Shown piece by piece: positions 1 to 64,000 of a stretch of 64,000 nt of DNA. The DNA is from Geothrix oryzae (lineage in GTDB: Bacteria; Acidobacteriota; Holophagae; Holophagales; Holophagaceae). The translations under genes were made by a program, and so were the position numbers. The DNA is taken from NCBI RefSeq assembly GCF_030295385.1, contig NZ_AP027079.1, positions 434,001-498,000 on the forward strand, given 5' to 3'. How positions within the stretch are numbered: the stretch's first letter is position 1; the number at the start of each line of letters is the position of its first letter. Below the pieces are notes generated by a model. That model was not told where the DNA came from and made no database searches. It saw only the letters and a list, made by a program, of their open reading frames with translations.

Positions 1-83
1 AGAAAGTTTATCGCGGGGGGGCTGGGGCGACGAATTCAAAGATTTGCGGGGCCTGGCCGATAGGACAATCACGGAGTCCGCCC
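1..83. other. Left edge, no supported gene
   Basis: This is the spacer upstream of the CheZ-like gene. One forward frame stays open to a stop at 61-63, so it could be the last 20 codons of a gene outside the window. Nothing recognisable is encoded. A Shine-Dalgarno-like GGAG lies at about 75 and serves the next gene. Confidence 0.3.
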
Positions 84-608
84 ATGCAGGACAAACCCAA
101 GGAAAATCAGGCCATTCCCGATCAGCTCATGCAGATCCTCCAAGAGCAGGAGGGCGGGGCGGACCGGGTGCTTGGCCAGATCGAAGTCGTCCAGCACAGC
201 TTCGAGGAGATCCAGGCCCTGGCCCGGGACTGCCAGGAGGTCCTGCGGGGCCTGATGCCGCCCTCGGAAGAGCTGGCCTCCCTCACGGCCAAGCTGGAGG
301 CCATCGGGTTCCACGCGGACAACGGCGCCTACAACATCCAGGGCGCCTTCGACCTGTACCAGTACCAGGATGTGGTGCGGCAGAAGTTGGAGCGCGTGGG
401 GCGCAGCCTCATCGAGGTCTCGCACTATGTCCTGTCCCGCCTGCAGCCCACCGAGGACCATGTGCCCAAGATGGCCCCGGCCGGGCGCGACATCCTGCAC
501 CGGGAGCCCCAGATGGCCGACATGACCAAGGCCGATGCCGATTCGGTGGTGGCCGAGTTCTTCGCCAAGGCCATGAAGGAGAAGGCGGCCAAGAAGCAGG
601 AGGGCTGA
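84..608 (+). CDS. CheZ-like chemotaxis phosphatase
   Basis: This is a predicted cytoplasmic, mainly helical protein of 174 residues. Around residues 93-104 it has the helix QYQDVVRQKLER, which matches the CheZ catalytic helix, where an Asp and a Gln four residues later dephosphorylate CheY-P (here D96 and Q100). The C-terminus has an acidic-hydrophobic segment (about 149-160, KADADSVVAEFF) in the place where CheZ carries its CheY-binding tail, followed by a Lys-rich end. E. coli CheZ is 214 residues, so this is a short form. ATG at 84 is preceded by GGAG. MotA and MotB lie 4 kb downstream, which fits a motility role. The family call rests on the helix motif and layout. Another helical two-component accessory protein is possible. 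Confidence 0.6.
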   Translation: MQDKPKENQAIPDQLMQILQEQEGGADRVLGQIEVVQHSFEEIQALARDCQEVLRGLMPPSEELASLTAKLEAIGFHADNGAYNIQGAFDLYQYQDVVRQKLERVGRSLIEVSHYVLSRLQPTEDHVPKMAPAGRDILHREPQMADMTKADADSVVAEFFAKAMKEKAAKKQEG

Positions 609-648
609 TCCTGGACGGATGCGCGATAATCGATTCCCCGGAGGGATC

Positions 649-960
649 ATGCCGCGACGCGTCCTGTTCATCAGCAGCCTGGCCCTGAGCCTGGTGGCCG
701 CGGGGCGGCCTCAGGAAGATCCCGTCATGCGGGCCCGGGCCCAGCGCGCCTCGGCCCAGGGAATCTCCGAGGGGGACCTGCCGCCGGTGCCCCGGGGCAT
801 TGTGGAACCCCCCCCGCTGCCTCCGCCGGAAGCCCATGTGAAGGACACCCGGAAGGGGAAGAAGGCCAAGGGCAAGGTCACCCGGAAGAAGGGCAAGGCC
901 ACAGCGAAGAAGGCAGCCTCTCCCCGGGCGAAGGCCCCTGCCAAGCGGAAGGCGAAATGA
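649..960 (+). CDS. Small secreted Lys/Ala-rich protein, unknown function
   Basis: A 103-residue product starts at ATG 649, chosen over an in-frame ATG at 619 because GGAGGG sits just upstream of 649. Residues 1 to about 18 form a short basic-hydrophobic signal-like segment (RRVLFISSLALSLVAAG). A Pro-rich middle (PPPLPPPE) follows, and then a strongly basic tail rich in KGKK, KKAA and RAKAPAKRK, resembling histone-H1-like or nucleic-acid-binding tails. If exported, the tail would be periplasmic. The signal could also be a weak membrane anchor. Its stop overlaps the pfkA start (ATGA at 957-960), so the two are probably co-translated. No family recognised. Confidence 0.5.
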   Translation: MPRRVLFISSLALSLVAAGRPQEDPVMRARAQRASAQGISEGDLPPVPRGIVEPPPLPPPEAHVKDTRKGKKAKGKVTRKKGKATAKKAASPRAKAPAKRKAK

Positions 961-1925
961 GGCTGGGCGTCCTCACCTCAGGCGGGGACGCACCAGGCAT
1001 GAATGCCGCAATCCGGGCGGTGGTGCGTCAGGCCGACGCCCTGGGGCATGAGACCTGGGGCATCCGGCACGGCTATCAGGGGCTGCTGGACAAGGACTGG
1101 GCCCCCATGCCCACCCGGGCCTGCGCCAACATCCTGCAGCGGGGCGGCACGGTGCTGCACACGGCCCGGTGCCCCGAGTTCCTGCTTCCGAACCGTCGCG
1201 CCGAGGCCGCCGAGAACCTCCGGGCCGAGGGCATCCAGGGCCTGGTGGTGATCGGGGGGGACGGCAGCTTCCGGGCGGCCGAAGCGCTTCAGCGGGAGCA
1301 CGGCGTCCCCTGCGCCGGCATCCCGGGCACCATCGACAACGACCTGCCGGGCACCGAGCGGACCCTGGGGTTCGACACGGCCCTGAACACGGCCGTGGAA
1401 GCCATCGACCGCATCCGGGACACGGCCTCCAGCCATGGGCGCCTGTTCCTGGTGGAAGTCATGGGGCGGAGCTCCGGCATGCTGGCGGTCCACACCGCGC
1501 TGGCCTGCGGCGCCGAGGCGGTGCTCTATCCCGAATCGCCCGATGACTCCTATGAGACGCTCGTGGCGCGCCTCTACGCCAACTGGCTCCGCGGGAAGCG
1601 CAGCTCCATCGTGGTGGTGGCCGAGGGGGATGGCCTTGGCAGCGCCGTGGCCGTGGGCGACCGCCTGCGCCGGGACCACGGGCTGGACCTGCGGGTGGTG
1701 GTGCTCGGGCACATCCAGCGAGGCGGGAGCCCCTCGGCTCTGGACCGCATCTGGGGCAGCCGCTGGGGCGCCGAGGCGGTGCGCCGCCTGGATGCCGGCG
1801 AGTCGGGCTTCTACCTCGGCGAGGTGGCGGGGGCCCTGGCCCTCCTGCCCCTGGCCCAGGTCCTGGATCCGCACCCTTCACCGCCCGGCGACCTGAGCGA
1901 GCTGGTGGGCATCCTCTCCCGCTAG
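957..1925 (+). CDS. pfkA: ATP-dependent 6-phosphofructokinase
   Basis: It phosphorylates fructose 6-phosphate to fructose 1,6-bisphosphate in glycolysis. The 322-residue length is typical of bacterial PfkA. The N-terminal nucleotide motif LTSGGDAPGMNAAIR, GGDGS (100-104) and PGTIDND (123-129) are present, with D127 as catalytic base. The Gly in GGDGS and the Gly in PGTIDND are the residues that mark ATP-dependent enzymes; PPi-dependent ones carry Asp and Lys there. MGRSSG and the C-terminal GGSPSALDR effector/substrate segment are also intact. The start overlaps the upstream stop by four bases, with GGAAGG just upstream. Confidence 0.95.
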   Translation: MRLGVLTSGGDAPGMNAAIRAVVRQADALGHETWGIRHGYQGLLDKDWAPMPTRACANILQRGGTVLHTARCPEFLLPNRRAEAAENLRAEGIQGLVVIGGDGSFRAAEALQREHGVPCAGIPGTIDNDLPGTERTLGFDTALNTAVEAIDRIRDTASSHGRLFLVEVMGRSSGMLAVHTALACGAEAVLYPESPDDSYETLVARLYANWLRGKRSSIVVVAEGDGLGSAVAVGDRLRRDHGLDLRVVVLGHIQRGGSPSALDRIWGSRWGAEAVRRLDAGESGFYLGEVAGALALLPLAQVLDPHPSPPGDLSELVGILSR

Positions 1926-2001
1926 ATCCGGCCCCGCGGCTTGTGAGGGACGCGGAGGCCATGTTTTCCTGGAGCAGCCGCAGAACGGCAGGAGGTCGGC
2001 G

Positions 2002-3069
2002 ATGTCGGACAATCACAAGGATTCCCTGGTGGCCGTGGTGATGGCCGGGGGCCGAGGGACCCGATTCTGGCCCCGCAGCCGCAACGCCCGCCCCAAGCAG
2101 TTCCTGGCCATCGTGGGGACCGAGACCCTGCTGCACCAGACCGTGCGGCGGCTGGATGGGCATGTGCCCCCCGAGCGCATCTTCGTGGTGACCACGGCGG
2201 ATCTCGCGGACGAGACGCGGCGCATGCTGCCGGAGCTGCCCCCGGACAATGTGATCGTAGAGCCCGAGGGCCGGAACACCGCCCCCTGCCTGGCCCTGGC
2301 CCTGGTGGAGATCGAGCGGAAGTTCCCCCACAGTGTCATGGCCGTGCTGTCGGCGGATCACTGGATCGGGGATCGGGAGATCTTCCTGGAAGATCTGGAT
2401 ACCGCCGTGAAACACGCAGCCTGGGAGCGGGAGCTGGTCACTTTCGGCATCAAGCCCACCTATCCGGAGACGGGCTACGGCTACATCGAGTCCGAGGGCC
2501 ACGGCCCCGTGCTCAAGGTAAAGGCGTTCCGAGAGAAGCCGCCCGTGGAGGTGGCCGTGCAGTACCTCGAATCCGGGCGCCACTACTGGAATGCGGGCAT
2601 GTTCGTCTGGACCCTGGCGGACTTCCGCGAGGGCCTGCAGAAGCATGCGCCCGAAGTGCTGGCGCCCCTGGACGCCTGGGTGAAGGCCGGGGCGGACCCC
2701 GCGGCCCTGACGGCCGCCTACCGCCAGCTGCCCAAGGTGGCCATCGATGTGGCGCTCATGGAGAGGGCCGAGACGGTCGCCGTGGTGCCCACGCGCTTCC
2801 GCTGGTCCGATGTGGGCTCCTGGCCGGCGGCCATCGAGTTCCAGGAGACCGATTCCGACGGCAATGTGAGCCAGGGCGAGACCCTGCTCCTGGATACCCG
2901 GAACAGCGCCTTCTTCGGAGGGAAGCGCCTCATCGCCGCCAGCGGCGTGGACGACCTCATCGTGGTGGACGACGACGACGCCCTCCTCATCTGCCGCCGC
3001 GACCGGGCCCAGACCGTCAAGCAGATCGTGGAGCGCCTCAAGGCCGAAGGGCGCGAGGATCTGTTGTAA
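2002..3069 (+). CDS. manC: Mannose-1-phosphate guanylyltransferase
   Basis: It makes GDP-mannose from mannose 1-phosphate and GTP for polysaccharide or LPS sugars. The 355-residue protein has the nucleotidyltransferase signature AGGRGTRFWPRSR near residue 15, then PKQF. TLLHQTVRR, PEGRNTAPC and the substrate-loop motif ETGYGYIE are all present. It stops after the guanylyltransferase and short beta-helix part and lacks the C-terminal isomerase domain of bifunctional ManC/AlgA. That activity appears to be supplied by the separate cupin gene 39 bp downstream. The start is ATG 2002 with AGGAGG 8 bases upstream. Confidence 0.92.
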   Translation: MSDNHKDSLVAVVMAGGRGTRFWPRSRNARPKQFLAIVGTETLLHQTVRRLDGHVPPERIFVVTTADLADETRRMLPELPPDNVIVEPEGRNTAPCLALALVEIERKFPHSVMAVLSADHWIGDREIFLEDLDTAVKHAAWERELVTFGIKPTYPETGYGYIESEGHGPVLKVKAFREKPPVEVAVQYLESGRHYWNAGMFVWTLADFREGLQKHAPEVLAPLDAWVKAGADPAALTAAYRQLPKVAIDVALMERAETVAVVPTRFRWSDVGSWPAAIEFQETDSDGNVSQGETLLLDTRNSAFFGGKRLIAASGVDDLIVVDDDDALLICRRDRAQTVKQIVERLKAEGREDLL

Positions 3070-3073
3070 GAAT

Positions 3074-3103
3074 TGAAGACCGAAGATCGAGGACTGAGGA
3101 CTG
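3074..3103 (+). repeat. Degenerate heptad repeat (GAAGACN / GAGGACT)
   Basis: The spacer between manC and the cupin gene consists of four to five imperfect 7-base units: GAAGACC, GAAGATC, GAGGACT, GAGGACT, GACC. Similar arrays lie at 10792-10825 and 14297-14313. The last unit sits directly before the cupin start and may supply its ribosome-binding purines. Confidence 0.6.
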
Positions 3104-3108
3104 ACCCC

Positions 3109-3468
3109 ATGAACCGACCCGACACCCTCCATGTGGACAAGCCCTGGGGCTCCTTCGACCAGTACGCCCTCAACACGCCCTGCACGGTGAAGATCCTCAC
3201 CTGCAACCCTGGTCAGAAGCTGAGCCTCCAGCGGCACAGCCACCGCGGGGAGTTGTGGATCGCCCTGGACCCGGGCGTGGTGGTGGATCGCGACGACGAG
3301 GAGCTCCGCCCTGCCGTGGGCGAGGAGATCTGGCTGCCGCTCGGCAGCACCCATCGCCTGCGCTGCGATGCGGCCACGCCCCGCCCGGTGCGGGTGCTGG
3401 AGGTGAGCTTCGGCACCTTCGACGAGGCTGACATCGAGCGGCTTCAGGACGACTACGGGCGCCGCTGA
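3109..3468 (+). CDS. Cupin mannose-6-phosphate isomerase-like protein (type II)
   Basis: A single-domain cupin of 119 residues that matches the C-terminal isomerase half of bifunctional ManC/AlgA. It has KPWGSFDQY near the N-terminus, then LSLQRHSHRGELWIAL with the HxH-type metal ligands, a Glu, and a later His in LGSTHRL. It probably interconverts fructose 6-phosphate and mannose 6-phosphate, or acts as a sugar-binding companion to the upstream guanylyltransferase. ATG 3109 is chosen because the in-frame TTG at 3073 would translate the heptad repeat. Its stop overlaps the next start by one base. Confidence 0.8.
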   Translation: MNRPDTLHVDKPWGSFDQYALNTPCTVKILTCNPGQKLSLQRHSHRGELWIALDPGVVVDRDDEELRPAVGEEIWLPLGSTHRLRCDAATPRPVRVLEVSFGTFDEADIERLQDDYGRR

Positions 3469-4250
3469 TGCGCGTCGCGACCCTGCTGGCCGCCGCCCTG
3501 CCGATCCTGGCCCAGAGCCCGGCCCCGGTCCCCCACCGGAGCGGAGAGGAGATCCTCGCCCGGGTGGACCGCCTGCGCCATCCCTGGCCGGTCTTCACCG
3601 TGGAGCTGACGGTGAAGGATCCGAAGACCAGCCAGCGCTGGAAGGTGTCGGCCCGGGACAACGGCGACGCGCGGCTGGATGGCCTGTCGGACAAGGAGAA
3701 GGGCCGGGCCGTCCTGGTGCGCGGCGATCAGATGTGGCTGCTGCTGCCGGGCTCGAGGCGCCCGCTGAAGGTCACGCCCCAGCAGCGGCTCATGGGGCCC
3801 GCGGCAGGGGGGGATGTGGCCCGCACGCGGTTCCGGGAGGACTACTCGGTCCAGGCCATGGCGGACGACACTCTGGAAGGGCGCAGCTGCTGGCGCCTCG
3901 AGCTGGCCGCGAAGCGCCCGGCCCTCAGCGCCCGGCAGGTGGCCCTGTGGGTGGCCAAGGAGGGTTCCCTGCCGCTGAAGGCGGAGTTCCGTCTCGCCTC
4001 CGGCCGGCTGGCCCGCACGGCCCGGTTCGGCGCGCCCGTGCAGGCCCAGGGTCAGCCCGTGCTCTCGAGGATGGACCTGGAGGAAGCGGGGGGGCAGCGG
4101 ATCGAGATCTCCTTCGGGGCCTGGTCCAAGGGCGGGGTGGATCCGTCCGCCTTCGAGCTTCCGAACCCAGGGCCCAATCCAGGCCCGAACCCAGGTCCCA
4201 ACCCAGGTCCCAACTCCGGTCCCAGGCAGGGCCCCGATTCCGGTCGGTGA
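3468..4250 (+). CDS. LolA-like outer-membrane lipoprotein-sorting protein
   Basis: A 260-residue secreted protein. Residues 1 to about 16 are a signal peptide (MRVATLLAAALPILAQ). The body resembles the LolA-like/LolB fold of proteins that carry lipoproteins or lipids across the periplasm: an N-terminal EILARVDRLR helix, then beta strands containing RDNGDARLDGL and MWLLLPGSRRPLKV. A long run of strands ends in a segment near KGGVDPSAFELP, where this family typically ends. The last 28 residues (233-260) are an unusual NPGP-type tetrapeptide repeat. Start ATG 3468 overlaps the previous stop, so it is co-translated with the GDP-mannose genes. Its client is unknown. Confidence 0.65.
   Translation: MRVATLLAAALPILAQSPAPVPHRSGEEILARVDRLRHPWPVFTVELTVKDPKTSQRWKVSARDNGDARLDGLSDKEKGRAVLVRGDQMWLLLPGSRRPLKVTPQQRLMGPAAGGDVARTRFREDYSVQAMADDTLEGRSCWRLELAAKRPALSARQVALWVAKEGSLPLKAEFRLASGRLARTARFGAPVQAQGQPVLSRMDLEEAGGQRIEISFGAWSKGGVDPSAFELPNPGPNPGPNPGPNPGPNSGPRQGPDSGR
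4164..4247 (+). repeat. 12-bp tandem repeat encoding NPGP units
   Basis: Seven in-frame 12-base units encode four NPGP units followed by NSGP, RQGP and DSGR, forming the C-terminus of the LolA-like protein. Later units have drifted most, which fits slipped-strand expansion followed by decay. Confidence 0.8.
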
Positions 4251-4380
4251 TATGCTGGTAGGCGAGGTGCCCGCAAGGGCTTCCCGCCACCAATCATCCC
4301 ACCTATCGACACCAGTCCCGCTCGCGGGGCTCCCGCTTCCACTCCCCACCACTCGAAATCCCGCCAACCTAACCCTCACG

Positions 4381-4412
4381 AAGCGTCCGCACCTCCGGGC
4401 GCTTCTTTTTTG
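4381..4412 (+). terminator. Rho-independent terminator
   Basis: The stem AAGCGTCCG pairs with CGGGCGCTT (one T-G wobble) around a CACCTC loop and is followed by CTTTTTT. It ends the pfkA-to-LolA-like transcription unit, just before the convergent motB gene. The 130 bases between the LolA-like stop and this hairpin show no gene. Confidence 0.8.
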
Positions 4413-4444
4413 GCCTCCAATCGGCGGGAGGCCGGGCGGGCCGG

Positions 4445-5320
4445 TCAGCGCTTGTCCTTCTCCCGGGGCTGGGCCTTCTGATGCCTGGATTCGGCCGCTT
4501 CGGAGGCGGCGGACACCACCACGATCGAGATGCGGCGGTTCTGGGGATCCTTGGGATCCTTGCCCTCGAACGGAATGGTGTCGGCATAGCCCGTGACGCG
4601 GCGCACCTGGTTGGGCCGCAGGCCCCCGGCGGCGCTCTCCATGACGCGGCGGGCGGCGTTGGCGCGCTCGGCGCTGAGCTCCCAGTTGGTGTAGGCCCGG
4701 TTGGCGTACTGGGCCGCATCCGTGTGGCCCCCGACGACGATGCGGTTGGGGAGCTTGCCCAGCTCCTTGGCGATCTCCTTCAGGATGGAGAGCGTGTAGG
4801 GCTTCAGCTGGGCGCTGCCGGAATCGAAGAGCACCTGGGCGGCCTTGTCCTGGATCTGGATGCGCAGGCCCTCGTCCGTGAAGTCCATGGTGATCTGGTC
4901 CTGGAAGGCCTGGAGCAGCTCATCCTGCTGGAAGGCCTTCTCGATGGCCTCGGCCGTGGCCTCCATGGCCTTGTGCTCCTCCTCGGCGGAGCCGGGGGCC
5001 TCCACGGTCGTATCGGTGCCGCCGTCTCCGTCCGGGCCCGGCGCCATGCCGCGCCCGCCCGGCAGGATGCCCTTGCCGTGGTTGGCGAGGATCTCCTTGC
5101 CCCGTTCGGTGTTGAAGAAGTTGGCGTCCTGGAACATGCCGGCGATGCCGGCTTTGGTGTTCTTGTCGGCGCTGTTGAGGAGCCACATCAGCAGGAAGAA
5201 GGCCATCATGGCCGTCACCAGGTCGGCGTAGGCCACCTTCCAGGCGCCGCCGTGGGCCGCGGCGTGACCGCCCTTCTTCTTGACGATCCGGATTTTGACT
5301 TCCGGTTGCTGCTCGGCCAC
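4445..5320 (-). CDS. motB: Flagellar stator protein MotB
   Basis: The stator subunit that anchors the proton channel to peptidoglycan. Of 291 residues, a basic N-terminus is followed by one membrane helix (about 28-48, WKVAYADLVTAMMAFFLLMW) holding the essential proton-carrying Asp (D33). A linker follows, and then a C-terminal OmpA/MotB peptidoglycan-binding domain (about 160-275) with VGGHTDAAQY, NWELSAERANAARR and NRRISIVV. The start is GTG at 5320, preceded by GAGG inside the end of motA. The two genes are 6 bp apart and form a motAB operon. Confidence 0.93.
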   Translation of the reverse strand: MAEQQPEVKIRIVKKKGGHAAAHGGAWKVAYADLVTAMMAFFLLMWLLNSADKNTKAGIAGMFQDANFFNTERGKEILANHGKGILPGGRGMAPGPDGDGGTDTTVEAPGSAEEEHKAMEATAEAIEKAFQQDELLQAFQDQITMDFTDEGLRIQIQDKAAQVLFDSGSAQLKPYTLSILKEIAKELGKLPNRIVVGGHTDAAQYANRAYTNWELSAERANAARRVMESAAGGLRPNQVRRVTGYADTIPFEGKDPKDPQNRRISIVVVSAASEAAESRHQKAQPREKDKR

Positions 5321-5326
5321 AGGGCG

Positions 5327-6193
5327 CTACCTCGGTTTGATCTGCCGGACCACTTCCTCCAGCTCGCCCGAACCCGGGCGTTCGGTGGAAGGGATGTTCC
5401 GGCGGGCGAACTCCACCGCGGTGACGGGGGCCGCGCCGTTGCCGAAGCTGGTGAGGCCGGCCCGCATGCAGTTGAAGTAGAAGGACTCGGCGGTATTGAC
5501 CGCATCGATGTTCTTGGACAGGGGCTGGAACACGCCGTAGGCGAGCAGGATGCCGAGGAAGGTGCCCACGAGAGCGGCGCCCACCTTGCTGCCGATGACA
5601 TTGGGGGGCTGATCCAGGAAGCCCATGGTGATGACGATGCCCATGACGCAAGCCACGATGCCGAAGGCGGGGAAGGCGTCGGCCATGGTGCCCACCGCCG
5701 CGCCCGGCGCCGCGTTTTCCGCGTGGTGGACATCGAGGTCCGCGTCCATCACGAGGTCGATCTCGTCCATCTTGGCGCTGCCGTTGATGAGCAGCTTCAT
5801 GGAATCGCAGAAGAAATCGAGGGCGTGATGGTTATGGGTGAAGGCGGGGTACTTCTTGAAGATGGCTGAATTGTGGGGGTCGTTGACATCCTGCTCCAGG
5901 GCCAGCAGCCCGCCCTTCTTGATGTTCACATAGACCTCGTACTGCATCATGAGGACTTCCATGTACACGGCCTTGGTGTAGGGGCTGCCCTTCAGGGGCT
6001 TGGAGATATCGCCCACCACCCGCTTGATGAGGTGGGGGGGGTTGGAAGCGAGGAAGGCGCCCACGGCCGCGCCGAAGATCATGATTCCTTCAGCGGGCAG
6101 CGGATGCAGGAGCGTGGGGATGCTCCCGCCCTCCAGCAGGAATCCCGCGATGATCGAGGCGAAGACCACCACCAAGCCGATGATGAAGAACAT
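5327..6193 (-). CDS. motA: Flagellar stator protein MotA
   Basis: The proton-channel subunit of the flagellar motor. It has 288 residues from the chosen ATG at 6193, with AGGAG seven bases upstream. Longer upstream readings lack hydrophobic or conserved sequence. Two N-terminal helices (FFIIGLVVVFASIIAGFLLEG, then IMIFGAAVGAFLAS) are followed by a large cytoplasmic loop with charged residues that contact FliG. A C-terminal pair of helices includes PAFGIVACVMGIVITMG and VGAALVGTFLGILLAYGVFQPL. The gene is first in the motAB operon, with its promoter probably in the 103-bp spacer shared with the divergent next gene. Confidence 0.93.
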   Translation of the reverse strand: MFFIIGLVVVFASIIAGFLLEGGSIPTLLHPLPAEGIMIFGAAVGAFLASNPPHLIKRVVGDISKPLKGSPYTKAVYMEVLMMQYEVYVNIKKGGLLALEQDVNDPHNSAIFKKYPAFTHNHHALDFFCDSMKLLINGSAKMDEIDLVMDADLDVHHAENAAPGAAVGTMADAFPAFGIVACVMGIVITMGFLDQPPNVIGSKVGAALVGTFLGILLAYGVFQPLSKNIDAVNTAESFYFNCMRAGLTSFGNGAAPVTAVEFARRNIPSTERPGSGELEEVVRQIKPR

Positions 6194-6296
6194 GCTGCAG
6201 CTCCTGCCTCTTTCATCGGCCCGCAGGGGCCTGGACTGAATTCTGGACTCGGTGCCGGGCCATTGCACTGGCACAATGAAAGGATTCGGAGGATTT

Positions 6297-7289
6297 ATGA
6301 GCCCTTCCACCCCCATGCTCGGCCCTGTCGGCAGCTATGTGAAGCACCATTTCCGGCACTTCAATGCCGCGGCCCTGGTCGACGCCGCCGAGGGCTACCG
6401 GGTCTATCTGGAGCAGGGCGGCAAGATGATGGTCACCTTGGCGGGGGCCATGAGCACCGCCGAGCTGGGTCTCTCCTTCGCCGAGATGATCCGCCAGGAC
6501 AAGGTGCACCTCATCGTCTGCACGGGCGCCAACCTGGAAGAGGACATCTTCAACCTGGTGGCCCACGACTTCTATGAGCGCGTGCCCCACTACCGCGACC
6601 TCACGCCTCAGGACGAGGCGGACCTCCTGGGCCGCCACATGAACCGCGTGACCGACACCTGCATCCCCGAGATGGAGGCCATGCGCCGCATGGAGAAGGC
6701 CATGCTGGATGTGTGGACCAGGGCCGACCAGGCCGGCGAGCGCTATTTCCCCCACGAGTTCTTCCAGCAGGTGCTGAAGTCCGGCGTGCTGAAGCCCTCG
6801 TACCAGGTCGATCCCAAGCACTCCTGGATGCTGGCGGCCCTCGAGAAGAATGTCCCCATCGTGGTGCCGGGCTGGGAGGACAGCACGCTGGGCAACATGT
6901 ACGCCGCCGCCGTCATCCGCGGCGAAGTGAAGAATGTCCACACTGTGCGCACCGGCATCGAGTACATGACCTGGCTGGCCAAGCACTACCAGGAGGTCAC
7001 GAAGACCTCGACCCTGGGCATGTTCCAGATCGGCGGCGGCATCGCCGGCGACTTCCCCATCTGCGTGGTGCCCATGCTCCACCAGGACCTGGAACTGACC
7101 GAAGTCCCGCTCTGGGGCTACTTCTGCCAGATCAGCGACTCGACCACCAGCTACGGCTCGTATTCGGGCGCCGTGCCCAACGAGAAGATCACCTGGGGCA
7201 AGCTGGGCGTGGACACGCCGAAGTTCATCGTGGAAAGCGACGCCACCATCGTGGCCCCGCTGATCTTCGCCTACCTGCTCGGCTGGTAA
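6297..7289 (+). CDS. Deoxyhypusine synthase-like protein
   Basis: A 330-residue NAD-dependent enzyme of the deoxyhypusine synthase family. The family's catalytic lysine motif is kept as ITWGKLGVD (K302), and the NAD-binding segments MMVTLAGAMSTAELG, CTGANLEEDIF and QIGGGIAGDFP are clear. Eukaryotic and archaeal members modify eIF5A with spermidine. Bacteria have no eIF5A, and bacterial homologues are thought to act on polyamines, for example homospermidine formation. ATG 6297 has GGAGGA a few bases upstream; an ATG at 6252 is less likely. It stands alone, divergent from motA. The substrate here is unknown. Confidence 0.85.
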   Translation: MSPSTPMLGPVGSYVKHHFRHFNAAALVDAAEGYRVYLEQGGKMMVTLAGAMSTAELGLSFAEMIRQDKVHLIVCTGANLEEDIFNLVAHDFYERVPHYRDLTPQDEADLLGRHMNRVTDTCIPEMEAMRRMEKAMLDVWTRADQAGERYFPHEFFQQVLKSGVLKPSYQVDPKHSWMLAALEKNVPIVVPGWEDSTLGNMYAAAVIRGEVKNVHTVRTGIEYMTWLAKHYQEVTKTSTLGMFQIGGGIAGDFPICVVPMLHQDLELTEVPLWGYFCQISDSTTSYGSYSGAVPNEKITWGKLGVDTPKFIVESDATIVAPLIFAYLLGW

Positions 7290-7301
7290 ATCCACTCTCT
7301 T

Positions 7302-8048
7302 TCAGAGATCCCAAACCAATAAACGCGCCCCATCGCGCCCCTTCACGGGGACCACGCGATGGGGCGTTTCGCCGGGCACCTCGAAGCTGTGGCTGATGAA
7401 GCGGCCACCGGGCCGCATCTCGCGGCGTACCTTGGCCCAGAGGGCGGGCATGGGGACCGGGGAGAGGAAGGCGTAGGCCACATCGATGGTGGCGAGGTCC
7501 GTGCGCCAGAGGCTGCCCAGGCGGATGCGGGCATTCCGGCGGGGCAGGCAGCGCAGCCAGGCCACGAGCCAGGTGAAGGGCGACGCCTCCACGCCGAGGA
7601 AGGTCGCCTCGGGTCGCAGCCGGGCGAGGTGCGCGACCGGGCCGCCGAAGCCACAGCCCAGGTCCGCGAAGCACAGGCCCGGCCGATCCGGCACCAGGCT
7701 TTCCAGCTTCTCCCAGGCATCCTGGCTGGCGTGGTAGAGGGGCACGCGGCTGAGCAATCCCCCCCCGAAGACCAGGGCCAGGACGAGGAAGAGCGCCAAG
7801 TAGATCCAGGCCGGGATGGCCACTCCCCACAGCGCCCGGACGAGGAAGGGCAGGATGGCCTGCATGAGGATCCAACGGGGGGGGAGCGCCAGCCACCGGG
7901 AGAGGAAGACCGCCAGCACCGCCTGCAGCAGCACCCAGATCAGGGGCGGGAACCGCAGCCCCAGCCGCACCAGCGTCACCAGCACCGCGAAGCCCAGGGC
8001 CTGGGCCAGCAGGGCCCGGAGAACCGGAGGCCAGGAGCGGATGGACAT
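7302..8048 (-). CDS. Membrane-anchored SAM-dependent methyltransferase
   Basis: A 248-residue protein in two parts. Residues 1 to about 98 hold three to four membrane helices (FAVLVTLVRLGLRF, PPLIWVLLQAVLAVFL, then WGVAIPAWIYLALFLVLALVFG). The rest is a class I Rossmann methyltransferase domain with the SAM-binding motif ADLGCGFGGP (128-137) and an acidic post-motif GVEAS. Substrate is unknown; the membrane anchor suggests a lipid, quinone or membrane protein. ATG at 8048 has AAGGGG upstream and lies 17 bp from the divergent gluQ start, so the promoters must overlap. Its 3' end overlaps a large hairpin. Confidence 0.75.
   Translation of the reverse strand: MSIRSWPPVLRALLAQALGFAVLVTLVRLGLRFPPLIWVLLQAVLAVFLSRWLALPPRWILMQAILPFLVRALWGVAIPAWIYLALFLVLALVFGGGLLSRVPLYHASQDAWEKLESLVPDRPGLCFADLGCGFGGPVAHLARLRPEATFLGVEASPFTWLVAWLRCLPRRNARIRLGSLWRTDLATIDVAYAFLSPVPMPALWAKVRREMRPGGRFISHSFEVPGETPHRVVPVKGRDGARLLVWDL
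7321..7369. terminator. Long hairpin between convergent genes
   Basis: AAACGC followed by CCCCATCGC pairs with GCGATGGGGCGTTT across a CCCC/GGGG inner stem. It lies inside the last codons of the methyltransferase gene, 32 bases after the stop of the deoxyhypusine synthase-like gene. The T-runs are short, so it may work as a bidirectional terminator or an RNA-protecting structure. Confidence 0.4.
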
Positions 8049-8065
8049 CCCCTTATCCTAGACCG

Positions 8066-8965
8066 ATGCTCCTTGGCCGCTTCGCCCCCTCGCCCACCGG
8101 CGTCCTCCACCTGGGGAACCTGCGCACGGCGCTGGCCTCCTGGCTCTCGGCGCGTGCGACGGGGGGGCGGTGGCTCCTCCGCATGGAGGATGTGGACGGT
8201 CCCCGCTGCCGCCGCGATCTGGGCGAGGCGCAGCTGAGGGACCTGGCGGCCCTGGGCCTGACTTCCGATGAACCCGTGGCCTGGCAATCGGATCGCAGCG
8301 CCGTTTACCGCGAGGCCCTGGAGAGGCTGCACGGGGCCGGGAGCCTGTATCCCTGCGCCTGCACGCGGAAGGACCTGCAGTTGCTGGCCTCGGCGCCGCA
8401 CTCGGAGGATGGCCTGCGCCCCTATCCGGGCCGCTGCCGGGGCCGGAGCTGGGAGGGGTTCGACCGCGCCCTGAGGGTGCGGCTGCCCGAAGGGCCCGTG
8501 GCCTGGGAGGATCGGCTGACCGGGCCCCAGGTGGACGACCCCGCGGCCCTCACGGGCGACCCACTGCTGTTCCGGAGGGACGGCTGCTTCGCCTACCACC
8601 TGGCGGTGGTGGTGGATGATGGTGCCCAGGGGGTGACCGAGGTCGTGCGAGGGGCCGACCTGAGATCGGTGACGGCCACCCAGATCCGGCTGCAGGAGGC
8701 CCTGGGCCTTCCTCGTCCGGCCTACGCCCACCTCGGCTTGGTGATGGCCCCGGACGGGAGCCGTCTGGGCAAGCGGGCCGGAGCGCTGGGCGTCGGGGCG
8801 CTTGGGGCGCGGGGGATCTCCCCCGAGGAGATGCTGGGCTGGCTCGGCTGGAGCCTGGGCTGCCTGGACCAGCCCGAGGCCTGTCGCGCCGAGGATCTCG
8901 TCCAGGGCTTCGACTGGGCCCGCGTGCCGGCGGGCGAGATCCGGGTGCCCGGAGCCTGGACCTGA
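8066..8965 (+). CDS. gluQ: Glutamyl-Q tRNA(Asp) synthetase
   Basis: It attaches glutamate to the queuosine base of tRNA(Asp). At 299 residues it is the short glutamyl-tRNA synthetase paralogue without an anticodon-binding domain. Visible are the N-terminal RFAPSPTGVLHLGNLRTA with the HIGH-type HLGN, and a zinc-site pattern CACTR followed by YPGRCR. A KMSKS-like RLGKR sits near residue 235. Start ATG 8066 has only a weak ribosome-binding site. It converges with the DUF5329 gene one base apart. Confidence 0.88.
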   Translation: MLLGRFAPSPTGVLHLGNLRTALASWLSARATGGRWLLRMEDVDGPRCRRDLGEAQLRDLAALGLTSDEPVAWQSDRSAVYREALERLHGAGSLYPCACTRKDLQLLASAPHSEDGLRPYPGRCRGRSWEGFDRALRVRLPEGPVAWEDRLTGPQVDDPAALTGDPLLFRRDGCFAYHLAVVVDDGAQGVTEVVRGADLRSVTATQIRLQEALGLPRPAYAHLGLVMAPDGSRLGKRAGALGVGALGARGISPEEMLGWLGWSLGCLDQPEACRAEDLVQGFDWARVPAGEIRVPGAWT

Positions 8966-8966
8966 C

Positions 8967-9311
8967 CTACCGGGCTGCCTCCATCCGCTTCAGCTCGGTC
9001 CAGAGCCAGTCCCGGGCGAGTACCGTGCGACCGTCCTTGAGCCTCATCTCATAGGGCTTCCCGCTCACGGAGCTCCCGCTGGCGCAGTACCGGATGAACT
9101 CCGGGGCCGTCTTCACCCGGCTGCCGGCGTTTCTCCACTTCAGGCGCAGGTGCTCGGCCGCGGCCTTTGGGGTGTGCTCGGTCCCGTTGCGGATGAAGAC
9201 CGCGCCCTCCAGGTTCGCCACGGCCTGGATCAGGGCCTCGATCGTCTGGGTCTCGATGGCAGGGGGGGCAGTGGGGGCGGGCGCCACCACGAGGGCGGGG
9301 AGGAGGAGCAT
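8967..9311 (-). CDS. DUF5329 family protein, secreted
   Basis: A 114-residue protein with a short hydrophobic leader (MLLLPALVVAPAPTAPPA). Its body carries the DUF5329 pattern: AVFIRNGTEHTPKAAAEHLRLKW, then TAPEFIRYCASGSSVSGKPYEM. Proteins of this family are small, probably periplasmic, and of unknown function. It ends one base from the convergent gluQ stop and lies upstream of the duplicated rpsT tail. Confidence 0.75.
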   Translation of the reverse strand: MLLLPALVVAPAPTAPPAIETQTIEALIQAVANLEGAVFIRNGTEHTPKAAAEHLRLKWRNAGSRVKTAPEFIRYCASGSSVSGKPYEMRLKDGRTVLARDWLWTELKRMEAAR

Positions 9312-9344
9312 GCCCCCAGCATCCCAGGGAAGCCGATAAACACG

Positions 9345-9409
9345 AAGGACCCGGCTCTGCGGGTCCTTTGTCCAACACGGTTGGTTTGTTAAGCCAGGTT
9401 GTTCACCTT
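9345..9409 (-). repeat. Second copy of the rpsT 3' end and terminator
   Basis: These 65 bases match 9451-9515 at 64 positions. Read on the minus strand, the copy starts with the last rpsT codons (K-V-N-N-L-A, stop) and continues through the same terminator hairpin. Its T-tract is degenerate (TTCGTGTTTAT). The copies are separated by 41 unrelated bases. Confidence 0.9.
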
Positions 9410-9437
9410 CTCGGCATCCCCTGCGGGAATGCGCGAG

Positions 9438-9474
9438 ACCGGCAAAACAAAAGGACCCGGCTCTGCGGGTCCTT
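9438..9474 (-). terminator. rpsT terminator
   Basis: On the minus strand AAGGACCCG pairs with CGGGTCCTT around a CAGAGC loop and is followed by TTGTTTTG. It begins about 20 bases after the rpsT stop. Confidence 0.85.
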
Positions 9475-9515
9475 TGTCCAACATGGTTGGTTTGTTAAGC
9501 CAGGTTGTTCACCTT
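9451..9515 (-). repeat. Original rpsT 3' end and terminator (repeat partner)
   Basis: This is the copy that overlaps the real gene: 21 bases of rpsT coding end and stop, then the terminator stem. It pairs with 9345-9409; the offset is 106 bases with one C/T difference. Confidence 0.9.
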
Positions 9516-9758
9516 GGCGGCCAGGCGGGACTTGGTCCGGTCGGCGGCGTTCTTGTGCATGACGCCCTTGCGGCAGGCCTTGTCCACCAGACCCTGGGTC
9601 AGGGGCAGCTGCTTGGCCGCTTCGGTCTTGTTGCCCTCGGCCACGACGGCCAGGAACTTCTTGACGGCGGTCTTCAGCGTGGAACGGTTGCTGCGGTTGC
9701 GGAGGCGGGCCTCGGCATCGCGGCGGGCCTTCTTGGCGGCGGACTTGTGATTGGCCAT
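9495..9758 (-). CDS. rpsT: 30S ribosomal protein S20
   Basis: An 87-residue basic helical protein that binds 16S rRNA in the small subunit. It opens with MANHKSAAKKARRDAEAR and keeps the family pattern RNRSNRSTLKTAVKK, later QGLVDKACRKGVMHKNAADRTKSRL. Length and sequence are standard. A good promoter lies at 9822-9849 and a strong terminator follows. Its 3' end is duplicated downstream. Confidence 0.97.
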   Translation of the reverse strand: MANHKSAAKKARRDAEARLRNRSNRSTLKTAVKKFLAVVAEGNKTEAAKQLPLTQGLVDKACRKGVMHKNAADRTKSRLAAKVNNLA

Positions 9759-9821
9759 GGGTCGGATCTCCAGCTTCCGGGGCAGTCCCCCTCGCAGGGG
9801 CTTGGGGAAGCGCGAAAGACC

Positions 9822-9849
9822 ATCCTATCGCAAACGGCCCTTAGGTCAA
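9822..9849 (-). promoter_or_regulatory. rpsT promoter (sigma-70 type)
   Basis: On the minus strand a -35 TTGACC and a -10 TAGGAT are separated by 16 bases, about 65 bases upstream of the rpsT start. Confidence 0.65.
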
Positions 9850-9949
9850 GGGCAAAAGGCCGGCCCCAGGGGGACATTGCCCCTTCCGAAGTGGCCCTCC
9901 CCACGGCATCCTAATCGGAGGCGAATGGCCTCCCGGGAAGGATGGGGTC

Positions 9950-10780
9950 ATGTCGCAGCAGAAACTGGAGTCCGTCGTGGATCTGGCGGCGAAGGCGAAA
10001 GCCTTGCGGCGGGATGTGCTGCTGCAGGTCTACCGGGCCCAGAGCGGCCATCCGGGCGGGAGCCTGAGCTGGATCGACATCGGCGTCGCGCTTTACTACC
10101 ACGAGATGACCGTGTTTCCAGGGGATCCGGCCAACCCGGCCCGGGACCGCTTCGTGCTCTCCAAGGGCCACGCCTGCCCCGCCCAGTACGCCATCCTCGC
10201 CGACCAGGGCTTCTTCCCCAAGGCCTGGCTGGAGACCTTCCGGCAGTACCCCACGAAGCTCCAGGGCCACGCCGAGAACCACTACACCCCGGGTGTGGAG
10301 GTCACCACCGGCAGCCTGGGCCAGGGCCTCCCCCAGGCCGTGGGCATCGCCATCGGCCTGAAGGTCCAGAAGTCCGACCGGCGCGTCTACTGCGTGGTGG
10401 GGGATGGCGAGAGCCAGGAGGGCGTGATCTGGGAGGCGGCCATGTCGGCGCCCCACCACAAGCTGGACAACCTGTGCGTCTTCCACGACCTCAACGGCCT
10501 GCAGATCGACGGTGATGTGAAGAAGGTCATGAACATCAACCCGGTGCCCGACAAGTGGCGCGCGTTCGGGTGGGCCGTGAAGGAGATCGACGGGCACGAT
10601 TTCACGCAGATCCTGGAGGCTCTGGCCTGGGCGCGCACGGTGAAGGGTCAGCCAGCGATGATCTGCGCCCGCACCGTGAAGGGTAAGGGCGTGAGCTTCA
10701 TGGAGAACCAGGCCGGCTGGCACGGCGTGGCCCCCAAGCAGGACGACTACGAGAAGGCCCTGGCCGAACTCGCCGACTGA
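9950..10780 (+). CDS. Transketolase, N-terminal (TPP-binding) subunit
   Basis: A 276-residue half transketolase for the pentose phosphate pathway. It has the substrate/TPP region SGHPGGSLSWIDI, then KGHACPAQYA, TTGSLGQGLPQAVG and the TPP-Mg motif GDGESQEGVIWEAA. It ends where the N-terminal domain ends. The C-terminal half that completes split transketolases is normally the next gene, but here argS follows 48 bp later and no partner is visible in the window. ATG 9950 has GGAAGG upstream. Confidence 0.9.
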   Translation: MSQQKLESVVDLAAKAKALRRDVLLQVYRAQSGHPGGSLSWIDIGVALYYHEMTVFPGDPANPARDRFVLSKGHACPAQYAILADQGFFPKAWLETFRQYPTKLQGHAENHYTPGVEVTTGSLGQGLPQAVGIAIGLKVQKSDRRVYCVVGDGESQEGVIWEAAMSAPHHKLDNLCVFHDLNGLQIDGDVKKVMNINPVPDKWRAFGWAVKEIDGHDFTQILEALAWARTVKGQPAMICARTVKGKGVSFMENQAGWHGVAPKQDDYEKALAELAD

Positions 10781-10791
10781 CCCCCGATCTC

Positions 10792-10825
10792 TGAAGACTG
10801 AAGACCGAAAACAAGAGGACTGACC
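10792..10825 (+). repeat. Heptad repeat (second array)
   Basis: TGAAGACTGAAGACCGAAAAC followed by AGAGGACTGACC fills most of the spacer between the transketolase half and argS. It has the same units as at 3074-3103, again placed immediately before a start codon. Confidence 0.6.
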
Positions 10826-10828
10826 AGG

Positions 10829-12628
10829 ATGGACGCTTTGCGACGCACTTTTGAACAGCAGCTGGGGGCGGCCCTGCCCGGCGTGGACATCACGCTGGAA
10901 CGGCCGAAGTCCGGCGAGCTGGGCGACCTGGCCTTTCCCTGCTTCCGCGCCGCCAAGCAGCTGGGGAAGAACCCCGTGCAGCTGTCGCAGGAACTGGCTG
11001 CCTCCATCGCCATCGAGGGCGCCTCACTGGTGGCCGCGGGCCCGTACCTCAACCTCAAGCTGGCCCCCGGCGTGCGCGCTCAGACGGTGCTGGGCGCCAT
11101 CCTCACCCCTCCCGCGAACCGGCCTTTTGGTTCGCGGCCCCCCCACGGCAAGAAGGTGATCGTCGAGTACAGCTCGCCGAACATCGCCAAACTCTTCACC
11201 ATCGGCCATCTGCGCTCCACCATGATCGGCCATGCCCTCGCCCAGACCCATCAGTTCCTGGGCTACGAGGTGATCCGCCTCAACCACCTGGGCGACTGGG
11301 GCACGCAGTTCGGCACGCTGCTGGCTGCCTACACCCGCTGGGCCCAGGAGGGGAACGCCGCGCTGGAAGCGGACTTCGACTGGGCCGAGCCGGCCCCGGA
11401 GAGGCGCCGCACGCCCCTGTTCCGGCTCTTCCAGCTGTATGTCCGCTTCCATGCGGAGGAAGAGAACGACCCGGCCATGCGCGACGAGGCGCGGGCCTGG
11501 TTCAAGCGCCTGGAGGCCGGGGATGCCGAAGCCCGACGGCTGTGGAGCTGGTTCCGCGAGATATCCCTAAAGGAGTTCCAGCGCATCTACGACCGGCTGG
11601 GCGTGCGCTTCGACACCCTGGAGCAGGGCGAGGCCTTCTACGAGGACCAGCTCGAGCCCACGATGAAGCGCCTCATGGAGGCTGGCCTGCTGGTGGAGGG
11701 CGACAAGGGGGCTCGCATCATCAACCTGGAGGATGTGGGCATCACCACGCCCTGCCTGGTCCAGAAGGGGGACGGCACGAGCATCTACGCCACCCGCGAC
11801 CTGGCCGCCGCCCTCTACCGCAAGGAGGCCTACGGTTTCGACCGCTGCCTCTATGTGGTGGGCACGGATCAGGTGCTCCACTTCCAGCAGATCTTCGCCG
11901 TGCTCGACAAGCTGGATCCCTGGTTCAAGGGCCGGATGCTCCACACGCCCTTCGGCATGATCAAGCTGCCCGAGGGCAAGATGAGCACCCGCAAGGGCAA
12001 TGTCATCTTCCTGGAAGATGTGCTCGACGAGGCCCGCGAGCGCGTGGCCGCGATCATCGAGGAGAAGAACCCCGACCTGAAGGACAAGGCGGAGGTGTCC
12101 GAGATGCTCGGTATGGGCGCCGTGGTGTTCTTCGATGCCATGAACGACCGCGTGAAGCCCATCACCTTCACCTGGGACCGCGTCATCGCGCTGGACGGCG
12201 ACACCGGGCCTTATGTGCAGTACGCCCATGCCCGCATCCTCAGCGTCCTGCGCAAGGCCGGCGGCGATTGGGCGATGAAGGCACAGGTCCACTCGGCGCA
12301 TGGCCCCTTCCTTTCCTACCCGGACGCGCAGCTTCCCAGCCCGCTCAGCGGCCTGGATGCACCCGAAGCCCAATCCCTGCTCTTCGAGCTGGCGGGCCTG
12401 CCGGGGGCCGTGGCCGCAGTGGCGGACGGCTGCATGGCCACGCCGCTCGCGCGTCAGCTGGTGGCCGTGGCGCGCTCCTTCAGCGGCTTCTATACCAATT
12501 GCCCCATCCTGGCCCCGGAAAACGCCCCCGAGGTCCGCGAGGCCCGGCTCGCCCTGTGCGTCGCCACCGCCCGCGCCCTCCGCCAGGGGCTCTTCCTCAT
12601 GGGCATCCAGGCCCCCGACGAGATGTAG
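10829..12628 (+). CDS. argS: Arginyl-tRNA synthetase
   Basis: A class I synthetase of 599 residues that charges tRNA(Arg). It has an N-terminal Add-1 domain. The catalytic core carries [21 protein letters not shown] (HIGH variant HLRS) and GVTTPCLV-like [11 protein letters not shown]-type strands. [16 protein letters not shown] is the KMSKS loop. The C-terminal anticodon-binding domain ends near the conserved [13 protein letters not shown]-like end. Start ATG 10829 follows the heptad repeat. pyrG begins 9 bp downstream. Confidence 0.96.
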
Positions 12629-12636
12629 GAGATTCC

Positions 12637-14247
12637 ATGACCAAGTATGTGTTCGTAACGGGCGGCGTGCTGAGCTCTCTGGGCAAGGGGATCGCCGCGG
12701 CCAGTCTGGGGGCGCTGCTGGAGGCCCGAGGGCTGAAGGTCACGCTCATGAAGATGGACCCCTACCTCAATGTGGACCCGGGCACCATGTCGCCCTTCCA
12801 GCACGGCGAGGTCTTCGTCACGGACGACGGCGCCGAGACCGACCTGGACCTGGGCCACTACGAGCGGTTCACCTCGGTGCCCACCACGCAGAACCACACC
12901 ATCACCACGGGCCGCATCTACAACACGGTGATCCAGAAGGAACGCCGCGGCGACTACCTGGGCAAGACCGTGCAGGTGATCCCCCACATCACGGACGAGA
13001 TCAAGGCCGTGATGAAGAAGGTCGCCAAGGACATGGATGTGGTGATCGTGGAGATCGGCGGCACCGTGGGCGACATCGAGAGCCAGCCCTTCCTCGAGGC
13101 CATCCGCCAGTTCAAGCTCGAGGCCGGCCTGGATTCCCAGATGAAGGCCAACGCCATCAACATGCACCTCACCTTCGTGCCCTACATCAAGGCGGCGGGC
13201 GAGCTGAAGTCGAAGCCCACCCAGCACAGCGTGAAGGAGCTGCGGGCCCTGGGCATCCAGCCCGATGTCCTGCTCTGCCGCGCCGAACAGGACATTCCCC
13301 GCGACCTGAAGGACAAGATCGCCCTGTTCTGCTCCGTCACGCCGGACGCGGTGTTCAGCTGCCGGGACGCCCACTCCATCTACGAAGTGCCGCTGAACCT
13401 GCACCTCGAAGGGCTGGACGCCAAGGCCGCGGCCCTCCTCGGGCTCGGGGAGAAGGAACCCGATCTGAGCGCCTGGCAGAGCCTGCTCCGCCGCATCCGC
13501 AATCCCAAGGGCAGCGTGCGCATCGGCGTGGTGGGCAAGTATGTGGAGTTCAAGGAGAGCTACAAGAGCCTCATCGAGGCCCTGCATCATGCCGGCTACG
13601 GCCTTGAGACCCATGTGGACCTCAAGTGGATCGAGGCGGAGGAACTGGAGAACCAGGATCCGGCGACCTTCCTCCAGGACTGCCAGGGCATCCTGGTGCC
13701 CGGCGGCTTCGGCGTCCGCGGCACGCGCGGCATGATCAAGTCGATCCAGTACGCCCGCGAGCACCGCATCCCCTTCTTCGGCATCTGCCTGGGGATGCAG
13801 ATGGCTTCCGTGGAGTTCGCCCGGAATGTGGCGGGCCTGGATGGCGCCGACTCCACCGAGTTCGACGATGCGCCGAAGCACAAGATCATCTTCAAGCTCC
13901 GGGAGCTGGTGGATGTGGAGGAACTGGGCGGCACCATGCGCCTGGGCGCCTATCCCTGCCGCCTTGCGCCGGAGAGCCAGGCCGCCACGGCCTACGGGGC
14001 CACGGAGATCAGCGAGCGCCATCGCCACCGCTACGAGTTCAACCACGAGTACAAGAAGGCCCTGGAGGACAAGGGCCTGGTGTTCACGGGCATGAGTCCC
14101 GACGGCGTCTTCGTGGAGATCGTGGAGCTGAAGGACCACCCCTACTTCCTGGCCTGCCAGTTCCACCCGGAGTTCAAGAGCCGCCCCCTGAATCCGCATC
14201 CCCTGTTCACGGCCTTCGTCAAAGCCAGCGCCCAGGCCCGCGGCTGA
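12637..14247 (+). CDS. pyrG: CTP synthase
   Basis: It makes CTP from UTP, ATP and glutamine. The 536 residues start with the conserved [20 protein letters not shown] and run through the amidoligase domain ([31 protein letters not shown]). The class I glutamine amidotransferase domain follows, with the nucleophile loop FFGICLGMQ and the His/Glu pair in [12 protein letters not shown] 12637 has AGGAG just upstream, in the last bases of argS. A strong terminator follows. Confidence 0.97.
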
Positions 14248-14262
14248 TCAGTCCATCAAGCC

Positions 14263-14296
14263 AAAAAACGGCGGGCCGGATGGCCCGCCGTTTTTC
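14263..14296. terminator. Bidirectional terminator
   Basis: AAAAAACGGCGGGCC pairs with GGCCCGCCGTTTTT around GGAT. It lies between the convergent pyrG and citrate synthase genes, with A and T tracts on both sides. Confidence 0.9.
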
Positions 14297-14313
14297 TGAA
14301 GACTGAAGACTGG
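14297..14313. repeat. Heptad repeat (third array)
   Basis: TGAAGACTGAAGACTGG lies between the pyrG terminator and the end of the citrate synthase gene. It is the same unit as at 3074 and 10792, and here it is not upstream of a start codon. Confidence 0.6.
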
Positions 14314-14315
14314 CC

Positions 14316-15626
14316 CTACTTCCGGCCTCCCTTGGCCGCCCACTCTTCGAGCATGGCGGTGGTGACGGATTTGGGGCGCTCCAGGGGGTAGCCCAGGGCG
14401 CGGTCCCAGGTGATGTTGGCCAGCACGCCCAGGGCGCGGCCCACGCCGAAGAGCACGGTATAGAAATCGTATTCCTTCAGGCCGTAGTACCACTGGATCA
14501 CGCCGCTCTGCGCATCGACATTGGGCCAGGGGTTCTTGGTCTTGCCCTGCTCGGTGAGCACGCCGGGAGCCACCTTGTAGATGGTGTTGACGAGCTTGAA
14601 GAGGGGGTCATTGGGCAGGTGCTTGAGGCAGAACTCCATCTGCGCGGTGTAGCGGGGATCGGTTCGGCGCAGCACGGCGTGGCCGTAGCCGGGAATGACA
14701 TGGCCGGAGTTCAGCGTGTCCCAGAGGGCCTGCTTCACATTCTCCTCGGTGGGCTCGGCGCCGTTGAGCTTCTTCTGGAAGCCCATGATCCAGTCCAGCA
14801 CTTCCTGGTTGGCCAGGCCGTGCAGGGGGCCCGCCAGACCGTTCAGGCCGGCGCTGAAGCTGTAGAAGGCGTCGGACAGCGCGGAGGCCACCAGGTGGGT
14901 GGCGTGGGCGCTAACATTGCCGCTCTCATGGTCGCTGTGGAGGATGAAGTACATGCGGGCCACATCGTCGTAGGGCTTGGCGATGCCCATCATGTGGGCG
15001 AAGTTGGCGCCCATGTCCAGGCCCGGCTTCGGCGCGATGATGTCGCCGTTCTTGTACTTCAGGCGGTAGATGAAGGCCGCGATCTCGGGCAGGCGGGCGA
15101 CGAGGTTGCTGGCGTCCTCGTACATCGTGTCCCAGTAGTCGTTCTTCTTCGTCTCGTGGTACTTCGAGGCGAAGATGCTGTCCTTCTGCATGGCCAGCAC
15201 GGCCGTGGACAGCATGGCCATCGGGTGGCTGTCCTTGGGCATGGCCCGGAGGACTTCAAAGACATAGGGGGGCACCTTGGCGCGGGACTGGAAGTCGGCG
15301 AGGACTTCGTCGGTCTCGGCTTGGGTGGGGATGTCGCCCGTGAGGAGGAAGAACCAGAAGGCTTCCACCGTGGGGTATTCGCCGCCAGCAGCCTTGGGCA
15401 GGGCGGCGAAGGTCTCGGGGATGTTCTTGCCGCGGAACCGGATGCCCTCCTGGGGATCCAGATACGAGATGTCGGTCACCAGCGAGTGGATGTCGCGGGC
15501 GCCGCCGATGGTCTGGCTGATCGTGACCTGGTCGATGACCACATCGGCGAATTCCTTGGTGAGCTTCTGGATGCGGGGACGGTGTTCCTGGATCTTCTCC
15601 AGGAGGAGGGATTTCAGGCGTGTCAT
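14316..15626 (-). CDS. gltA: Citrate synthase, mitochondrial (eukaryotic) type
   Basis: It condenses oxaloacetate and acetyl-CoA at the entry of the TCA cycle. The 436 residues align by eye with animal mitochondrial citrate synthase rather than E. coli GltA: LHSDHESGNVSAH, LNGLAGPLHGLANQEV (H269), IPGYGHAVLRRTDPRYT (H316) and PNVDAQSG (D371). These correspond to the pig catalytic triad H274/H320/D375. Geobacteraceae are known to use this type. ATG at 15626 has GGAG six bases upstream. It is a monocistronic gene ending at a bidirectional terminator. Confidence 0.94.
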   Translation of the reverse strand: MTRLKSLLLEKIQEHRPRIQKLTKEFADVVIDQVTISQTIGGARDIHSLVTDISYLDPQEGIRFRGKNIPETFAALPKAAGGEYPTVEAFWFFLLTGDIPTQAETDEVLADFQSRAKVPPYVFEVLRAMPKDSHPMAMLSTAVLAMQKDSIFASKYHETKKNDYWDTMYEDASNLVARLPEIAAFIYRLKYKNGDIIAPKPGLDMGANFAHMMGIAKPYDDVARMYFILHSDHESGNVSAHATHLVASALSDAFYSFSAGLNGLAGPLHGLANQEVLDWIMGFQKKLNGAEPTEENVKQALWDTLNSGHVIPGYGHAVLRRTDPRYTAQMEFCLKHLPNDPLFKLVNTIYKVAPGVLTEQGKTKNPWPNVDAQSGVIQWYYGLKEYDFYTVLFGVGRALGVLANITWDRALGYPLERPKSVTTAMLEEWAAKGGRK

Positions 15627-15706
15627 GGCTGGCTCCAGAGAAGAGGGGCGTTGAGGGATGGGACTATGAAGGAGCGGGGTTGGATCATCATACGGGCATC
15701 GTCTAC

Positions 15707-15736
15707 CGATGGGTCGTCATTATTTGATGACCATCG
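15707..15736. promoter_or_regulatory. Imperfect inverted repeat upstream of citrate synthase
   Basis: CGATGGGTCGTCA faces TGATGACCATCG across five AT bases, in the 190-bp divergent spacer between citrate synthase and the DUF3187 gene. It could be an operator for either gene. The rest of the spacer holds no gene. Confidence 0.35.
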
Positions 15737-15816
15737 TGGAATTAATCGAGCTGGAAAGACCCGCGCATGATGCGAGATGCTGAAAGAGAGTATGGACGGG
15801 AACAATGGGAGGTGCC

Positions 15817-16782
15817 GTGACCTGCGTCAATCTATGGGTGTTGGGAGTTGCAATGATGGCCGGCGGGCTCATGGCCCAGGAGACTCCCCGCCCCAACCGC
15901 GTGGCCTGGTTTGAGGGTTTTCCCGAGCCGCTGCCTGAAGGTACCAGCGAGCTGGCCCTGGAGGCCACCAGCCAGATGCTGCGCCCGGATCTGGAACGCA
16001 GCGCCGATGGCCGCAGCTTCGCGCGCCTGGACGGCGAGGAATGGCAACTGACCGGGGACTGGGCGATGAAGGCCGGTTCCTCGCGGGTCAATGTCCGGGC
16101 CCGCCTGGCCTCGCGCTCCGCGGGCATCGCCGACCAGGCCATGTGGAACTGGCACCAGATGTTCAACATGCCCCAGGGCGGCCGGGAGGATGCGCCGAAG
16201 AACCGGCTCGTCTACCACCTGGAGCGCGATGGCCGCGTGATCGGGGACCTCACGCGCCCGGGGCTGACGCTCATGGACTTGGATGTGGCCTGGATCCGGC
16301 CCTTCGGCACCGCCGATGCCGGCGGGCGGTTCGGCGCATCGGTGCAGCTGCCCACGGGCAAGCAGTCCGATTTCTCCGGTACCGGCGGCACCGATGGCCT
16401 GGTGGGCGCGGCCCTGTGGCGGCGCTACGGCCGCTGGCGGCTCTTCGGCCAGGCCGAGCGGGTGGTCCTGGGCCTGCCGAAGGACAGCCCCCTGCGGGCG
16501 GTGATGGACAAGACCTCGTTCAGCCGGGCCTGGGCGAGCCTGGGCTGGCAGGGCGAGGGGGCGGGCCTGATCTCCGGCATCGGCATCGAGGTCAGCCTGG
16601 GCTACGCCGGAAGCCCCTACCGCACCGGTCTGGCGCGCCTCGACCGCGCCGGCTGGCAGCAGCACTGGACCTTCCGCCACACGCGGCTTCCCCAGTGGCG
16701 CTTCGGGTTCAGCGAAGAGGCAGGCACCTTCACGGCCCCGGATGTGACGGGCTTCGTGGCCTATCGCTTCGGGCATTCCTGA
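15817..16782 (+). CDS. DUF3187-like outer-membrane protein
   Basis: About 321 residues. GTG 15817 is chosen as start because GGGAGG lies 4 bases upstream; the in-frame ATG at 15805 overlaps that site. A signal peptide (NLWVLGVAMMAGGLMAQ) leads a body of alternating amphipathic strands typical of a beta-barrel. Examples are WIRPFGTADAGGRFGASVQL, WRRYGRWRLFGQAERVVLG and GLISGIGIEVSLGYAGSPY, with an aromatic-rich end (GFVAYRFGHS). Length and strand pattern fit DUF3187 proteins. Function is unknown. Confidence 0.6.
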   Translation: MTCVNLWVLGVAMMAGGLMAQETPRPNRVAWFEGFPEPLPEGTSELALEATSQMLRPDLERSADGRSFARLDGEEWQLTGDWAMKAGSSRVNVRARLASRSAGIADQAMWNWHQMFNMPQGGREDAPKNRLVYHLERDGRVIGDLTRPGLTLMDLDVAWIRPFGTADAGGRFGASVQLPTGKQSDFSGTGGTDGLVGAALWRRYGRWRLFGQAERVVLGLPKDSPLRAVMDKTSFSRAWASLGWQGEGAGLISGIGIEVSLGYAGSPYRTGLARLDRAGWQQHWTFRHTRLPQWRFGFSEEAGTFTAPDVTGFVAYRFGHS

Positions 16783-16820
16783 GCCTCCGCTAAACTAGAA
16801 AGTTCCGTGCCGGAGTCCCC

Positions 16821-18332
<1,512 letters not shown>

Positions 18333-18337
18333 AGATC

Positions 18338-18351
18338 CACCACACGTGGTG
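18338..18351. promoter_or_regulatory. Perfect short palindrome
   Basis: CACCAC and GTGGTG flank two bases, 6 bp after the lysS stop and about 90 bp before the aminotransferase start. It could be an operator for the aminotransferase gene or a small hairpin. No T-run follows. Confidence 0.35.
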
Positions 18352-18442
18352 AATCCATTGATCGCTGGAGGCTCGTTGAGTCGATGTGACTGAATCTGGC
18401 TTGACGCGCTGCCATACTTGCCATTCGCAAATGGAGGCCCCC

Positions 18443-19570
18443 ATGCCCGTCCCGATGCTCGAGCTCGCGCCGCAGAATGCCGCCGTGAAGGCCAAGGTGC
18501 TGGAAGGGCTGTCGGGCCTCATCGACCGCTCGTCGTTCATCCTCGGCGAGAATGTGAAGGGCCTCGAGGCCGAGATCTCCGCCTACGCCGGCGCCGCCCA
18601 CGCCGTGGCCATGTCCAGCGGCACGGACGCCCTGCTGGCCGCCCTCATGGGCCTTGGCATCGGCCACGGCGACGAGGTGATCGTCCCCAGCTTCACCTTC
18701 TTCGCGTCGGCGGGCGTGGTCTCGCGCCTGGGGGCGAAGCCCGTCTTCATCGACTTGGAACCCGCCACCTTCAACGCCACGGGCCCCCTGGTGGAGGCGG
18801 CCATCACGCCCCGTACGAAGGCGATCATGCCCGTGCACCTCTTCGGTCAGCTGGCGGACATGCCCGGCATCATGGCCGTGGCGAAGAAGCACGGCATCCC
18901 GGTTATCGAGGATGCCTGCCAGAGCCTCGGTGCCAAAGGCTGGGGCAAGTCCGCGGGCCAGTTCGGCGACATGACCGCCTACAGCTTCTACCCCACCAAG
19001 AACCTCGGAGCCTTTGGCGATGCCGGCATGACCGCCATCCGCGACGACGCGGCGCTCGCGGCGCGCGTCCGCCGCATCCGCGTGCATGGCATGGAGCCCG
19101 TCTACATGCACCACGAGGTGGGCATGAACGGGCGCATGGACGAGTTCCAGGCCCTGGTGCTGCGGGCCAAGCTGCCCATGCTCGACGGCTGGCACGAGGG
19201 CCGCCGGAAGCACGCCGCCTGGTATCTGGAGCGCATGAAGGCACTGACCGCCGATGAGGCGGTGCTGCCCCTCGAGGTGGTTCCGGACGGCCGCCACATC
19301 TACAACCAGTTCACCATCCGCGTGAAGGGCGGCAGGCGCGATGCCCTGCAGGCCCACCTGAAGGAACGGGGCATCGGCAGCGCCATCTACTACCCCATCT
19401 GCCTCCACGAGCAGCCCTGCTTTCAGGATCTCGGCTACAAGGCCGGCCAGCTGCCGGAATCCGAGCGCGCCGCCAAGGAAGTGCTCAGCCTGCCCGTCTA
19501 TCCCGAAATGACCGGGACCATGCGCGAGGAGGTCGCCACGGCCATCCTCGGGTTCTTCGGGAAGAAGTAG
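18443..19570 (+). CDS. DegT/DnrJ/EryC1/StrS-family sugar aminotransferase
   Basis: A PLP enzyme of 375 residues that transfers an amino group to a keto-sugar nucleotide for polysaccharide or glycan synthesis. Visible are AVAMSSGTDALLAALMGLG (PLP phosphate binding), VPSFTFFASAG, the Asp-bearing VIEDACQSLGA, and the Schiff-base lysine in YSFYPTKNLGAFGDAG (K186). The C-terminal NQFTIRV and GIGSAIYYPICLHEQPCF are typical of the family. ATG 18443 has GGAGG five bases upstream; an ATG at 18431 is possible. The exact sugar cannot be read from sequence. Confidence 0.88.
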   Translation: MPVPMLELAPQNAAVKAKVLEGLSGLIDRSSFILGENVKGLEAEISAYAGAAHAVAMSSGTDALLAALMGLGIGHGDEVIVPSFTFFASAGVVSRLGAKPVFIDLEPATFNATGPLVEAAITPRTKAIMPVHLFGQLADMPGIMAVAKKHGIPVIEDACQSLGAKGWGKSAGQFGDMTAYSFYPTKNLGAFGDAGMTAIRDDAALAARVRRIRVHGMEPVYMHHEVGMNGRMDEFQALVLRAKLPMLDGWHEGRRKHAAWYLERMKALTADEAVLPLEVVPDGRHIYNQFTIRVKGGRRDALQAHLKERGIGSAIYYPICLHEQPCFQDLGYKAGQLPESERAAKEVLSLPVYPEMTGTMREEVATAILGFFGKK

Positions 19571-19625
19571 GCCAGACCGGCCCAGGCTTCTCCGCTCGCC
19601 TCCCCACCCCAGACCTGACTCCGGC

Positions 19626-20006
19626 TCAGACCTGCTGGGAGGCCTCGGCCGCGTCCACCCAGGCGCACAGGGCCTCCTGGGCGGCCTCGTCCATGCCCAG
19701 GAACTGGATGCCGATGCCCACCATCTCCAGGGGATCGGCGCCCGGCCGCCCCCCCAGCACATAGGACACCGTGGCCAGGATGGGGGCCTTGGGCAGCTCG
19801 GGGTGGAGCAGCGTCAGGCCCTCCAGCACGGCCCCGCGGTCGAACAGGCGGGCATCCCGTGCCCCCACCAGGGCGAAGCAGCCGCCGGTGCTCAGGTTGG
19901 TGATGCGCACATCGTGGTAGGCATGACCCTTCAGGGAGAACGAGATGCCAAATTCCGGCCCGATGATGATGCGTCGGGTATCGCGGCGATCGGCCTGGCT
20001 GCTCAT
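19626..20006 (-). CDS. PilZ-domain (c-di-GMP-binding) protein
   Basis: A single-domain protein of 126 residues. The RRDTRR motif at residues 7-12 and NLSTGGCF at 37-44 match the RxxxR and (D/N)xSxxG signatures that bind cyclic di-GMP. The C-terminal strands (MVGIGIQFLGMDEAAQEALCAWV) complete a PilZ barrel and helix. It probably acts as a cytoplasmic c-di-GMP receptor for motility or surface behaviour; the partner is unknown. ATG at 20006 has GGAGG upstream, and longer upstream readings lack family similarity. Confidence 0.8.
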   Translation of the reverse strand: MSSQADRRDTRRIIIGPEFGISFSLKGHAYHDVRITNLSTGGCFALVGARDARLFDRGAVLEGLTLLHPELPKAPILATVSYVLGGRPGADPLEMVGIGIQFLGMDEAAQEALCAWVDAAEASQQV

Positions 20007-20125
20007 CCGGCCTCCGTGGGATCGGAAATCCCTGCTTGGGTATCGGTTGCTCCCAGGATAGACTGGATTTTCTGTTTGGCCTGAACCCACCGGGGGACAG
20101 GGCGGATTCCCGAGGATCCGGCCCT

Positions 20126-20144
20126 GACGGCGCAGGACGCCGTC
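20126..20144 (+). promoter_or_regulatory. Hairpin in the rplI leader
   Basis: GACGGCG pairs with CGCCGTC around CAGGA, about 70 bases before the rplI start. It has no T-run, so it is more likely a leader structure than a terminator. The role is unproven. Confidence 0.3.
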
Positions 20145-20214
20145 TCACCCACGAGGGGACAACGCGAGCACTGGGCGCTGGCCGCACTCAAACCTACCTA
20201 CCTCTGGAGTTCCC

Positions 20215-20664
20215 ATGGAAATCCTCCTCATCGAGAATGTGACCCACCTCGGTGTCCGCGGCGATGTCGTCAATGTGAAGGACGGCTACGCCCGCAACTT
20301 CCTTCTGCCCCGCAAGATGGCCCTCCCCGTCACCGCGGGCAACAAGCGCCAGATCGAGCTGGAGAAGGTCCGCGCCGAGAAGCTGCGCGCCAAGGAACTG
20401 GCCGACGCCAAGAGCCTGGCCGAGAAGATCGAGGCCGTGAGCCTGGCCGTGACCAAGAAGGCCGGCGAGAACGGCCATCTCTTCGGTTCCGTCACCAATG
20501 CCGATGTGGCCGAGCTCTTCAAGGGCAAGGGCTTCACGCTGGATCGCCGCGACATCACCGTGCCCCACATCAAGGATGCCGGCACCTACACCGTGGAAGT
20601 CCGCCTCTACAGCGGCGTCCACGCCAAGGTCAGCCTCGAAGTCTCCGCGGCCGCCGCGGAGTAA
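20215..20664 (+). CDS. rplI: 50S ribosomal protein L9
   Basis: Of 149 residues, the N-terminal rRNA-binding domain has MEILLIENVTHLGVRGDVV followed by KDGYARNFLLPRKMA. A long connecting helix (KRQIELEKVRAEKLRAKE) and the C-terminal domain with ENGHLFGSVTNADVAE follow. This is normal L9 architecture. In many bacteria rplI follows rpsF and rpsR; here it stands apart from them. The spacer to the HU gene is short, so the two may be co-transcribed. Confidence 0.97.
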   Translation: MEILLIENVTHLGVRGDVVNVKDGYARNFLLPRKMALPVTAGNKRQIELEKVRAEKLRAKELADAKSLAEKIEAVSLAVTKKAGENGHLFGSVTNADVAELFKGKGFTLDRRDITVPHIKDAGTYTVEVRLYSGVHAKVSLEVSAAAAE

Positions 20665-20772
20665 CTGCCTTCCAAGTCTTCACCTCAAGGCCGGTCCCGC
20701 CGCGGGCGCCGGTCCTGCCGGGGTTCCGCATGGCCGGCGACCCCCTCCACCCCATCCCCAAGGAGTCCATCC

Positions 20773-21072
20773 ATGGCGAAGTCCACCGCCAAGCCCGACA
20801 CCCTCGGCATCGCCGAGCTCGCCGCCACCCTCGCCGAGGCCCAGGATCTGTCCAAGGCCCGTGCCAAGTCCATCCTGGATGGCGTCCGCGATCACATCGT
20901 CGAGACCCTCCTGACCGGCAACCGCGTCAACCTCTTCGGCCTCGGCACCTTCGAAGTGCGCGCGACCAAGGAGAAGATGGGCCGCAACCCCAAGACCGGT
21001 GAGAGCATCCAGATCCCCGCTGGCCGCAAAGTCGTCTTCAAGACGGCCAAGGGCCTCAAGGACCAGATGTAA
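20773..21072 (+). CDS. HU/IHF-family DNA-binding protein
   Basis: A nucleoid protein of 99 residues that bends DNA as a dimer. It has an N-terminal helix pair (IAELAATLAEAQDLSKARAKSILDGV). The HU signature follows (NRVNLFGLGTFEVRATKEKMGRNPKTGESIQIPAGRKVVFK), with the GRNPKTG arm tip and the proline that intercalates DNA. It is slightly longer than E. coli HU (90) through an N-terminal extension. The final 31 bases, including the stop, are repeated 213 bp downstream. Confidence 0.94.
   Translation: MAKSTAKPDTLGIAELAATLAEAQDLSKARAKSILDGVRDHIVETLLTGNRVNLFGLGTFEVRATKEKMGRNPKTGESIQIPAGRKVVFKTAKGLKDQM
21042..21072 (+). repeat. HU gene 3' end, repeat copy 1
   Basis: The last 31 bases of the HU gene (encoding TAKGLKDQM and the TAA stop) are identical to 21255-21285. 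The similarity continues into the following hairpin (GTCAGAG-ACGACC, then GAAGGCCGCC). Confidence 0.95.
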
Positions 21073-21092
21073 GGGATGTCAGAGCACGACCA

Positions 21093-21116
21093 GAAGGCCG
21101 CCGCAAGGCGGCCTTC
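21093..21116 (+). terminator. HU gene hairpin 1 (weak T-run)
   Basis: GAAGGCCGCC pairs with GGCGGCCTTC around a GCAA tetraloop. It is followed only by GTCGTT. It matches the hairpin after the second tail copy. Confidence 0.65.
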
Positions 21117-21130
21117 GTCGTTAAGAAGAG

Positions 21131-21159
21131 ACGACTTTGCGGCCGTGCAAAGTCGTTTT
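21131..21159 (+). terminator. HU spacer hairpin 2 with T-run
   Basis: ACGACTTTGC pairs perfectly with GCAAAGTCGT around GGCCGT, followed by TTT. It is a plausible intrinsic terminator inside the spacer between the two HU tail copies. Confidence 0.7.
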
Positions 21160-21200
21160 CACCATCCGACCGAAGTGCAACGAAGGGAGGATAGGGCCGC

Positions 21201-21247
21201 ATCGGCGCAGCCGATGGTGGGGGCGAAGCCCCGAGGACCGGAGGTCC
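21201..21247. repeat. Cluster of three small perfect hairpins
   Basis: ATCGGC-GCA-GCCGAT, GGGGC-GAA-GCCCC and GGACC-GGA-GGTCC follow each other within 47 bases, just before the second HU tail copy. They look like a structured non-coding repeat element rather than coding sequence. Confidence 0.55.
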
Positions 21248-21254
21248 GAGCCAG

Positions 21255-21285
21255 GACGGCCAAGGGCCTCAAGGACCAGATGTAA
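21255..21285 (+). repeat. HU gene 3' end, repeat copy 2
   Basis: An exact 31-base copy of the HU gene end including TAA, offset 213 bp. It is followed by GTCAGAGAACGACC and a near-identical hairpin. Confidence 0.95.
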
Positions 21286-21306
21286 TTTAAGTCAGAGAAC
21301 GACCGA

Positions 21307-21337
21307 GAAGGCCGCCGAATGGCGGCCTTCTATTTTT
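21307..21337 (+). terminator. Terminator after the second HU tail
   Basis: GAAGGCCGCC pairs with GGCGGCCTTC around GAAT and is followed by TATTTTT, a better T-run than that of the first copy. Confidence 0.85.
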
Positions 21338-21365
21338 GGGAACAGCCCTGTTTTACGCCACCAAC

Positions 21366-22271
21366 CTAGGAGCCGAACTCCGCCGGACTCAACGACTGCA
21401 GGTAACGGGTGAGGAGCTTCTGCTTCTCATGGTTGGCCCGCACCTTCTTCTGGTAGATGGAGAAGCGGTCCTCGGTGGGGCGGATGCCGGGGAAGAGGGC
21501 CACCAGGTCGCCCCGTTCCAGCTCCTCCAGGACGCTGTAGCGGGGCACCAGCAGGGCGCCCATGCCCTCCACGGCGGCGTGGATCATGGCCCGGATGTGG
21601 TTCACGGCGATGAAGCGGTCCAGCTGCGGCTGGTCCCGGTCAGGCATGGCCATGAGGAACCGGTTCCACCAGGCCCCGGCCTTGTCCAGGGACAGGACCG
21701 GGCTGCGGGAGAGGTCCGCCGGGACGCGCAGGCGATGGGCCTTCCGGAATGCCGGCGCACACGCCACCACATAGGTCTCGCGGAAGAGCGGCACCTTCTT
21801 CAGGGCGGGGAAGGGATGCTCCTGGCAGTCGATGACGAGGTCGAGGTCGTCCCGCAGCAGGGGCGAGAGCAGATCCTGGCTCAGCGTGAAGTCGATCTCC
21901 AGGTCCGGGTTGGCCGCCAGGAAGGGCTGCATGTGCTTCATGAGGATGCTGCTCCCGAATTCGACGGTGGCTCCCAGGCGCAGCCGGCCCTTGGCCTGGG
22001 TCTGGTGGCGCTTCAGGTCCTCGGCGGCGGCATCCAGGGTGGCGAAGGCCCGCTCGCAGGCCTGGTAGAGGCGCCGCCCCTCCTCCGTGAGACCCAGGCT
22101 GCGGCCCCGGCGATCCAGCAGGGCGACGCCGGTGAGATCCTCCAGCTTGGTCATGGCATGGCTGACGGCGGACGGCGTCCGCCTCAGGCGCGAGGCGCAG
22201 GCCGTGAAGCTGCCCGCCTGGGCCAGGGTGTAGAAGGTGCGGAGCTGGGGGAGGTCGAGCAGGGCGTCCAT
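21366..22271 (-). CDS. LysR-family transcriptional regulator
   Basis: A 301-residue protein. The N-terminal winged helix-turn-helix (about 1-65) has LRTFYTLAQAGSFTACASRLRRTPSAVSHAMTKLE, and a substrate-binding domain follows (RLRLGATVEFGSSILMKHMQPFL onward). It is divergent from the ALDH7 gene, whose promoter region it most likely controls. A perfect palindrome touches its own start codon, fitting autoregulation. ATG 22271 is chosen because homology begins there; upstream in-frame ATGs lie within the operator. The inducer is unknown, perhaps a lysine-degradation intermediate. Confidence 0.9.
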   Translation of the reverse strand: MDALLDLPQLRTFYTLAQAGSFTACASRLRRTPSAVSHAMTKLEDLTGVALLDRRGRSLGLTEEGRRLYQACERAFATLDAAAEDLKRHQTQAKGRLRLGATVEFGSSILMKHMQPFLAANPDLEIDFTLSQDLLSPLLRDDLDLVIDCQEHPFPALKKVPLFRETYVVACAPAFRKAHRLRVPADLSRSPVLSLDKAGAWWNRFLMAMPDRDQPQLDRFIAVNHIRAMIHAAVEGMGALLVPRYSVLEELERGDLVALFPGIRPTEDRFSIYQKKVRANHEKQKLLTRYLQSLSPAEFGS

Positions 22272-22291
22272 GCATGAATGATATTCATGCA
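22271..22291. promoter_or_regulatory. LysR-type operator palindrome
   Basis: TGCATGAAT and ATTCATGCA flank GAT, a perfect 9-bp inverted repeat. Its core TGAATGATATTCA fits the T-N11-A box of LysR regulators. It covers the regulator's own start codon and lies 22 bp upstream of a TATAAT (22313-22318) that probably serves the dehydrogenase gene. Confidence 0.7.
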
Positions 22292-22358
22292 TGGTGTGAA
22301 TAGAATGAATTTTATAATTGATACAAAAAACGATACAAATGGAACAGGGAGGTGGGTC

Positions 22359-23873
22359 ATGCAAGAAACCCTCAAATCATTGGGCATGTCGGAGTCGAAC
22401 CTGGGTGGGTTCTCGGGTGCCTGGGTGGGCAGCGGCAAGGCCCAGTCGGTTTGCTCGCCCATCGACGGCCAGGTGCTGGCCACGGTCGCGAATGTGACCC
22501 CCCAGGAGTTTGAAGCCACCCTGGCCCGGTGCCACGCCGCCTTCGCCAGCTGGAAGCTGGTGCCCGCCCCCAAGCGGGGCGAGGTGGTGAAGGCCCTCGG
22601 CGACGAGCTGCGTCGGAACAAGGCGGCCCTGGCCGAGCTGGTCACCCTGGAGATGGGCAAGACCCTGCGCGAGGGCCTGGGCGAGGTGCAGGAGATGATC
22701 GACATCTGCGACTTCGCGGTGGGCCTCTCCCGCCAGCTCTACGGGCTCACCATGCCCAGCGAGCGGAAGCAGCACCGGCTCCAGGAACAGTGGCACCCCC
22801 TGGGCGTGGTGGGCGTCATCACGGCCTTCAACTTCCCCGTGGCGGTGTGGAGCTGGAATACGGCCCTGGCCCTGGTCTGCGGCGACACGGTGCTCTGGAA
22901 GCCCTCTTCCAAGACGCCGCTGACGGCCATCGCCTGCACGAAGATCGTCGAGAAGGTCCTTCGCGACTTCGGCTACGATCCGGCCATCTGCAGCCTGGCC
23001 ATCGGCAAGGGCAGCGAGATCGGCGACCTCATCAACACCGATCCGCGCGTGGCGCTGGTGTCCTACACCGGCTCGGTGCCCGGCGGCCGCCATGTGGGCC
23101 GGCTGGTGCAGGAGCGCTTCGGCAAGCACATCCTCGAGCTGGGCGGCAACGGCGCGGTCATCGTGAGCGAGAAGGGCGACCTGGGCATCGCACTGAGCTC
23201 CATCTATTTCGGCGCCATCGGCACCTCCGGCCAGCGCTGCACCTCCACCCGCCGGGTCATCGTCCACGAGTCCATCTACGGGACCTTCCGGGACCGCCTG
23301 CTGGAGCTCTACCGCAAGACTCCCATCGGCGATCCGAGGAAGGACGAGACCCTCATGGGCCCCCTGGTCGATGCGGCGGCCGTGGACACCATGCGGACCG
23401 CCCTCGAGACGGTGAAGGCCCAGGGCGGGAAGATCCTCATCGGCGGCGAGAAGCTCCCCAACCCCGGCGGGTGCTACATCACCCCCTGCATCGCCGAAGT
23501 CCCCGGGAACCTGCCCATCGTGCAGGAGGAGACCTTCGCCCCGGTGCTCTACCTCATGCCCTACCGGACCATCGAGGAGGCCATCGCCCTCCAGAACGGC
23601 GTGCCCCAGGGGCTCTCCAGCGCCATCATCACCAACGACCAGCGCGAGAGCGAGCTGTTCCTCTCGGCGGCCGGCAGCGACTGCGGCCTGGCCAATGTGA
23701 ACACGGGCACCAGCGGCGCGGAGATCGGCGGGGCCTTCGGTGGCGAGAAGGAGACCGGCGGCGGCCGCGAGAGCGGGTCCGACGCCTGGAAGACCTACAT
23801 GCGCCGCCAGACCAGCGCCATCAACTTCAGCGGCCGCGTGGAACTGGCCCAGGGCATCACCCTGGAGCTTTGA
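22359..23873 (+). CDS. amaB: Alpha-aminoadipic semialdehyde dehydrogenase (ALDH7 family)
   Basis: An NAD(P)-dependent aldehyde dehydrogenase of 504 residues, of the antiquitin type. It oxidises alpha-aminoadipate semialdehyde (piperideine-6-carboxylate) in lysine breakdown and may also clear other aldehydes. Catalytic Cys294 lies in GTSGQRCTSTRR and Glu260 in LELGGN. The C-terminal NTGTSGAEIGGAFGGEKETG and GRESGSDAWKTYMRRQT are characteristic of ALDH7. ATG 22359 follows GGGAGG. It is under likely control of the divergent LysR protein. The substrate assignment is by family; other lysine pathway genes are not in the window. Confidence 0.85.
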   Translation: MQETLKSLGMSESNLGGFSGAWVGSGKAQSVCSPIDGQVLATVANVTPQEFEATLARCHAAFASWKLVPAPKRGEVVKALGDELRRNKAALAELVTLEMGKTLREGLGEVQEMIDICDFAVGLSRQLYGLTMPSERKQHRLQEQWHPLGVVGVITAFNFPVAVWSWNTALALVCGDTVLWKPSSKTPLTAIACTKIVEKVLRDFGYDPAICSLAIGKGSEIGDLINTDPRVALVSYTGSVPGGRHVGRLVQERFGKHILELGGNGAVIVSEKGDLGIALSSIYFGAIGTSGQRCTSTRRVIVHESIYGTFRDRLLELYRKTPIGDPRKDETLMGPLVDAAAVDTMRTALETVKAQGGKILIGGEKLPNPGGCYITPCIAEVPGNLPIVQEETFAPVLYLMPYRTIEEAIALQNGVPQGLSSAIITNDQRESELFLSAAGSDCGLANVNTGTSGAEIGGAFGGEKETGGGRESGSDAWKTYMRRQTSAINFSGRVELAQGITLEL

Positions 23874-23890
23874 TAGTATTCAGGCCGCAA

Positions 23891-23920
23891 GAAGAAGGCC
23901 GCCTTCGGGCGGCCTTCTTC
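23891..23920. terminator. Hairpin between convergent genes
   Basis: GAAGAAGGCCGCC pairs with GGCGGCCTTCTTC around TTCG. It ends the ALDH7 gene and, on the other strand, the ThiS-like gene. T-runs are short. Confidence 0.65.
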
Positions 23921-23924
23921 GCGT

Positions 23925-24122
23925 TCAGCCTCCGCTGATGAGGTGGATGACCTTCACCGCAGCCCCGTCGGGGACGAGGGTGGTGTCGTAATCCTTCTTC
24001 GGCACCAGGACCTCGTTCACATGGATGACGAGCATGGGAAAGCGGTAGTTCCGGGCCCGGAGGATGTCCCGGACCGTCATGCCCTCGTGCCAGCCCAGCG
24101 GCTCTTCATTGACCAGGATCAT
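23925..24122 (-). CDS. ThiS/MoaD-like sulfur carrier protein
   Basis: A 65-residue ubiquitin-fold protein ending in the Gly-Gly tail (VIHLISGG) needed for thiocarboxylation. It has ILVNEEPLGWHEGMTVRDILRARNY and the family's hydrophobic middle LVIHVNEVLVPKKDYD. Placed last after the tungsten oxidoreductase gene, it probably supplies sulfur for the metal-binding pterin dithiolene (MoaD role). A thiamine role (ThiS) is the alternative, but no thi genes are near. ATG 24122 is chosen where homology starts. It is separated from the AOR gene by a hairpin. Confidence 0.8.
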   Translation of the reverse strand: MILVNEEPLGWHEGMTVRDILRARNYRFPMLVIHVNEVLVPKKDYDTTLVPDGAAVKVIHLISGG

Positions 24123-24152
24123 GCGGTGGCTTTCTTCGGCTTTGCCTGTGGC

Positions 24153-24188
24153 TGAAAAGATCAGCCGCATCCGCGGCCGATCTTTTCA
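24153..24188 (-). promoter_or_regulatory. Hairpin at the AOR stop codon
   Basis: TGAAAAGATC and GATCTTTTCA form a perfect 10-bp inverted repeat around a GC-rich 16-base loop. It starts at the AOR stop codon and lies before the ThiS-like gene. It may partly terminate transcription or protect the upstream mRNA 3' end. Confidence 0.5.
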
Positions 24189-26414
24189 GGAGAGATGCTG
24201 CTTGACCACATCCACGACCTCGGGGAAGGCATCGAGGCCCAGTTCCTTCAGCCGCTCCAGGGTGGGCACGCCGTCCAGGGTCCAGCCGCGGCGGGTATAG
24301 ACGCTGTCCATGAGCTTGGAGAAGCGACCCGTGCGCCACTCGCGGTGAAGGGCCATCTTCTCCTCGGTGGTCTTGCCGGCGGGGTCGAGGCCCATTTCGG
24401 TGACGATCTGCTGGTCGTAGCGCTCGGCGCGGGATTCGTACTCTTCCTTCGTCACCGGGCCCAGGGACCGGTAGGGCGCCGCATCGTGCAGGCGGAGCCC
24501 CTTGCCCATGCGGATGTTGAACACGCGCTGGAAGTTGTAGACCTTCGCGGACTGCAGGATCAGGTCTTCCTTGGTGATCTTGATGCCCGTGGTGGCGCTG
24601 AAGAGGTCCACATAGTTCTGAACATGCTCGGGCACCTTGTGGGGCTCGGGCTGGGAGGCGTTGTCGGCGGGGACCACGTCGTTCCAGGGCAGCTTGCAGA
24701 AGCCGTTGAGGCCGAACCAGGTGCGGAACAGGGGGAAGTAGTAGAGCGCCTCGGCCTTGTCCTCGAAGGTGGGCAGCTGCTTGTTCACCATGTCCATGAA
24801 GATCAGCCAGGCCTCGTCGTGCTGGGGGCCCTTGTTGGTGAGCGCGTAGCCGCCCTGCTGGGCGAGGGATTCCTTCGACATGTACTGGGAGTACTCGAGG
24901 CCCTTGTTCTCCATGCCGATGTCGTTGATGAGCTGCGGATCGCCCCAGCCGTTCTTGATGAAGTGCTCCTTCATCTTCTTCACGCCCAGGCCGGCGATCT
25001 TGCCGAAGCCTTCACCGCGGGCCATCTGGTGCATCATCTCCAGGTCGGCCTCGGCGTTGCCCCAGGTCATCTCCAGGCCGCCGGTGCGCTCCTTGTTCAG
25101 GATGCCGCGCTGGTAGCACTCCATCACGAAAGCGGTGAGCGTGCCGTAGGTGATGGTGCAGATGCCGTAGGTGTCGCAGTAGAAGTTCAGCTCGAGCAGG
25201 TAGTCCGGATCGAAGACGCCGCAGTTGGAACCCAGGCCCGCCGCGTTCTCGTACTCGGGGCCGTCCACGGTGACCATGTGACCCTTGTAGGGGCCGGTCC
25301 TGAGCACCAGGCCGTCGGCGCCCTTGGCGCAGGCCATGGAACAGCCGTACCAGCAGCCGTCCACGGTGTGCTGGGTGCAGCGCTGCTGCCAGTAGCTGGA
25401 GTCGATCTTGTGGACATCCGGATGGGAGCCGAACTGGAAGTTGTGGACGGGCAGCAGGTCGTAGGCGTCCATGATCTCGACGATGTGGGCCGTGCCGTTG
25501 CGGCGCATCATGCACTGCGTGCCGTCGTTCTCGCGGATCTCCTTGTGGTACTTGATGCCGGTCTTGGCGATGGTCTCGGGGTCCGCCGGATGGTTGAGGT
25601 CGCCCGCGACCTTGGGGCCGCGCACCACGAGGGCGCGGATGCGCTTGTCCCGGAACACGGTGCCGATGCCGCCGCGCCCCGCCTGCTTGAAGCGGACGCA
25701 CTTGCGGCGGCGGTCATAGAAGGAGAAGTTCAGCATGCCGATGAGGCTGTGCTCGGCGGCCGCGCCCGTGGAGACCACGGAGATGTTCGGCAGATCCTTC
25801 TCGTTCTCGGCGTACATGTGCGTCAGCACTTCCGCGAGGACATGGCTGTCCACGGGATCGGTCGGAGCCTCCTCGATGCGGATGATGCCCTTCACGCCGT
25901 CGATGAACAGGATGATGTCCTTGTCGGACTTGCCCTGGAGTTCGAGGGCGTCGAAGCCCGAGAACTTCAACAGGGGGCCGTAGAAACCGCCCACATTGGA
26001 GTCGATGGGGATGTCGGTCTGGGGGGAGAGGCTCACCACCAGGGACTTGCCGGTGCCCGCGTACTGGGTGATGCCCGCCACGGGGCCGGGGCTGATGACG
26101 ATCTCGTTCTCGGGGTCATTCCAGCGGGTCGTGGGCTTGACCGCGTTCCAGAGGTGGTAGAGCCCGAAACCGCGGCCGCCGATGAAAACATCCTTCATCT
26201 GCTGGGTGACGGGCTTCTCGGTGATCTCGTGGGTGCCCACATTCACATAGAGCGTACGGTTGGTGTAGCCCTTGTCCGGCAGGCTGGGCGCGTAGGTGAT
26301 CTCCTTCAGCACCTTGTGCGCGGCCTTGATGGCTTCGAGGCCCTCGAGGTATTCCGTGCGCTGGGTGTAGTCGATGTCCATCACTTTGCTGGGGTCGAAA
26401 ACGAGCTGGCTCAT
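24186..26414 (-). CDS. Tungsten-dependent aldehyde:ferredoxin oxidoreductase family protein
   Basis: A 742-residue member of the AOR family, which oxidises aldehydes to acids using a tungsto-bispterin and one 4Fe-4S cluster. An N-terminal AOR domain (about 55-265) includes VFIGGRGFGLYHLW and SVVSTGAAAEHSLIG. Likely cluster cysteines are C354, C358 and C362 in GCWYGCSMACAKG and C573 in LNGFCKLPW. The first spacing is C-x3-C, where the classical enzymes have C-x2-C. It is about 100 residues longer than archaeal AOR, with about 50 extra residues at the N-terminus. BamB-type benzoyl-CoA reductase subunits belong to the same superfamily and cannot be excluded. Neighbours (tungstate transporter, polyferredoxin, ThiS-like) strongly support a tungsten enzyme. 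Confidence 0.85.
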   Translation of the reverse strand: MSQLVFDPSKVMDIDYTQRTEYLEGLEAIKAAHKVLKEITYAPSLPDKGYTNRTLYVNVGTHEITEKPVTQQMKDVFIGGRGFGLYHLWNAVKPTTRWNDPENEIVISPGPVAGITQYAGTGKSLVVSLSPQTDIPIDSNVGGFYGPLLKFSGFDALELQGKSDKDIILFIDGVKGIIRIEEAPTDPVDSHVLAEVLTHMYAENEKDLPNISVVSTGAAAEHSLIGMLNFSFYDRRRKCVRFKQAGRGGIGTVFRDKRIRALVVRGPKVAGDLNHPADPETIAKTGIKYHKEIRENDGTQCMMRRNGTAHIVEIMDAYDLLPVHNFQFGSHPDVHKIDSSYWQQRCTQHTVDGCWYGCSMACAKGADGLVLRTGPYKGHMVTVDGPEYENAAGLGSNCGVFDPDYLLELNFYCDTYGICTITYGTLTAFVMECYQRGILNKERTGGLEMTWGNAEADLEMMHQMARGEGFGKIAGLGVKKMKEHFIKNGWGDPQLINDIGMENKGLEYSQYMSKESLAQQGGYALTNKGPQHDEAWLIFMDMVNKQLPTFEDKAEALYYFPLFRTWFGLNGFCKLPWNDVVPADNASQPEPHKVPEHVQNYVDLFSATTGIKITKEDLILQSAKVYNFQRVFNIRMGKGLRLHDAAPYRSLGPVTKEEYESRAERYDQQIVTEMGLDPAGKTTEEKMALHREWRTGRFSKLMDSVYTRRGWTLDGVPTLERLKELGLDAFPEVVDVVKQHLS

Positions 26415-26430
26415 GGGTCGCTCCTAAGGC

Positions 26431-26853
26431 TCAGATGATCCGAACGGCCGGCTCGGGGACTTCCACGATGGAGAGGGCGCCGTGGGGGCAGACCTTCACG
26501 CAGATGCCGCACGAGGTGCACTTGTGGGGCACGATCCAATCGGGATTCCGCATGAAGGCCTCCTTCTCGCAGAAGCCGATGCACATGTAGCAGCCCACGC
26601 AGAGCTGCTTGTCGATCATCACCACGCCCAGCTTGTTGCGCTTCAGGGCCTCGGTGGGGCAGACCACCACGCAGTCGCCGCACTGGTCACAGAGGACGGC
26701 CTTGCCGCCGCCCTCCTCGTAGGCCTTGATCTGGAGGGCCGCCTGGGCGGGGTCATCCACCTTGAAGACCTTGATGGCGCACTCCATCTCACACTCGTGA
26801 TTGCAGTTGCGCCCCGCATCACACTTCTGGAAGTCGATCACCAGCTGTTTCAT
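26431..26853 (-). CDS. Polyferredoxin (four-cluster) electron carrier for AOR
   Basis: A 140-residue iron-sulfur protein with three classical CxxCxxCxxxC sets (C55-65, C85-95, C112-122) and an N-terminal set with unusual spacing (C11, C17, C21, C25). It can hold up to four 4Fe-4S clusters. It lies 16 bp upstream of the AOR gene and is the probable redox partner or small subunit, as in two- or three-subunit bacterial AORs. ATG 26853 has GGAGG about 9 bases upstream. An ATG at 26883 is less likely. Confidence 0.85.
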   Translation of the reverse strand: MKQLVIDFQKCDAGRNCNHECEMECAIKVFKVDDPAQAALQIKAYEEGGGKAVLCDQCGDCVVVCPTEALKRNKLGVVMIDKQLCVGCYMCIGFCEKEAFMRNPDWIVPHKCTSCGICVKVCPHGALSIVEVPEPAVRII

Positions 26854-26881
26854 GGCTCGGGAGCCTCCGACATTCGGATCC

Positions 26882-26898
26882 ATTGACTACACGTCAAT
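26882..26898. promoter_or_regulatory. Inverted repeat upstream of the ferredoxin-AOR genes
   Basis: ATTGAC and GTCAAT flank TACAC. On the minus strand TTGACG could be a -35 element with a poor -10 (AATGTC) 17 bases on. This suggests a regulated internal promoter for the ferredoxin-AOR genes. Confidence 0.4.
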
Positions 26899-26964
26899 CC
26901 GGAGTGGCCATGCCACCCCAGTTGTGAGGCTAGTCCGCGCCCAGGGCCCCCGCAATGGACGCGG

Positions 26965-28083
26965 TCACACTTCGGCGTCGAGGCCTTCCCGGCGGATGAG
27001 GTGGGCGGCGGTGGCCTTGAAGGAGGCCACCACGGGGCTCCCCGGTTCAAGGCCAAGCTCTGCCAGGGATTGCGAGGTGACGAAGGCCGCCAGGAAGAAT
27101 CCGCAATCCAGCTCGACCTTGAAGAAGGGGCCCCGGGGAATGACCTTCGTCACAGTCCCCTGGAAGGCGTTTCGGGCGCTGCTGGATTTGTCGGTCTGTA
27201 AAGAAAGGGCCACATGTTCGGGGCGGATGCCCACCAGGGCGGTCTGGCCGGGCTGGGCCTCGCCCATGGCCAGCACCTCGCGGCCCCCCGCGCCCTTTCC
27301 GAGCTGCAGGGTCAGCAGGCCTTCGCGGCAGGCCGCCACCCGGCCTTTGAGCAGCGTTTCCATCCCCACGAAGGCGGCCACGAAGGGATCCTGGGGGTGG
27401 TTCATGACTTCGCGGAGGCCCCCGGTCTGGAGGAGGGCGCCCTCCCTCATCACGGCCAGGCGGTGCGCCAGGCGGGCGGCCTCCCCGTGGTCGTGGGTGG
27501 AGAAGACCGCCGTGCAGCCGGCCTCGGCCAGGATGTGCCCCAGGTCGTCCAGGAGCCCGTCGCGGGTGTGGGCGTCCAGGGCGCTGAAGGGTTCGTCCAG
27601 GAAGAGGATCTCCGGCTCCAGCACGAGGGCCCGGGCCAGGGCGGTGCGCTGGGCCTCGCCCCCGGAGAGGTGCCGGGCCGACCGGTCGAGCAGGTCCCCG
27701 ATGCCCAGGCGCTGGGCCCAGGCCAGGACCCGGGGCGCGCGCTCCCCGGCGGGAAGGCCCCGCAGCTTCAGGCCGGCGCCGATGTTCTGGGCCACGGTGG
27801 CGTCGAAGAGCAGGGGATCCTGGAAGACCATGGTCATCCGGCGGCGGTAGGCCTCCCGGTCTGAGCGGGACCGGAGCTCGGTGCCCTTGAAGCGGAGGCT
27901 TCCCTGGGACAGGGGCAGGAGGCCCGCCAGGGCCAGCATCAGGGTGCTCTTTCCGGCGCCGTTGGGGCCCATGAGGGCCAGGACCTCGCCCGCGCGCAGG
28001 TCCAGCCCGGGGACGGCCAGGACCTGGACGCGGCCCCGATGGACCTGGAGGTTCCGCGCCTCCAGCAGGACCGCCCGGCTCAT
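26965..28083 (-). CDS. tupC: Tungstate ABC transporter, ATP-binding protein
   Basis: A 372-residue ABC ATPase: Walker A GPNGAGKST, signature LSGGEAQRTALARAL, Walker B ILFLDEP and the switch His in FSTHDH. About 110 C-terminal residues form a regulatory domain of TOBE/MOP type. ATG 28083 overlaps the permease stop (ATGA), so the two are translationally coupled. The tungstate assignment comes from the TupA and TupB neighbours; molybdate transport would be the alternative. Confidence 0.85.
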   Translation of the reverse strand: MSRAVLLEARNLQVHRGRVQVLAVPGLDLRAGEVLALMGPNGAGKSTLMLALAGLLPLSQGSLRFKGTELRSRSDREAYRRRMTMVFQDPLLFDATVAQNIGAGLKLRGLPAGERAPRVLAWAQRLGIGDLLDRSARHLSGGEAQRTALARALVLEPEILFLDEPFSALDAHTRDGLLDDLGHILAEAGCTAVFSTHDHGEAARLAHRLAVMREGALLQTGGLREVMNHPQDPFVAAFVGMETLLKGRVAACREGLLTLQLGKGAGGREVLAMGEAQPGQTALVGIRPEHVALSLQTDKSSSARNAFQGTVTKVIPRGPFFKVELDCGFFLAAFVTSQSLAELGLEPGSPVVASFKATAAHLIRREGLDAEV

Positions 28084-28778
28084 CGGGGCCGGTCCCGCTG
28101 CTGGACATGGGTCAGCACCGCGTTCACGGAGAAGGCCAGGATCAGCAGGATGATGCTGAGGGCGAAGGCCACCTCGAAATTGCCGCGGCCCGTCTCCATC
28201 ACGGTGGCTGTCGTCAGCACCCGCGTCTGGCCTTTGATGTTGCCGCCCACCATGATGGAGGCGCCCACTTCGGAAATGACGCCGCCGAAGCCCGCCATCA
28301 CGGCGGCCAGCAGGGGCAGGCGGGCCTCCTTCAGCAGCAGCCACACCATCTGGGGCCGCGAGGCGCCCAGGGCGAGGATCTGCAGGCGCAGGCCCGGCGG
28401 CAGGTGCTGGAGGGCCGAGAGGCTGATGCCCGCGATGATGGGCGAGGCGATGACGGCCTGGGCGAGGATCATGGCGCTCGGCGTGTAGAGGATCTCCAGG
28501 AAGCCCAGGGGCCCGCTGCGCCACAGCAGCACGGTCACGAAGAGGCCCACCACCACGGGGGGCAGGCCCATGCCCGTGTTCAGCAGGGCGATGACCAGGC
28601 GCTTGCCCGGGAATTCGTTGAGGGCCACGGGCACGGCGATGCCCAGTCCGATGACCAGGCTGATGAGCGTGGCGGCGCCCGAGACCTGGAGGGAGAGCAG
28701 GGTGACCCGGAGGACTTCCGGGTCCAGCGTGAGCAACAGCTCCAGCGCTTTCCGGAGGCCCTCCCAGATCAGATCCAT
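28080..28778 (-). CDS. tupB: Tungstate ABC transporter, permease
   Basis: A 232-residue inner-membrane permease with about five to six helices. It has the EAA-type coupling loop (LGASRPQMVWLLLKEARLPLLAAV) and the TupB/WtpB-like stretch ISEVGASIMVGGNIKGQTRVLTT. It overlaps tupC by four bases and starts 19 bp after pruA. With TupA and TupC it forms a high-affinity oxyanion importer. Confidence 0.87.
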   Translation of the reverse strand: MDLIWEGLRKALELLLTLDPEVLRVTLLSLQVSGAATLISLVIGLGIAVPVALNEFPGKRLVIALLNTGMGLPPVVVGLFVTVLLWRSGPLGFLEILYTPSAMILAQAVIASPIIAGISLSALQHLPPGLRLQILALGASRPQMVWLLLKEARLPLLAAVMAGFGGVISEVGASIMVGGNIKGQTRVLTTATVMETGRGNFEVAFALSIILLILAFSVNAVLTHVQQRDRPR

Positions 28779-28797
28779 AGCCCCCTATTGTTCTTGG

Positions 28798-30429
28798 TCA
28801 TTCCGCTTCGAGGAAGGGGAACTTGATGTCCGCGGGCGGCGTGAAGCTCTCCTTGATGGTGCGCGGGGAGGTCCAGCGGATCAGGTTCAGGAAGCTGCCG
28901 GCCTTGTCGTTGGTGCCCGAGGCCCGGGAACCGCCGAAGGGCTGGTGGCCGACCACGGCGCCCGTGGGCTTGTCGTTGATGTAGAAGTTCCCCGCCGTGT
29001 TGGCCAGCGCCTCGGTGAGGTGGTTGATCACATAGCGGTCACGGGCGAAGATCGCGCCGGTGAGGGCGTAGGGCGAGGTCTCGTCCAGGATCTTCAGCGT
29101 CTCGTCGAGCTGGGCGTCGTCGTAGACGAAGATGGTGACCACGGGGGCGAAGATCTCCTCCTCCATGCTCACGAACTTGGGATTGGTGGTGAGGATGAGC
29201 GTGGGCTCGATGAACCAGCCCTTGGACTTGTCGCCCTTGCCGCCGGCGAGGATCTCCGCGTCCTTCGCATTCCGGGCCAGCTCGATGTACTTCATCGTGT
29301 TGTCGAAGGCGGCCTCGTCGATGACCGCGTTGAAGTAGTTCCGGAAGTCACGCACATCGCCCATGCGGATCTCGGCGAGCAGCCCGAGGAGCCGCTCCTT
29401 CAGCTCGGGCCAGCGGGAGGCGGGGGCATAGACCCGGGAGCAGGCCGAGCACTTCTGGCCCTGGTATTCGAAGCCCGCGCGCACGATGGCGGCAGCGGTC
29501 TGGGCCACATCGCCGGACTGGTGCATGAAGACATAGTCCTTGCCGCCGGTCTCGCCCACGATGCGGGGGTAGCTGCGGTAGCGCTCCAGGTTGCCGCTGA
29601 TGGTCTTCCACATGCTGTTGAAGACGCCCGTGGAGCCGGTGAAGTGCAGACCCGCGAAGTTCCGGTCCTCCAGCGCGACCTTGCCGATCATGGAGCCCCG
29701 GCCGGGGACGAAGTTGATGACGCCATCCGGCAGCCCGGCTTCCTTGTAGAGCTGCATGAGGTAGTAGTTCGACAGGATGGAGGTGGAGGCGGGCTTCCAC
29801 ACCACCGTGTTGCCCATGATGGCGGGGGCCGTGGGCAGGTTCGCGGCGATGGCGGTGAAGTTGAAGGGCGTCACGGCGAAGACGAAGCCCTCCAGCGCGC
29901 GGTAGTGGACGCGGTTCCACACATGCGGATCGGAGATGGGCTGCTGGCGGTAGATCTGCTCCATGAACCCGGCATTGAAGCGCAGGAAGTCGGCCGTTTC
30001 GCAGGTGCTGTCGATCTCCGCCTGGAAGGCGCTCTTCGACTGGTTCAGCATCGTGGCGGCGTTCAGGATGTAGCGGTACTTCGAGGAGATGAGGCTACCC
30101 ATCTTGTGGAAGATGGCCGCACGATCCTCCCAGGGCGTGGCCTCCCAGGCCTTCTTGGCGGCCATGGCGGCGTCGATGGCCATGCGGACTTCCGCTTCGC
30201 CGGCCTCGTGGAAGCGCGCGAGGACATGCCCGTGGTCGTGGGGGCAGACGGCCTTCTGGGTCTTTCCGGTGCGGACTTCCTGGCCGCCGATGATGAGCGG
30301 GATGTCCAGCTCAAGGTGGTACTGGCGCTCCAGTTCAGCCTTCAGGAGGGCGCGTTCCCGGGTTCCGGGGGCATAGGGATTGATGGGCTCATTGACGGAT
30401 TCGGGCAGGCTGAAGATGGCGTTGGACAT
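28798..30429 (-). CDS. pruA: L-glutamate gamma-semialdehyde dehydrogenase (ALDH4 type)
   Basis: It oxidises glutamate semialdehyde (from proline via pyrroline-5-carboxylate) to glutamate. At 543 residues it is the single-function form resembling human ALDH4A1. It has NFTAIAANLPTAPAIMGNTVVWKP for cofactor binding, Glu293 in IVGETGGKDYV, nucleophile Cys327 in EYQGQKCSACSR and the C-terminal QPFGGSRASGTNDKAGS. No proline dehydrogenase gene is seen in the window. It lies between tupA and tupB with gaps of 23 and 19 bp, an unexpected place for a proline gene. Confidence 0.9.
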   Translation of the reverse strand: MSNAIFSLPESVNEPINPYAPGTRERALLKAELERQYHLELDIPLIIGGQEVRTGKTQKAVCPHDHGHVLARFHEAGEAEVRMAIDAAMAAKKAWEATPWEDRAAIFHKMGSLISSKYRYILNAATMLNQSKSAFQAEIDSTCETADFLRFNAGFMEQIYRQQPISDPHVWNRVHYRALEGFVFAVTPFNFTAIAANLPTAPAIMGNTVVWKPASTSILSNYYLMQLYKEAGLPDGVINFVPGRGSMIGKVALEDRNFAGLHFTGSTGVFNSMWKTISGNLERYRSYPRIVGETGGKDYVFMHQSGDVAQTAAAIVRAGFEYQGQKCSACSRVYAPASRWPELKERLLGLLAEIRMGDVRDFRNYFNAVIDEAAFDNTMKYIELARNAKDAEILAGGKGDKSKGWFIEPTLILTTNPKFVSMEEEIFAPVVTIFVYDDAQLDETLKILDETSPYALTGAIFARDRYVINHLTEALANTAGNFYINDKPTGAVVGHQPFGGSRASGTNDKAGSFLNLIRWTSPRTIKESFTPPADIKFPFLEAE

Positions 30430-30452
30430 GGGAATCCCTCCGTCCGGCAGGC

Positions 30453-31289
30453 CTACTCCGGCTTGCCGGCATCAGGAAAGAATAGCGGCGAGCCAAAAGT
30501 ACCGATTCCGAAATCTTTGATCACGGCCTGCGCGTCTTTCGACACCAGGAAGTCAGCAAAGGCGCGGGCTCCGGCGGCATTCACCTTGGAGAACCGGGCC
30601 GGGTTTACCTCGATGACATGGTAGACATTCAAGAGCGAGGCATCACCTTCGCCGAGGATCTCCAGCCCGAGCTTTTTCCGCAGGGCCAGGTAGGTGCCCC
30701 GATCTGACAAAGTGTAAGCCCGCTTCTCGGAGGCCACGGACAGGGTCTGCCCCATGCCGAGGCCCGTCTGCTGGTACCAGGCCTTGCCTTCGGGATCGAG
30801 GCCGGCGGCCTTCCAGAGCTTCTTCTCCTGGGCGTGGGTGCCGGAGTTGTCGCCCCGGGAGATGAAGAGGGCCGACCCCGTGCCGATGGCCTGCAGGGCC
30901 GCGGCCGCGGGTCTCCGCCGGATGCCCGCGGGGTCGGTGGCGGGCCCCAGGAGGATGAAGTCGTTGTGCATGACGAGGCGGCGGTTCACGCCGGAGCCTT
31001 CGGCCACCAGGGCCTTTTCCGCCTCCGGGGAGTGCACCAGCAGGACATCGGCCTCACCCTTCTTGCCCATGGCGATGGCCTGCCCGGAACCCACGGCGAT
31101 GGTCTTCACCACGAAGCCGGTCTGCTGCTCGAAGCGCGGGATGAGGGCGTCCAGGAGGCCCGAGTCCTGGGTGCTGGTGGTGGTGGCCAGGAGGATGACC
31201 TTGGAGGTCGGCGGCGCCGCCACGAGGGCCGCGCCGGGGAGGGTGGCCATGAGGGCCAAGGTCCAGCCAAGGAATGAACGACGATGCAT
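30453..31289 (-). CDS. tupA: Tungstate-binding periplasmic protein
   Basis: A solute-binding protein of 278 residues. The signal peptide (HRRSFLGWTLALMATLPGAALVAA) has a twin-arginine look (RRSFLG). The mature start ILLATTTSTQDSGLLDALIP carries the TTTS oxyanion motif of TupA, and SRGDNSGTHAQEKKLW follows further on. It delivers tungstate to TupBC. ATG 31289 has GGAGG upstream. It is the first gene of a seven-gene same-strand run that ends with the ThiS-like protein. Confidence 0.88.
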   Translation of the reverse strand: MHRRSFLGWTLALMATLPGAALVAAPPTSKVILLATTTSTQDSGLLDALIPRFEQQTGFVVKTIAVGSGQAIAMGKKGEADVLLVHSPEAEKALVAEGSGVNRRLVMHNDFILLGPATDPAGIRRRPAAAALQAIGTGSALFISRGDNSGTHAQEKKLWKAAGLDPEGKAWYQQTGLGMGQTLSVASEKRAYTLSDRGTYLALRKKLGLEILGEGDASLLNVYHVIEVNPARFSKVNAAGARAFADFLVSKDAQAVIKDFGIGTFGSPLFFPDAGKPE

Positions 31290-31361
31290 GGCGTCCTCCG
31301 GAAGGGCCAGTTTCGCATGCGTGATCCTGCATGGGGATGCCGGTGCTGGTACAACGGGGGG

Positions 31362-31805
31362 ATGGATCCCCTCTCCGGCCGCCCCGGGAAGCCGGGCCCC
31401 CTGCGGGCTCTGCTGTTCCCCCCAACGCCGCGCTTCTTCCCCTGGGCGCGACCCGCCCAACTGGTTCTCCGCAGCCTCCACATCGCCGCCATGGCCCTGG
31501 TGCTGGGGGCGATCCCCTTCGGCGCCGGCTATCACGCCCTCCGCCTGCCGATCCTCCTCACGTTGGGCAGCGGGATCCTGCTCCTGGCCATCGACCTGGC
31601 CCGGGATGCGGCCATCCTCACCCAGGGCAGCGGCGTGGCGGTGCTGGTGAAGCTGGCCCTGCTGGGCATGGGCGTCCTCCAGCCCGAGGCCCGACTGCCC
31701 TGGTACCTGGCGGCCACGCTGGTGGCCTCGGTGGGCTCCCACATGCCGGGCTCCTGGCGGCATTTCTCGTTCCTGCACTGGAAGGTCCTGCGGTACCCCG
31801 ACTGA
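31362..31805 (+). CDS. Small integral membrane protein, unknown
   Basis: A 147-residue protein with about four hydrophobic helices (VLRSLHIAAMALVLGAIPFG, LPILLTLGSGILLLAI, GVAVLVKLALLGMGVL, LPWYLAATLVASVGSHM) and the polar end SHMPGSWRHFSFLHWK. No family recognised. The start is uncertain: ATG 31362 has a G-run directly before it, and ATG 31317 has GGAAGGG. It is divergent from tupA and about 65 bp upstream of the DUF488 gene. Confidence 0.55.
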   Translation: MDPLSGRPGKPGPLRALLFPPTPRFFPWARPAQLVLRSLHIAAMALVLGAIPFGAGYHALRLPILLTLGSGILLLAIDLARDAAILTQGSGVAVLVKLALLGMGVLQPEARLPWYLAATLVASVGSHMPGSWRHFSFLHWKVLRYPD

Positions 31806-31870
31806 GGAGCGGCCCGGACCGGGCGAACGGGGGATCATGGATCAGGGCAAGTCCCCCTGGAGGAGGTGCC

Positions 31871-32257
31871 ATGGCCATTCGGGTGGTTCGTCTGGGTACG
31901 CCGCGGGCACCGGGGGAGGGCCTTCGGCTCGGCACCGTGCGGCGGCCCCCCCGGGGGGTGCCGAAGGCCGAGTTCGCCTCCCGCGACTTCTACGACCTGT
32001 GGCTGCCCGAGGCTGCGCCCAGCGAGGAGCTGGTGAAAACGGCCCAGGCCGCCGCCAGCGACCGGGACTGGGCCGCGTTCCGGAAGAAATACCGCGCGGA
32101 GATGGGGCAGCCCGAGAAGGCGCGGCTCCTGGACCTGCTGGCGGCGCTGTCGCATCAGACCGACCTGGCCGTGGGGTGCTACTGCGAGGACGAAGCGCAT
32201 TGCCACCGCTCCGTGCTGCAGGAGCTGCTGGCGGAGCGGGGCGCGGTCATCCGCTGA
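31871..32257 (+). CDS. DUF488 family protein
   Basis: A 128-residue cytoplasmic protein with the DUF488 landmarks: LGTVRRPPRGVPK near the start, FYDLWLPEAAPSEELV, WAAFRKKYRAEM, LLDLLAALS and the cysteine motif VGCYCEDEAHCHRSVL. Function unknown; the CxC...C residues suggest metal binding or redox chemistry. ATG 31871 has AGGAGGTG upstream. Confidence 0.85.
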   Translation: MAIRVVRLGTPRAPGEGLRLGTVRRPPRGVPKAEFASRDFYDLWLPEAAPSEELVKTAQAAASDRDWAAFRKKYRAEMGQPEKARLLDLLAALSHQTDLAVGCYCEDEAHCHRSVLQELLAERGAVIR

Positions 32258-32302
32258 GGCGGGCCCGAAGGCATGCCACACTAAGGCGACCCCGAGGTAT
32301 CC

Positions 32303-33667
32303 ATGACCCCCGAGCCTTCCTTCCGCGAGAAGTACCGTTTCCCTGCCAGCTACTGGAACGCGAATCTCACCGAGCTGTTCGAGCGGGCCGCCTACTATTC
32401 GATGGCCAGCTTCATCGTCATCTACCTGGGGCGCCTGGGCCTGGGCGACTACTGGCCCAGCACGCTCAACGGCGTGCTCTGGTTCCTGGTCTACTTCCTG
32501 CCCATTCTCAGCGGGACCATCGCCGACCAGATCGGTTTCCGCCGCAGCCTGCTCATGGCCTGCGTGCTGCTCGTGGGTGGCTACTTCCTCATGGGCTACC
32601 CGGTGTGGTTCGGGGGGCAGACGCTGGCCCTCCAGGCCGGAAAGGAGGTCACGGCGGGCCTCGGCGTGATGGTGCCCGTGGCCATGGCCATCGTGCTGAT
32701 CGGGATCGGCGGCTCCTTCGTGAAGCCCTGCATCGCGGGCACCGTGCAGCGCACGCACCTGGGCAAGGCCACCCTGGCCTTCGCCATCTTCTACATGGTC
32801 ATCAACATCGGCAGCGTGTTCGGGCGCCTCACGGCCTTCTTCGTGCGGACCAAGCTCGGCAAGCTCGACACCATCTTCGTCGTGTCCATGGTGGCGGCGG
32901 TGCTGGCCTTCCTGGTGGTGGCGCTGCTCTACCGCGATCCCGAGTCCGCGGTGGATCCCGCCAAGCCCAAGCGCAGCGTGGCCGAGGTGCTTCTCGGGAT
33001 CTTCAAGGTGCTGCGTAGCGGCCGCTTCACCATGTTCATGGTCGTGAGCAGCGGCTTCTACTTCATCTACAACCAGGTCTACAACGTTCTGCCCCTCTAT
33101 GTGAAGAAGACGGTGGAGCTGTCGCCCGCCATGGACCTCTACACCATGGCCAACCCCATCACCATCGTGCTGTTCCAGCTGCTCATCACGAAGCTGTTCG
33201 GCAAGCTTCCGCCCATCAAGTCCATCATCGTGGGCACCGCGATCATCGGCCTCTCCATGCTCATCAATGTGGCGCCCCTCTTCATGGCCGGGGGCGTGAC
33301 GGCGAAGCTGCTGCTGCCCATGGGCAGCCTGTTCGTGGTGATGACCGTGGCGCTGATCGCCTTCGGCGAGCTGTTCGCCTCCAGCCGCCTCTACGAGTAC
33401 ATCGGCTCCCTGGCGCCCAAGGGCCAGGAGGGGCTCTTCCTGGGCTACGCCAACCTGCCCATGGCCATCGGCAGCCTGGTGGGCGGCCCGGCCGGCGCCT
33501 GGCTCTTCAACAAGGTCATGTGCGCAGGTGCCGTGACGCAGGCCGATGGCCTGCTGAAGCTGGATCCCAAGGCCGCTGCCACGGGCTGGATCATCCTCAC
33601 CCTCTTCGGCCTGGGCAGCGCGTTCAGCCTGTGGATCTACAACCGCTGGCTGCAGAAGCAGGCCTGA
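32303..33667 (+). CDS. POT-family proton-dependent peptide transporter
   Basis: A 454-residue major-facilitator protein with about 12-14 helices. The POT signature ExxER is present near residue 24 (LTELFERAAYYSMASF), and the N-terminal half continues with LSGTIADQIGFRRSL. It would import di- and tripeptides with protons. ATG 32303 is preceded by GAGG. The last 20 bases of the gene are repeated immediately after it. Confidence 0.85.
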   Translation: MTPEPSFREKYRFPASYWNANLTELFERAAYYSMASFIVIYLGRLGLGDYWPSTLNGVLWFLVYFLPILSGTIADQIGFRRSLLMACVLLVGGYFLMGYPVWFGGQTLALQAGKEVTAGLGVMVPVAMAIVLIGIGGSFVKPCIAGTVQRTHLGKATLAFAIFYMVINIGSVFGRLTAFFVRTKLGKLDTIFVVSMVAAVLAFLVVALLYRDPESAVDPAKPKRSVAEVLLGIFKVLRSGRFTMFMVVSSGFYFIYNQVYNVLPLYVKKTVELSPAMDLYTMANPITIVLFQLLITKLFGKLPPIKSIIVGTAIIGLSMLINVAPLFMAGGVTAKLLLPMGSLFVVMTVALIAFGELFASSRLYEYIGSLAPKGQEGLFLGYANLPMAIGSLVGGPAGAWLFNKVMCAGAVTQADGLLKLDPKAAATGWIILTLFGLGSAFSLWIYNRWLQKQA

Positions 33668-33693
33668 TGACCGGGCTGCAGAAGCAGCTCTGA
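33648..33693 (+). repeat. Duplicated 3' end of the transporter gene
   Basis: GGCTGCAGAAGCAGGCCTGA (33648-33667, ending in the real stop) is followed six bases later by GGCTGCAGAAGCAGCTCTGA (33674-33693). The copies match at 17 of 20 bases and both end in TGA. The second copy ends one base before the convergent kinase gene. Confidence 0.85.
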
Positions 33694-36060
33694 TCAGCCG
33701 CCCGGCAGGATCTCGGCGAAGGCGGCCTGGAGCTCCCGGAAGCTGAAGGGCTTGGCCAGGATGGTCACGCCGGGGTGGGCGTGGGCCAGGTCGATGGCCT
33801 GCTGATCGGCTCGCCCCGTGGACAGCAGGATGGGGACTTCCGGCAGGGCCGCCCGCAGCTTGGGAAGGGTGCCGGTGCCCCCCCAGCCCGGCATGTTCAT
33901 GTCGAGGATGATGACGGAGGGCCGCAGGCCCCGGTCCAGCAGCGCCATGGCGTCCTCGCCGCAGTCCGTCAGCGTGGCCTGGTGGCCCATGGCCTCCAAT
34001 TGGGCTGAAACCGCGGAACGGATGAGCTCGTCGTCGTCCACCAGGAGGATGTTCAAGGGCTGGGCCGACGCGCTCGGCCCGGAGGTTCCCGGGCCTGCCG
34101 GTTCGCTCCGGGTTTCCACGGCGGGGAACCGCATCTCGATGCTGGTTCCCTGGCCGGACCAGCTCTGGATGTTCAGTTCCCCGTGGTGCGCCTTCACCGT
34201 GCTGTAGACCAGGGAGAGGCCCAGGCCCGTGCCCTTGCCCTGGGGCTTGGTGGTGAAGAAGGGTTCGAGGGCGCGCTCGAGGGTTTCCGGGGCCATGCCG
34301 GTTCCCGAATCCGCCACGGTCACCACCACCTGCCCGTCATGGAGCCGGGTGCTCAAGGTGAGGCGGCCGCCTTCGGTCATGGCATCCACGGCATTCACGC
34401 ACAGGTTCATCAGCATGAGGCTGAGCGCGTCGGCGTCGCCGAGGATGCCCTCCACGCTGGGGCTGAGATCCAGCGTGATGGCGATGTTCGGCGGGATGGT
34501 CCGCTCCAGGAGGCGGGCCTCCTCCTGGATGAGGCGGTTGACGGGCACGGAGCGTTCCCCGGCCATGTCCTTCCGCGCGAAATCCAGGAGGCTCTTCACC
34601 ATGTTCCGCCCCCTCAGGCAGGCCTTGGTGATGGTCTCGAAGGTGGCGTGGAGCCGGCTGCCCTCGGGCTGGAGGTCGAGGTGCGTGGTCGCGAGCCCGA
34701 GGATCGCCCCCAGCACATTGTTCATGTCGTGGGCCAGGCCGCCCGCCAGGTTGCCCAGGCTCTCCATCTTCTGGGCCACGCGCAGGGCCTCCTGGGTCTT
34801 GAGCTCCTCCGTGACATCGCGGAAGACCGCGAGGCTGCCGGTGAACTGGCCGTCCGCATCGCGCCTGGGCGTGGCGGTGAGCTGGAGGATGCGCCGGATC
34901 CCGTCGGGGCGCCGGATCCGCACCTGGTAGGAGTCAGTGTGTCCGTCGAGCCTTCGCAGGGTGTGATCCACGACCCGCAACCAGTCGGATTCATCCAGGT
35001 ACGGCCGGAGGTTCTGGCCGACCAGCTGGTTGTGATCGACACCGAAGATGCGGTCGGCTTCGCGGTTGGCCATGACCACGGTCTCGTGGCGGTCCGTGAT
35101 GGCCACGCCTTCGCCGAGGATCTCCACGAGTTCCCGGTGGTGCGCCTCGCTGGCGCGGAGCGCGGATTCGGCCGCCTCCCGCTCGGTGAGATCCCGGATG
35201 AAGCCGATGAGCATGTTCCGGCCGGGAACATAGGTCGTCGACACCTCCACCGGGTAGGTGGTTCCGTCCTTGCGCCGGTGCAGGGCCCTGAAGCGGTCCG
35301 AGCCTTCGCGCTTCATCTTCTCGCTGTGGTTGTCGGTCTCCTGGCGGGATTCGTTCGCATCCATGTCGGTGATGTGCCGGCCCCGGATGTCGTCCAGCGA
35401 GTACCCCGACATCTGCAGGTAGGCTCCGTTCGCGTCGAGGATCCGCCCGTCGCCCGCCACCACGAGGAATCCGTCCAGGTTGGTCTGAAGCAGGGCCTGG
35501 TACTCCTCGGCTTGGGCCAGGACCTTGGCCTCCTGGGATTCGAAGTGGACCGTGTTCCGCAGGATGAGGGCGAAGACGGGCGACAGCACCTTGAGCAGAC
35601 GGACGACATCGTCGGAACGGTAGAGGTCGAGGTGATCCAACGCGAAGAGCGTGCCCACGCGCCGATCCCCCACCCGCAGGGGGGTCATGCTCAGGGACTC
35701 GAGGCCGAGCCCTTCGAGGAGCGCGGCGGATCGGGGCTCGGCGGTGCGCTTGATCAGGAAGGTGGCCTCGTGGGCGTCTGGGTAGAGCTGGACGAGCTGG
35801 TCCAGGCCGTCCAGCAGGGCGGGGGTCCGGGCCCGTTCGGGTTTGAGGGCCACGATCCGGGCGGGCCCGCTCTCGGGGCCGGGCCCGTGCTGCAGGAGCA
35901 CCACGATGCGGGCGCCCATCACCTCGCGGAGCTGGCGCGTCAGGAACTGGCCCATCTCGCCGGGGCTCTCCGAGAACTTCAGGATCTCCTCGAGGAAGTC
36001 CAGAATCATGAACTGGACGGCGGCGCTGTCGGGAGGTCGCATGGCGTCACCGGTCGTCAT
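33694..36060 (-). CDS. Hybrid sensor histidine kinase, cytoplasmic (GAF-PAS-PAS-HK-REC)
   Basis: A 788-residue protein without membrane helices. The order is a GAF-like domain (about 15-180), PAS 1 (about 185-300), PAS 2 (about 305-425), and HisKA with phospho-acceptor H444 in [12 protein letters not shown]. An HATPase domain follows ([32 protein letters not shown]), then a C-terminal receiver (ILLVDDDE, acceptor Asp in IILDMNMPG, Lys in LAKPFS). It is the last gene of the corrinoid/DUF1638 operon and overlaps the DUF1638 gene by 14 bases, so it may sense the state or substrate of that system. No DNA-binding output partner is nearby. Confidence 0.9.
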
Positions 36061-36652
36061 GGCGCCTCGCGGAGCGGGCCGCTTCCCGCAGGCTGGCGAG
36101 AAGCGGGTCGAGGGACACGGGCAGGACCTCCACGGGCAGGCCGAGGTACTCGGAGGCCTCGTTCAGGGCCTGCCAGGGCACGGGCTGGATGCCCGTGTCG
36201 AGGTAGATCAGCCGGGTGTGCATCTCCTGCATGAAGGTTTTCGCGTTGGTGCCAAGCAGCCCGAGCTGGCTCATGAACACCTGCCGCCAGGACAGGGCCC
36301 ACTCGGGCATGAGGAAAAAGGCCCCTTCGCGCCGGAGCCGCCGGTAGGCCTCCCGGCCGAGGATGATCTCGCAGCAGTTGATGCCTTCCGTGCGGTCGAT
36401 GCCGGGCTTCGCCCGGAAGTCCTCCATGTGGCCGCAGCAGTCGCCGAACGCGATCAGGACCTCCTGCCCTTGGGCGCCCGCCTCGGTGAGCGAAGCGGCC
36501 AGGCGCGTATCCAGTCGGTCCGGGACCATGTGGAGCATGGAGGGCAGGTAGTCCACGGCCAGGTCCAGCGCCCCCGACGCCTGCAGCGATTCGATCTCCC
36601 GCCGGAAGATCGAGCAGGCGATGCAGCGCGGAGGCGGGGGATCCAGCGTCAC
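36047..36652 (-). CDS. DUF1638 family protein
   Basis: A 201-residue cysteine-rich cytoplasmic protein: CIACSIFRREIESL at the N-terminus, FGDCCGHMEDF and GINCCEIILGREAYRRL in the middle, consistent with DUF1638. The family is known mainly from methanogens and anaerobes, often near corrinoid methyltransferases; its function is unknown. The paired cysteines suggest a metal or iron-sulfur site. GTG at 36652 overlaps the upstream stop (GTGA). The gene overlaps the downstream kinase by 14 bases. Confidence 0.8.
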   Translation of the reverse strand: MTLDPPPPRCIACSIFRREIESLQASGALDLAVDYLPSMLHMVPDRLDTRLAASLTEAGAQGQEVLIAFGDCCGHMEDFRAKPGIDRTEGINCCEIILGREAYRRLRREGAFFLMPEWALSWRQVFMSQLGLLGTNAKTFMQEMHTRLIYLDTGIQPVPWQALNEASEYLGLPVEVLPVSLDPLLASLREAARSARRHDDR

Positions 36653-37674
36653 CGCAGGCCTCCCCCGGCCAGGCAGATGGCCTCGGTGATGGCCTGGAGG
36701 CAGTCGGGTGGAGTTTCCAGCGGCACATCCGCGCCGGAGGTCGCCAGGATGAATTGGGGATCCGGGGAGCCCGCGTCCAGGGCCCGCTCGCAGAGGCCGC
36801 GGACCTGCTCGGGGGAAAGGTCCGCCAGGCCGGGTCCGTCGAGGTTCCCCAGCAGCAGGGGACCGGGGCCGAGGATGGCCCGGGCCGCGGCCAGGTCTTC
36901 CCCGGCATCCACCAGGAAGCCCACGACCTGGGGGAGACCCCTGAAATCCGCGAGGTGGGGGACGAGGGGACAGCCCCCGTGGTGGACGATGATGGGGCCG
37001 GGGATCTGGCTGAAGGCCCGTTCCAGCGCCGGCCGGGAGAGGCCGGTCACGACCTCGGCGGGAACCATGAAGCGGTTCGCCAGGTTGGCCGTCAGGGCCA
37101 GGGCGGTGGCGCCGTCCTGGAGCATGGCCGTCCCCAACTGCACGAAAAAGTCCGTGCAGCGGTCGAGGAGTGCGCGGGCCTCCTCCGGTCGGAAGAGCAG
37201 GGCATCCAGCCAGGCCTCCAGGCCGATGATGAGGGGGGGCAGGTCGGGGGGGCTCACCAGGAGCCCGATGACGGGGACCTCGCCCTCGTATTTCCGGGCG
37301 AGGATCCGGATGGTCTCGCGCAGGTAGAGCAGCCTGGGATGGCCGTCCACATCGGGCAGCGGCAGCCGGAGCGCCGCCGAGGCGGAATCCGCGGCGAAGG
37401 CCCGGATATTCGGGGCCTGCTCGAGAGGGCCTCCGGCCCGGCTGCCGAAGGCCTCGCCGAGCGCCGACACCAGGAAGGGGCTCAGCAGCAGGTCGGGGCC
37501 GAAGGTCTCCCGGACAGCCATCTGTCCTTCGGCGAACACCGCCGGGTCGGCGAAGTGCGCCTTCACCGGGGCTCCCGTGAGCCGGGATCCGTAGAGGCTC
37601 AGGTTGAGCAGGAAGGGAGGCCGGTCCGAGGGCTGCCCCTGAAGCGCGGCGAGCACGCGTTCGAGGCTGTTCAT
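36649..37674 (-). CDS. UroD/MtaA-family corrinoid methyltransferase homologue
   Basis: A 341-residue protein of the uroporphyrinogen decarboxylase/MtaA superfamily. In methanogens MtaA-type enzymes move methyl groups from a corrinoid protein to coenzyme M. It has ERVLAALQGQPSDRPPF at the start, DGATALALTANLANRFM, then PIIVHHGGCPLVPHL and LGNLDGPGLADLSPEQV. The expected zinc motif HxC is replaced by HHGGC (H231, H232, C235), and the downstream GC motif reads SGAD (313-316). It may therefore bind metal differently or act non-catalytically. ATG 37674 overlaps the corrinoid gene stop. Confidence 0.75.
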   Translation of the reverse strand: MNSLERVLAALQGQPSDRPPFLLNLSLYGSRLTGAPVKAHFADPAVFAEGQMAVRETFGPDLLLSPFLVSALGEAFGSRAGGPLEQAPNIRAFAADSASAALRLPLPDVDGHPRLLYLRETIRILARKYEGEVPVIGLLVSPPDLPPLIIGLEAWLDALLFRPEEARALLDRCTDFFVQLGTAMLQDGATALALTANLANRFMVPAEVVTGLSRPALERAFSQIPGPIIVHHGGCPLVPHLADFRGLPQVVGFLVDAGEDLAAARAILGPGPLLLGNLDGPGLADLSPEQVRGLCERALDAGSPDPQFILATSGADVPLETPPDCLQAITEAICLAGGGLR

Positions 37675-38369
37675 GGGCGCATTCCCCCGGGGGCGGGCTC
37701 GAAGGTCAGGGCCTGCTGCCACAGGCGCTCGAACAGGGCGGGCGCCTCGGCGGCGCTGGCGGCGGTGCCGTCCCCGCCGAAGGCCTCGACGAGTTCGGGC
37801 CGGAGCTTGAACACGGCCCCGCCGACGGCGAGCTGGAGCCGGCCCCGGAGACCCCGCCGGTCGATCTCGTCCCGGAGCTTCGCCACATTCTTCGCCGTGG
37901 TGAACATCATCGCCGAGGCCCCGATCACGCGGGCGCCGGTCTCCTCGGCCATGTCCACGAACTGGGCGGGGCCGATGTCCACGCCCAGGTCATGGACCTC
38001 CCATCCGGCCGCCCGGAGGAAAGCCGCGACCATCTTCCGGCCCAGGGGGTGGAAATCATCCTCCACATTCCCCACCAGCACCGGTCCCTTCGCCGGCAGG
38101 GCGGGGGTCTCGCGGGAGGCGGATTCCAGGAGCAGGCGCGACAGCACATCTTCGGCCACCTTGGAGGCCACATAGCCCGTGGCGAGCGACACCCCACCGG
38201 TGCCCTGCGCCCAGAGCTTGCCGAAGGTCTCCAGGGTTGGGGCGAGGAGCTCCGGGATGACCCGGTGGAAGGACCGGCCCATGGCCCACGCATCGACCAC
38301 CGCGTTGGCGCCCGCCCGGTCGGCCTTCTGAATGGCCTCGAGAAGGTCCCGGGAGTAGTTCCGATCCAT
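37671..38369 (-). CDS. Corrinoid (B12-binding) protein, MtaC/MtbC-like
   Basis: A 232-residue protein with an N-terminal helical cap (about 1-90) and a Rossmann-like cobalamin domain. DDFHPLG (104-110) gives the DxHxxG motif with H107 as lower cobalt ligand. ASAMM and the VGGAVF turn follow. It should carry a methyl group on cobalamin for the next-door UroD-type protein or act as a B12-based sensor. The substrate-specific methyltransferase (MtaB/MtbB class) is not in the window. ATG 38369 has GGAGG upstream; an ATG at 38396 lacks one. First gene of the operon. Confidence 0.87.
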   Translation of the reverse strand: MDRNYSRDLLEAIQKADRAGANAVVDAWAMGRSFHRVIPELLAPTLETFGKLWAQGTGGVSLATGYVASKVAEDVLSRLLLESASRETPALPAKGPVLVGNVEDDFHPLGRKMVAAFLRAAGWEVHDLGVDIGPAQFVDMAEETGARVIGASAMMFTTAKNVAKLRDEIDRRGLRGRLQLAVGGAVFKLRPELVEAFGGDGTAASAAEAPALFERLWQQALTFEPAPGGMRP

Positions 38370-38569
38370 GACGCCTCCAGTGGAAGGAGCGGACATGAGG
38401 GGTGGCGGGGGTGCCTGACGGGCGCCTTGTCATTTGCCGAGCCCGCACCGTCGATGTATCGGCTGATCACGGGATCCTGTGAATTCCCAGGCGGAACGAA
38501 TGCAGGTGCCCCGCGGGTCAGGTGGGAAGGTGACCGCGCATTTTCTGCAAGCCCGCTAATTGTTAAAAT

Positions 38570-38581
38570 CTGTGATCACAG
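38570..38581. promoter_or_regulatory. Perfect palindrome upstream of hmgA
   Basis: CTGTGATCACAG lies 36 bases before the hmgA start, directly after a -10-like TAAAAT (38564-38569), so it could be a repressor operator. It sits in the 248-bp divergent spacer shared with the corrinoid operon. I saw no gene in that spacer. Confidence 0.45.
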
Positions 38582-38617
38582 TTTCCCGTGATAATGGGAG
38601 ACCCTCCCGAGGTTGTC

Positions 38618-39772
38618 ATGTCCAAGAAGGAAACGCCGCTCTTCCCCCTGCGCAAGGGCCTGCATGCGCGTCAGGCCCATGTGGACCTGCCCGCCGGCAC
38701 CTTCGAGGAGGAGCACGCGCGGCAGGGTTTCTTCGGGCGCACCACGCACCTCTACCGCCTGCATCCGGTCACGGACTGGACGCGCATCGAAGGTCCCCTG
38801 CGCCCCCACAGCTACGACCTGAACCCGCTGGCGGACTCCGCCGATGCCAAGGTGAAGGCCTCGATGTTCGGCTCCACGGAAACCGCCTTCGCTCCCATCT
38901 GCATCCTCCACAACGGGGATGTGGCCCTGCACTGGGTGGCACCCGCCGCCATGGACTTCTTCTACCGCAACGCCGACGGGGACGATGTCTACTACATCCA
39001 CGCGGGCGGCGGCAAGCTGGAGACCACCTTCGGCGCCCTCGTCTACGCCACGGGCGACTACCTGGTGATCCCCCGCGGCACGACCTACCGCTTCCTGCCC
39101 GGCGAGGGCCCGCAGCGCTACCTGCTCATCGAGAGCTTCAGCGAAGTGACCATCCCCGACCGCAACCAGCTGGGGCCCAACGCCATTTTCGACCCCGCCA
39201 TGGTGGACACGCCGGAGCTGGAGCCCTACGAGATGAACCCGAAGGGGGGGCCGCGCGAGTGGGCCGTCCACATCAAGCGCGAAAGCCAGATCACCAAGGT
39301 GTTCTACCCCTTCAACCCGCTGGATGTGGTGGGCTGGAAGGGCGATCTCACCGTGTGGCGCATCAATGTGAAGGACATCCGGCCCGTCCTCAGCGCCCGC
39401 TACCATCTGCCACCCTCGGCACACTCCACCTTCATCGCCAACAACTTCGTCATCTGCTCCTTCCTGCCTCGACCCTTCGAGGAAGAAGAAGGCGCCATGC
39501 GCGTGCCCTTCTACCACTCCAACATCGACTACGACGAAGTGCTGTTCTACTCGGCGGGCCACTTCTTCAGTCGCGATGGCATCGGCGCCGGCATGATGAC
39601 CTGGCATCCCCAGGGCATCCACCACGGGCCGCACCCCAAGGCCATCCCCCTCAGCCGCACCAAAGAGCGCACCGATGAGGTGGCCGTCATGGTGGATGCC
39701 TTCCGTCCCCTCCGGGCCACGCCCGCCGCCGAGCTGATGGAGAACCTCAATTACTGGGCGAGCTGGAAGTAG
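38618..39772 (+). CDS. hmgA: Homogentisate 1,2-dioxygenase
   Basis: A ring-cleaving non-heme iron enzyme of tyrosine and phenylalanine breakdown that makes maleylacetoacetate. Its 384 residues form the shorter bacterial version with a two-cupin fold: HWVAPAAMDFFYRNADGDDVYYIHAGGG and the iron site region YHSNIDYDEVLFY followed by HPQGIHHGPHP. The oxygen requirement implies at least some aerobic life. ATG 38618 has GAGG upstream. A fumarylacetoacetase-family gene lies 4.7 kb away at 44458; no maleylacetoacetate isomerase is present here. Confidence 0.85.
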   Translation: MSKKETPLFPLRKGLHARQAHVDLPAGTFEEEHARQGFFGRTTHLYRLHPVTDWTRIEGPLRPHSYDLNPLADSADAKVKASMFGSTETAFAPICILHNGDVALHWVAPAAMDFFYRNADGDDVYYIHAGGGKLETTFGALVYATGDYLVIPRGTTYRFLPGEGPQRYLLIESFSEVTIPDRNQLGPNAIFDPAMVDTPELEPYEMNPKGGPREWAVHIKRESQITKVFYPFNPLDVVGWKGDLTVWRINVKDIRPVLSARYHLPPSAHSTFIANNFVICSFLPRPFEEEEGAMRVPFYHSNIDYDEVLFYSAGHFFSRDGIGAGMMTWHPQGIHHGPHPKAIPLSRTKERTDEVAVMVDAFRPLRATPAAELMENLNYWASWK

Positions 39773-39774
39773 GG

Positions 39775-39876
39775 TCAGGCCCCTCTGCCCAGGCCCAGAT
39801 ACCGGCGCAGGAACGACCTGAAGTCCATGTAGAGGAACCGGAAGGGGCCACGGTGCTTGCGCCGGTCGATGGTCAC
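39775..39876 (-). CDS. 33-residue small ORF with strong ribosome-binding site
   Basis: GTG at 39876 is preceded by AGGAGG with a 4-base spacer (AGGAGGTCCC, GTG), and the frame runs 33 codons to a TGA three bases from the hmgA stop. The product is very basic and aromatic: TIDRRKHRGPFRFLYMDF, then RSFLRRYLGLGRGA. It fills the otherwise empty 303-bp gap between hmgA and mscS. I do not recognise it. The ribosome site and amino-acid pattern suggest a real small protein, perhaps nucleic-acid or membrane binding, but a short chance ORF is possible. Confidence 0.45.
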   Translation of the reverse strand: MTIDRRKHRGPFRFLYMDFRSFLRRYLGLGRGA

Positions 39877-40075
39877 GGGACCTCCTGCGGACTGGATGGC
39901 GTGATTGGACTGCCCAGCATGATCGGGTTGAAGCAGAATTTCCATCCATGAATTTTACAAATCGAATCATGGTCGTGCCAGCCCCTATCGATGGATTCCG
40001 AATTTCGAACGACCGGTCTTTGGAACCCTCGAAGCGGTGCTCGCGGCCCTGATACGCTGACGCTCTGGAACCGAC

Positions 40076-40963
40076 ATGCCCATCCTTGCCACGACCCTGC
40101 AGACCTTCGCCTTCGCCACCCACGGCCTCTGGGAGAGAGCCCAGAACCTGGGTCTGGTGCTCCTGACCTGCCTGGCGCTGCTGTGGGGGGTCTCCCTGGT
40201 GGTCCGCGCGGTGCGCCGGGCCGTGGATGACGGGAATGACGGAGTGACCTCAGACGCCGAACGGCGGGCGGAGACCCTGGGCTCGGTGCTGACCAACGCG
40301 GCCCGCGCGCTCGTGGTGGCCTTCTTCCTGCTGATGACGCTGCAGGAATTCGGCGTGAACATCGGGCCCCTGGTGGCCGGCGCGGGCGTGGCGGGCGTGG
40401 CCCTGGGCTTCGGTGCCCAGAGCCTGGTGAAGGATGTCATCAGCGGGTTCTTCCTCCTGCTGGAGAACCAGTTTGGCGTGGGCGACATCATCAATGTGGA
40501 CGACAAACACATCGGCACCGTGGAGCGCATGACCCTGCGCGTGACCCAGGTGCGGGATTCGGAGGGCCGCGCCCACTTCGTGCCCAACGGCTCCATCGTG
40601 CGCGTGGTGGTGCTGTCCAAGGACTTCGCCCGGGCCCGGGTGGAGGTGGAGGTGGGCTACGACACGGACCCCGACCGGGCCTTCGAGGTGCTGAAGGACA
40701 TCGGCCGGAAGCTGCACGCAGACCGCCCCGACCAGGTGCTGGAGCCGCTGGAGGTGAAGGGCATCGAGACCCTCGGGGCCAGCGGGTTCACCATCCTGAC
40801 CCTCACCAAGACCGCCCCGGGGGCCCAGTGGGAGGTGGCCCGGGAGCTGCGCCACCGCATCCTCCTCGCCTTCCGGGAGGCCGGTATCGAGATCCCCTAT
40901 CCCCAGCGGGTGGTGCACCACCGGGGCGAAGGGACTGTCCCGGGAATGGAATCCGGCGACTGA
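40076..40963 (+). CDS. mscS: Small-conductance mechanosensitive channel
   Basis: A 295-residue MscS-family channel that releases solutes on osmotic downshock. Helices lie at about 22-45 and 75-95. The pore helix TM3 is in GPLVAGAGVAGVALGFGAQS, followed by LVKDVISGFFLLLENQFGVGDII. The beta domain has VRDSEGRAHFVPNGSI and the C-terminal domain ends in IPYPQRVVHH. Length matches E. coli MscS (286). The ribosome site is weak. It converges with the next gene. Confidence 0.92.
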   Translation: MPILATTLQTFAFATHGLWERAQNLGLVLLTCLALLWGVSLVVRAVRRAVDDGNDGVTSDAERRAETLGSVLTNAARALVVAFFLLMTLQEFGVNIGPLVAGAGVAGVALGFGAQSLVKDVISGFFLLLENQFGVGDIINVDDKHIGTVERMTLRVTQVRDSEGRAHFVPNGSIVRVVVLSKDFARARVEVEVGYDTDPDRAFEVLKDIGRKLHADRPDQVLEPLEVKGIETLGASGFTILTLTKTAPGAQWEVARELRHRILLAFREAGIEIPYPQRVVHHRGEGTVPGMESGD

Positions 40964-40968
40964 CCGCC

Positions 40969-42438
40969 TTAGCGGATGCCCACATGGCCGCGCACGGACT
41001 CGATGAGCCTGGCGGAGTCATAGCCGAGGCCGTCCTTGAAGACCGTCACCACCTGCTCGATGTCCTCGATCCGGGCGGTGGGATCGCCCTTCACCACCAC
41101 CAGGTCCGCCTGCTTACCCGATGCCAGGGTGCCGATGCGGTCGAGGCGGCCCAGGAAGGCGGCACCATTCGCCGTGTAGATGCGGATGGCCTCTGCGGGC
41201 GTGAAGCCGGCTTCCACCAGCAGCTCCAGCTCCCGGTGGTCGCCAAATCCGGGCAGCACGCCGCCCATGCCCGTGGGATCGGGGCCCGCCAGCAGCAGGC
41301 CGCCCGCCTTCACGAAGGCCCGCTCGAAGGCCATCTCCTTCTTGAGCAGCTGCTCGGGCGTGCTGTTGGGAACCACGCGGACCTTGGCGCGGGCCGCCAG
41401 GTAGCTGGCCTTGGACTCGGCGGACATGGCCGCCAGCACGCGGGGCTGGAGCGGCGGCCGGCCGGGCACCATCATCTCGAAGACCGGCAGGGTGGAGGTG
41501 AGGGCCACCTTCTTTTCCACCAGGTCGCGGATGAGCTTCTGCACCTCGGCTCCGTCCACATCGACCTTGAGCCATGCGGACCAGGAGACCGCCACCGGCG
41601 GGCAGATATCGGGCGTCTTGCCGGGCGCGAACTCCGTGTCCGTGTAGACGGGGCCATGCTCGAAGTTGTCAATGCCCAGGGCCATGGCCTCGGGCCAGGT
41701 CACGGAACCCAGGTGCCCGGTCACCTTGAGGCCCCGGGCGTGGGCGGCCTGGATGGCCGCGCCGAGGTCGGCCCGGTGGATGTTCATGTAGGCCTTGAAG
41801 GAGGTGACGCCCGCATCGGCCCAGAAATCCACGAAGCGGCGGGCCTCCTCAGGGCTCCGTAGGCCATGCATCTGCGGCGTCATGGGCTCGAGGCCTTCGA
41901 GGTAGGGGCCCGTCACATCCATCTTGGGCCCGGGCAAGAGGCCCGCGTCGATCTGCCGCTTGATGTTGAGGTCCGTGTAGGGCTCCAGACTGCCGGTGGT
42001 GCGGATGGTGGTGACGCCGCAGGCCAGATAGAGGCGCGGCGCCGAGTGGGCGATCTCGGCGAAGAGCCGTCCCGGCGGCACGGCGGCGCCCTTCTCGTCG
42101 CTGTGGATGGAGTGCGTGTAGAACAGGTGGTTGTGCATGCCCACCAGGCCCGGGAGCACCGTGTGGCCCGTGAGGTCCAGCACCTGCGCACCCTTGGGCG
42201 TCGCCACGGTGGAGGCGGCACCCATGGCCTCGATGCGGCCGCCGCGGAGGATCAGGGTCTGGTCCTCGCGGGCAGGGGCGCCGGTGCCGTCCACCACGCG
42301 GGCATGCAGCAGGGCCACCACGGGTGCGTCCACCTTCAGGAAGGCGCGGACTTCGGCCGAGGGTGGAGGCCCAGGCTGGGCCGCCAGGGCTGTTCCGAGC
42401 GCGAAGGCCAGGCTGGCGAGTCGTGCGTGAGCGGACAT
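40969..42438 (-). CDS. Secreted metal-dependent amidohydrolase
   Basis: A 489-residue amidohydrolase-superfamily enzyme with a signal peptide (SLAFALGTALAAQ). Metal-site residues are visible: HxH in LVGMHNHLFY, the probable carboxylated lysine in SFKAYM, His in TGHLGS and FEHGPVY, and Asp in AGPDPTGMGG. The end ASGKQADLVVVKGDP is typical. It resembles imidazolonepropionase-like or prolidase-like secreted hydrolases. The substrate cannot be read from the sequence. Confidence 0.85.
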   Translation of the reverse strand: MSAHARLASLAFALGTALAAQPGPPPSAEVRAFLKVDAPVVALLHARVVDGTGAPAREDQTLILRGGRIEAMGAASTVATPKGAQVLDLTGHTVLPGLVGMHNHLFYTHSIHSDEKGAAVPPGRLFAEIAHSAPRLYLACGVTTIRTTGSLEPYTDLNIKRQIDAGLLPGPKMDVTGPYLEGLEPMTPQMHGLRSPEEARRFVDFWADAGVTSFKAYMNIHRADLGAAIQAAHARGLKVTGHLGSVTWPEAMALGIDNFEHGPVYTDTEFAPGKTPDICPPVAVSWSAWLKVDVDGAEVQKLIRDLVEKKVALTSTLPVFEMMVPGRPPLQPRVLAAMSAESKASYLAARAKVRVVPNSTPEQLLKKEMAFERAFVKAGGLLLAGPDPTGMGGVLPGFGDHRELELLVEAGFTPAEAIRIYTANGAAFLGRLDRIGTLASGKQADLVVVKGDPTARIEDIEQVVTVFKDGLGYDSARLIESVRGHVGIR

Positions 42439-42531
42439 GCAAGCTCCTGTGGGGCGTGAGTGTCACGCTACTGCCGGGCTTTGCGCTCCGGCAAGGGGAA
42501 TCGGGCTGGGAACCGTTCCTGCGAGCGCGGG

Positions 42532-43389
42532 TCAGGCTTTCAGGCGCAGCCCCACCAGGCGCCAGGCCTCGGCCTGGTTTTCCGAGGCCAGGGCCTGGCG
42601 GATCGCCTGCTCAAGGTCGAGGGGCGCGATCGGATCCCCCGGCTGCCGCGCCAGACCCGAGAGGTCCGGCAGGCCCGGGCTGTTGGCCAGCTGGCCAAGG
42701 TCGTTGGCGGTGAGGACGCGGCTCTGCTTCAGGACCTCGGGCAGGGCGTCGTAGCCCAGGGGCTTTCCGGCGGGCTTGGGCACCTGGAAGACGGCGGCGC
42801 CGCTGGCGCGGGTGTAGAACGCCCCGCCGTTGCGGCCGATGAGGTCCAGGGCGTCGGGATGAAGGATGGCGCCCGCGAAACAGTCTTCTCGCACATGAAA
42901 GGCGAGCACTTCACCGATGAGCATGAGGCCGGAGCCCGGCCCGCTGCCAAGTTCCACCACCTGTTGCAGGCGGCACTCCATCTGGAAGGGGCTCTCGGCC
43001 ACCAGGGCGGGCGTCACGAAGCGGGCGGGGAGGGGCGTGAGGCCGCTCTTGGGGAATTCGTCCACGCCATCAGGCCACTCGGCGCTGGCCACATTCATGG
43101 GATGCAGCATGGCGTGGCTCACGGCGGCGATGACGAACTCGCCCGTGGCCACGGCGTTCAGGTAGGTGTGCTTCACGGTGCCGTCCCGGCCCCGCCGGTT
43201 GGGCGCGAAGGCCACCGTGGGCGGGTTCGAGCCGAAGGCGTTGAAGAAGCTGAAGGGCGACAGGTTGCGGATGCCCTCCTTCGAGACCGTGCTGGCCAGG
43301 GCGATGGGCCGGGGGGCCACGCCGCTGCAGAGCAGTGCATTGGTTTCGATGGGATTCAGGTCCGAGGGGAGGATCGTCCGATGACTCAT
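42532..43389 (-). CDS. Flavin reductase-like (FMN-binding) protein
   Basis: A 285-residue protein whose first 200 residues form a flavin-reductase-like split barrel: SGVAPRPIALASTVSKEG, NLSPFSFFNAFGSNPPTVAF and KHTYLNAVATGEFVIAAV. The C-terminal 80 residues are less conserved. It probably uses FMN and may serve an oxygenase or a redox role. ATG 43389 overlaps the end of the upstream peptidase gene (ATGA), so the two are co-translated. Confidence 0.8.
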   Translation of the reverse strand: MSHRTILPSDLNPIETNALLCSGVAPRPIALASTVSKEGIRNLSPFSFFNAFGSNPPTVAFAPNRRGRDGTVKHTYLNAVATGEFVIAAVSHAMLHPMNVASAEWPDGVDEFPKSGLTPLPARFVTPALVAESPFQMECRLQQVVELGSGPGSGLMLIGEVLAFHVREDCFAGAILHPDALDLIGRNGGAFYTRASGAAVFQVPKPAGKPLGYDALPEVLKQSRVLTANDLGQLANSPGLPDLSGLARQPGDPIAPLDLEQAIRQALASENQAEAWRLVGLRLKA

Positions 43390-44423
43390 GGCGCGCCGAA
43401 GACCACTTGCTTGCGGCCCGCATCGGTCTCCTTGAGGAACCGGATGAGGCCCAGGTTGTAGGTGCGCTGATCGTCCCACATGGCCATGTGGCTGCCGTTC
43501 GGACAGAGGAGGAAGCTGCCGTGCTGGACCTGGCCGGCCACCCACTTCATGTGGGCGGGATCCATGGTGTCATGGGCGGCACCGATGACGAGGGTGGGCA
43601 TGCCGAGCTTGGGCAGGTCGGCCTTGCGGTCCCACTTTTCCAACCGTCCCGAGGCGCCGAATTCGCTGGGACCCTGCATGAGGACATAGATGTCGTTGTT
43701 GGCGTGCGCCGAAGACCGCTTGAAGGCGTCGGGCCACTCCGGCAGGCGGCAGAGGTGCTTGGCGTAGAAGTGGGGGACGAGGAGCTCCATGTAGCGCGGG
43801 TTCTCGTACTGGCCCTTGGCCTCGAGGTCCTTCACCTCCTTCACCACGGCAGGGTCCATGCCCTTGGCCAGCACCTCGGCGGCATAGCGGTTGTAGTCGG
43901 GAATGCTCATCATCATGTTCGAGATGATCAGGCCCTTGAGGTTCGCGCCGTATTTCAGCGCGTATTCCGCGGCGAGGATGCCGCCCCAGGAGTGGCCCAG
44001 CAAATAGAAGTTGGAGCGGTCGAGGCCCAGGGCCTTCCGCACCTGCTCGACCTCCTCGACGAAGCGTTCCGTGGTCCAGAGGTCGTGGTCCTTGGGCTGG
44101 TCCGAACGGGCCGAGCCCAGCTGGTCGTAGTAGATGAACTCGATGCCCTCGGCCGGCAGGAAGCCTTCCATGGATTCGAAGTACTCGTGGGTGGAGCCGG
44201 GGCCGCCGTGGAGCAGCAGCAGCTTGATGCGGGGGTTGTTTCCGAAGCGCTTGGTCCAGACCTTGAACGGGCCCTTGGGCGTCTGGATGGAGATGACCTT
44301 CACACCGCCCTCGCGCACGGCCGAAGGATCCGCAAAATAGGAACGCAGGCTGGGCGCCTTCTGGGCAGAGGCCTCTGCCGATCCGAGCACCAGCGTAAGG
44401 AGAAGGACGAAGAGGCGTCGCAT
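43386..44423 (-). CDS. Proline iminopeptidase-family alpha/beta hydrolase, secreted
   Basis: A 345-residue protein with a signal peptide (RRLFVLLLTLVLGSAEASAQ). It has the alpha/beta-hydrolase oxyanion motif HGGPGSTHEY, nucleophile Ser in GHSWGG, acid Asp in GAAHDTMDP and catalytic His in NGSHMAMWD. YDQLGSARSDQP is typical of prolyl aminopeptidases. It would release N-terminal proline from peptides in the periplasm. ATG 44423 has GGAG upstream. Confidence 0.85.
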   Translation of the reverse strand: MRRLFVLLLTLVLGSAEASAQKAPSLRSYFADPSAVREGGVKVISIQTPKGPFKVWTKRFGNNPRIKLLLLHGGPGSTHEYFESMEGFLPAEGIEFIYYDQLGSARSDQPKDHDLWTTERFVEEVEQVRKALGLDRSNFYLLGHSWGGILAAEYALKYGANLKGLIISNMMMSIPDYNRYAAEVLAKGMDPAVVKEVKDLEAKGQYENPRYMELLVPHFYAKHLCRLPEWPDAFKRSSAHANNDIYVLMQGPSEFGASGRLEKWDRKADLPKLGMPTLVIGAAHDTMDPAHMKWVAGQVQHGSFLLCPNGSHMAMWDDQRTYNLGLIRFLKETDAGRKQVVFGAP

Positions 44424-44457
44424 GGGTGCTCCAGGCATGGGGGATGCCCCAGTCTAG

Positions 44458-45477
44458 TCAGTCCCCGGCCTCGCCGGAGGGGGTCCCGGCATAGAGGTCG
44501 GGGAGGGTGCCGCCCACCAGGGATGCGGGCGTGTCCACCAGCCGCTCGGGCACATGGGTGATGGTATTCACCAGGCGGCCCAGGCCCTCGATCTCGAGCA
44601 CCACCTCGTCGCCGGCCTTGAGCCAGAGGTTGTCCGTGATCTTCGAGCCGTTCAGCTCCAGCAGGCAGCCCGTCCCCACGGTGCCGCTGCCGATGACCTC
44701 GCCCGGGTGCATCTGGATGCCGTAGCTGGTGCGCTGCAGGATCTGGGCGAAGGTCCAGTTCATGCTGTCGGCGTTGCCATTGGACAGACGATGGCCATTC
44801 ACGGTGCAGGTCATGGCCGCGTGGAGAACTTCGCCGTGGCCCGTCCCCTCGAGTTTCAGCTCGTCCTTGGTGACGAGCCAGGGGCCCAGGCTGGTGGCGA
44901 AGTCCTTGCCCTTGCAGGGGCCGAGGGAGAGCTTCATCTCTTCCATCTGGAGCATGCGGGCGCTCCAGTCGTTCATCACCATGTAGCCGAAGATGGCCTC
45001 GTCGGCCTCCGCCAGGGTGGCGTTCTTCAGGGGCCGCCCCGTGACGATGGCCACTTCCAGCTCGAAATCGAGGCGCGCGAGGTGGTGATCCTGCACCCGC
45101 ACCTCGCCGGGGCCCGTCACAGCCAGGTGGTTGGTGAAGTAGGTGACGGGGAAGAGGTCGAACTCGGGGATCATCTCCAGCCCGCGGTTGCGCCGCGCGG
45201 TGGCCACATGCTGGCGGAAGGCGTAGCCGTCGCGCATGGAGACCGGGCGGGGCAGGGGCGCCAGCAGGCGGATGGTGGCGGGATCGAGGAGGGCTGCGGG
45301 AGGCGGCGCCGCGGCGAGGGCCCGGGCCAGGGGCATGAGCTCGTCCTGGCGCCGGATGAGGGTGAGCATGTCCACGGCCAGGCGGGGTTCGGCGGCGGCG
45401 AAGTCGAGGAGCCTGCCTTCCGGCATCACGGCGCCGATCTTCTCGATTCCAGCCTGCAGGAAAGTCACCAGCTTCAT
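44458..45477 (-). CDS. Fumarylacetoacetate hydrolase family protein
   Basis: A 339-residue FAH-superfamily enzyme. The metal-binding acidic motif is in DFELEVAIVTGRPL. MNDWSARMLQMEEM, KDFATSLGPWLV and GEVIGSGTVGTGCLLE follow. It resembles the bacterial fumarylacetoacetases linked to tyrosine degradation, fitting the nearby hmgA. Family members also act on other acylpyruvates, so the substrate is likely but not certain. It is upstream of the peptidase-flavoprotein pair on the same strand. Confidence 0.85.
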   Translation of the reverse strand: MKLVTFLQAGIEKIGAVMPEGRLLDFAAAEPRLAVDMLTLIRRQDELMPLARALAAAPPPAALLDPATIRLLAPLPRPVSMRDGYAFRQHVATARRNRGLEMIPEFDLFPVTYFTNHLAVTGPGEVRVQDHHLARLDFELEVAIVTGRPLKNATLAEADEAIFGYMVMNDWSARMLQMEEMKLSLGPCKGKDFATSLGPWLVTKDELKLEGTGHGEVLHAAMTCTVNGHRLSNGNADSMNWTFAQILQRTSYGIQMHPGEVIGSGTVGTGCLLELNGSKITDNLWLKAGDEVVLEIEGLGRLVNTITHVPERLVDTPASLVGGTLPDLYAGTPSGEAGD

Positions 45478-45567
45478 CGGATTCTCCGCAAAGACCCAGT
45501 GTAATGCCGGAAAAACACGACTCTTGCATCGTCATTCGCGGCGGATGGGAGGAAGTACACTTGGATC

Positions 45568-46461
45568 ATGCGCGCCCTCCTCCTTGCCACGAGTCTCCTG
45601 CTGCCGGGAACCACCATGACGCCCTCCACCCCGACGACCGTTGCCCGCCTCGAGACCCTGCGCCTGGGCCAGCTGCAGGTGTGGAAGCTGCAGGACGGGC
45701 GGATCTCCCTCGCCGCATCGCTCCTCAAGGGCATCGATCCCGCGGAGGCGCGGCGGCTGCTGGGCGGCCAGGACGCCGCGGACACCCCCGTGAACGCCTA
45801 CCTCGTGCGGATGCCCGACCGGACCGTCCTGGTGGACACGGGTATGGGCAAGGATCCCGAGGAGGATTCGGGCCACCTGGCGGAGCAGCTCTCGGCCGCG
45901 GGCATGGCGCCCTCGGACATCGACCTGATCCTCATCACCCACGACCACTTCGACCACATCGGCGGCCTGCTGAAGGCCGATGGTACCCGGGCCTTCCCCA
46001 AGGCGGTCGTGGCGGTGGCCCGCCGCGAGCATGCCTTCTGGACCGAGGATCCCTCGCACCTGCCCGAGCGCCTGCGGGACCGGGCGTCGAAACTGAAAGC
46101 CCTCTTTGGGGTCTACGAGAAAGCCGGTGCCTTCCGCCTCTTCGAGGACGGCGAGGAACTCGCCCCAGGGCTCCGCGCCATCCCGGCCCACGGCCATACG
46201 GGCGGCCACGCGGTCTACGCCTTCACCTCCGAGGGCCGTGAGCTCTGGTGCATCGGCGACCTCATCCACTTCGGCGCGGTGCAGTTCCAGCATCCGGAAG
46301 CGGGTGTCGCCTTCGACCTCGACGGGGACCGCGCCGTGAAGGTCCGGCAGGAGCTCTTCCGCGACGCCGCCCGTCGGAAGGCCGTGCTGGCCGGCGCCCA
46401 CCTGCCGCAGATCGTGCGGATCACCCCGAAGGGTGCGGGCTACGATGCGGCCAGGCCCTGA
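45568..46461 (+). CDS. Secreted metallo-beta-lactamase-fold hydrolase
   Basis: A 297-residue protein with a short signal peptide (RALLLATSLLLPG) and the binuclear zinc motif THDHFDHIGG (HxHxDH). A later His is in AHGHTGGHAVY, and the Asp region CIGDLIHFGAVQF is present. This is the MBL-fold subgroup that includes lactonases and related hydrolases. The substrate is unknown, and nothing indicates antibiotic resistance. It converges with bioA, 11 bp apart. Confidence 0.82.
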   Translation: MRALLLATSLLLPGTTMTPSTPTTVARLETLRLGQLQVWKLQDGRISLAASLLKGIDPAEARRLLGGQDAADTPVNAYLVRMPDRTVLVDTGMGKDPEEDSGHLAEQLSAAGMAPSDIDLILITHDHFDHIGGLLKADGTRAFPKAVVAVARREHAFWTEDPSHLPERLRDRASKLKALFGVYEKAGAFRLFEDGEELAPGLRAIPAHGHTGGHAVYAFTSEGRELWCIGDLIHFGAVQFQHPEAGVAFDLDGDRAVKVRQELFRDAARRKAVLAGAHLPQIVRITPKGAGYDAARP

Positions 46462-46472
46462 GTGAGGAATCC

Positions 46473-47831
46473 TCAGAGAAGGTCCAGCAGCGTTTCAGCG
46501 GCATCGCGGATCCTCGCCGGGGGCGTGCTGAGGGGCGGCAGCAGGTAGAGGCAGTCGCCGATGGGGCGCACCAGCAGGCCGTGGTCCAGGGCCCGGCGAT
46601 GCAGGTGCCAGCCGAAGCGGTCGTCGGAGGCGTGGGCCTCGCCCGTGGTGGGATCCACCAGGCGGCATGCGCCGATGGTGCCGAGGACGCGGGCCTGGCG
46701 CACGGCCGGATGGGCGGAAAGATCCGTGAACGCGGCCTGCATGGCCTCGTGGAGGGCCGCGGCGCGGGCCAGCACGGGTTCCTCGTCGAAGAGGGCCAGG
46801 CTGGCGCAGGCGACGGCACAGGCCGTGGCGTTGCCCGTGTAGCTGTGGCCGTGGAGAAAGGCCCGGCCGGAGGCGGGCTCTCCCCAGAAATGGCCGTAGA
46901 TCTCCTCCGTGGCCCAGGTGAGGGACAGGGGCAGCGTGCCGCCCGTGAGGCCCTTGGAGAGGCAGAGCAGGTCGGGCGCCACGCCGGCCTGCTCGCTGGC
47001 CAGGAAGGTGCCCGTGCGGCCGAAGCCCGTGGCCACCTCGTCGAGGATGAGGTAGACGCCGTGGCCGTCGCACTGAGCGCGCAGCTCCTGCAGCAGCTCC
47101 GGCGGCCACATGCGCATGCCGCCCGCGCACTGGATGAGCGGCTCGGCGATGAAGGCGGCGAGGCGGTCGCCGTGGGCGGCGAAGAAGGCGCGGACCTCCT
47201 GGCGGGCGGAGGCCAGCCGCTCCGGCCAGCCGGTCAGGTCGGGCTGGATCTCGCGGCGCGGATCCTCGGGCACCTCCAGTCGCTCGCAGGCCAGCAGCAG
47301 GGGCCGGAAGAGGCCCGTCATGAAGTTCTCCAGCTCGCCCACGCCCACGGCGCCCAGGGTATCGCCGTGGTAGCCGCCCCGCAGGGCGCCGAACCGGTCG
47401 CGCCCCCGCTGGCCGCGCTGCAGCTGGGCCTGGAAGGCCATCTTCAGGGCGACTTCGACGGCGGTGCTGCCATCGTCGGAGAAGAAGGCGCGGGTGAGGT
47501 TGGCGGGCAACTTGGGCCGCAGCCGCGCCACCAGCTCGAGGGCGGGCTCGTGGGTGAAGCCGGCGAACATGACATGGTCGAGCCGGGCGGCCTGGCGTTC
47601 AAGGGCGCTCACCAGACGGGGATGGCCGTGGCCATGGAGGCAGGTCCACCAGCTGGAGATGCCGTCCAGCACGCGCTCGCCGTTGGCCAGCAGCAGGTCG
47701 CAGCCTTCGCCGCCCACCACCGGCACCGGCGGATCCGCCTCGTGGATCTTCATCTGCGTGAAGGGGTGCCAGAGGTGGGCGCGGTCGAAGGCCAGGCGGT
47801 CGGACCAGTCGGGGGGCAGGGGCGTGGGCAT
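46473..47831 (-). CDS. bioA: Adenosylmethionine-8-amino-7-oxononanoate aminotransferase
   Basis: It makes 7,8-diaminopelargonic acid in biotin synthesis using SAM as amino donor. The 452 residues include HLWHPFTQMKIHE, the BioA-typical GISSWWTCLHGHGHPRL, FSDDGSTAVEVALKMAFQ, LILDEVATGFGRTGTF and the PLP lysine in LCLSKGLTGGTLPLS. HGHSYTGNATACA is also characteristic. It starts 9 bp after the stop of a sensor gene and is probably the last gene of a bioD-sensor-bioA transcription unit. Confidence 0.94.
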   Translation of the reverse strand: MPTPLPPDWSDRLAFDRAHLWHPFTQMKIHEADPPVPVVGGEGCDLLLANGERVLDGISSWWTCLHGHGHPRLVSALERQAARLDHVMFAGFTHEPALELVARLRPKLPANLTRAFFSDDGSTAVEVALKMAFQAQLQRGQRGRDRFGALRGGYHGDTLGAVGVGELENFMTGLFRPLLLACERLEVPEDPRREIQPDLTGWPERLASARQEVRAFFAAHGDRLAAFIAEPLIQCAGGMRMWPPELLQELRAQCDGHGVYLILDEVATGFGRTGTFLASEQAGVAPDLLCLSKGLTGGTLPLSLTWATEEIYGHFWGEPASGRAFLHGHSYTGNATACAVACASLALFDEEPVLARAAALHEAMQAAFTDLSAHPAVRQARVLGTIGACRLVDPTTGEAHASDDRFGWHLHRRALDHGLLVRPIGDCLYLLPPLSTPPARIRDAAETLLDLL

Positions 47832-47840
47832 CCGGATAGT

Positions 47841-49718
47841 CTAGGGCGGCCCGGTTCGACCCTCCGGGCTTTTGGGCCGCAGCCCGGGGTAGAGGCGTTC
47901 TGAACAGTCCGGACAGATGCCGTGGGTGAAGTCGGCGTCCGTATGCTGGGAAATGTAGGTCTCAAGCTGGTTCCAGGAGCCGTGGTCGTCCCGGATCTTC
48001 TTGCACGAGGCGCAGATGGGGATGATCCCGTGGAGCGTCTTGATGGTATCGACGGCCTCCTGGAGTTCCCGGGTCCGGGTCGCCACCCGCTCTTCCAGGG
48101 TGTCCTTGAGGGCGTTCAATTCGTGAAAGGAGGACCGCAGGGCATCGGCCATCTGCTGGAAATGGCCGTTGAGCCGGTGCATCTCCTCGATGCCGCTGGG
48201 CGGGAGGGCGAGCGGTGTCCCGGCATCGGCCTGGAGGAGCAGGGGGAAGGCCCGGGTGGCCGCTTCCAGCTTGCTGATGGAGTCCGTGAATCTCCGGCTG
48301 AGGGTCTGGGCCAGGGCCGCGGTGCCGAGAATCAGGAGATAAAGCGTTCCGAGGCCGAACAGGCTGATCCGCGTGAGCGAATCGAGCATGGGCACCAGAG
48401 GCAGCTCCACCCGCACCTTCCAGGGGAACTGCGGCGTGAGGAGCCCCTCCCGGACGAGGAGGGAGCTCCTCCAGCGCTGCATGCGGCTGGTCCCCGGCTT
48501 GAGCCTGGGGATCCATTGCCAGGCCCCTTCGCCCAGGGGCCTCGTTTCCGCGATGGGCGGGTGGAATTCGGACATGACCGCCAGTTCCTGCCGGGTGCTG
48601 CTGATGACCCGCTGATTCCGGTCCAGGAGGGTGAGCTGGGCACCGCTCTGGCCGGCGAGGGTCTGCAAGAGCTCCCGGACATGGTCGAGGTTGGTGACCC
48701 CGATGCAGTAGCCGTCGTAGCGGCCCCCCCGGAGGATGGGCGCCAGGAGGGGCAGCATGGGCTGGGTGGGGCCGATCCGTCCCATGACCAGGTCGCCCAC
48801 CAGGGGACGGAGCGAGGCCCGCAGGGCCGGGAGATAGGGGCGGTCCGCGAAATTCCTTCCGAGCACCGGGCGCCCCTCGCCATCGTTCAAGGGGCTGTAG
48901 GCGATCACATCCGCCCTGGCATCGAGCACGCCCACCCGGCGGAAGGCCGGGGTGGCCGCGCGGATGATCTCCGTGGCCTCCTGCAGGCGCGCGCGGGGTG
49001 CATCCGGCCGGGTGGCCAGGGCCGCGAGGGTGATCACGCCCTGGTGCTTGTCTTCGATCCACTCCCGCAGCGCCTGGCGGGCCACCTGGTCGAGTTCGGC
49101 GCTGTGGCGGACCAGCAGCTGCTCCTCCTGGTGGATTCCGCGCCGGACATAGACCACGAGGAACAGCAGCGCCGGGAAGGCGACCATGGCCACCATGGTG
49201 ATGAAGAACGCCGGGCGGAGGGCCGGCCGGATCCCGGTTCCAGGCCGCGTCCAGGCGCGCCAGGCCACATGGATGAGGTAGGCCAGGATGGTGTTGATGA
49301 TCCCGTTGACGGCCTGCTTCAGGATGATTAGGGTCGTCGTCTGGACCGAGGTGTGGAGCAGGTCGTGGTAGAACACCCAGACCAGCGGCGCGCCTAGGAG
49401 GGTCCAGAAGAGGATGTCCGCCAGCAGGAGATCCCAGGACCGGCGCCGGACCAGCCAGCCGACGCAGACGGCTTCGGCGGCGAGGATCACCAGGGCCCAG
49501 GGATGGTTCCAGAGCACCCAGGTGGCGCTGCCCGCCACCAGTGCGGCGGCCACGCCGGGGCCGAGGCCGGCATGGAGGATCGCGAACATCACGAAGGCCG
49601 ATCCGAAGATGAAATCGACATTGAAGAAGATTTCGACGCGCAGCAGGTTGGCCAGAAAACCCACTGCCCCGAGCAGCAGCGAGGCCAGGACCGCGTGGCG
49701 CGAGAGGGCGTCGGACAT
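47841..49718 (-). CDS. Membrane sensor with Cache-like domain and Cys-rich C-terminal module
   Basis: A 625-residue protein. Residues 1-155 hold about five membrane helices (MASE-like). Another helix at about 170-190 precedes a periplasmic double-Cache-like domain (about 195-440) that ends at a helix near 445-470, then a HAMP-like and coiled-coil stretch (RVATRTRELQEAVDTI). No kinase, cyclase or methyl-accepting domain follows. Instead the last 60 residues carry GIIPICASCKKIRDDHG, SWNQLETYISQHTDADF and THGICPDCSERLYP, a two-CxxC zinc-ribbon-like module that ends many PAS and receiver proteins. It lies between bioD and bioA; its output is unknown. Confidence 0.75.
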   Translation of the reverse strand: MSDALSRHAVLASLLLGAVGFLANLLRVEIFFNVDFIFGSAFVMFAILHAGLGPGVAAALVAGSATWVLWNHPWALVILAAEAVCVGWLVRRRSWDLLLADILFWTLLGAPLVWVFYHDLLHTSVQTTTLIILKQAVNGIINTILAYLIHVAWRAWTRPGTGIRPALRPAFFITMVAMVAFPALLFLVVYVRRGIHQEEQLLVRHSAELDQVARQALREWIEDKHQGVITLAALATRPDAPRARLQEATEIIRAATPAFRRVGVLDARADVIAYSPLNDGEGRPVLGRNFADRPYLPALRASLRPLVGDLVMGRIGPTQPMLPLLAPILRGGRYDGYCIGVTNLDHVRELLQTLAGQSGAQLTLLDRNQRVISSTRQELAVMSEFHPPIAETRPLGEGAWQWIPRLKPGTSRMQRWRSSLLVREGLLTPQFPWKVRVELPLVPMLDSLTRISLFGLGTLYLLILGTAALAQTLSRRFTDSISKLEAATRAFPLLLQADAGTPLALPPSGIEEMHRLNGHFQQMADALRSSFHELNALKDTLEERVATRTRELQEAVDTIKTLHGIIPICASCKKIRDDHGSWNQLETYISQHTDADFTHGICPDCSERLYPGLRPKSPEGRTGPP

Positions 49719-49754
49719 GAGCTCCTCATCGGGTGCTCGCGCGGGACAGGTTAT

Positions 49755-50363
49755 TTAATTCACGACATGGATGTGGATTGGGAGAAATCCGCGCAGGATG
49801 CGGGCGTTCTCCTCGGCGATGGCGGGATCCGTGCCATCCGCGCCGGGATTGAGCAGCACGGCCTCGATGCGCCAGCCGCGGAGCATGAGGGCCTCGGCGG
49901 ACAGCAGCGTGTGGTTCAGCGTGCCGAGGCCGCCCAGGGCCACCAGCACGCAGGGCACCTTCAGATCCGTGGACCAGCCGAGGAAGTGGGTCTTCGGGGC
50001 CAGGGGCACCATGAGGCCGCCGACGCCTTCGAGCAGCACGCGTCCTTCGGCGGGGCGCAGGCACCAGCGGGCAGTGGCGTCGAGGTCGAGGACTTGGCCT
50101 TCACGCTGGGCCGCGGCCAGCGGGGACAGGGGTTCCTTCAGCAGGACATGGCTCTCGGTGGCGATGCCCGGACCGCGCACGGCCGTGGCGTCGGCATCAG
50201 GGTGGTCGGCCCTGTCCACGCCCGTCTGGAAGGGCTTGCGATAGGTGACGGGGCCGTGGGCCGCCCAGGCCTGCGCGATGCGGGAGGAGACATGCGTCTT
50301 CCCCACCCCCGTGCCGGTGCCGAGAACCCACAGGGGATGGGGAAGGGAATCCAGATCGAGCAT
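49755..50363 (-). CDS. bioD: Dethiobiotin synthetase
   Basis: It closes the ureido ring of dethiobiotin with CO2 and ATP. The 202 residues have P-loop GTGTGVGKTHVSS, the substrate lysine in YRKPFQTG and the signature EGVGGLMVPLAPK. Length is normal (E. coli 225). It shares the minus strand with the TPR gene upstream and the sensor-bioA pair downstream, all with gaps of 50 bp or less. Confidence 0.93.
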   Translation of the reverse strand: MLDLDSLPHPLWVLGTGTGVGKTHVSSRIAQAWAAHGPVTYRKPFQTGVDRADHPDADATAVRGPGIATESHVLLKEPLSPLAAAQREGQVLDLDATARWCLRPAEGRVLLEGVGGLMVPLAPKTHFLGWSTDLKVPCVLVALGGLGTLNHTLLSAEALMLRGWRIEAVLLNPGADGTDPAIAEENARILRGFLPIHIHVVN

Positions 50364-50412
50364 GGCTTCAGGATCGCAGGAAGGGCCGACGCCCGCCGGG
50401 AGCGGGGCCGGG

Positions 50413-51036
50413 CTACTTCTTCAGCTGGCTGAGCTGCTGGCGGGCCTGGGCGGCCTGCTCGCTGTTCGGCGCGAGGACCAGCACCTTGTTCCAGGCCTTG
50501 GTGGCCTCGTCGGGCTTCTGCAGGTCGTGGGCGTAGACCACGCCCAGGTTGAAGAGGCTCTGGACATGGGTGGGATCCAGCTTGGCGGCCTTCTGGAAGT
50601 TGGCGACGGCCTTGTCGAACTGGTTCAGCTGGCGGTACATCACGCCCTGGTCGGTGAGGACATTCGGATCCTCGGGCTTCAGGGCCAGGGCCTTGGCGTA
50701 GGCTTCCACGGATTTCTGCGGCTGGTGGGTGTCGAAGTAGTCGTTGCCCAGGCTCACCCAGGCGTCGTGGTTCTTCGGGTCGGCGGCCACCATGGCCTGC
50801 AGGCGGGCCATCCGGTTCTGCGTCTCGGCGTTGGGGAGGACGGCGCCCGGCATGCCTCCCGGGGTTCCGGGCGCCACGGCGCCACCCAGGGAGGGGGCGG
50901 GCATGATCGGAGCGGCGGCGGTGGGGGCCGCGACCACGGGGCCGGCCTCCTTCTGGCTGCTGGCACCGAAGAAGTAGCCCACGAGGGCTCCCGCGGCGAG
51001 TCCTCCCGCCAAGGCGAACATGATGTTCCGGTTCAA
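50413..51036 (-). CDS. Membrane-anchored TPR protein
   Basis: A 207-residue protein with an N-terminal membrane anchor (IMFALAGGLAAGALVGYFFG), an Ala/Pro-rich linker and three to four tetratricopeptide repeats: AWVSLGNDYFDTHQPQKSVE, NVLTDQGVMYRQLNQFDKAV and SLFNLGVVYAHDLQKPDEAT. TTG at 51036 is chosen as start because AGGAGG lies six bases upstream; an in-frame ATG is at 51021. It is likely a protein-interaction scaffold. It is the first gene of the TPR-bioD-sensor-bioA run. Confidence 0.75.
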   Translation of the reverse strand: MNRNIMFALAGGLAAGALVGYFFGASSQKEAGPVVAAPTAAAPIMPAPSLGGAVAPGTPGGMPGAVLPNAETQNRMARLQAMVAADPKNHDAWVSLGNDYFDTHQPQKSVEAYAKALALKPEDPNVLTDQGVMYRQLNQFDKAVANFQKAAKLDPTHVQSLFNLGVVYAHDLQKPDEATKAWNKVLVLAPNSEQAAQARQQLSQLKK

Positions 51037-51189
51037 GCCCCACCTCCTGATGACCCAGCGGTCCCCTGTTATTGTCCCACAGGTCATGCTCTGGACTGGA
51101 AAGCCGATGAAAAAAGGACGGGGTTCCCCAACGGGAAGACACCCTGCGAGGATGATCCACCTTCCCCCGAAACGCACGCCGAGGTATTC

Positions 51190-53784
<2,595 letters not shown>

Positions 53785-53785
53785 A

Positions 53786-54925
53786 TCAATCCTTCAGGGC
53801 TTCCCGCAGGGCCGCCAGGAGGGCATCGACCTGGGCCGCCTCCAGGTGCGCGCCGGTGGTGAGCCTCAGCCGGGCCGAACCCTCGGGCACGGTGGGGGGC
53901 CTCACGGCGCGCACATCGAAGCCGCGGGCCTGGAGGAGCGCGGCGAGGCGCACGGCCTCGGCATCGGGCCCGAGGGGTACCGGAACGATGGCCGAGGGGT
54001 GAGGAAGCTGACCCAGGCCCGACCGCAGACGATCCGCGAGGGCGAGGGCCTTCTCCTGGCGCCAGGGCTCGGCCTGGGCGATCCGCACTGCGGCCAGGGC
54101 CGCCCCGACCGAGGGCGGAGGCAGGGCCGTGGAGAAGATGAACCCCCGGGCGGTGTTCACCAGGTGGTCGCGCATCAGGTCCCCGCAGCAGATGAACGCG
54201 CCGAAAGAGCCTAGGGCCTTGCCCAGGGTGCCCATCACCAGGGGGACGCGGCCGTGGACGCCCTGCTGTTGTGCCAGTCCCGCGCCGCTGCTTCCGAGCA
54301 GGCCCGTGGCGTGGGCCTCATCGATGAGGAGCAGGGCGCCGTGGCGCTCGCAGAGCTCCACGAGGGCCGGCAGGTCCGCGGCGTCGCCATCCATGCTGAA
54401 GACGGCGTCCGTGGCCACCAGGGCCAGGGCGCCCGGCGAGGCTGCGGTCCGCCAGGCGGTCAGCTGCCGCTCGAGGTCCTCCTGGTCCCGGTGCCGGTAG
54501 ATGCCCAGGTGGGCCCCCCCGGCCCGGGTCAGCCGGCAGCCGTCCACCAGGGAAGCGTGGTTGAGGGCATCGGAGAAGACGGCATCCCCGCTGCCCACCA
54601 GGGCGGGGATGAGCGTGGCGTTGGCCTGGAAGCCGGTGTTGAACAGCAGGCAGGCCTCCGTGCCCTTCCACTGGGCCAGGGCGCCCTCCAGCTCCTCATG
54701 CAAGGCCGTGCTCCCCCGCAGGAGACGCGCGGCCCCGGTGCCGGTGCCGAAGGCCCGGGCCGCCGCGGCCGCGGCTTCGGCCAGGCGGGCATCCCGCCGC
54801 AGGCCCAGGTAATCGTTGGAGCAGACATCGATTCCCGCGGCGGGCCGGATGGCCCGGTCCCGGCCCAGGGCCCGGCGTCGTCCGGCCTGCTGCTGAAGGC
54901 GTTGTTGCCAGGCGGGCGGGATCAC
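53786..54925 (-). CDS. bioF: 8-amino-7-oxononanoate synthase
   Basis: The first committed step of biotin ring assembly, joining pimeloyl thioester and alanine. The 379 residues contain CSNDYLGLRRD, GTGTGAARLLRGST, FNTGFQANATLIPALV, DEAHATGLLGSSG and the PLP lysine in MGTLGKALGSFGAF. It is separated from bioD and bioA by the convergent sensor kinase gene, whose stop is one base away. bioB and pimeloyl-forming genes are not in this window. Confidence 0.94.
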   Translation of the reverse strand: MIPPAWQQRLQQQAGRRRALGRDRAIRPAAGIDVCSNDYLGLRRDARLAEAAAAAARAFGTGTGAARLLRGSTALHEELEGALAQWKGTEACLLFNTGFQANATLIPALVGSGDAVFSDALNHASLVDGCRLTRAGGAHLGIYRHRDQEDLERQLTAWRTAASPGALALVATDAVFSMDGDAADLPALVELCERHGALLLIDEAHATGLLGSSGAGLAQQQGVHGRVPLVMGTLGKALGSFGAFICCGDLMRDHLVNTARGFIFSTALPPPSVGAALAAVRIAQAEPWRQEKALALADRLRSGLGQLPHPSAIVPVPLGPDAEAVRLAALLQARGFDVRAVRPPTVPEGSARLRLTTGAHLEAAQVDALLAALREALKD

Positions 54926-55014
54926 GGAACCTCGGGGGCCTTCGGGGCAGGGTAAGGGTGGGGGAATGTTAGGATCTGAGAGGGATCCATCGCGGGTCCC
55001 CCTTGGAGCGTGGC

Positions 55015-55701
55015 ATGGATCAACAGCAGTCGTGGCAGGGGACTTCGGCCGGGGTGCAGCCCCGCATCGATTTTGTCCGAAGCGTCTACCTCTGGCTCAT
55101 GGGCGGATTCGCGGTGGCGGCCCTGGGGGCTGTCGGGGCCTTACTGACCATCCCAATTTGGGTCCCCTTGGCTCAGGGCAGCCGCATGTTTATGTGGGTT
55201 CTGTTCTTTGCCCAGATGGGGGCGATTTTCTTTGCCAAGGCGGTGAGCCGCCGAAAGCCGTTGAATATTCTGGGATATGGGCTATTTACCCTGATTTCTG
55301 GATTTGTCGTCGGAATTGTCGGCATCGCGGTAGCTACAACCAGCGGGTTTGCAACTGTTCTGATGGCCTTTGGCCTGACTGGCACAGTGTTCCTGACCCT
55401 GACCGTCACCGCCTTCGTCTCCAAGAAGGACTTCAGCTTCCTGCGGAACTTCGTCATCGTGGGCATCGCCGTGATGTTCTTCGGCAGCCTCGCGGCGGCC
55501 ATCTTCCACCTGGAGACCTTCAGCCTCATCATCTCCGGCGTGGCGGTCATCGCCTGCTCGGCGAAGCTGCTCTGGGACACTTCCGCCATGCTGCGCACGG
55601 ACGATCTGGGCGATCCCGCGGGCTTCGCCCTGGCCCTGTTCGTGAGCCTCTACAACATCCTCATCGCCCTGATGAACCTCCTCGGCGGTCGGCGCCGCTA
55701 G
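55015..55701 (+). CDS. Bax inhibitor-1/YccA family membrane protein
   Basis: A 228-residue integral membrane protein with seven hydrophobic helices, beginning SVYLWLMGGFAVAALGAVG and ending ALALFVSLYNILIALMNLLGG. The conserved FLTLTVTAFVSKKDFSFL and the Asp-rich region RTDDLGDPAGFALALFVSLY match BI-1/YccA proteins, proposed to be calcium/proton leak channels or FtsH modulators. ATG 55015 has GGAG upstream. The stretch from about 55130 to 55390 uses many A/T-ending codons, unlike the rest of the gene. Confidence 0.88.
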   Translation: MDQQQSWQGTSAGVQPRIDFVRSVYLWLMGGFAVAALGAVGALLTIPIWVPLAQGSRMFMWVLFFAQMGAIFFAKAVSRRKPLNILGYGLFTLISGFVVGIVGIAVATTSGFATVLMAFGLTGTVFLTLTVTAFVSKKDFSFLRNFVIVGIAVMFFGSLAAAIFHLETFSLIISGVAVIACSAKLLWDTSAMLRTDDLGDPAGFALALFVSLYNILIALMNLLGGRRR

Positions 55702-55754
55702 GGGCCGTCCGGAAACGACATGAGCCATTCAGGTTGTTTCCGCTACGGCCCCTT
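55701..55754. terminator. Large imperfect hairpin after the BI-1 gene
   Basis: GGGGCCGT plus GGAAAC pairs with GTTTCC plus ACGGCCCC, forming a roughly 20-bp interrupted stem that starts at the stop codon. It has no T-run, so it is a possible terminator or mRNA-stabilising structure. The following 75 bases to the next start show no gene. Confidence 0.45.
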
Positions 55755-55829
55755 GTGCCGCCGAAGATGCGACACTGACAGATCATTTTTAACTGCGGCC
55801 TAGCGCCTTCCCGGCATCTAAGGAATCCC

Positions 55830-56882
55830 ATGCTCCGTGCCTCCCTGATCTCCCTGATCGCCCTCGGCGTCGTCGCCCAGGAGCCGGCCAAGGTCACGCC
55901 CAAGTCCCTGCCCAAGCCGGCGAAGGCCGTGGCCAAGGCCAAACCTGCGGCCAAGACCGCGTCCGCGCCAACGGCCTCGGCCGACAAGCCCGTGGTGCTG
56001 GCCCGCGTGGGCGGCGCCGCCATCACCGAGGCCGATTTCCAGTCGGCCTTCGCCCTTCTCGGCCAGCAGGAGCAGATGCAGGTCCTCATGGTCCAGGGCG
56101 GCAAGGAGGAGTTCGTCAAGCGGATGGCCGAGAGCAAGCTCCTGGCCGTGAAGGCGAAGCGCCTCGGGCTGGACAAGACGCCGGGCTTCCAGCTGGCCCT
56201 CGAACGCGCCAAGGACGACTTGATGGCCCGGGAATTCCTGGCCAAGGAAGGGGACAGCCTCCAGAAGAAGCTGGCGGTGTCCGAGGCCGATGTGAAGGCC
56301 TACTACGAGGGCCACAAGGATCGCTTCAAGCAGCCCGAGCTGGTCAGTGCCCGCCACATCCTGGTCTCCGTGAAGCAGGATCCCAAGGCCGAGGCCGGGC
56401 TGACGGACGACGAAGCCAAGGCCCGGATCGCCAAGATCCAGGAGGAGCTGAAGGGCGGCGCCAAGTTCGAGGATCTGGCCAAGAAGTACAGCGACGATCC
56501 CGGCAGCAAGGAGAACGGCGGGCTGTATGCAGACGCCGATCCCTCGGCCTGGGTGCCCGAGTTCGGCGCTGCCGCCCGGACCCAGCCCCTGGGCGAGGTG
56601 GGCGCTCCCGTGAAGACCATGTTCGGCTACCACCTGGTGAAGGTGGAGGAGCGCAAGCCCAGCCGCCAGGTGCCCTTCGAGGAAGCCAAGGCGGCCGCCG
56701 ACCAGGCTGCCCGGCGGGATCGGCAGGTGACGGTCTGGAACGAGCTGATGGATGGCCTCCGCAAGGAGATCCCCTTCGAGCTGCTCAAGCCCGCGCCCTC
56801 CGATGCGGCTCCCGCGCCGGCTGCGCCGAAGCCGGCCGAAGCCCCCAAGCCCGCTGAGACCCCCAAGGGAGGTGCCCAGTGA
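55830..56882 (+). CDS. Parvulin-type peptidyl-prolyl isomerase, secreted
   Basis: A 350-residue periplasmic folding chaperone. It has a signal peptide (LRASLISLIALGVVAQ), an Ala/Lys/Pro linker, and a SurA-like N-terminal helical region (AAITEADFQSAFALLGQQEQ). The PpiC domain follows (about 170-280: SARHILVSV, EDLAKKYSDDPGSKENGG, GEVGAPVKTMFGYHLVKVEE). The tail is Ala/Pro-rich (PAPAAPKPAEAPKPAETPK). Its stop overlaps the next gene start (GTGA), so the two parvulins are co-translated and probably cooperate in outer-membrane protein folding. Confidence 0.9.
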   Translation: MLRASLISLIALGVVAQEPAKVTPKSLPKPAKAVAKAKPAAKTASAPTASADKPVVLARVGGAAITEADFQSAFALLGQQEQMQVLMVQGGKEEFVKRMAESKLLAVKAKRLGLDKTPGFQLALERAKDDLMAREFLAKEGDSLQKKLAVSEADVKAYYEGHKDRFKQPELVSARHILVSVKQDPKAEAGLTDDEAKARIAKIQEELKGGAKFEDLAKKYSDDPGSKENGGLYADADPSAWVPEFGAAARTQPLGEVGAPVKTMFGYHLVKVEERKPSRQVPFEEAKAAADQAARRDRQVTVWNELMDGLRKEIPFELLKPAPSDAAPAPAAPKPAEAPKPAETPKGGAQ

Positions 56883-57865
56883 AGGCGCTGAATCCGATGC
56901 TCGCGGCGGCCCTCCTGGCGCCGATGGCGCTGACGGCCACCGATGTGCGCGAGGAGATCCTCGTCATCGTCAACAACCACATCATCACCCGCCGCTCCCT
57001 GACCCAGGCCGTGGAGCAGCAGCATGCGGCCCTCTACCGCCAGTTCTCCGGGAAGGAGCTGGACGAGAAGCTGAAGGACGCCCGGGAGAAGACCCTCCAG
57101 GGCCTCGTGGACGCCTTCCTGCTGGAGGACAAGGGTGCGGAGCTGGGCTCCCCCATCACGGACGACTATGTCCGGGCCAGCATCGATGGCATCAAGAAGG
57201 AGAACAACTTCGCCACGGACGCGGACCTGGAGCGGGCCCTGAAGGGCAGCCTGGGCATCGGCCTCCCCGAGTTCACCAAGCGGCAGAAGCAGCAGGCCAC
57301 CCAGCAGTTTGTGCTGCAGCGCGAGGTGTTCTCCAAGGTGGCGGTGGAGGACAACGAACTGCGGGCCTACTACGAGGACCACAAGGACGAGTACCGCCTG
57401 CCCAGCCGCTTCCGCATCCGCGAGCTGGTGCTGGCCAAGGGCGCGACGGCCGAAGAGCAGGCCGAGGCCCGGAAGAAACTGGAGGCCATCCAGGCCGACT
57501 TGAAGGGCGGGAAGTCCTTCGAGGAACTGGCCCGCCAGCACTCGACCAGCCCCAGCAAGGCCACGGGCGGGGACCTGGGCTGGATGAACAAGGGCTTCCT
57601 CCGCGCCAGCATCGAAGACGCCGCGGTCAAGCTCAAGCCCGAGCAGGTTTCGGCGCCCATCGAGACCGACAAGGACCTCTACCTGATCCAGCTCGTCGCC
57701 CTCGAGGATGCGCCCGTGAAGGCCTTCGCCGAGGTCCGCGAGAAGATCGTGGAGAAGCTCCAGGAGCCCAAGGCCCAGAACGCCATCGAACAGTATCTGG
57801 CCGGGCTCAGGATGCGCGCGAACATCCGCTACCTGGTGCCCAAGGACCAGATTCTGAAAGGCTGA
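56879..57865 (+). CDS. SurA-like peptidyl-prolyl isomerase
   Basis: A 328-residue second parvulin with a signal peptide (ALNPMLAAALLAPMALTA), SurA N-terminal helices (VNNHIITRRSLTQAVEQQH) and a PpiC domain (about 180-280: FRIRELVLAKGATAEEQ, FEELARQHSTSPSKATGGDLGWM, VSAPIETDKDLYLIQL). GTG 56879 lies in the previous stop. It likely chaperones outer-membrane proteins together with the upstream paralogue. Confidence 0.87.
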   Translation: MKALNPMLAAALLAPMALTATDVREEILVIVNNHIITRRSLTQAVEQQHAALYRQFSGKELDEKLKDAREKTLQGLVDAFLLEDKGAELGSPITDDYVRASIDGIKKENNFATDADLERALKGSLGIGLPEFTKRQKQQATQQFVLQREVFSKVAVEDNELRAYYEDHKDEYRLPSRFRIRELVLAKGATAEEQAEARKKLEAIQADLKGGKSFEELARQHSTSPSKATGGDLGWMNKGFLRASIEDAAVKLKPEQVSAPIETDKDLYLIQLVALEDAPVKAFAEVREKIVEKLQEPKAQNAIEQYLAGLRMRANIRYLVPKDQILKG

Positions 57866-57869
57866 TCCA

Positions 57870-58193
57870 TTGCGACTCGATGCCTTCCTCAAGAAGAGCC
57901 TGCTCATCAAGCGGCGCGAGCTGGCCAACCAGCTCTGCGACGAGGGCATGGTGCGGGTGAACGGCACGCCCCGGAAGGCCAGCCACGAGCTGAAGGTTCA
58001 GGACGAGCTGGAATTCCCGCTCTACAACCGCGTGCTGAAGGTGCGCGTCCTGGCGCTGCCGGAAGGCAATGTGCGGAAGGCCGACCAGTGGTCGCTCTTC
58101 GAGGTGCTGGAGGACAAGCGCCTTCCGCTGGACCTGGGCTACGGCGACGAGGACCCCTTCGCCCCGCCGCCGAAGGCGCCGCGCAATCATTGA
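57870..58193 (+). CDS. S4-domain RNA-binding protein (Hsp15/RqcP-like)
   Basis: A 107-residue protein made almost entirely of an S4 domain: RLDAFLKKSLLIKRRELANQL, then EGMVRVNGTPRKASHELKVQD. This is the size and form of Hsp15/RqcP proteins that bind stalled 50S-peptidyl-tRNA complexes. The start is TTG at 57870, 4 bp after the upstream stop, so it is part of the same operon. The exact role is inferred from the family. Confidence 0.75.
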   Translation: MRLDAFLKKSLLIKRRELANQLCDEGMVRVNGTPRKASHELKVQDELEFPLYNRVLKVRVLALPEGNVRKADQWSLFEVLEDKRLPLDLGYGDEDPFAPPPKAPRNH

Positions 58194-58244
58194 CAGCCGC
58201 TGTCGCATCGACCCGCCGAGGCTGATGAGGCGCATGGAGATCCG

Positions 58245-59231
58245 ATGTCCGATCAGCAGAGCATCCGGCAATTGAAGGAGGGCGATGCCGTCCTGGGCTT
58301 TCTCCTGGCCCAGGAAGCCGCCTACAAGATCAGCGCCAAGGGCAGCGAGTACCTCGAACTGAAGCTGGCGGACGCCTCCGGCGACCTGAAGGCCTTCCTC
58401 TGGGATGTGCGCGCCATCGAGGGCGACATGGAGGCCATCCGCGCCGACGCGTTCCTGTGGGTGAAGGGCTCGGTGACGAGCTACAACGGCCGGCTCCAGC
58501 TGAAGCTCGACAAGGTGCGTTTCGCGGCGGATGCGGAGGTGGGCGACTTCTCCCGGTTCTTCCCCGTCAGCGCCCGGCCCGTGCCGGAGATGCTCGAGGA
58601 GCTCGACGGGCTCCTCGCCTCGGTGAAGGATCCCTGGATCGGCCGGCTGCTGTCGGACCTCTTCGTGGCGGATGCGGAGCTGCGGGCCGCCTTCGCCCAG
58701 GCGCCGGCCGCCAAGTCCATGCACCATGTCTGCCTGGGCGGCCTGCTGGAGCACACCCTGTCCGTGGCGGGCATGGCCGAGCACGCCTGCGGGCACTACG
58801 GGAACCTGAACCGCGACCTGGTCCTGGCGGGTGTGCTGTTGCACGATGTGGGGAAGACGGCCGAGCTCAGCTATCAGCGGAGCTTCGGCTACACCGATGC
58901 GGGGAACCTGCTGGGCCACATCGCCATGGAGGCGGAGTGGATCAGCCGCGCCGCGGGCCGGATCCCCGGATTCCCCGAGGAGTTGCGCCTGCAGATCCTG
59001 CACATCGTCCTCAGCCACCACGGCCGCCTGGAATTCGGCTCCCCCGTGCTGCCCAAGACGCCGGAAGCCCTGCTCGTCCACTACCTGGATGACCTGGACG
59101 GCAAGCTGGAAGTCATGTTCCGCGCCCAGCGGGACGAGACGGGGGGAGGAGCCTGGAGCCCCTTCAGCCGGGCCCTGGAGCGCATGATCTACCGACGGCG
59201 ATGGTCCGCGGTGGGGGATGTCGAAAATTGA
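58245..59231 (+). CDS. YhaM-like 3'-5' exoribonuclease (OB fold plus HD domain)
   Basis: A 328-residue protein with an N-terminal OB nucleic-acid-binding fold (about 5-100: KISAKGSEYLELKLADASGDLKAFLWD) and an HD metal-dependent hydrolase domain (about 160-300: SMHHVCLGGLLEHTLSV, VLLHDVGKTAELSY, ILSHHGRLEFGSP). This architecture is that of YhaM/CBF1-type exoribonucleases. It follows the S4 gene by 51 bp. Confidence 0.85.
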   Translation: MSDQQSIRQLKEGDAVLGFLLAQEAAYKISAKGSEYLELKLADASGDLKAFLWDVRAIEGDMEAIRADAFLWVKGSVTSYNGRLQLKLDKVRFAADAEVGDFSRFFPVSARPVPEMLEELDGLLASVKDPWIGRLLSDLFVADAELRAAFAQAPAAKSMHHVCLGGLLEHTLSVAGMAEHACGHYGNLNRDLVLAGVLLHDVGKTAELSYQRSFGYTDAGNLLGHIAMEAEWISRAAGRIPGFPEELRLQILHIVLSHHGRLEFGSPVLPKTPEALLVHYLDDLDGKLEVMFRAQRDETGGGAWSPFSRALERMIYRRRWSAVGDVEN

Positions 59232-59248
59232 GCATAATGACCTCCATT

Positions 59249-59264
59249 TGTCCATTTGTGGACA
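59249..59264. promoter_or_regulatory. Inverted repeat in an AT-richer spacer
   Basis: TGTCCA and TGGACA flank TTTG, 17 bases after the YhaM-like stop. The whole 59232-59420 spacer is more AT-rich than its surroundings and should hold the promoter of the next gene. The repeat may be an operator. Confidence 0.4.
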
Positions 59265-59420
59265 CAGCTTGATTCCGCATCGATGCTTCTGGGCAGGTCC
59301 GACTCGGCAGAACCTATGGAGAAGTCCTGATAATTCAAGGCATGTGCTAAACCTGCCGGGGTAGAAAATTCCTGGCACGGCTCTGGCTCCTTGGGGAAGT
59401 CCGCTCCCTCGAGGTACCTC

Positions 59421-59906
59421 ATGAAGCTGTCCCGCAAAGCCAAGCGCTACGACGATTCGGTCCTTCCGGGCGAGTTCCAGGGCTTCGAGGCCTTCCATCA
59501 GGCCGACCTCGAACTGGATGGCACCCTGGACGGCTTCCTGCGCCGCGGGGACGGTTGCGTGCAGCTGGGCGAGATGGTGCTGGAGCGCAACGCCCCGAAG
59601 AAGCTGAGCTTCGCCAAGCTGAAGACCAAGGCCGAGAAGCTATCCGAGCAGGTGAACTACCTGAAGGAGCGCCTGGAGATCGTGGACCATGACCGGCGCG
59701 GGATGTACATCCAGCTCCGCAGCCTGCCGCCCTACAAGGACGACACCCAGATCCAGTTCAACGAGATCAGCATCGGCAAGAACAAGATCGTGGTGAAGCG
59801 CATCGCCTTCTATCGCAAGGAGGAGGTGAAGCAGCAGGTGCCCCTCCAGCTCTCGGAACTGGAGCTGAAGCGCCTCCTGTTCGATATTCGACAGGCCATC
59901 GCGTAG
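59421..59906 (+). CDS. Conserved-looking cytoplasmic protein of unknown function
   Basis: A 161-residue, highly charged protein, MKLSRKAKRYDDSVLPGEFQ at the start. It has a central heptad-like stretch suited to a coiled coil (KLSFAKLKTKAEKLSEQ, then VNYLKERLEIVDHDRRG) and a C-terminal half of beta/helix mix (MYIQLRSLPPYKDDTQIQF, then NEISIGKNKIVVKRIAFY). No membrane segment or known domain. ATG 59421 follows GAGGT. It has its own upstream AT-rich spacer and a strong terminator, so it is a single-gene unit. I do not recognise the family. Confidence 0.65.
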   Translation: MKLSRKAKRYDDSVLPGEFQGFEAFHQADLELDGTLDGFLRRGDGCVQLGEMVLERNAPKKLSFAKLKTKAEKLSEQVNYLKERLEIVDHDRRGMYIQLRSLPPYKDDTQIQFNEISIGKNKIVVKRIAFYRKEEVKQQVPLQLSELELKRLLFDIRQAIA

Positions 59907-59941
59907 GGAGCTTGTGACTCTTTAACCTTTGTCGTTACTGC

Positions 59942-59968
59942 AAAAAAGGCGCCCATGGCGCCTTTTTT
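59942..59968. terminator. Strong bidirectional terminator
   Basis: AAAAAAGGCGCC pairs perfectly with GGCGCCTTTTTT around CAT. It lies between the convergent unknown gene and the LapAB-like gene. Confidence 0.95.
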
Positions 59969-59999
59969 GTATCCGCTGCGCCGTCGCGGCGCGGCATCT

Positions 60000-61367
60000 T
60001 CAGAGCATCGCCATCCAACTGCCGCTCTCCCCCCCCCGGATGGGACCGTCCGGCAGGTCGCTCTCCTTGAAGAGGAAGTGGTTGCTGTTCCAGCTGCCAC
60101 AGCTGTCGCAGCGGTCGGCGTAGTCCTGGGTCTTGTGGCCGCAGACGGCGCACTCGAAGCGCAGCTTGAGGACGCCCAGGTTCCGCAGCAGCTGGCGGTA
60201 CTCGTTCAGGGCGGCGTCCAGGCGGGCGCGGCGGCTGTGGATCTTGGCCATGAAGAAGAAGAGGATCGGGCTGTAGACCACCTGGCTGCGCACCTCCTGG
60301 AAGAGGTCCAGGGCCTCGTCCAGAATCTCCAGGCGGTAGAGCATCTTGCCCAGGAAGAACTTGGCGGTGGTGGCGTGCTTGGAGGTGGCGGCCACGCGGC
60401 GCAGCAGGGCCAGGCCGTCCTCGGGGCGGCCGGCCTGGATGAAGTAGTCCTCGATGTCCTGGAGGAAGGTGCCTTCGCCGGTCTTGCGGAAGCCCTCGAT
60501 CCAGATCTCCAGGCCCTGGGCCTCCTGGTCCTGCAGGATCATGCAGCGGCCCAGGCTGAGGTAGGCGGGCACGAATTCCGGCTCGTCCTTGATGACCTGC
60601 TGGAAGACCTGGGCGGCATCCTTGAACTGATCCGCCTCCACCTTGGCCATGCCCACCTGGTAGGCCAGAGCCGCCCCCTGGGCCTTCTCGCCCTGGGAGA
60701 GTTCGCCCGCGAAGTAGGCCTGCAGCTTCTTGTGGGCCTCCATGGCCTCATCCCAGCGCTGGGCGTCCATGTGGAGGGCCCTCAGGCGCCGCCAGGCCCG
60801 CAGGGCCTTCTTGGGATGATCCGCGGCCAGCTTCTTCAGGACGCTGATGGAGGCGTCGGGGTTCCGCACGGCCATCAGGGCCTCGGCCAGCTGGTAGCGG
60901 GCCTCGACCTGCTCGGGATCGTCCTCGCAGAGGGCCTGGAAGAGCTTCACGGCCTCCTCGGGGCTGCCGGTCTTGATGAGGATCTCGCCCATCAGCATGC
61001 GCGCCGGCACATGCTCCTTGCGCTGCTCCAGGATCTTCTCGAGGATCTCCTTCGCTTCCCGCGGGAGGCCGTGGGCCACGAGGTCGCGGGCATCCTGCAT
61101 GCGCTCGGAGATGCGCTTCACCAGGCGGTTGTCGGCCGAGTCGTTGAGGCCGCGCACCAGCCGGACCAGCTCCATGATGCCGGTGTAGAGGACATTGAGC
61201 AGGAAGCCCAGGAGGAAGGCCAGGAGGATGACGCTCTGGATCTTGATGTTCTCGCCGAAGATGACGACTTCCCGCACCAGCAGGTCGTGGTTGGTCAGGT
61301 ACAGGTTGCCCAGTACGAACAGCACGAAGGCCAGGAGCACGAAGAAGAACACATTCACTAGACGCAT
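60000..61367 (-). CDS. LapA-LapB-type fusion: two-helix anchor, TPR array, rubredoxin-like tail
   Basis: A 455-residue inner-membrane protein. Residues 1-70 look like LapA/YciS (NVFFFVLLAFVLFVLGNLYL, then a second helix VILLAFLLGFLLNVLYTGI). A TPR array (about 85-400) follows, and then a rubredoxin-like metal site (FECAVCGHKTQDYADRCDSCG). In E. coli LapA and LapB are separate adjacent proteins; LapB scaffolds FtsH-dependent control of LpxC and LPS assembly and has the same TPR-plus-rubredoxin plan. Here the two are one chain. ATG 61367 has GAGG upstream. Role in LPS control is inferred. Confidence 0.8.
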   Translation of the reverse strand: MRLVNVFFFVLLAFVLFVLGNLYLTNHDLLVREVVIFGENIKIQSVILLAFLLGFLLNVLYTGIMELVRLVRGLNDSADNRLVKRISERMQDARDLVAHGLPREAKEILEKILEQRKEHVPARMLMGEILIKTGSPEEAVKLFQALCEDDPEQVEARYQLAEALMAVRNPDASISVLKKLAADHPKKALRAWRRLRALHMDAQRWDEAMEAHKKLQAYFAGELSQGEKAQGAALAYQVGMAKVEADQFKDAAQVFQQVIKDEPEFVPAYLSLGRCMILQDQEAQGLEIWIEGFRKTGEGTFLQDIEDYFIQAGRPEDGLALLRRVAATSKHATTAKFFLGKMLYRLEILDEALDLFQEVRSQVVYSPILFFFMAKIHSRRARLDAALNEYRQLLRNLGVLKLRFECAVCGHKTQDYADRCDSCGSWNSNHFLFKESDLPDGPIRGGESGSWMAML

Positions 61368-61464
61368 GGGCCGACCTCGAAAGCTGGGCTTAGCATGACA
61401 TGACAGGCCGCCGTCTTCACCGTTCGGCGCGTGCGCCCTGCGATAACCCCTGCGATAACGAGGG

Positions 61465-62304
61465 TCAGCCTTCAGCGGGACGGTCGATCCACTCCTTCGC
61501 CGCTTTGAGATCCGCCCAGACGGCCCGGCGCACATCCTGCGTGTACTGGCGCAGCACATAGGCGGGGTGGAAGGTGGGCATGACAGGGATCTCCCGGCCC
61601 CCGACCTGCACGCGCTTCCACTGGCCCCGCACCCGGGTGATGCCTTCGCTGATGCCCACCAGCTCGCGCAGGGGCGTGGCCCCCAGCGTGACGATGACGG
61701 CGGGGCGGACGAGCTCGATCTGCCGGTGGAGGTAGCCCAGGCAGGCGCAGGCCTCGTCGGGCGTGGGCGTGCGGTTGTCCGGGGGGCGGCACTTGACGAC
61801 ATTCGCGATGTAGGTCTCTTCGCGTTTCAGGCCGATGGCCCCGATCATCTTGTCCAGCAGCTCGCCGGCCTTGCCCACGAAGGGCCGGCCCTGCAGGTCC
61901 TCGTCGCGGCCCGGGCCTTCGCCCACGAACATGAGCTTGGCGTGGGGGTCGCCCTCGCCGAAGACGAACTTCAGTCGGCTGGGACCCAGGGGGCAGGCCA
62001 GGCAGCCTTGGATGGCCTGCTGCAGGGCCGTCAGATCGGGGGCGGCGGCCACGGCTTCGGGAGGCGGGCAGCCGATGGGATCGGCTGGCGGCGCATAGGC
62101 TGAGGGCGCGGGAGGGACCGGCCTGGGCGCCCGTTTGACTTCGGGGCCGGCCGGGACGCGGGCCGGCGCCGGCCGGGCGGGGGGCGCGGATGAGGGCACC
62201 GCCGCCTGGGGTTGGGCCTGGGCGGGTTCCACGGGCTCGCGGACGAATCCCATCACCCCCAGATCCTCGAGGGTGTCCCGCCAGGCTCGGAGAGGCTCGT
62301 CCAT
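61465..62304 (-). CDS. Uracil-DNA glycosylase, family 4 (Fe-S)
   Basis: A DNA-repair enzyme that removes uracil. Its 279 residues include a non-conserved Pro/Ala-rich N-terminal 85 residues, then the catalytic domain. Cluster cysteines C101, C104, C172 and C186 or C188 (CLACPLGPSRLKFVFGEG; NVVKCRPPDNRTPTPDE) hold a 4Fe-4S cluster. FVGEGPGRDEDLQGRPFVGKAG is the active-site motif and TFHPAYVLR the second. The ATG at 62304 is the first giving a sensible N-terminus. The long Pro-rich extension is unusual and may bind a partner such as a sliding clamp. Confidence 0.9.
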   Translation of the reverse strand: MDEPLRAWRDTLEDLGVMGFVREPVEPAQAQPQAAVPSSAPPARPAPARVPAGPEVKRAPRPVPPAPSAYAPPADPIGCPPPEAVAAAPDLTALQQAIQGCLACPLGPSRLKFVFGEGDPHAKLMFVGEGPGRDEDLQGRPFVGKAGELLDKMIGAIGLKREETYIANVVKCRPPDNRTPTPDEACACLGYLHRQIELVRPAVIVTLGATPLRELVGISEGITRVRGQWKRVQVGGREIPVMPTFHPAYVLRQYTQDVRRAVWADLKAAKEWIDRPAEG

Positions 62305-62368
62305 GGCTTCCAGCCTAGCCCGGAACTTCCGCCCTGCATCGGGCATCCTAGAGCGTCGGAGCCCGTGC

Positions 62369-62884
62369 ATGGAGCAGTCCCCCCAAGAAACCCCATTCGG
62401 CACCCAGGAGGCTTTCCACGCCGCCTTTGCCGAACTTTATCCAAGGCTCGTGAGCTATGCACGGCGTTACGGGGCGACCTTCCCGGAGGACATCGCCCAG
62501 GAGGCCTTCGTCATCCTCATGCAGCGGGAGGAGCGGGTGGAGCATCCCACCGCCTTCCTGTACGGCACCGTGCGAACCCTGTCCCTGACCGAGCGCCGCC
62601 CCATGAAGAACCAGAACCTCAGCCTGGAATCCGTCGCCGAGCCCGGCCTGGCCGGGGGCGCGGACGATCTGGTGCTGAACCAGGAGGTCCGGGAGCGGAT
62701 GCGGCTGCTGTCGCCCACCTTCCGCGAAGCCCTGTGGTTGTTCGTGGTCGAGGGCCTCGCCATCCGGGAAATCGCGGACATCCTCAACATCCCCGAGGCC
62801 ACCGTGAAGACCCGCATCCACCGGGCCAAGGCCCAACTCAAAGATCAGCTCAACCCCTCAGGAGGCGTGCATGTCCTGGTCTGA
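62369..62884 (+). CDS. ECF-type RNA polymerase sigma factor
   Basis: A 171-residue sigma-70-family protein with region 2 (about 15-75: FHAAFAELYPRLVSYARRY, FPEDIAQEAFVILMQ) and region 4 (about 110-160: LSPTFREALWLFVVEGLAIR, EIADILNIPEATVKTRIHRA), the latter a clear helix-turn-helix. It overlaps the next gene by 14 bases, the usual layout of sigma and anti-sigma pairs. It is divergent from the glycosylase gene. The stimulus is unknown. Confidence 0.88.
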   Translation: MEQSPQETPFGTQEAFHAAFAELYPRLVSYARRYGATFPEDIAQEAFVILMQREERVEHPTAFLYGTVRTLSLTERRPMKNQNLSLESVAEPGLAGGADDLVLNQEVRERMRLLSPTFREALWLFVVEGLAIREIADILNIPEATVKTRIHRAKAQLKDQLNPSGGVHVLV

Positions 62885-63419
62885 TCCCGCTCGGCGATTC
62901 GAACCTGCCGAGGATGTTCAGTTGCGGGCCGAGCTCCGCGACCTGCTGGGCCTCGGCCCCGTGGTCGCCAGCGCCCCCGCCGTGCCCGGCGCCAATCCGA
63001 ACATGGGGCCCAATCCCGAATTGACCGCCCTGGCGGATGACCTTCGCCGCGAGGCCCTGCGCCGCCGCCGCACCGAGCGCAAGCGGCCGTCCTGGGGCCT
63101 CTTGGCCGCCGCCGCCCTGCCGCTCCTGGCCGCCCTGGCCGGCATGGGCACCTGGGGTTTCCAGCAGAAGCAGCGGGCCGACGGCCTCGCCGCCCAGGCC
63201 CAACAGCAGTCCCGGGAACTGGACCGGCTGGCCGCCGCCCACGCCTCGGATCTGGCCAAGGAGCGCCAGGCCAAGGAGGAAGTCCAGCAACAGCTTCAAC
63301 TGGCCTCGAAGAAGGGGGGAGGGCGGAAGGCGGATCCCTACCTGGTCATCCCCGTGGAAAAGCCCCTGAAGTTCCAGAGTGACGATTATCAGCGGGTCAA
63401 GCAGAAGCCCCAGCAATAG
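62871..63419 (+). CDS. Single-pass membrane protein, likely anti-sigma factor
   Basis: A 182-residue protein with a 70-residue charged cytoplasmic N-terminus, one membrane helix (about 73-93, WGLLAAAALPLLAALAGMGTW) and a periplasmic coiled-coil stretch (QQQSRELDRLAAAHASDLAK). It has no recognisable zinc-binding anti-sigma motif. Start ATG 62871 has AGGAGG and overlaps the sigma factor gene by 14 bases. The anti-sigma role is inferred from topology and coupling. Confidence 0.65.
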   Translation: MSWSDPARRFEPAEDVQLRAELRDLLGLGPVVASAPAVPGANPNMGPNPELTALADDLRREALRRRRTERKRPSWGLLAAAALPLLAALAGMGTWGFQQKQRADGLAAQAQQQSRELDRLAAAHASDLAKERQAKEEVQQQLQLASKKGGGRKADPYLVIPVEKPLKFQSDDYQRVKQKPQQ

Positions 63420-63469
63420 CCTGCGCCGCAGCGGCACGATCCTGGCAATCTGAAGGGCAAGGTGTGCCC

Positions 63470-63757
63470 ATGGCCAGCAATCCATTGCTTCTCCTCATCC
63501 TCCTCCTTTCGGCCCTCGCCACGGTGTTGGCCGGGATGGGCGTGTTCAGCAACAACCGCCCGCCCGATCCCCGGCTGAACAACCTGATGAACGAGCTCGA
63601 CGACATCAAGGGCATGCTTTCCCAGCTCCAGAAGTCCGTCCTGCAGACGGAGCGGAAGCTGGAAAAGGAGATCCAGACCAACCGGAACGAGAACCGGGAG
63701 GTGGTCGAGAAGCTGGCCGATGTGCTCGACAAGCGGATGAAGGAGCTGGTGGGCTAA
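63470..63757 (+). CDS. Small membrane-anchored coiled-coil protein
   Basis: A 95-residue protein: one N-terminal helix (NPLLLLILLLSALATVLAGMG) followed by a long predicted coiled coil (NNLMNELDDIKGMLSQLQKS, then VLQTERKLEKEIQTNRNEN). ATG 63470 is chosen; an in-frame GTG at 63464 is possible. It follows the anti-sigma-like gene on the same strand and may belong to that unit. No family recognised. Confidence 0.6.
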   Translation: MASNPLLLLILLLSALATVLAGMGVFSNNRPPDPRLNNLMNELDDIKGMLSQLQKSVLQTERKLEKEIQTNRNENREVVEKLADVLDKRMKELVG

Positions 63758-63786
63758 GTTGGGGTGAGGGCCGCGTGTCGCGGCCC

Positions 63787-64000
63787 TCACCCGGCCTGGC
63801 TGTGGTTGGCGGGGGTCCAGCCGCGCTCGTTCAGGAGCTTCACGCCCTGGATGCGGGTGAGGCGGAAGGCCATCTCCTCCTGGTGGAGGTGGCAGAAGGC
63901 CAGCAGGTGATCCTCCTGGATGGTGCGCGGTGACACGCGGCGCAGCTGGGTGCGGTGGGCCGCCGGAGGCAGGTAGGTGAGCTCCACCATGAGGGTGTGT
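63787..64000 (-). CDS. WYL-domain-like protein, cut by the window end
   Basis: The visible C-terminal 67 codons include VELTYLPPAAHRTQLRRVSP, RTIQEDHLLAFCHLHQEE and MAFRLTRIQGVKLLNERGW. This pattern (R-V-x-P, lxaxCHL, then FRLxRIxxv) fits the end of a WYL ligand-sensing domain of transcriptional regulators. A Met at 63990 could be a start, but the frame remains open to the window edge, so the gene is probably longer. It is convergent with the coiled-coil gene. Confidence 0.55.
   Translation of the reverse strand, partial: HTLMVELTYLPPAAHRTQLRRVSPRTIQEDHLLAFCHLHQEEMAFRLTRIQGVKLLNERGWTPANHSQAG

What the first reader, a model, noticed from the sequence alone, without database searches (positions are those of the whole stretch)
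33694..38369. Overlapping operon: corrinoid protein, UroD-type methyltransferase homologue, DUF1638 and a hybrid kinase
Seen: four genes with start/stop overlaps (ATGA, GTGA, 14 bp). Known: corrinoid proteins and MtaA-type enzymes handle methyl groups, and DUF1638 has no known role. The substrate-specific methyltransferase is absent, while a soluble GAF-PAS-PAS histidine kinase is translationally coupled at the end. Inference: the set may be a methyl- or B12-state sensing device rather than a catabolic pathway, with DUF1638 as an uncharacterised metal or Fe-S component.
Basis: partly seen in the sequence, partly recalled or inferred. Interest (0 to 1): 0.75.

Follow-up and report, generated by a model that had tools for sequence, protein, structure and literature searches.

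The report
B12-protein sensor wired to a kinase
Four overlapping genes appear to form a bacterial sensor in which parts of a vitamin-B12 methyl-transfer enzyme, instead of feeding metabolism, switch a signalling kinase; the same set occurs in many bacterial phyla and was not found described in the papers searched.

Summary
In detail: corrinoid protein (COR), UroD-type methyltransferase homologue (URO), DUF1638 and a hybrid histidine kinase overlap by 4, 4 and 14 nt. The genome belongs to the Geothrix group.

Comparative genomics supports the sensing inference. Of 80 named loci fetched by DUF1638 similarity, 71 in 12 phyla keep COR-URO-DUF1638 followed by a signalling gene; eight others are cut by contig ends and one is a real exception. 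Neighbouring pairs are naturally fused: COR-URO, URO-DUF1638, DUF1638-kinase, DUF1638-diguanylate cyclase.

COR keeps the corrinoid-binding residues (76 of 76). URO lacks MtaA's H-x-C zinc cysteine (0 of 77). DUF1638 has an invariant Cys-His-Cys-Cys set (70 of 70). The host genome has a complete MetH but no detected RamA, MttB or MtaB.

DUF1638 is not wholly uncharacterised: a 2018 genetic study links it to B12 reactivation.

Best model: the corrinoid's methyl or redox state, set through URO, is read by DUF1638 and passed to the kinase. The signalling module is well supported; the signal itself is inferred. No report of this system appeared in the open-access listings searched.

The parts
37671..38369 (-). 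COR: corrinoid-binding protein, 232 aa; cap-like N-terminus plus B12-binding domain with D105-x-H107-x-x-G110, S152-x-M154, G183-G184
   Evidence: PF02310 84.5 bits; PF02607 22.8 bits, just under its cut-off of 23; motif residues invariant in 76 of 76 rows
36649..37674 (-). URO: UroD/MtaA-fold methyltransferase homologue, 341 aa, without the H-x-C cysteine of the MtaA zinc site
   Evidence: PF01208 152.7 bits; aligns with MtaA 4ay7; cysteine in 0 of 77 rows at the H-x-C column, and no column with cysteine in more than 32 of 77 rows
36047..36652 (-). DUF1638 protein, 201 aa, GTG start; invariant C13, H41, C72, C93, W118
   Evidence: PF07796 97.2 bits; invariant in 70 of 70 rows; AlphaFold2 mean pLDDT 92.9, alpha/beta, no clear PDB match
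33694..36060 (-). Soluble hybrid histidine kinase, 788 aa: N-terminal GAF-like region (about 1-175), PAS, PAS, HisKA, HATPase_c, REC
   Evidence: Pfam; H-box HDMNNV at 444, HATPase motifs at 552/584/608, receiver motifs at 672/717/769; GAF called in the kinase of the same cassette in L050
37671..37674 (-). ATGA overlap, COR stop / URO start
   Evidence: sequence; 4-nt overlap in 11 of 14 other genus cassettes by my gene calls
36649..36652 (-). GTGA overlap, URO stop / DUF1638 start
   Evidence: sequence; 4-nt overlap in 10 of 14 other genus cassettes by my gene calls
36047..36060 (-). 14-nt overlap, DUF1638 / kinase
   Evidence: sequence; overlap of 8, 14 or 29 nt in 14 of 14 other genus cassettes by my gene calls

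Best explanation
The four genes encode one signalling complex. COR holds a corrinoid base-off on His107. URO, a UroD/MtaA-fold protein without the MtaA-type zinc site that activates a thiol acceptor, brings a methyl (or other small) donor to the cobalt or gates access to it. No acceptor methyltransferase is encoded with it, so a methylated or redox-changed corrinoid would persist as a state rather than turn over. DUF1638, probably a metalloprotein using C13/H41/C72/C93, reads that state and passes it to the GAF-like N-terminus of the kinase. The kinase autophosphorylates and passes phosphate to its own receiver domain and then to an unidentified partner. Supported here: the conserved four-part unit, the fusions, intact corrinoid-binding and kinase motifs, loss of the H-x-C zinc cysteine, and no detected RamA, MttB or MtaB in the genome. 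Inferred: complex formation, direction of information flow, metal binding, and the nature of the signal.
For: (1) Linkage: 14 of 14 other type I genus cassettes; 71 of 80 named loci complete, in 12 phyla plus four loci without an assigned phylum. (2) Fusions in single open frames: COR-URO (L132, L143), URO-DUF1638 (L108); DUF1638-PAS-HisKA_2-HATPase (L086), DUF1638-GAF-HisKA-HATPase-REC (L041) and DUF1638-PAS-GGDEF (L040). In the fusions with signalling domains DUF1638 lies N-terminal, the usual input position. (3) Outputs vary (HisKA, HisKA_2, GGDEF; a REC-PAS-GGDEF-EAL protein after the kinase in Methylomonas LW13) while the input genes stay. (4) Corrinoid motif invariant in 76 of 76, MtaA H-x-C cysteine absent from URO in 77 of 77, C/H/C/C of DUF1638 invariant in 70 of 70. 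(5) Own genome: complete MetH with its activation domain; no PF14574 RamA, MTTB or MtaB. (6) Pairwise distances of the parts correlate: r 0.84-0.91 in type I (46 sets), 0.77-0.93 in type II (27 sets). (7) In a tree of 103 DUF1638s the rows labelled signalling-linked are one side of a branch, with modest support 81/61.
Against: No biochemistry. Conserved linkage would also arise if the kinase merely regulated a real methyltransferase. RamA sits in 21 of 80 loci, all Pseudomonadota, which suits catalytic turnover there. Where RamA is absent, how cob(I)alamin would be made is unknown; elsewhere only the flanks of up to 8 kb were looked at, not whole genomes. URO might still be a catalytic substrate methyltransferase, and the last zinc cysteine of MtaA lies beyond my alignments to 4ay7, so only the H-x-C part was tested directly. 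One locus, L120, has RamA-COR-DUF1638 without URO or a kinase. One DUF1638 of the non-signalling clade (L048) also has a histidine kinase next to it, without COR or URO beside it. In four genus loci DUF1638 bears an extension that Pfam does not recognise (one tested), and the nearest kinase gene is kilobases away. The distance correlations have no control for shared ancestry. Most of the 80 loci are metagenome bins, so single phylum assignments may be wrong.
Confidence: 0.62

Rival explanations
1. A real corrinoid methyltransferase (O-demethylase- or CmuA-like, URO being the substrate enzyme) whose operon carries its own regulatory kinase; the kinase regulates it but does not read it.
For: URO is in the UroD superfamily, and a solved Acetobacterium protein, CdmB (9rui), appears in the profile search at 1.9e-9. 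RamA accompanies 21 of 80 loci.
Against: No acceptor methyltransferase in the window's cassette; no MTTB in 47 genus genomes and no MtaB in the own genome. The H-x-C zinc cysteine is absent. DUF1638 is fused in the input position of kinases and a GGDEF protein.
Confidence: 0.17
2. A redox or oxygen sensor: the cobalt oxidation state of COR (Co(I)/Co(II)/Co(III)), not a methyl group, is the signal; URO is a docking scaffold. (This overlaps with the best explanation, so the confidences are not exclusive.)
For: No RamA detected in the own genome, so methyl-ready Co(I) may not be replenished. DUF1638 is tied by genetics to B12 reactivation (PMC5764234). The residue aligned with the MtaA zinc histidine varies (His 48, Tyr 26, Phe 3 of 77).
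Against: URO is detected in 76 of 80 loci at 42% mean identity in type I, more than a bare scaffold would need. RamA in type II loci suggests that Co(I) is needed there.
Confidence: 0.25
3. A light sensor: photolysis of methyl- or adenosylcobalamin on COR triggers the kinase, as in CarH or photocobilins.
For: Alkyl-cobalamins are light-labile (recalled). B12 photoreceptors with GGDEF and GAF partners exist (PMC11796333, passages).
Against: COR's best family matches are methyltransferase corrinoid proteins (88.9 bits); CarH scores 37.7. A methyltransferase homologue and DUF1638 would be unneeded. The own genome already has a separate MerR-B12 (CarH-like) protein.
Confidence: 0.05

Closest known systems
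Split B12-dependent methionine synthase with DUF1638 and RamA-like protein, Phaeobacter inhibens (PMC5764234, passages)
   Same: A corrinoid protein gene adjacent to DUF1638; B12 chemistry
   Different: There: homocysteine and pterin methyltransferases and a RamA-like protein; biosynthetic. Here: URO and a kinase, no RamA detected in the own genome, and a complete MetH encoded elsewhere
MtbC/MtgC/MtaC corrinoid proteins of methylotrophic methyltransferase systems
   Same: B12-binding fold, DxHxxG motif
   Different: Below each of the NCBIfam cut-offs listed (best 88.9 bits against 215.3 for TIGR02370)
MtaA/MtbA/CmuA methyltransferases (UroD superfamily)
   Same: Fold; the best match in the PDB is MtaA 4ay7/4ay8, by sequence for URO and by structure for the L108 URO-DUF1638 model
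   Different: H-x-C zinc cysteine absent; below the NCBIfam cut-offs (95.6 against 244 for NF004889, 79.9 against 235.4 for TIGR01463)
mec cassette of dichloromethane-degrading bacteria (PMC9768040, passages)
   Same: Corrinoid protein, UroD-superfamily methyltransferases and a histidine kinase in one cluster
   Different: The MecA kinase is described with a PocR domain and a separate receiver protein; the cassette has several methyltransferases and is thought catabolic
CarH and photocobilins (B12 photoreceptors; PMC11796333, passages)
   Same: B12-binding domain as sensory input
   Different: One protein with fused output; no methyltransferase homologue or DUF1638 mentioned in the passages read

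Membership tests
Methyltransferase corrinoid protein | DxHxxG...SxL...GG corrinoid-binding motif (motif recalled) | tested here: met
   D105, H107, G110, S152, G183, G184 in 76 of 76 rows; M rather than L at 154
Methyltransferase corrinoid protein | Score above a curated NCBIfam model (MtgC, MtbC, MtaC, pyl_corrinoid) | tested here: not met
   best 88.9 bits against cut-off 215.3
MtaA/CmuA methyltransferase | URO-D fold (PF01208) | tested here: met
   152.7 bits; the L108 URO-DUF1638 model matches MtaA 4ay7 with TM-score 0.90 over the target
MtaA/CmuA methyltransferase | First zinc cysteine, in H-x-C (role recalled from the MtaA literature) | tested here: not met
   cysteine in 0 of 77 at that column, placed by the alignment to 4ay7
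MtaA/CmuA methyltransferase | Last zinc cysteine near the C-terminus (recalled) | tested here: inconclusive
   alignments to 4ay7 end before it; cysteine in at most 9 of 77 at the C-terminal columns inspected, and in at most 32 of 77 at any column
DUF1638 (PF07796) | Pfam gathering score 27 | tested here: met
   97.2 bits
Hybrid histidine kinase | HisKA, HATPase_c and REC with catalytic motifs | tested here: met
   activity not testable here
Methylotrophic methyltransferase system (MT1 + corrinoid protein + MT2 + RamA) | Dedicated MttB- or MtaB-type substrate enzyme in the genome | tested here: not met
   PF06253 in 0 of 47 genus genomes, PF12176 not in the own genome; URO itself could be the substrate enzyme
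Methylotrophic methyltransferase system (MT1 + corrinoid protein + MT2 + RamA) | RamA reactivase | tested here: not met
   own genome none, 2 of 47 in the genus; present in 21 of 80 named loci, all Pseudomonadota
Split methionine synthase with DUF1638 | Homocysteine and pterin methyltransferase genes together with the set | tested here: not met
   absent from the four-gene cassette; complete MetH elsewhere
B12 photoreceptor (CarH, photocobilin) | Light response of bound cobalamin | not testable with these tools
   needs spectroscopy

The most novel reading that the evidence does not exclude
A widespread class of bacterial sensors detects methylated small molecules chemically: the donor's methyl group is captured on the cobalt of a dedicated corrinoid protein by a UroD-fold methyltransferase stripped of its acceptor site, and DUF1638, as a metal-containing reader, converts methyl-cobalt into kinase or c-di-GMP output. 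In effect, an enzyme's half-reaction has become a receptor.
Probability: 0.33. Interest if true: 0.92.

Novelty: categorically new. Interest (0 to 1): 0.78.

Why it matters
It would add a B12-based signal input to bacterial two-component and c-di-GMP signalling, present in at least 12 phyla, from Geothrix and Desulfocicer to Methylomonas. It would also give DUF1638 a testable role as the contact between a corrinoid protein and its partner, bearing on how B12 proteins work where no RamA is detected. The natural fusions make the architecture testable with single polypeptides. The kinase half is ordinary; the input module is what I could not match to any described system.

Tried and rejected
Fold of DUF1638: AlphaFold2 model with mean pLDDT 92.9, but no Foldseek match at E <= 0.001 and a best VIA-align Z of 8.0 to a receiver domain, within the range that one search gives for common arrangements. 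The cobalt chelatase CbiK appears at Z 6.8 (145 aligned, rmsd 4.8); I give it no weight. A sequence-profile search of the PDB with DUF1638 gave only a chance-level hit, E 1.3.

URO-DUF1638 interface: I folded the natural fusion L108 (pTM 0.75). Its alignment A5 had placed about the last 50-60 residues of the URO rows over the DUF1638 part. One search, answered before I submitted the job, already showed this, and I overlooked it. Residues about 280-340 are poor and I draw no interface from the model.

GAF-like N-termini: type I against type II profiles match (probability 97.7), type I against the DUF1638-fused proteins only weakly (58.1), type II against the fused set not at all (0.8). GAF is a very common fold, so I rest nothing on it.

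Literature: ten searches of open-access papers only; some listings were capped. DUF1638 occurs in three papers; in the passages read none mentions a kinase link. Subscription papers and preprints were not covered.

Methionine synthesis was considered for the cassette and rejected: complete MetH elsewhere in the genome. Around the cassette in Methylomonas LW13, Desulfocicer and a Methylococcales MAG no shared metabolic partner was seen (10 selected ORFs, two of them the LW13 kinase and GGDEF-EAL protein).

Bias: the 80 loci were found with an alignment of kinase-linked DUF1638s, so they say the linkage is old within that clade, not that most DUF1638s are sensory. They are the best 80 of 149 confirmed. 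Across 396 Acidobacteriota genomes 36 DUF1638 matches were found; 16 of the 21 outside the genus show no COR-URO-DUF1638-signalling order, some on short contigs. Row choices: the DUF1638 conservation count used the window and 69 of the 80 loci; the other 11 were left out as close relatives or fragments. In the tree I left out L114, L122, L051 and several genus loci (L021-L034, L036, L038, L043, L050, L055; most of the named cassette records stand in for them). I counted L120, L117 and L130 as signalling-linked although L120 has no kinase and the other two are cut off, and L048 as unlinked although a kinase gene lies beside it. The unlinked rows are all from Acidobacteriota.
Full report
WHAT IS THERE. 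The window lies in a 3.27-Mb single-contig genome at C1:434001-498000. Its genus includes G004, whose contig has the same length as the Geothrix fermentans DSM 14018 record L069. On the minus strand four genes overlap: COR 38369-37671, URO 37674-36649, DUF1638 36652-36047, hybrid kinase 36060-33694, with overlaps ATGA, GTGA and 14 nt. Pfam supports all four assignments. The flanking ORFs (32303-33667, converging, transporter-like by eye; 38588-39772, diverging) are not counted as part of the set.

CONSERVATION IN THE GENUS. PF07796 matches 21 of 47 genomes, 24 places. I looked at the surroundings of all 24. Fifteen, the window included, are the same cassette with the kinase next to DUF1638. 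Two (G045, G013) are RamA-COR-URO-DUF1638-kinase, with an 1166- or 1168-aa hybrid kinase; Pfam on one finds four PAS stretches. In two (G043, G018) DUF1638 is fused to a kinase; Pfam on the first gives DUF1638-GAF-HisKA-HATPase-REC. In one (G016) it is fused to PAS-GGDEF. In four (G037, G038, G036, G045) DUF1638 carries a C-terminal extension of about 200 residues in which Pfam finds nothing (one tested), with a kinase gene a few kilobases away. RamA (PF14574) occurs in only 2 of 47 genomes, both beside DUF1638; MTTB in none of 47.

CONSERVATION BEYOND. In 396 Acidobacteriota genomes, 28 have DUF1638, 36 places. Outside the genus, 5 of 21 places are of the signalling type: L046, L050 and L053 with COR-URO-DUF1638-kinase; L054 with a DUF1638 protein bearing an extension, followed by a PAS kinase gene; and L055, a frameshifted protein whose PAS and GGDEF parts I saw by eye only. 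A scan of 84,980 species genomes with the DUF1638 alignment gave 163 pattern matches, 149 confirmed and 80 kept. Of these 80, 71 have COR, URO, DUF1638 and a downstream signalling gene. Five more have the signalling gene but begin at a contig end (L080, L101, L119, L122, L126). Three end 7, 435 and 799 nt after DUF1638 (L114, L117, L130). One, L120, lacks URO and a kinase. The 71 fall in 12 named phyla plus four loci without an assigned phylum; most are metagenome bins. Kinase catalytic regions were found in 65 of 80 and GGDEF in 3 of 80; eight had only GAF or PAS hits. Six of the eight were given to Pfam: L086 and L095 have HisKA_2 and HATPase, L099 the start of a HisKA at its contig end, L108 runs off its contig, L091 has PAS domains and is followed by a separate kinase, and L110 has only GAF and PAS. 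The other two, L080 and L098, end within the gene. The own genome has 40 HisKA matches in 3.27 Mb, so a kinase neighbour is not expected by chance in locus after locus.

FUSIONS. COR and URO are one open frame in L132 and L143, URO and DUF1638 in L108, DUF1638 and a kinase in L086, L041 and L042, DUF1638 and GGDEF in L040. Every neighbouring pair of the cassette is therefore fused somewhere, which is the strongest sequence argument for one physical complex. In the fusions with signalling domains DUF1638 lies on the N-terminal side.

RESIDUES. COR: D105, H107, G110, S152, M154, G183 and G184 are invariant in 76 of 76 rows, so corrinoid binding is very probably kept. URO: at the position of the MtaA H-x-C cysteine there is no cysteine in 77 rows (mostly glycine), the preceding histidine is kept in 48 of 77, and no column holds cysteine in more than 32 of 77 (placed by the alignment to 4ay7; the zinc roles are recalled, and the last MtaA zinc cysteine lies beyond my alignments). 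DUF1638: C13, H41, C72, C93 and W118 are invariant in 70 of 70 rows. By eye the C/H/C/C pattern is also present in the 15 complete Acidobacteriota DUF1638s that lack the cassette order, so it belongs to the family and not to sensing alone; in the fused proteins printed the histidine appears to be replaced by cysteine. The window's kinase keeps its H-box, ATP-binding and receiver motifs.

THE GENOME AROUND IT. The own genome has a complete MetH with its activation domain (PF02965, and metH TIGR02082 at 1201 bits against a cut-off of 1010.85), so the cassette is not needed as its methionine synthase. No RamA, MTTB or MtaB was detected. Apart from a HemE-like protein, URO is its only UroD-family match.

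TREE. In 103 DUF1638s the rows labelled signalling-linked lie on one side of a single branch (support 81/61; 78% of 200 bootstrap trees) and form three groups: fused, type II (many Pseudomonadota with RamA, and Geobacter-like bacteria) and type I (this window). The unlinked rows are from Acidobacteriota only. One of them, L048, also has a kinase next door, and one linked row, L120, has none. Distances between the four parts correlate at 0.77-0.93, consistent with inheritance as a unit, but shared ancestry is not controlled for.

MECHANISM. The most likely reading is a sensor: URO sets, and COR stores, a corrinoid state; DUF1638 reads it; the kinase reports it. Loss of the thiol-activating cysteine and absence of an acceptor enzyme from the cassette fit a stored state. 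Where RamA is present (21 of 80 loci, all Pseudomonadota) it may reset the sensor. Whether the state is methylation or oxidation cannot be decided from sequence.

KNOWN OR NOT. DUF1638 has genetic evidence for a part in B12 reactivation (PMC5764234, passages), cited as a prediction in PMC12478193 (passages). B12 photoreceptors (PMC11796333, passages) and the mec cassette (PMC9768040, passages) are the nearest sensory or regulated B12 systems found; neither has this make-up in the passages read. Two further papers, PMC3543383 and PMC12316311 (passages), showed nothing related. In the listings returned none described a corrinoid-UroD-DUF1638-kinase system.

Noticed in passing
L100:6252-10668 (+) and L100:10676-16536 (-): Two COR-URO-DUF1638-kinase cassettes in one Desulfuromonadaceae MAG, converging tail to tail, the second with an extra kinase-like ORF.
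   Followed up: no
L133:8459-12363 (Methylomonas sp. LW13): The cassette's kinase is followed by a REC-PAS-GGDEF-EAL protein, which suggests that the output there is c-di-GMP.
   Followed up: partly
L037:7837-9063, L038, L039, L043, L054:8955-10211: DUF1638 proteins with a C-terminal extension; in L037 and L054 it ends in a CxxC...CPxC pattern (by eye), and Pfam finds only DUF1638.
   Followed up: partly
L055:9121-11481: DUF1638 protein that appears by eye to continue through PAS and, out of frame, into a GGDEF-like stretch; either a frameshifted gene or an assembly error.
   Followed up: no
L154:946-1824 (own genome, near C1:242150): A MerR-type regulator with B12-binding domains, CarH-like; a separate B12-based sensor in the same genome.
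   Followed up: partly
L120 (Candidatus Methylobacter oryzae): RamA-COR-DUF1638 without URO or a downstream kinase, the one true exception among the 80 loci.
   Followed up: no
L048:8498-10737: A DUF1638 of the non-signalling clade with a PAS histidine kinase about 80 nt downstream and no COR or URO detected beside it.
   Followed up: partly
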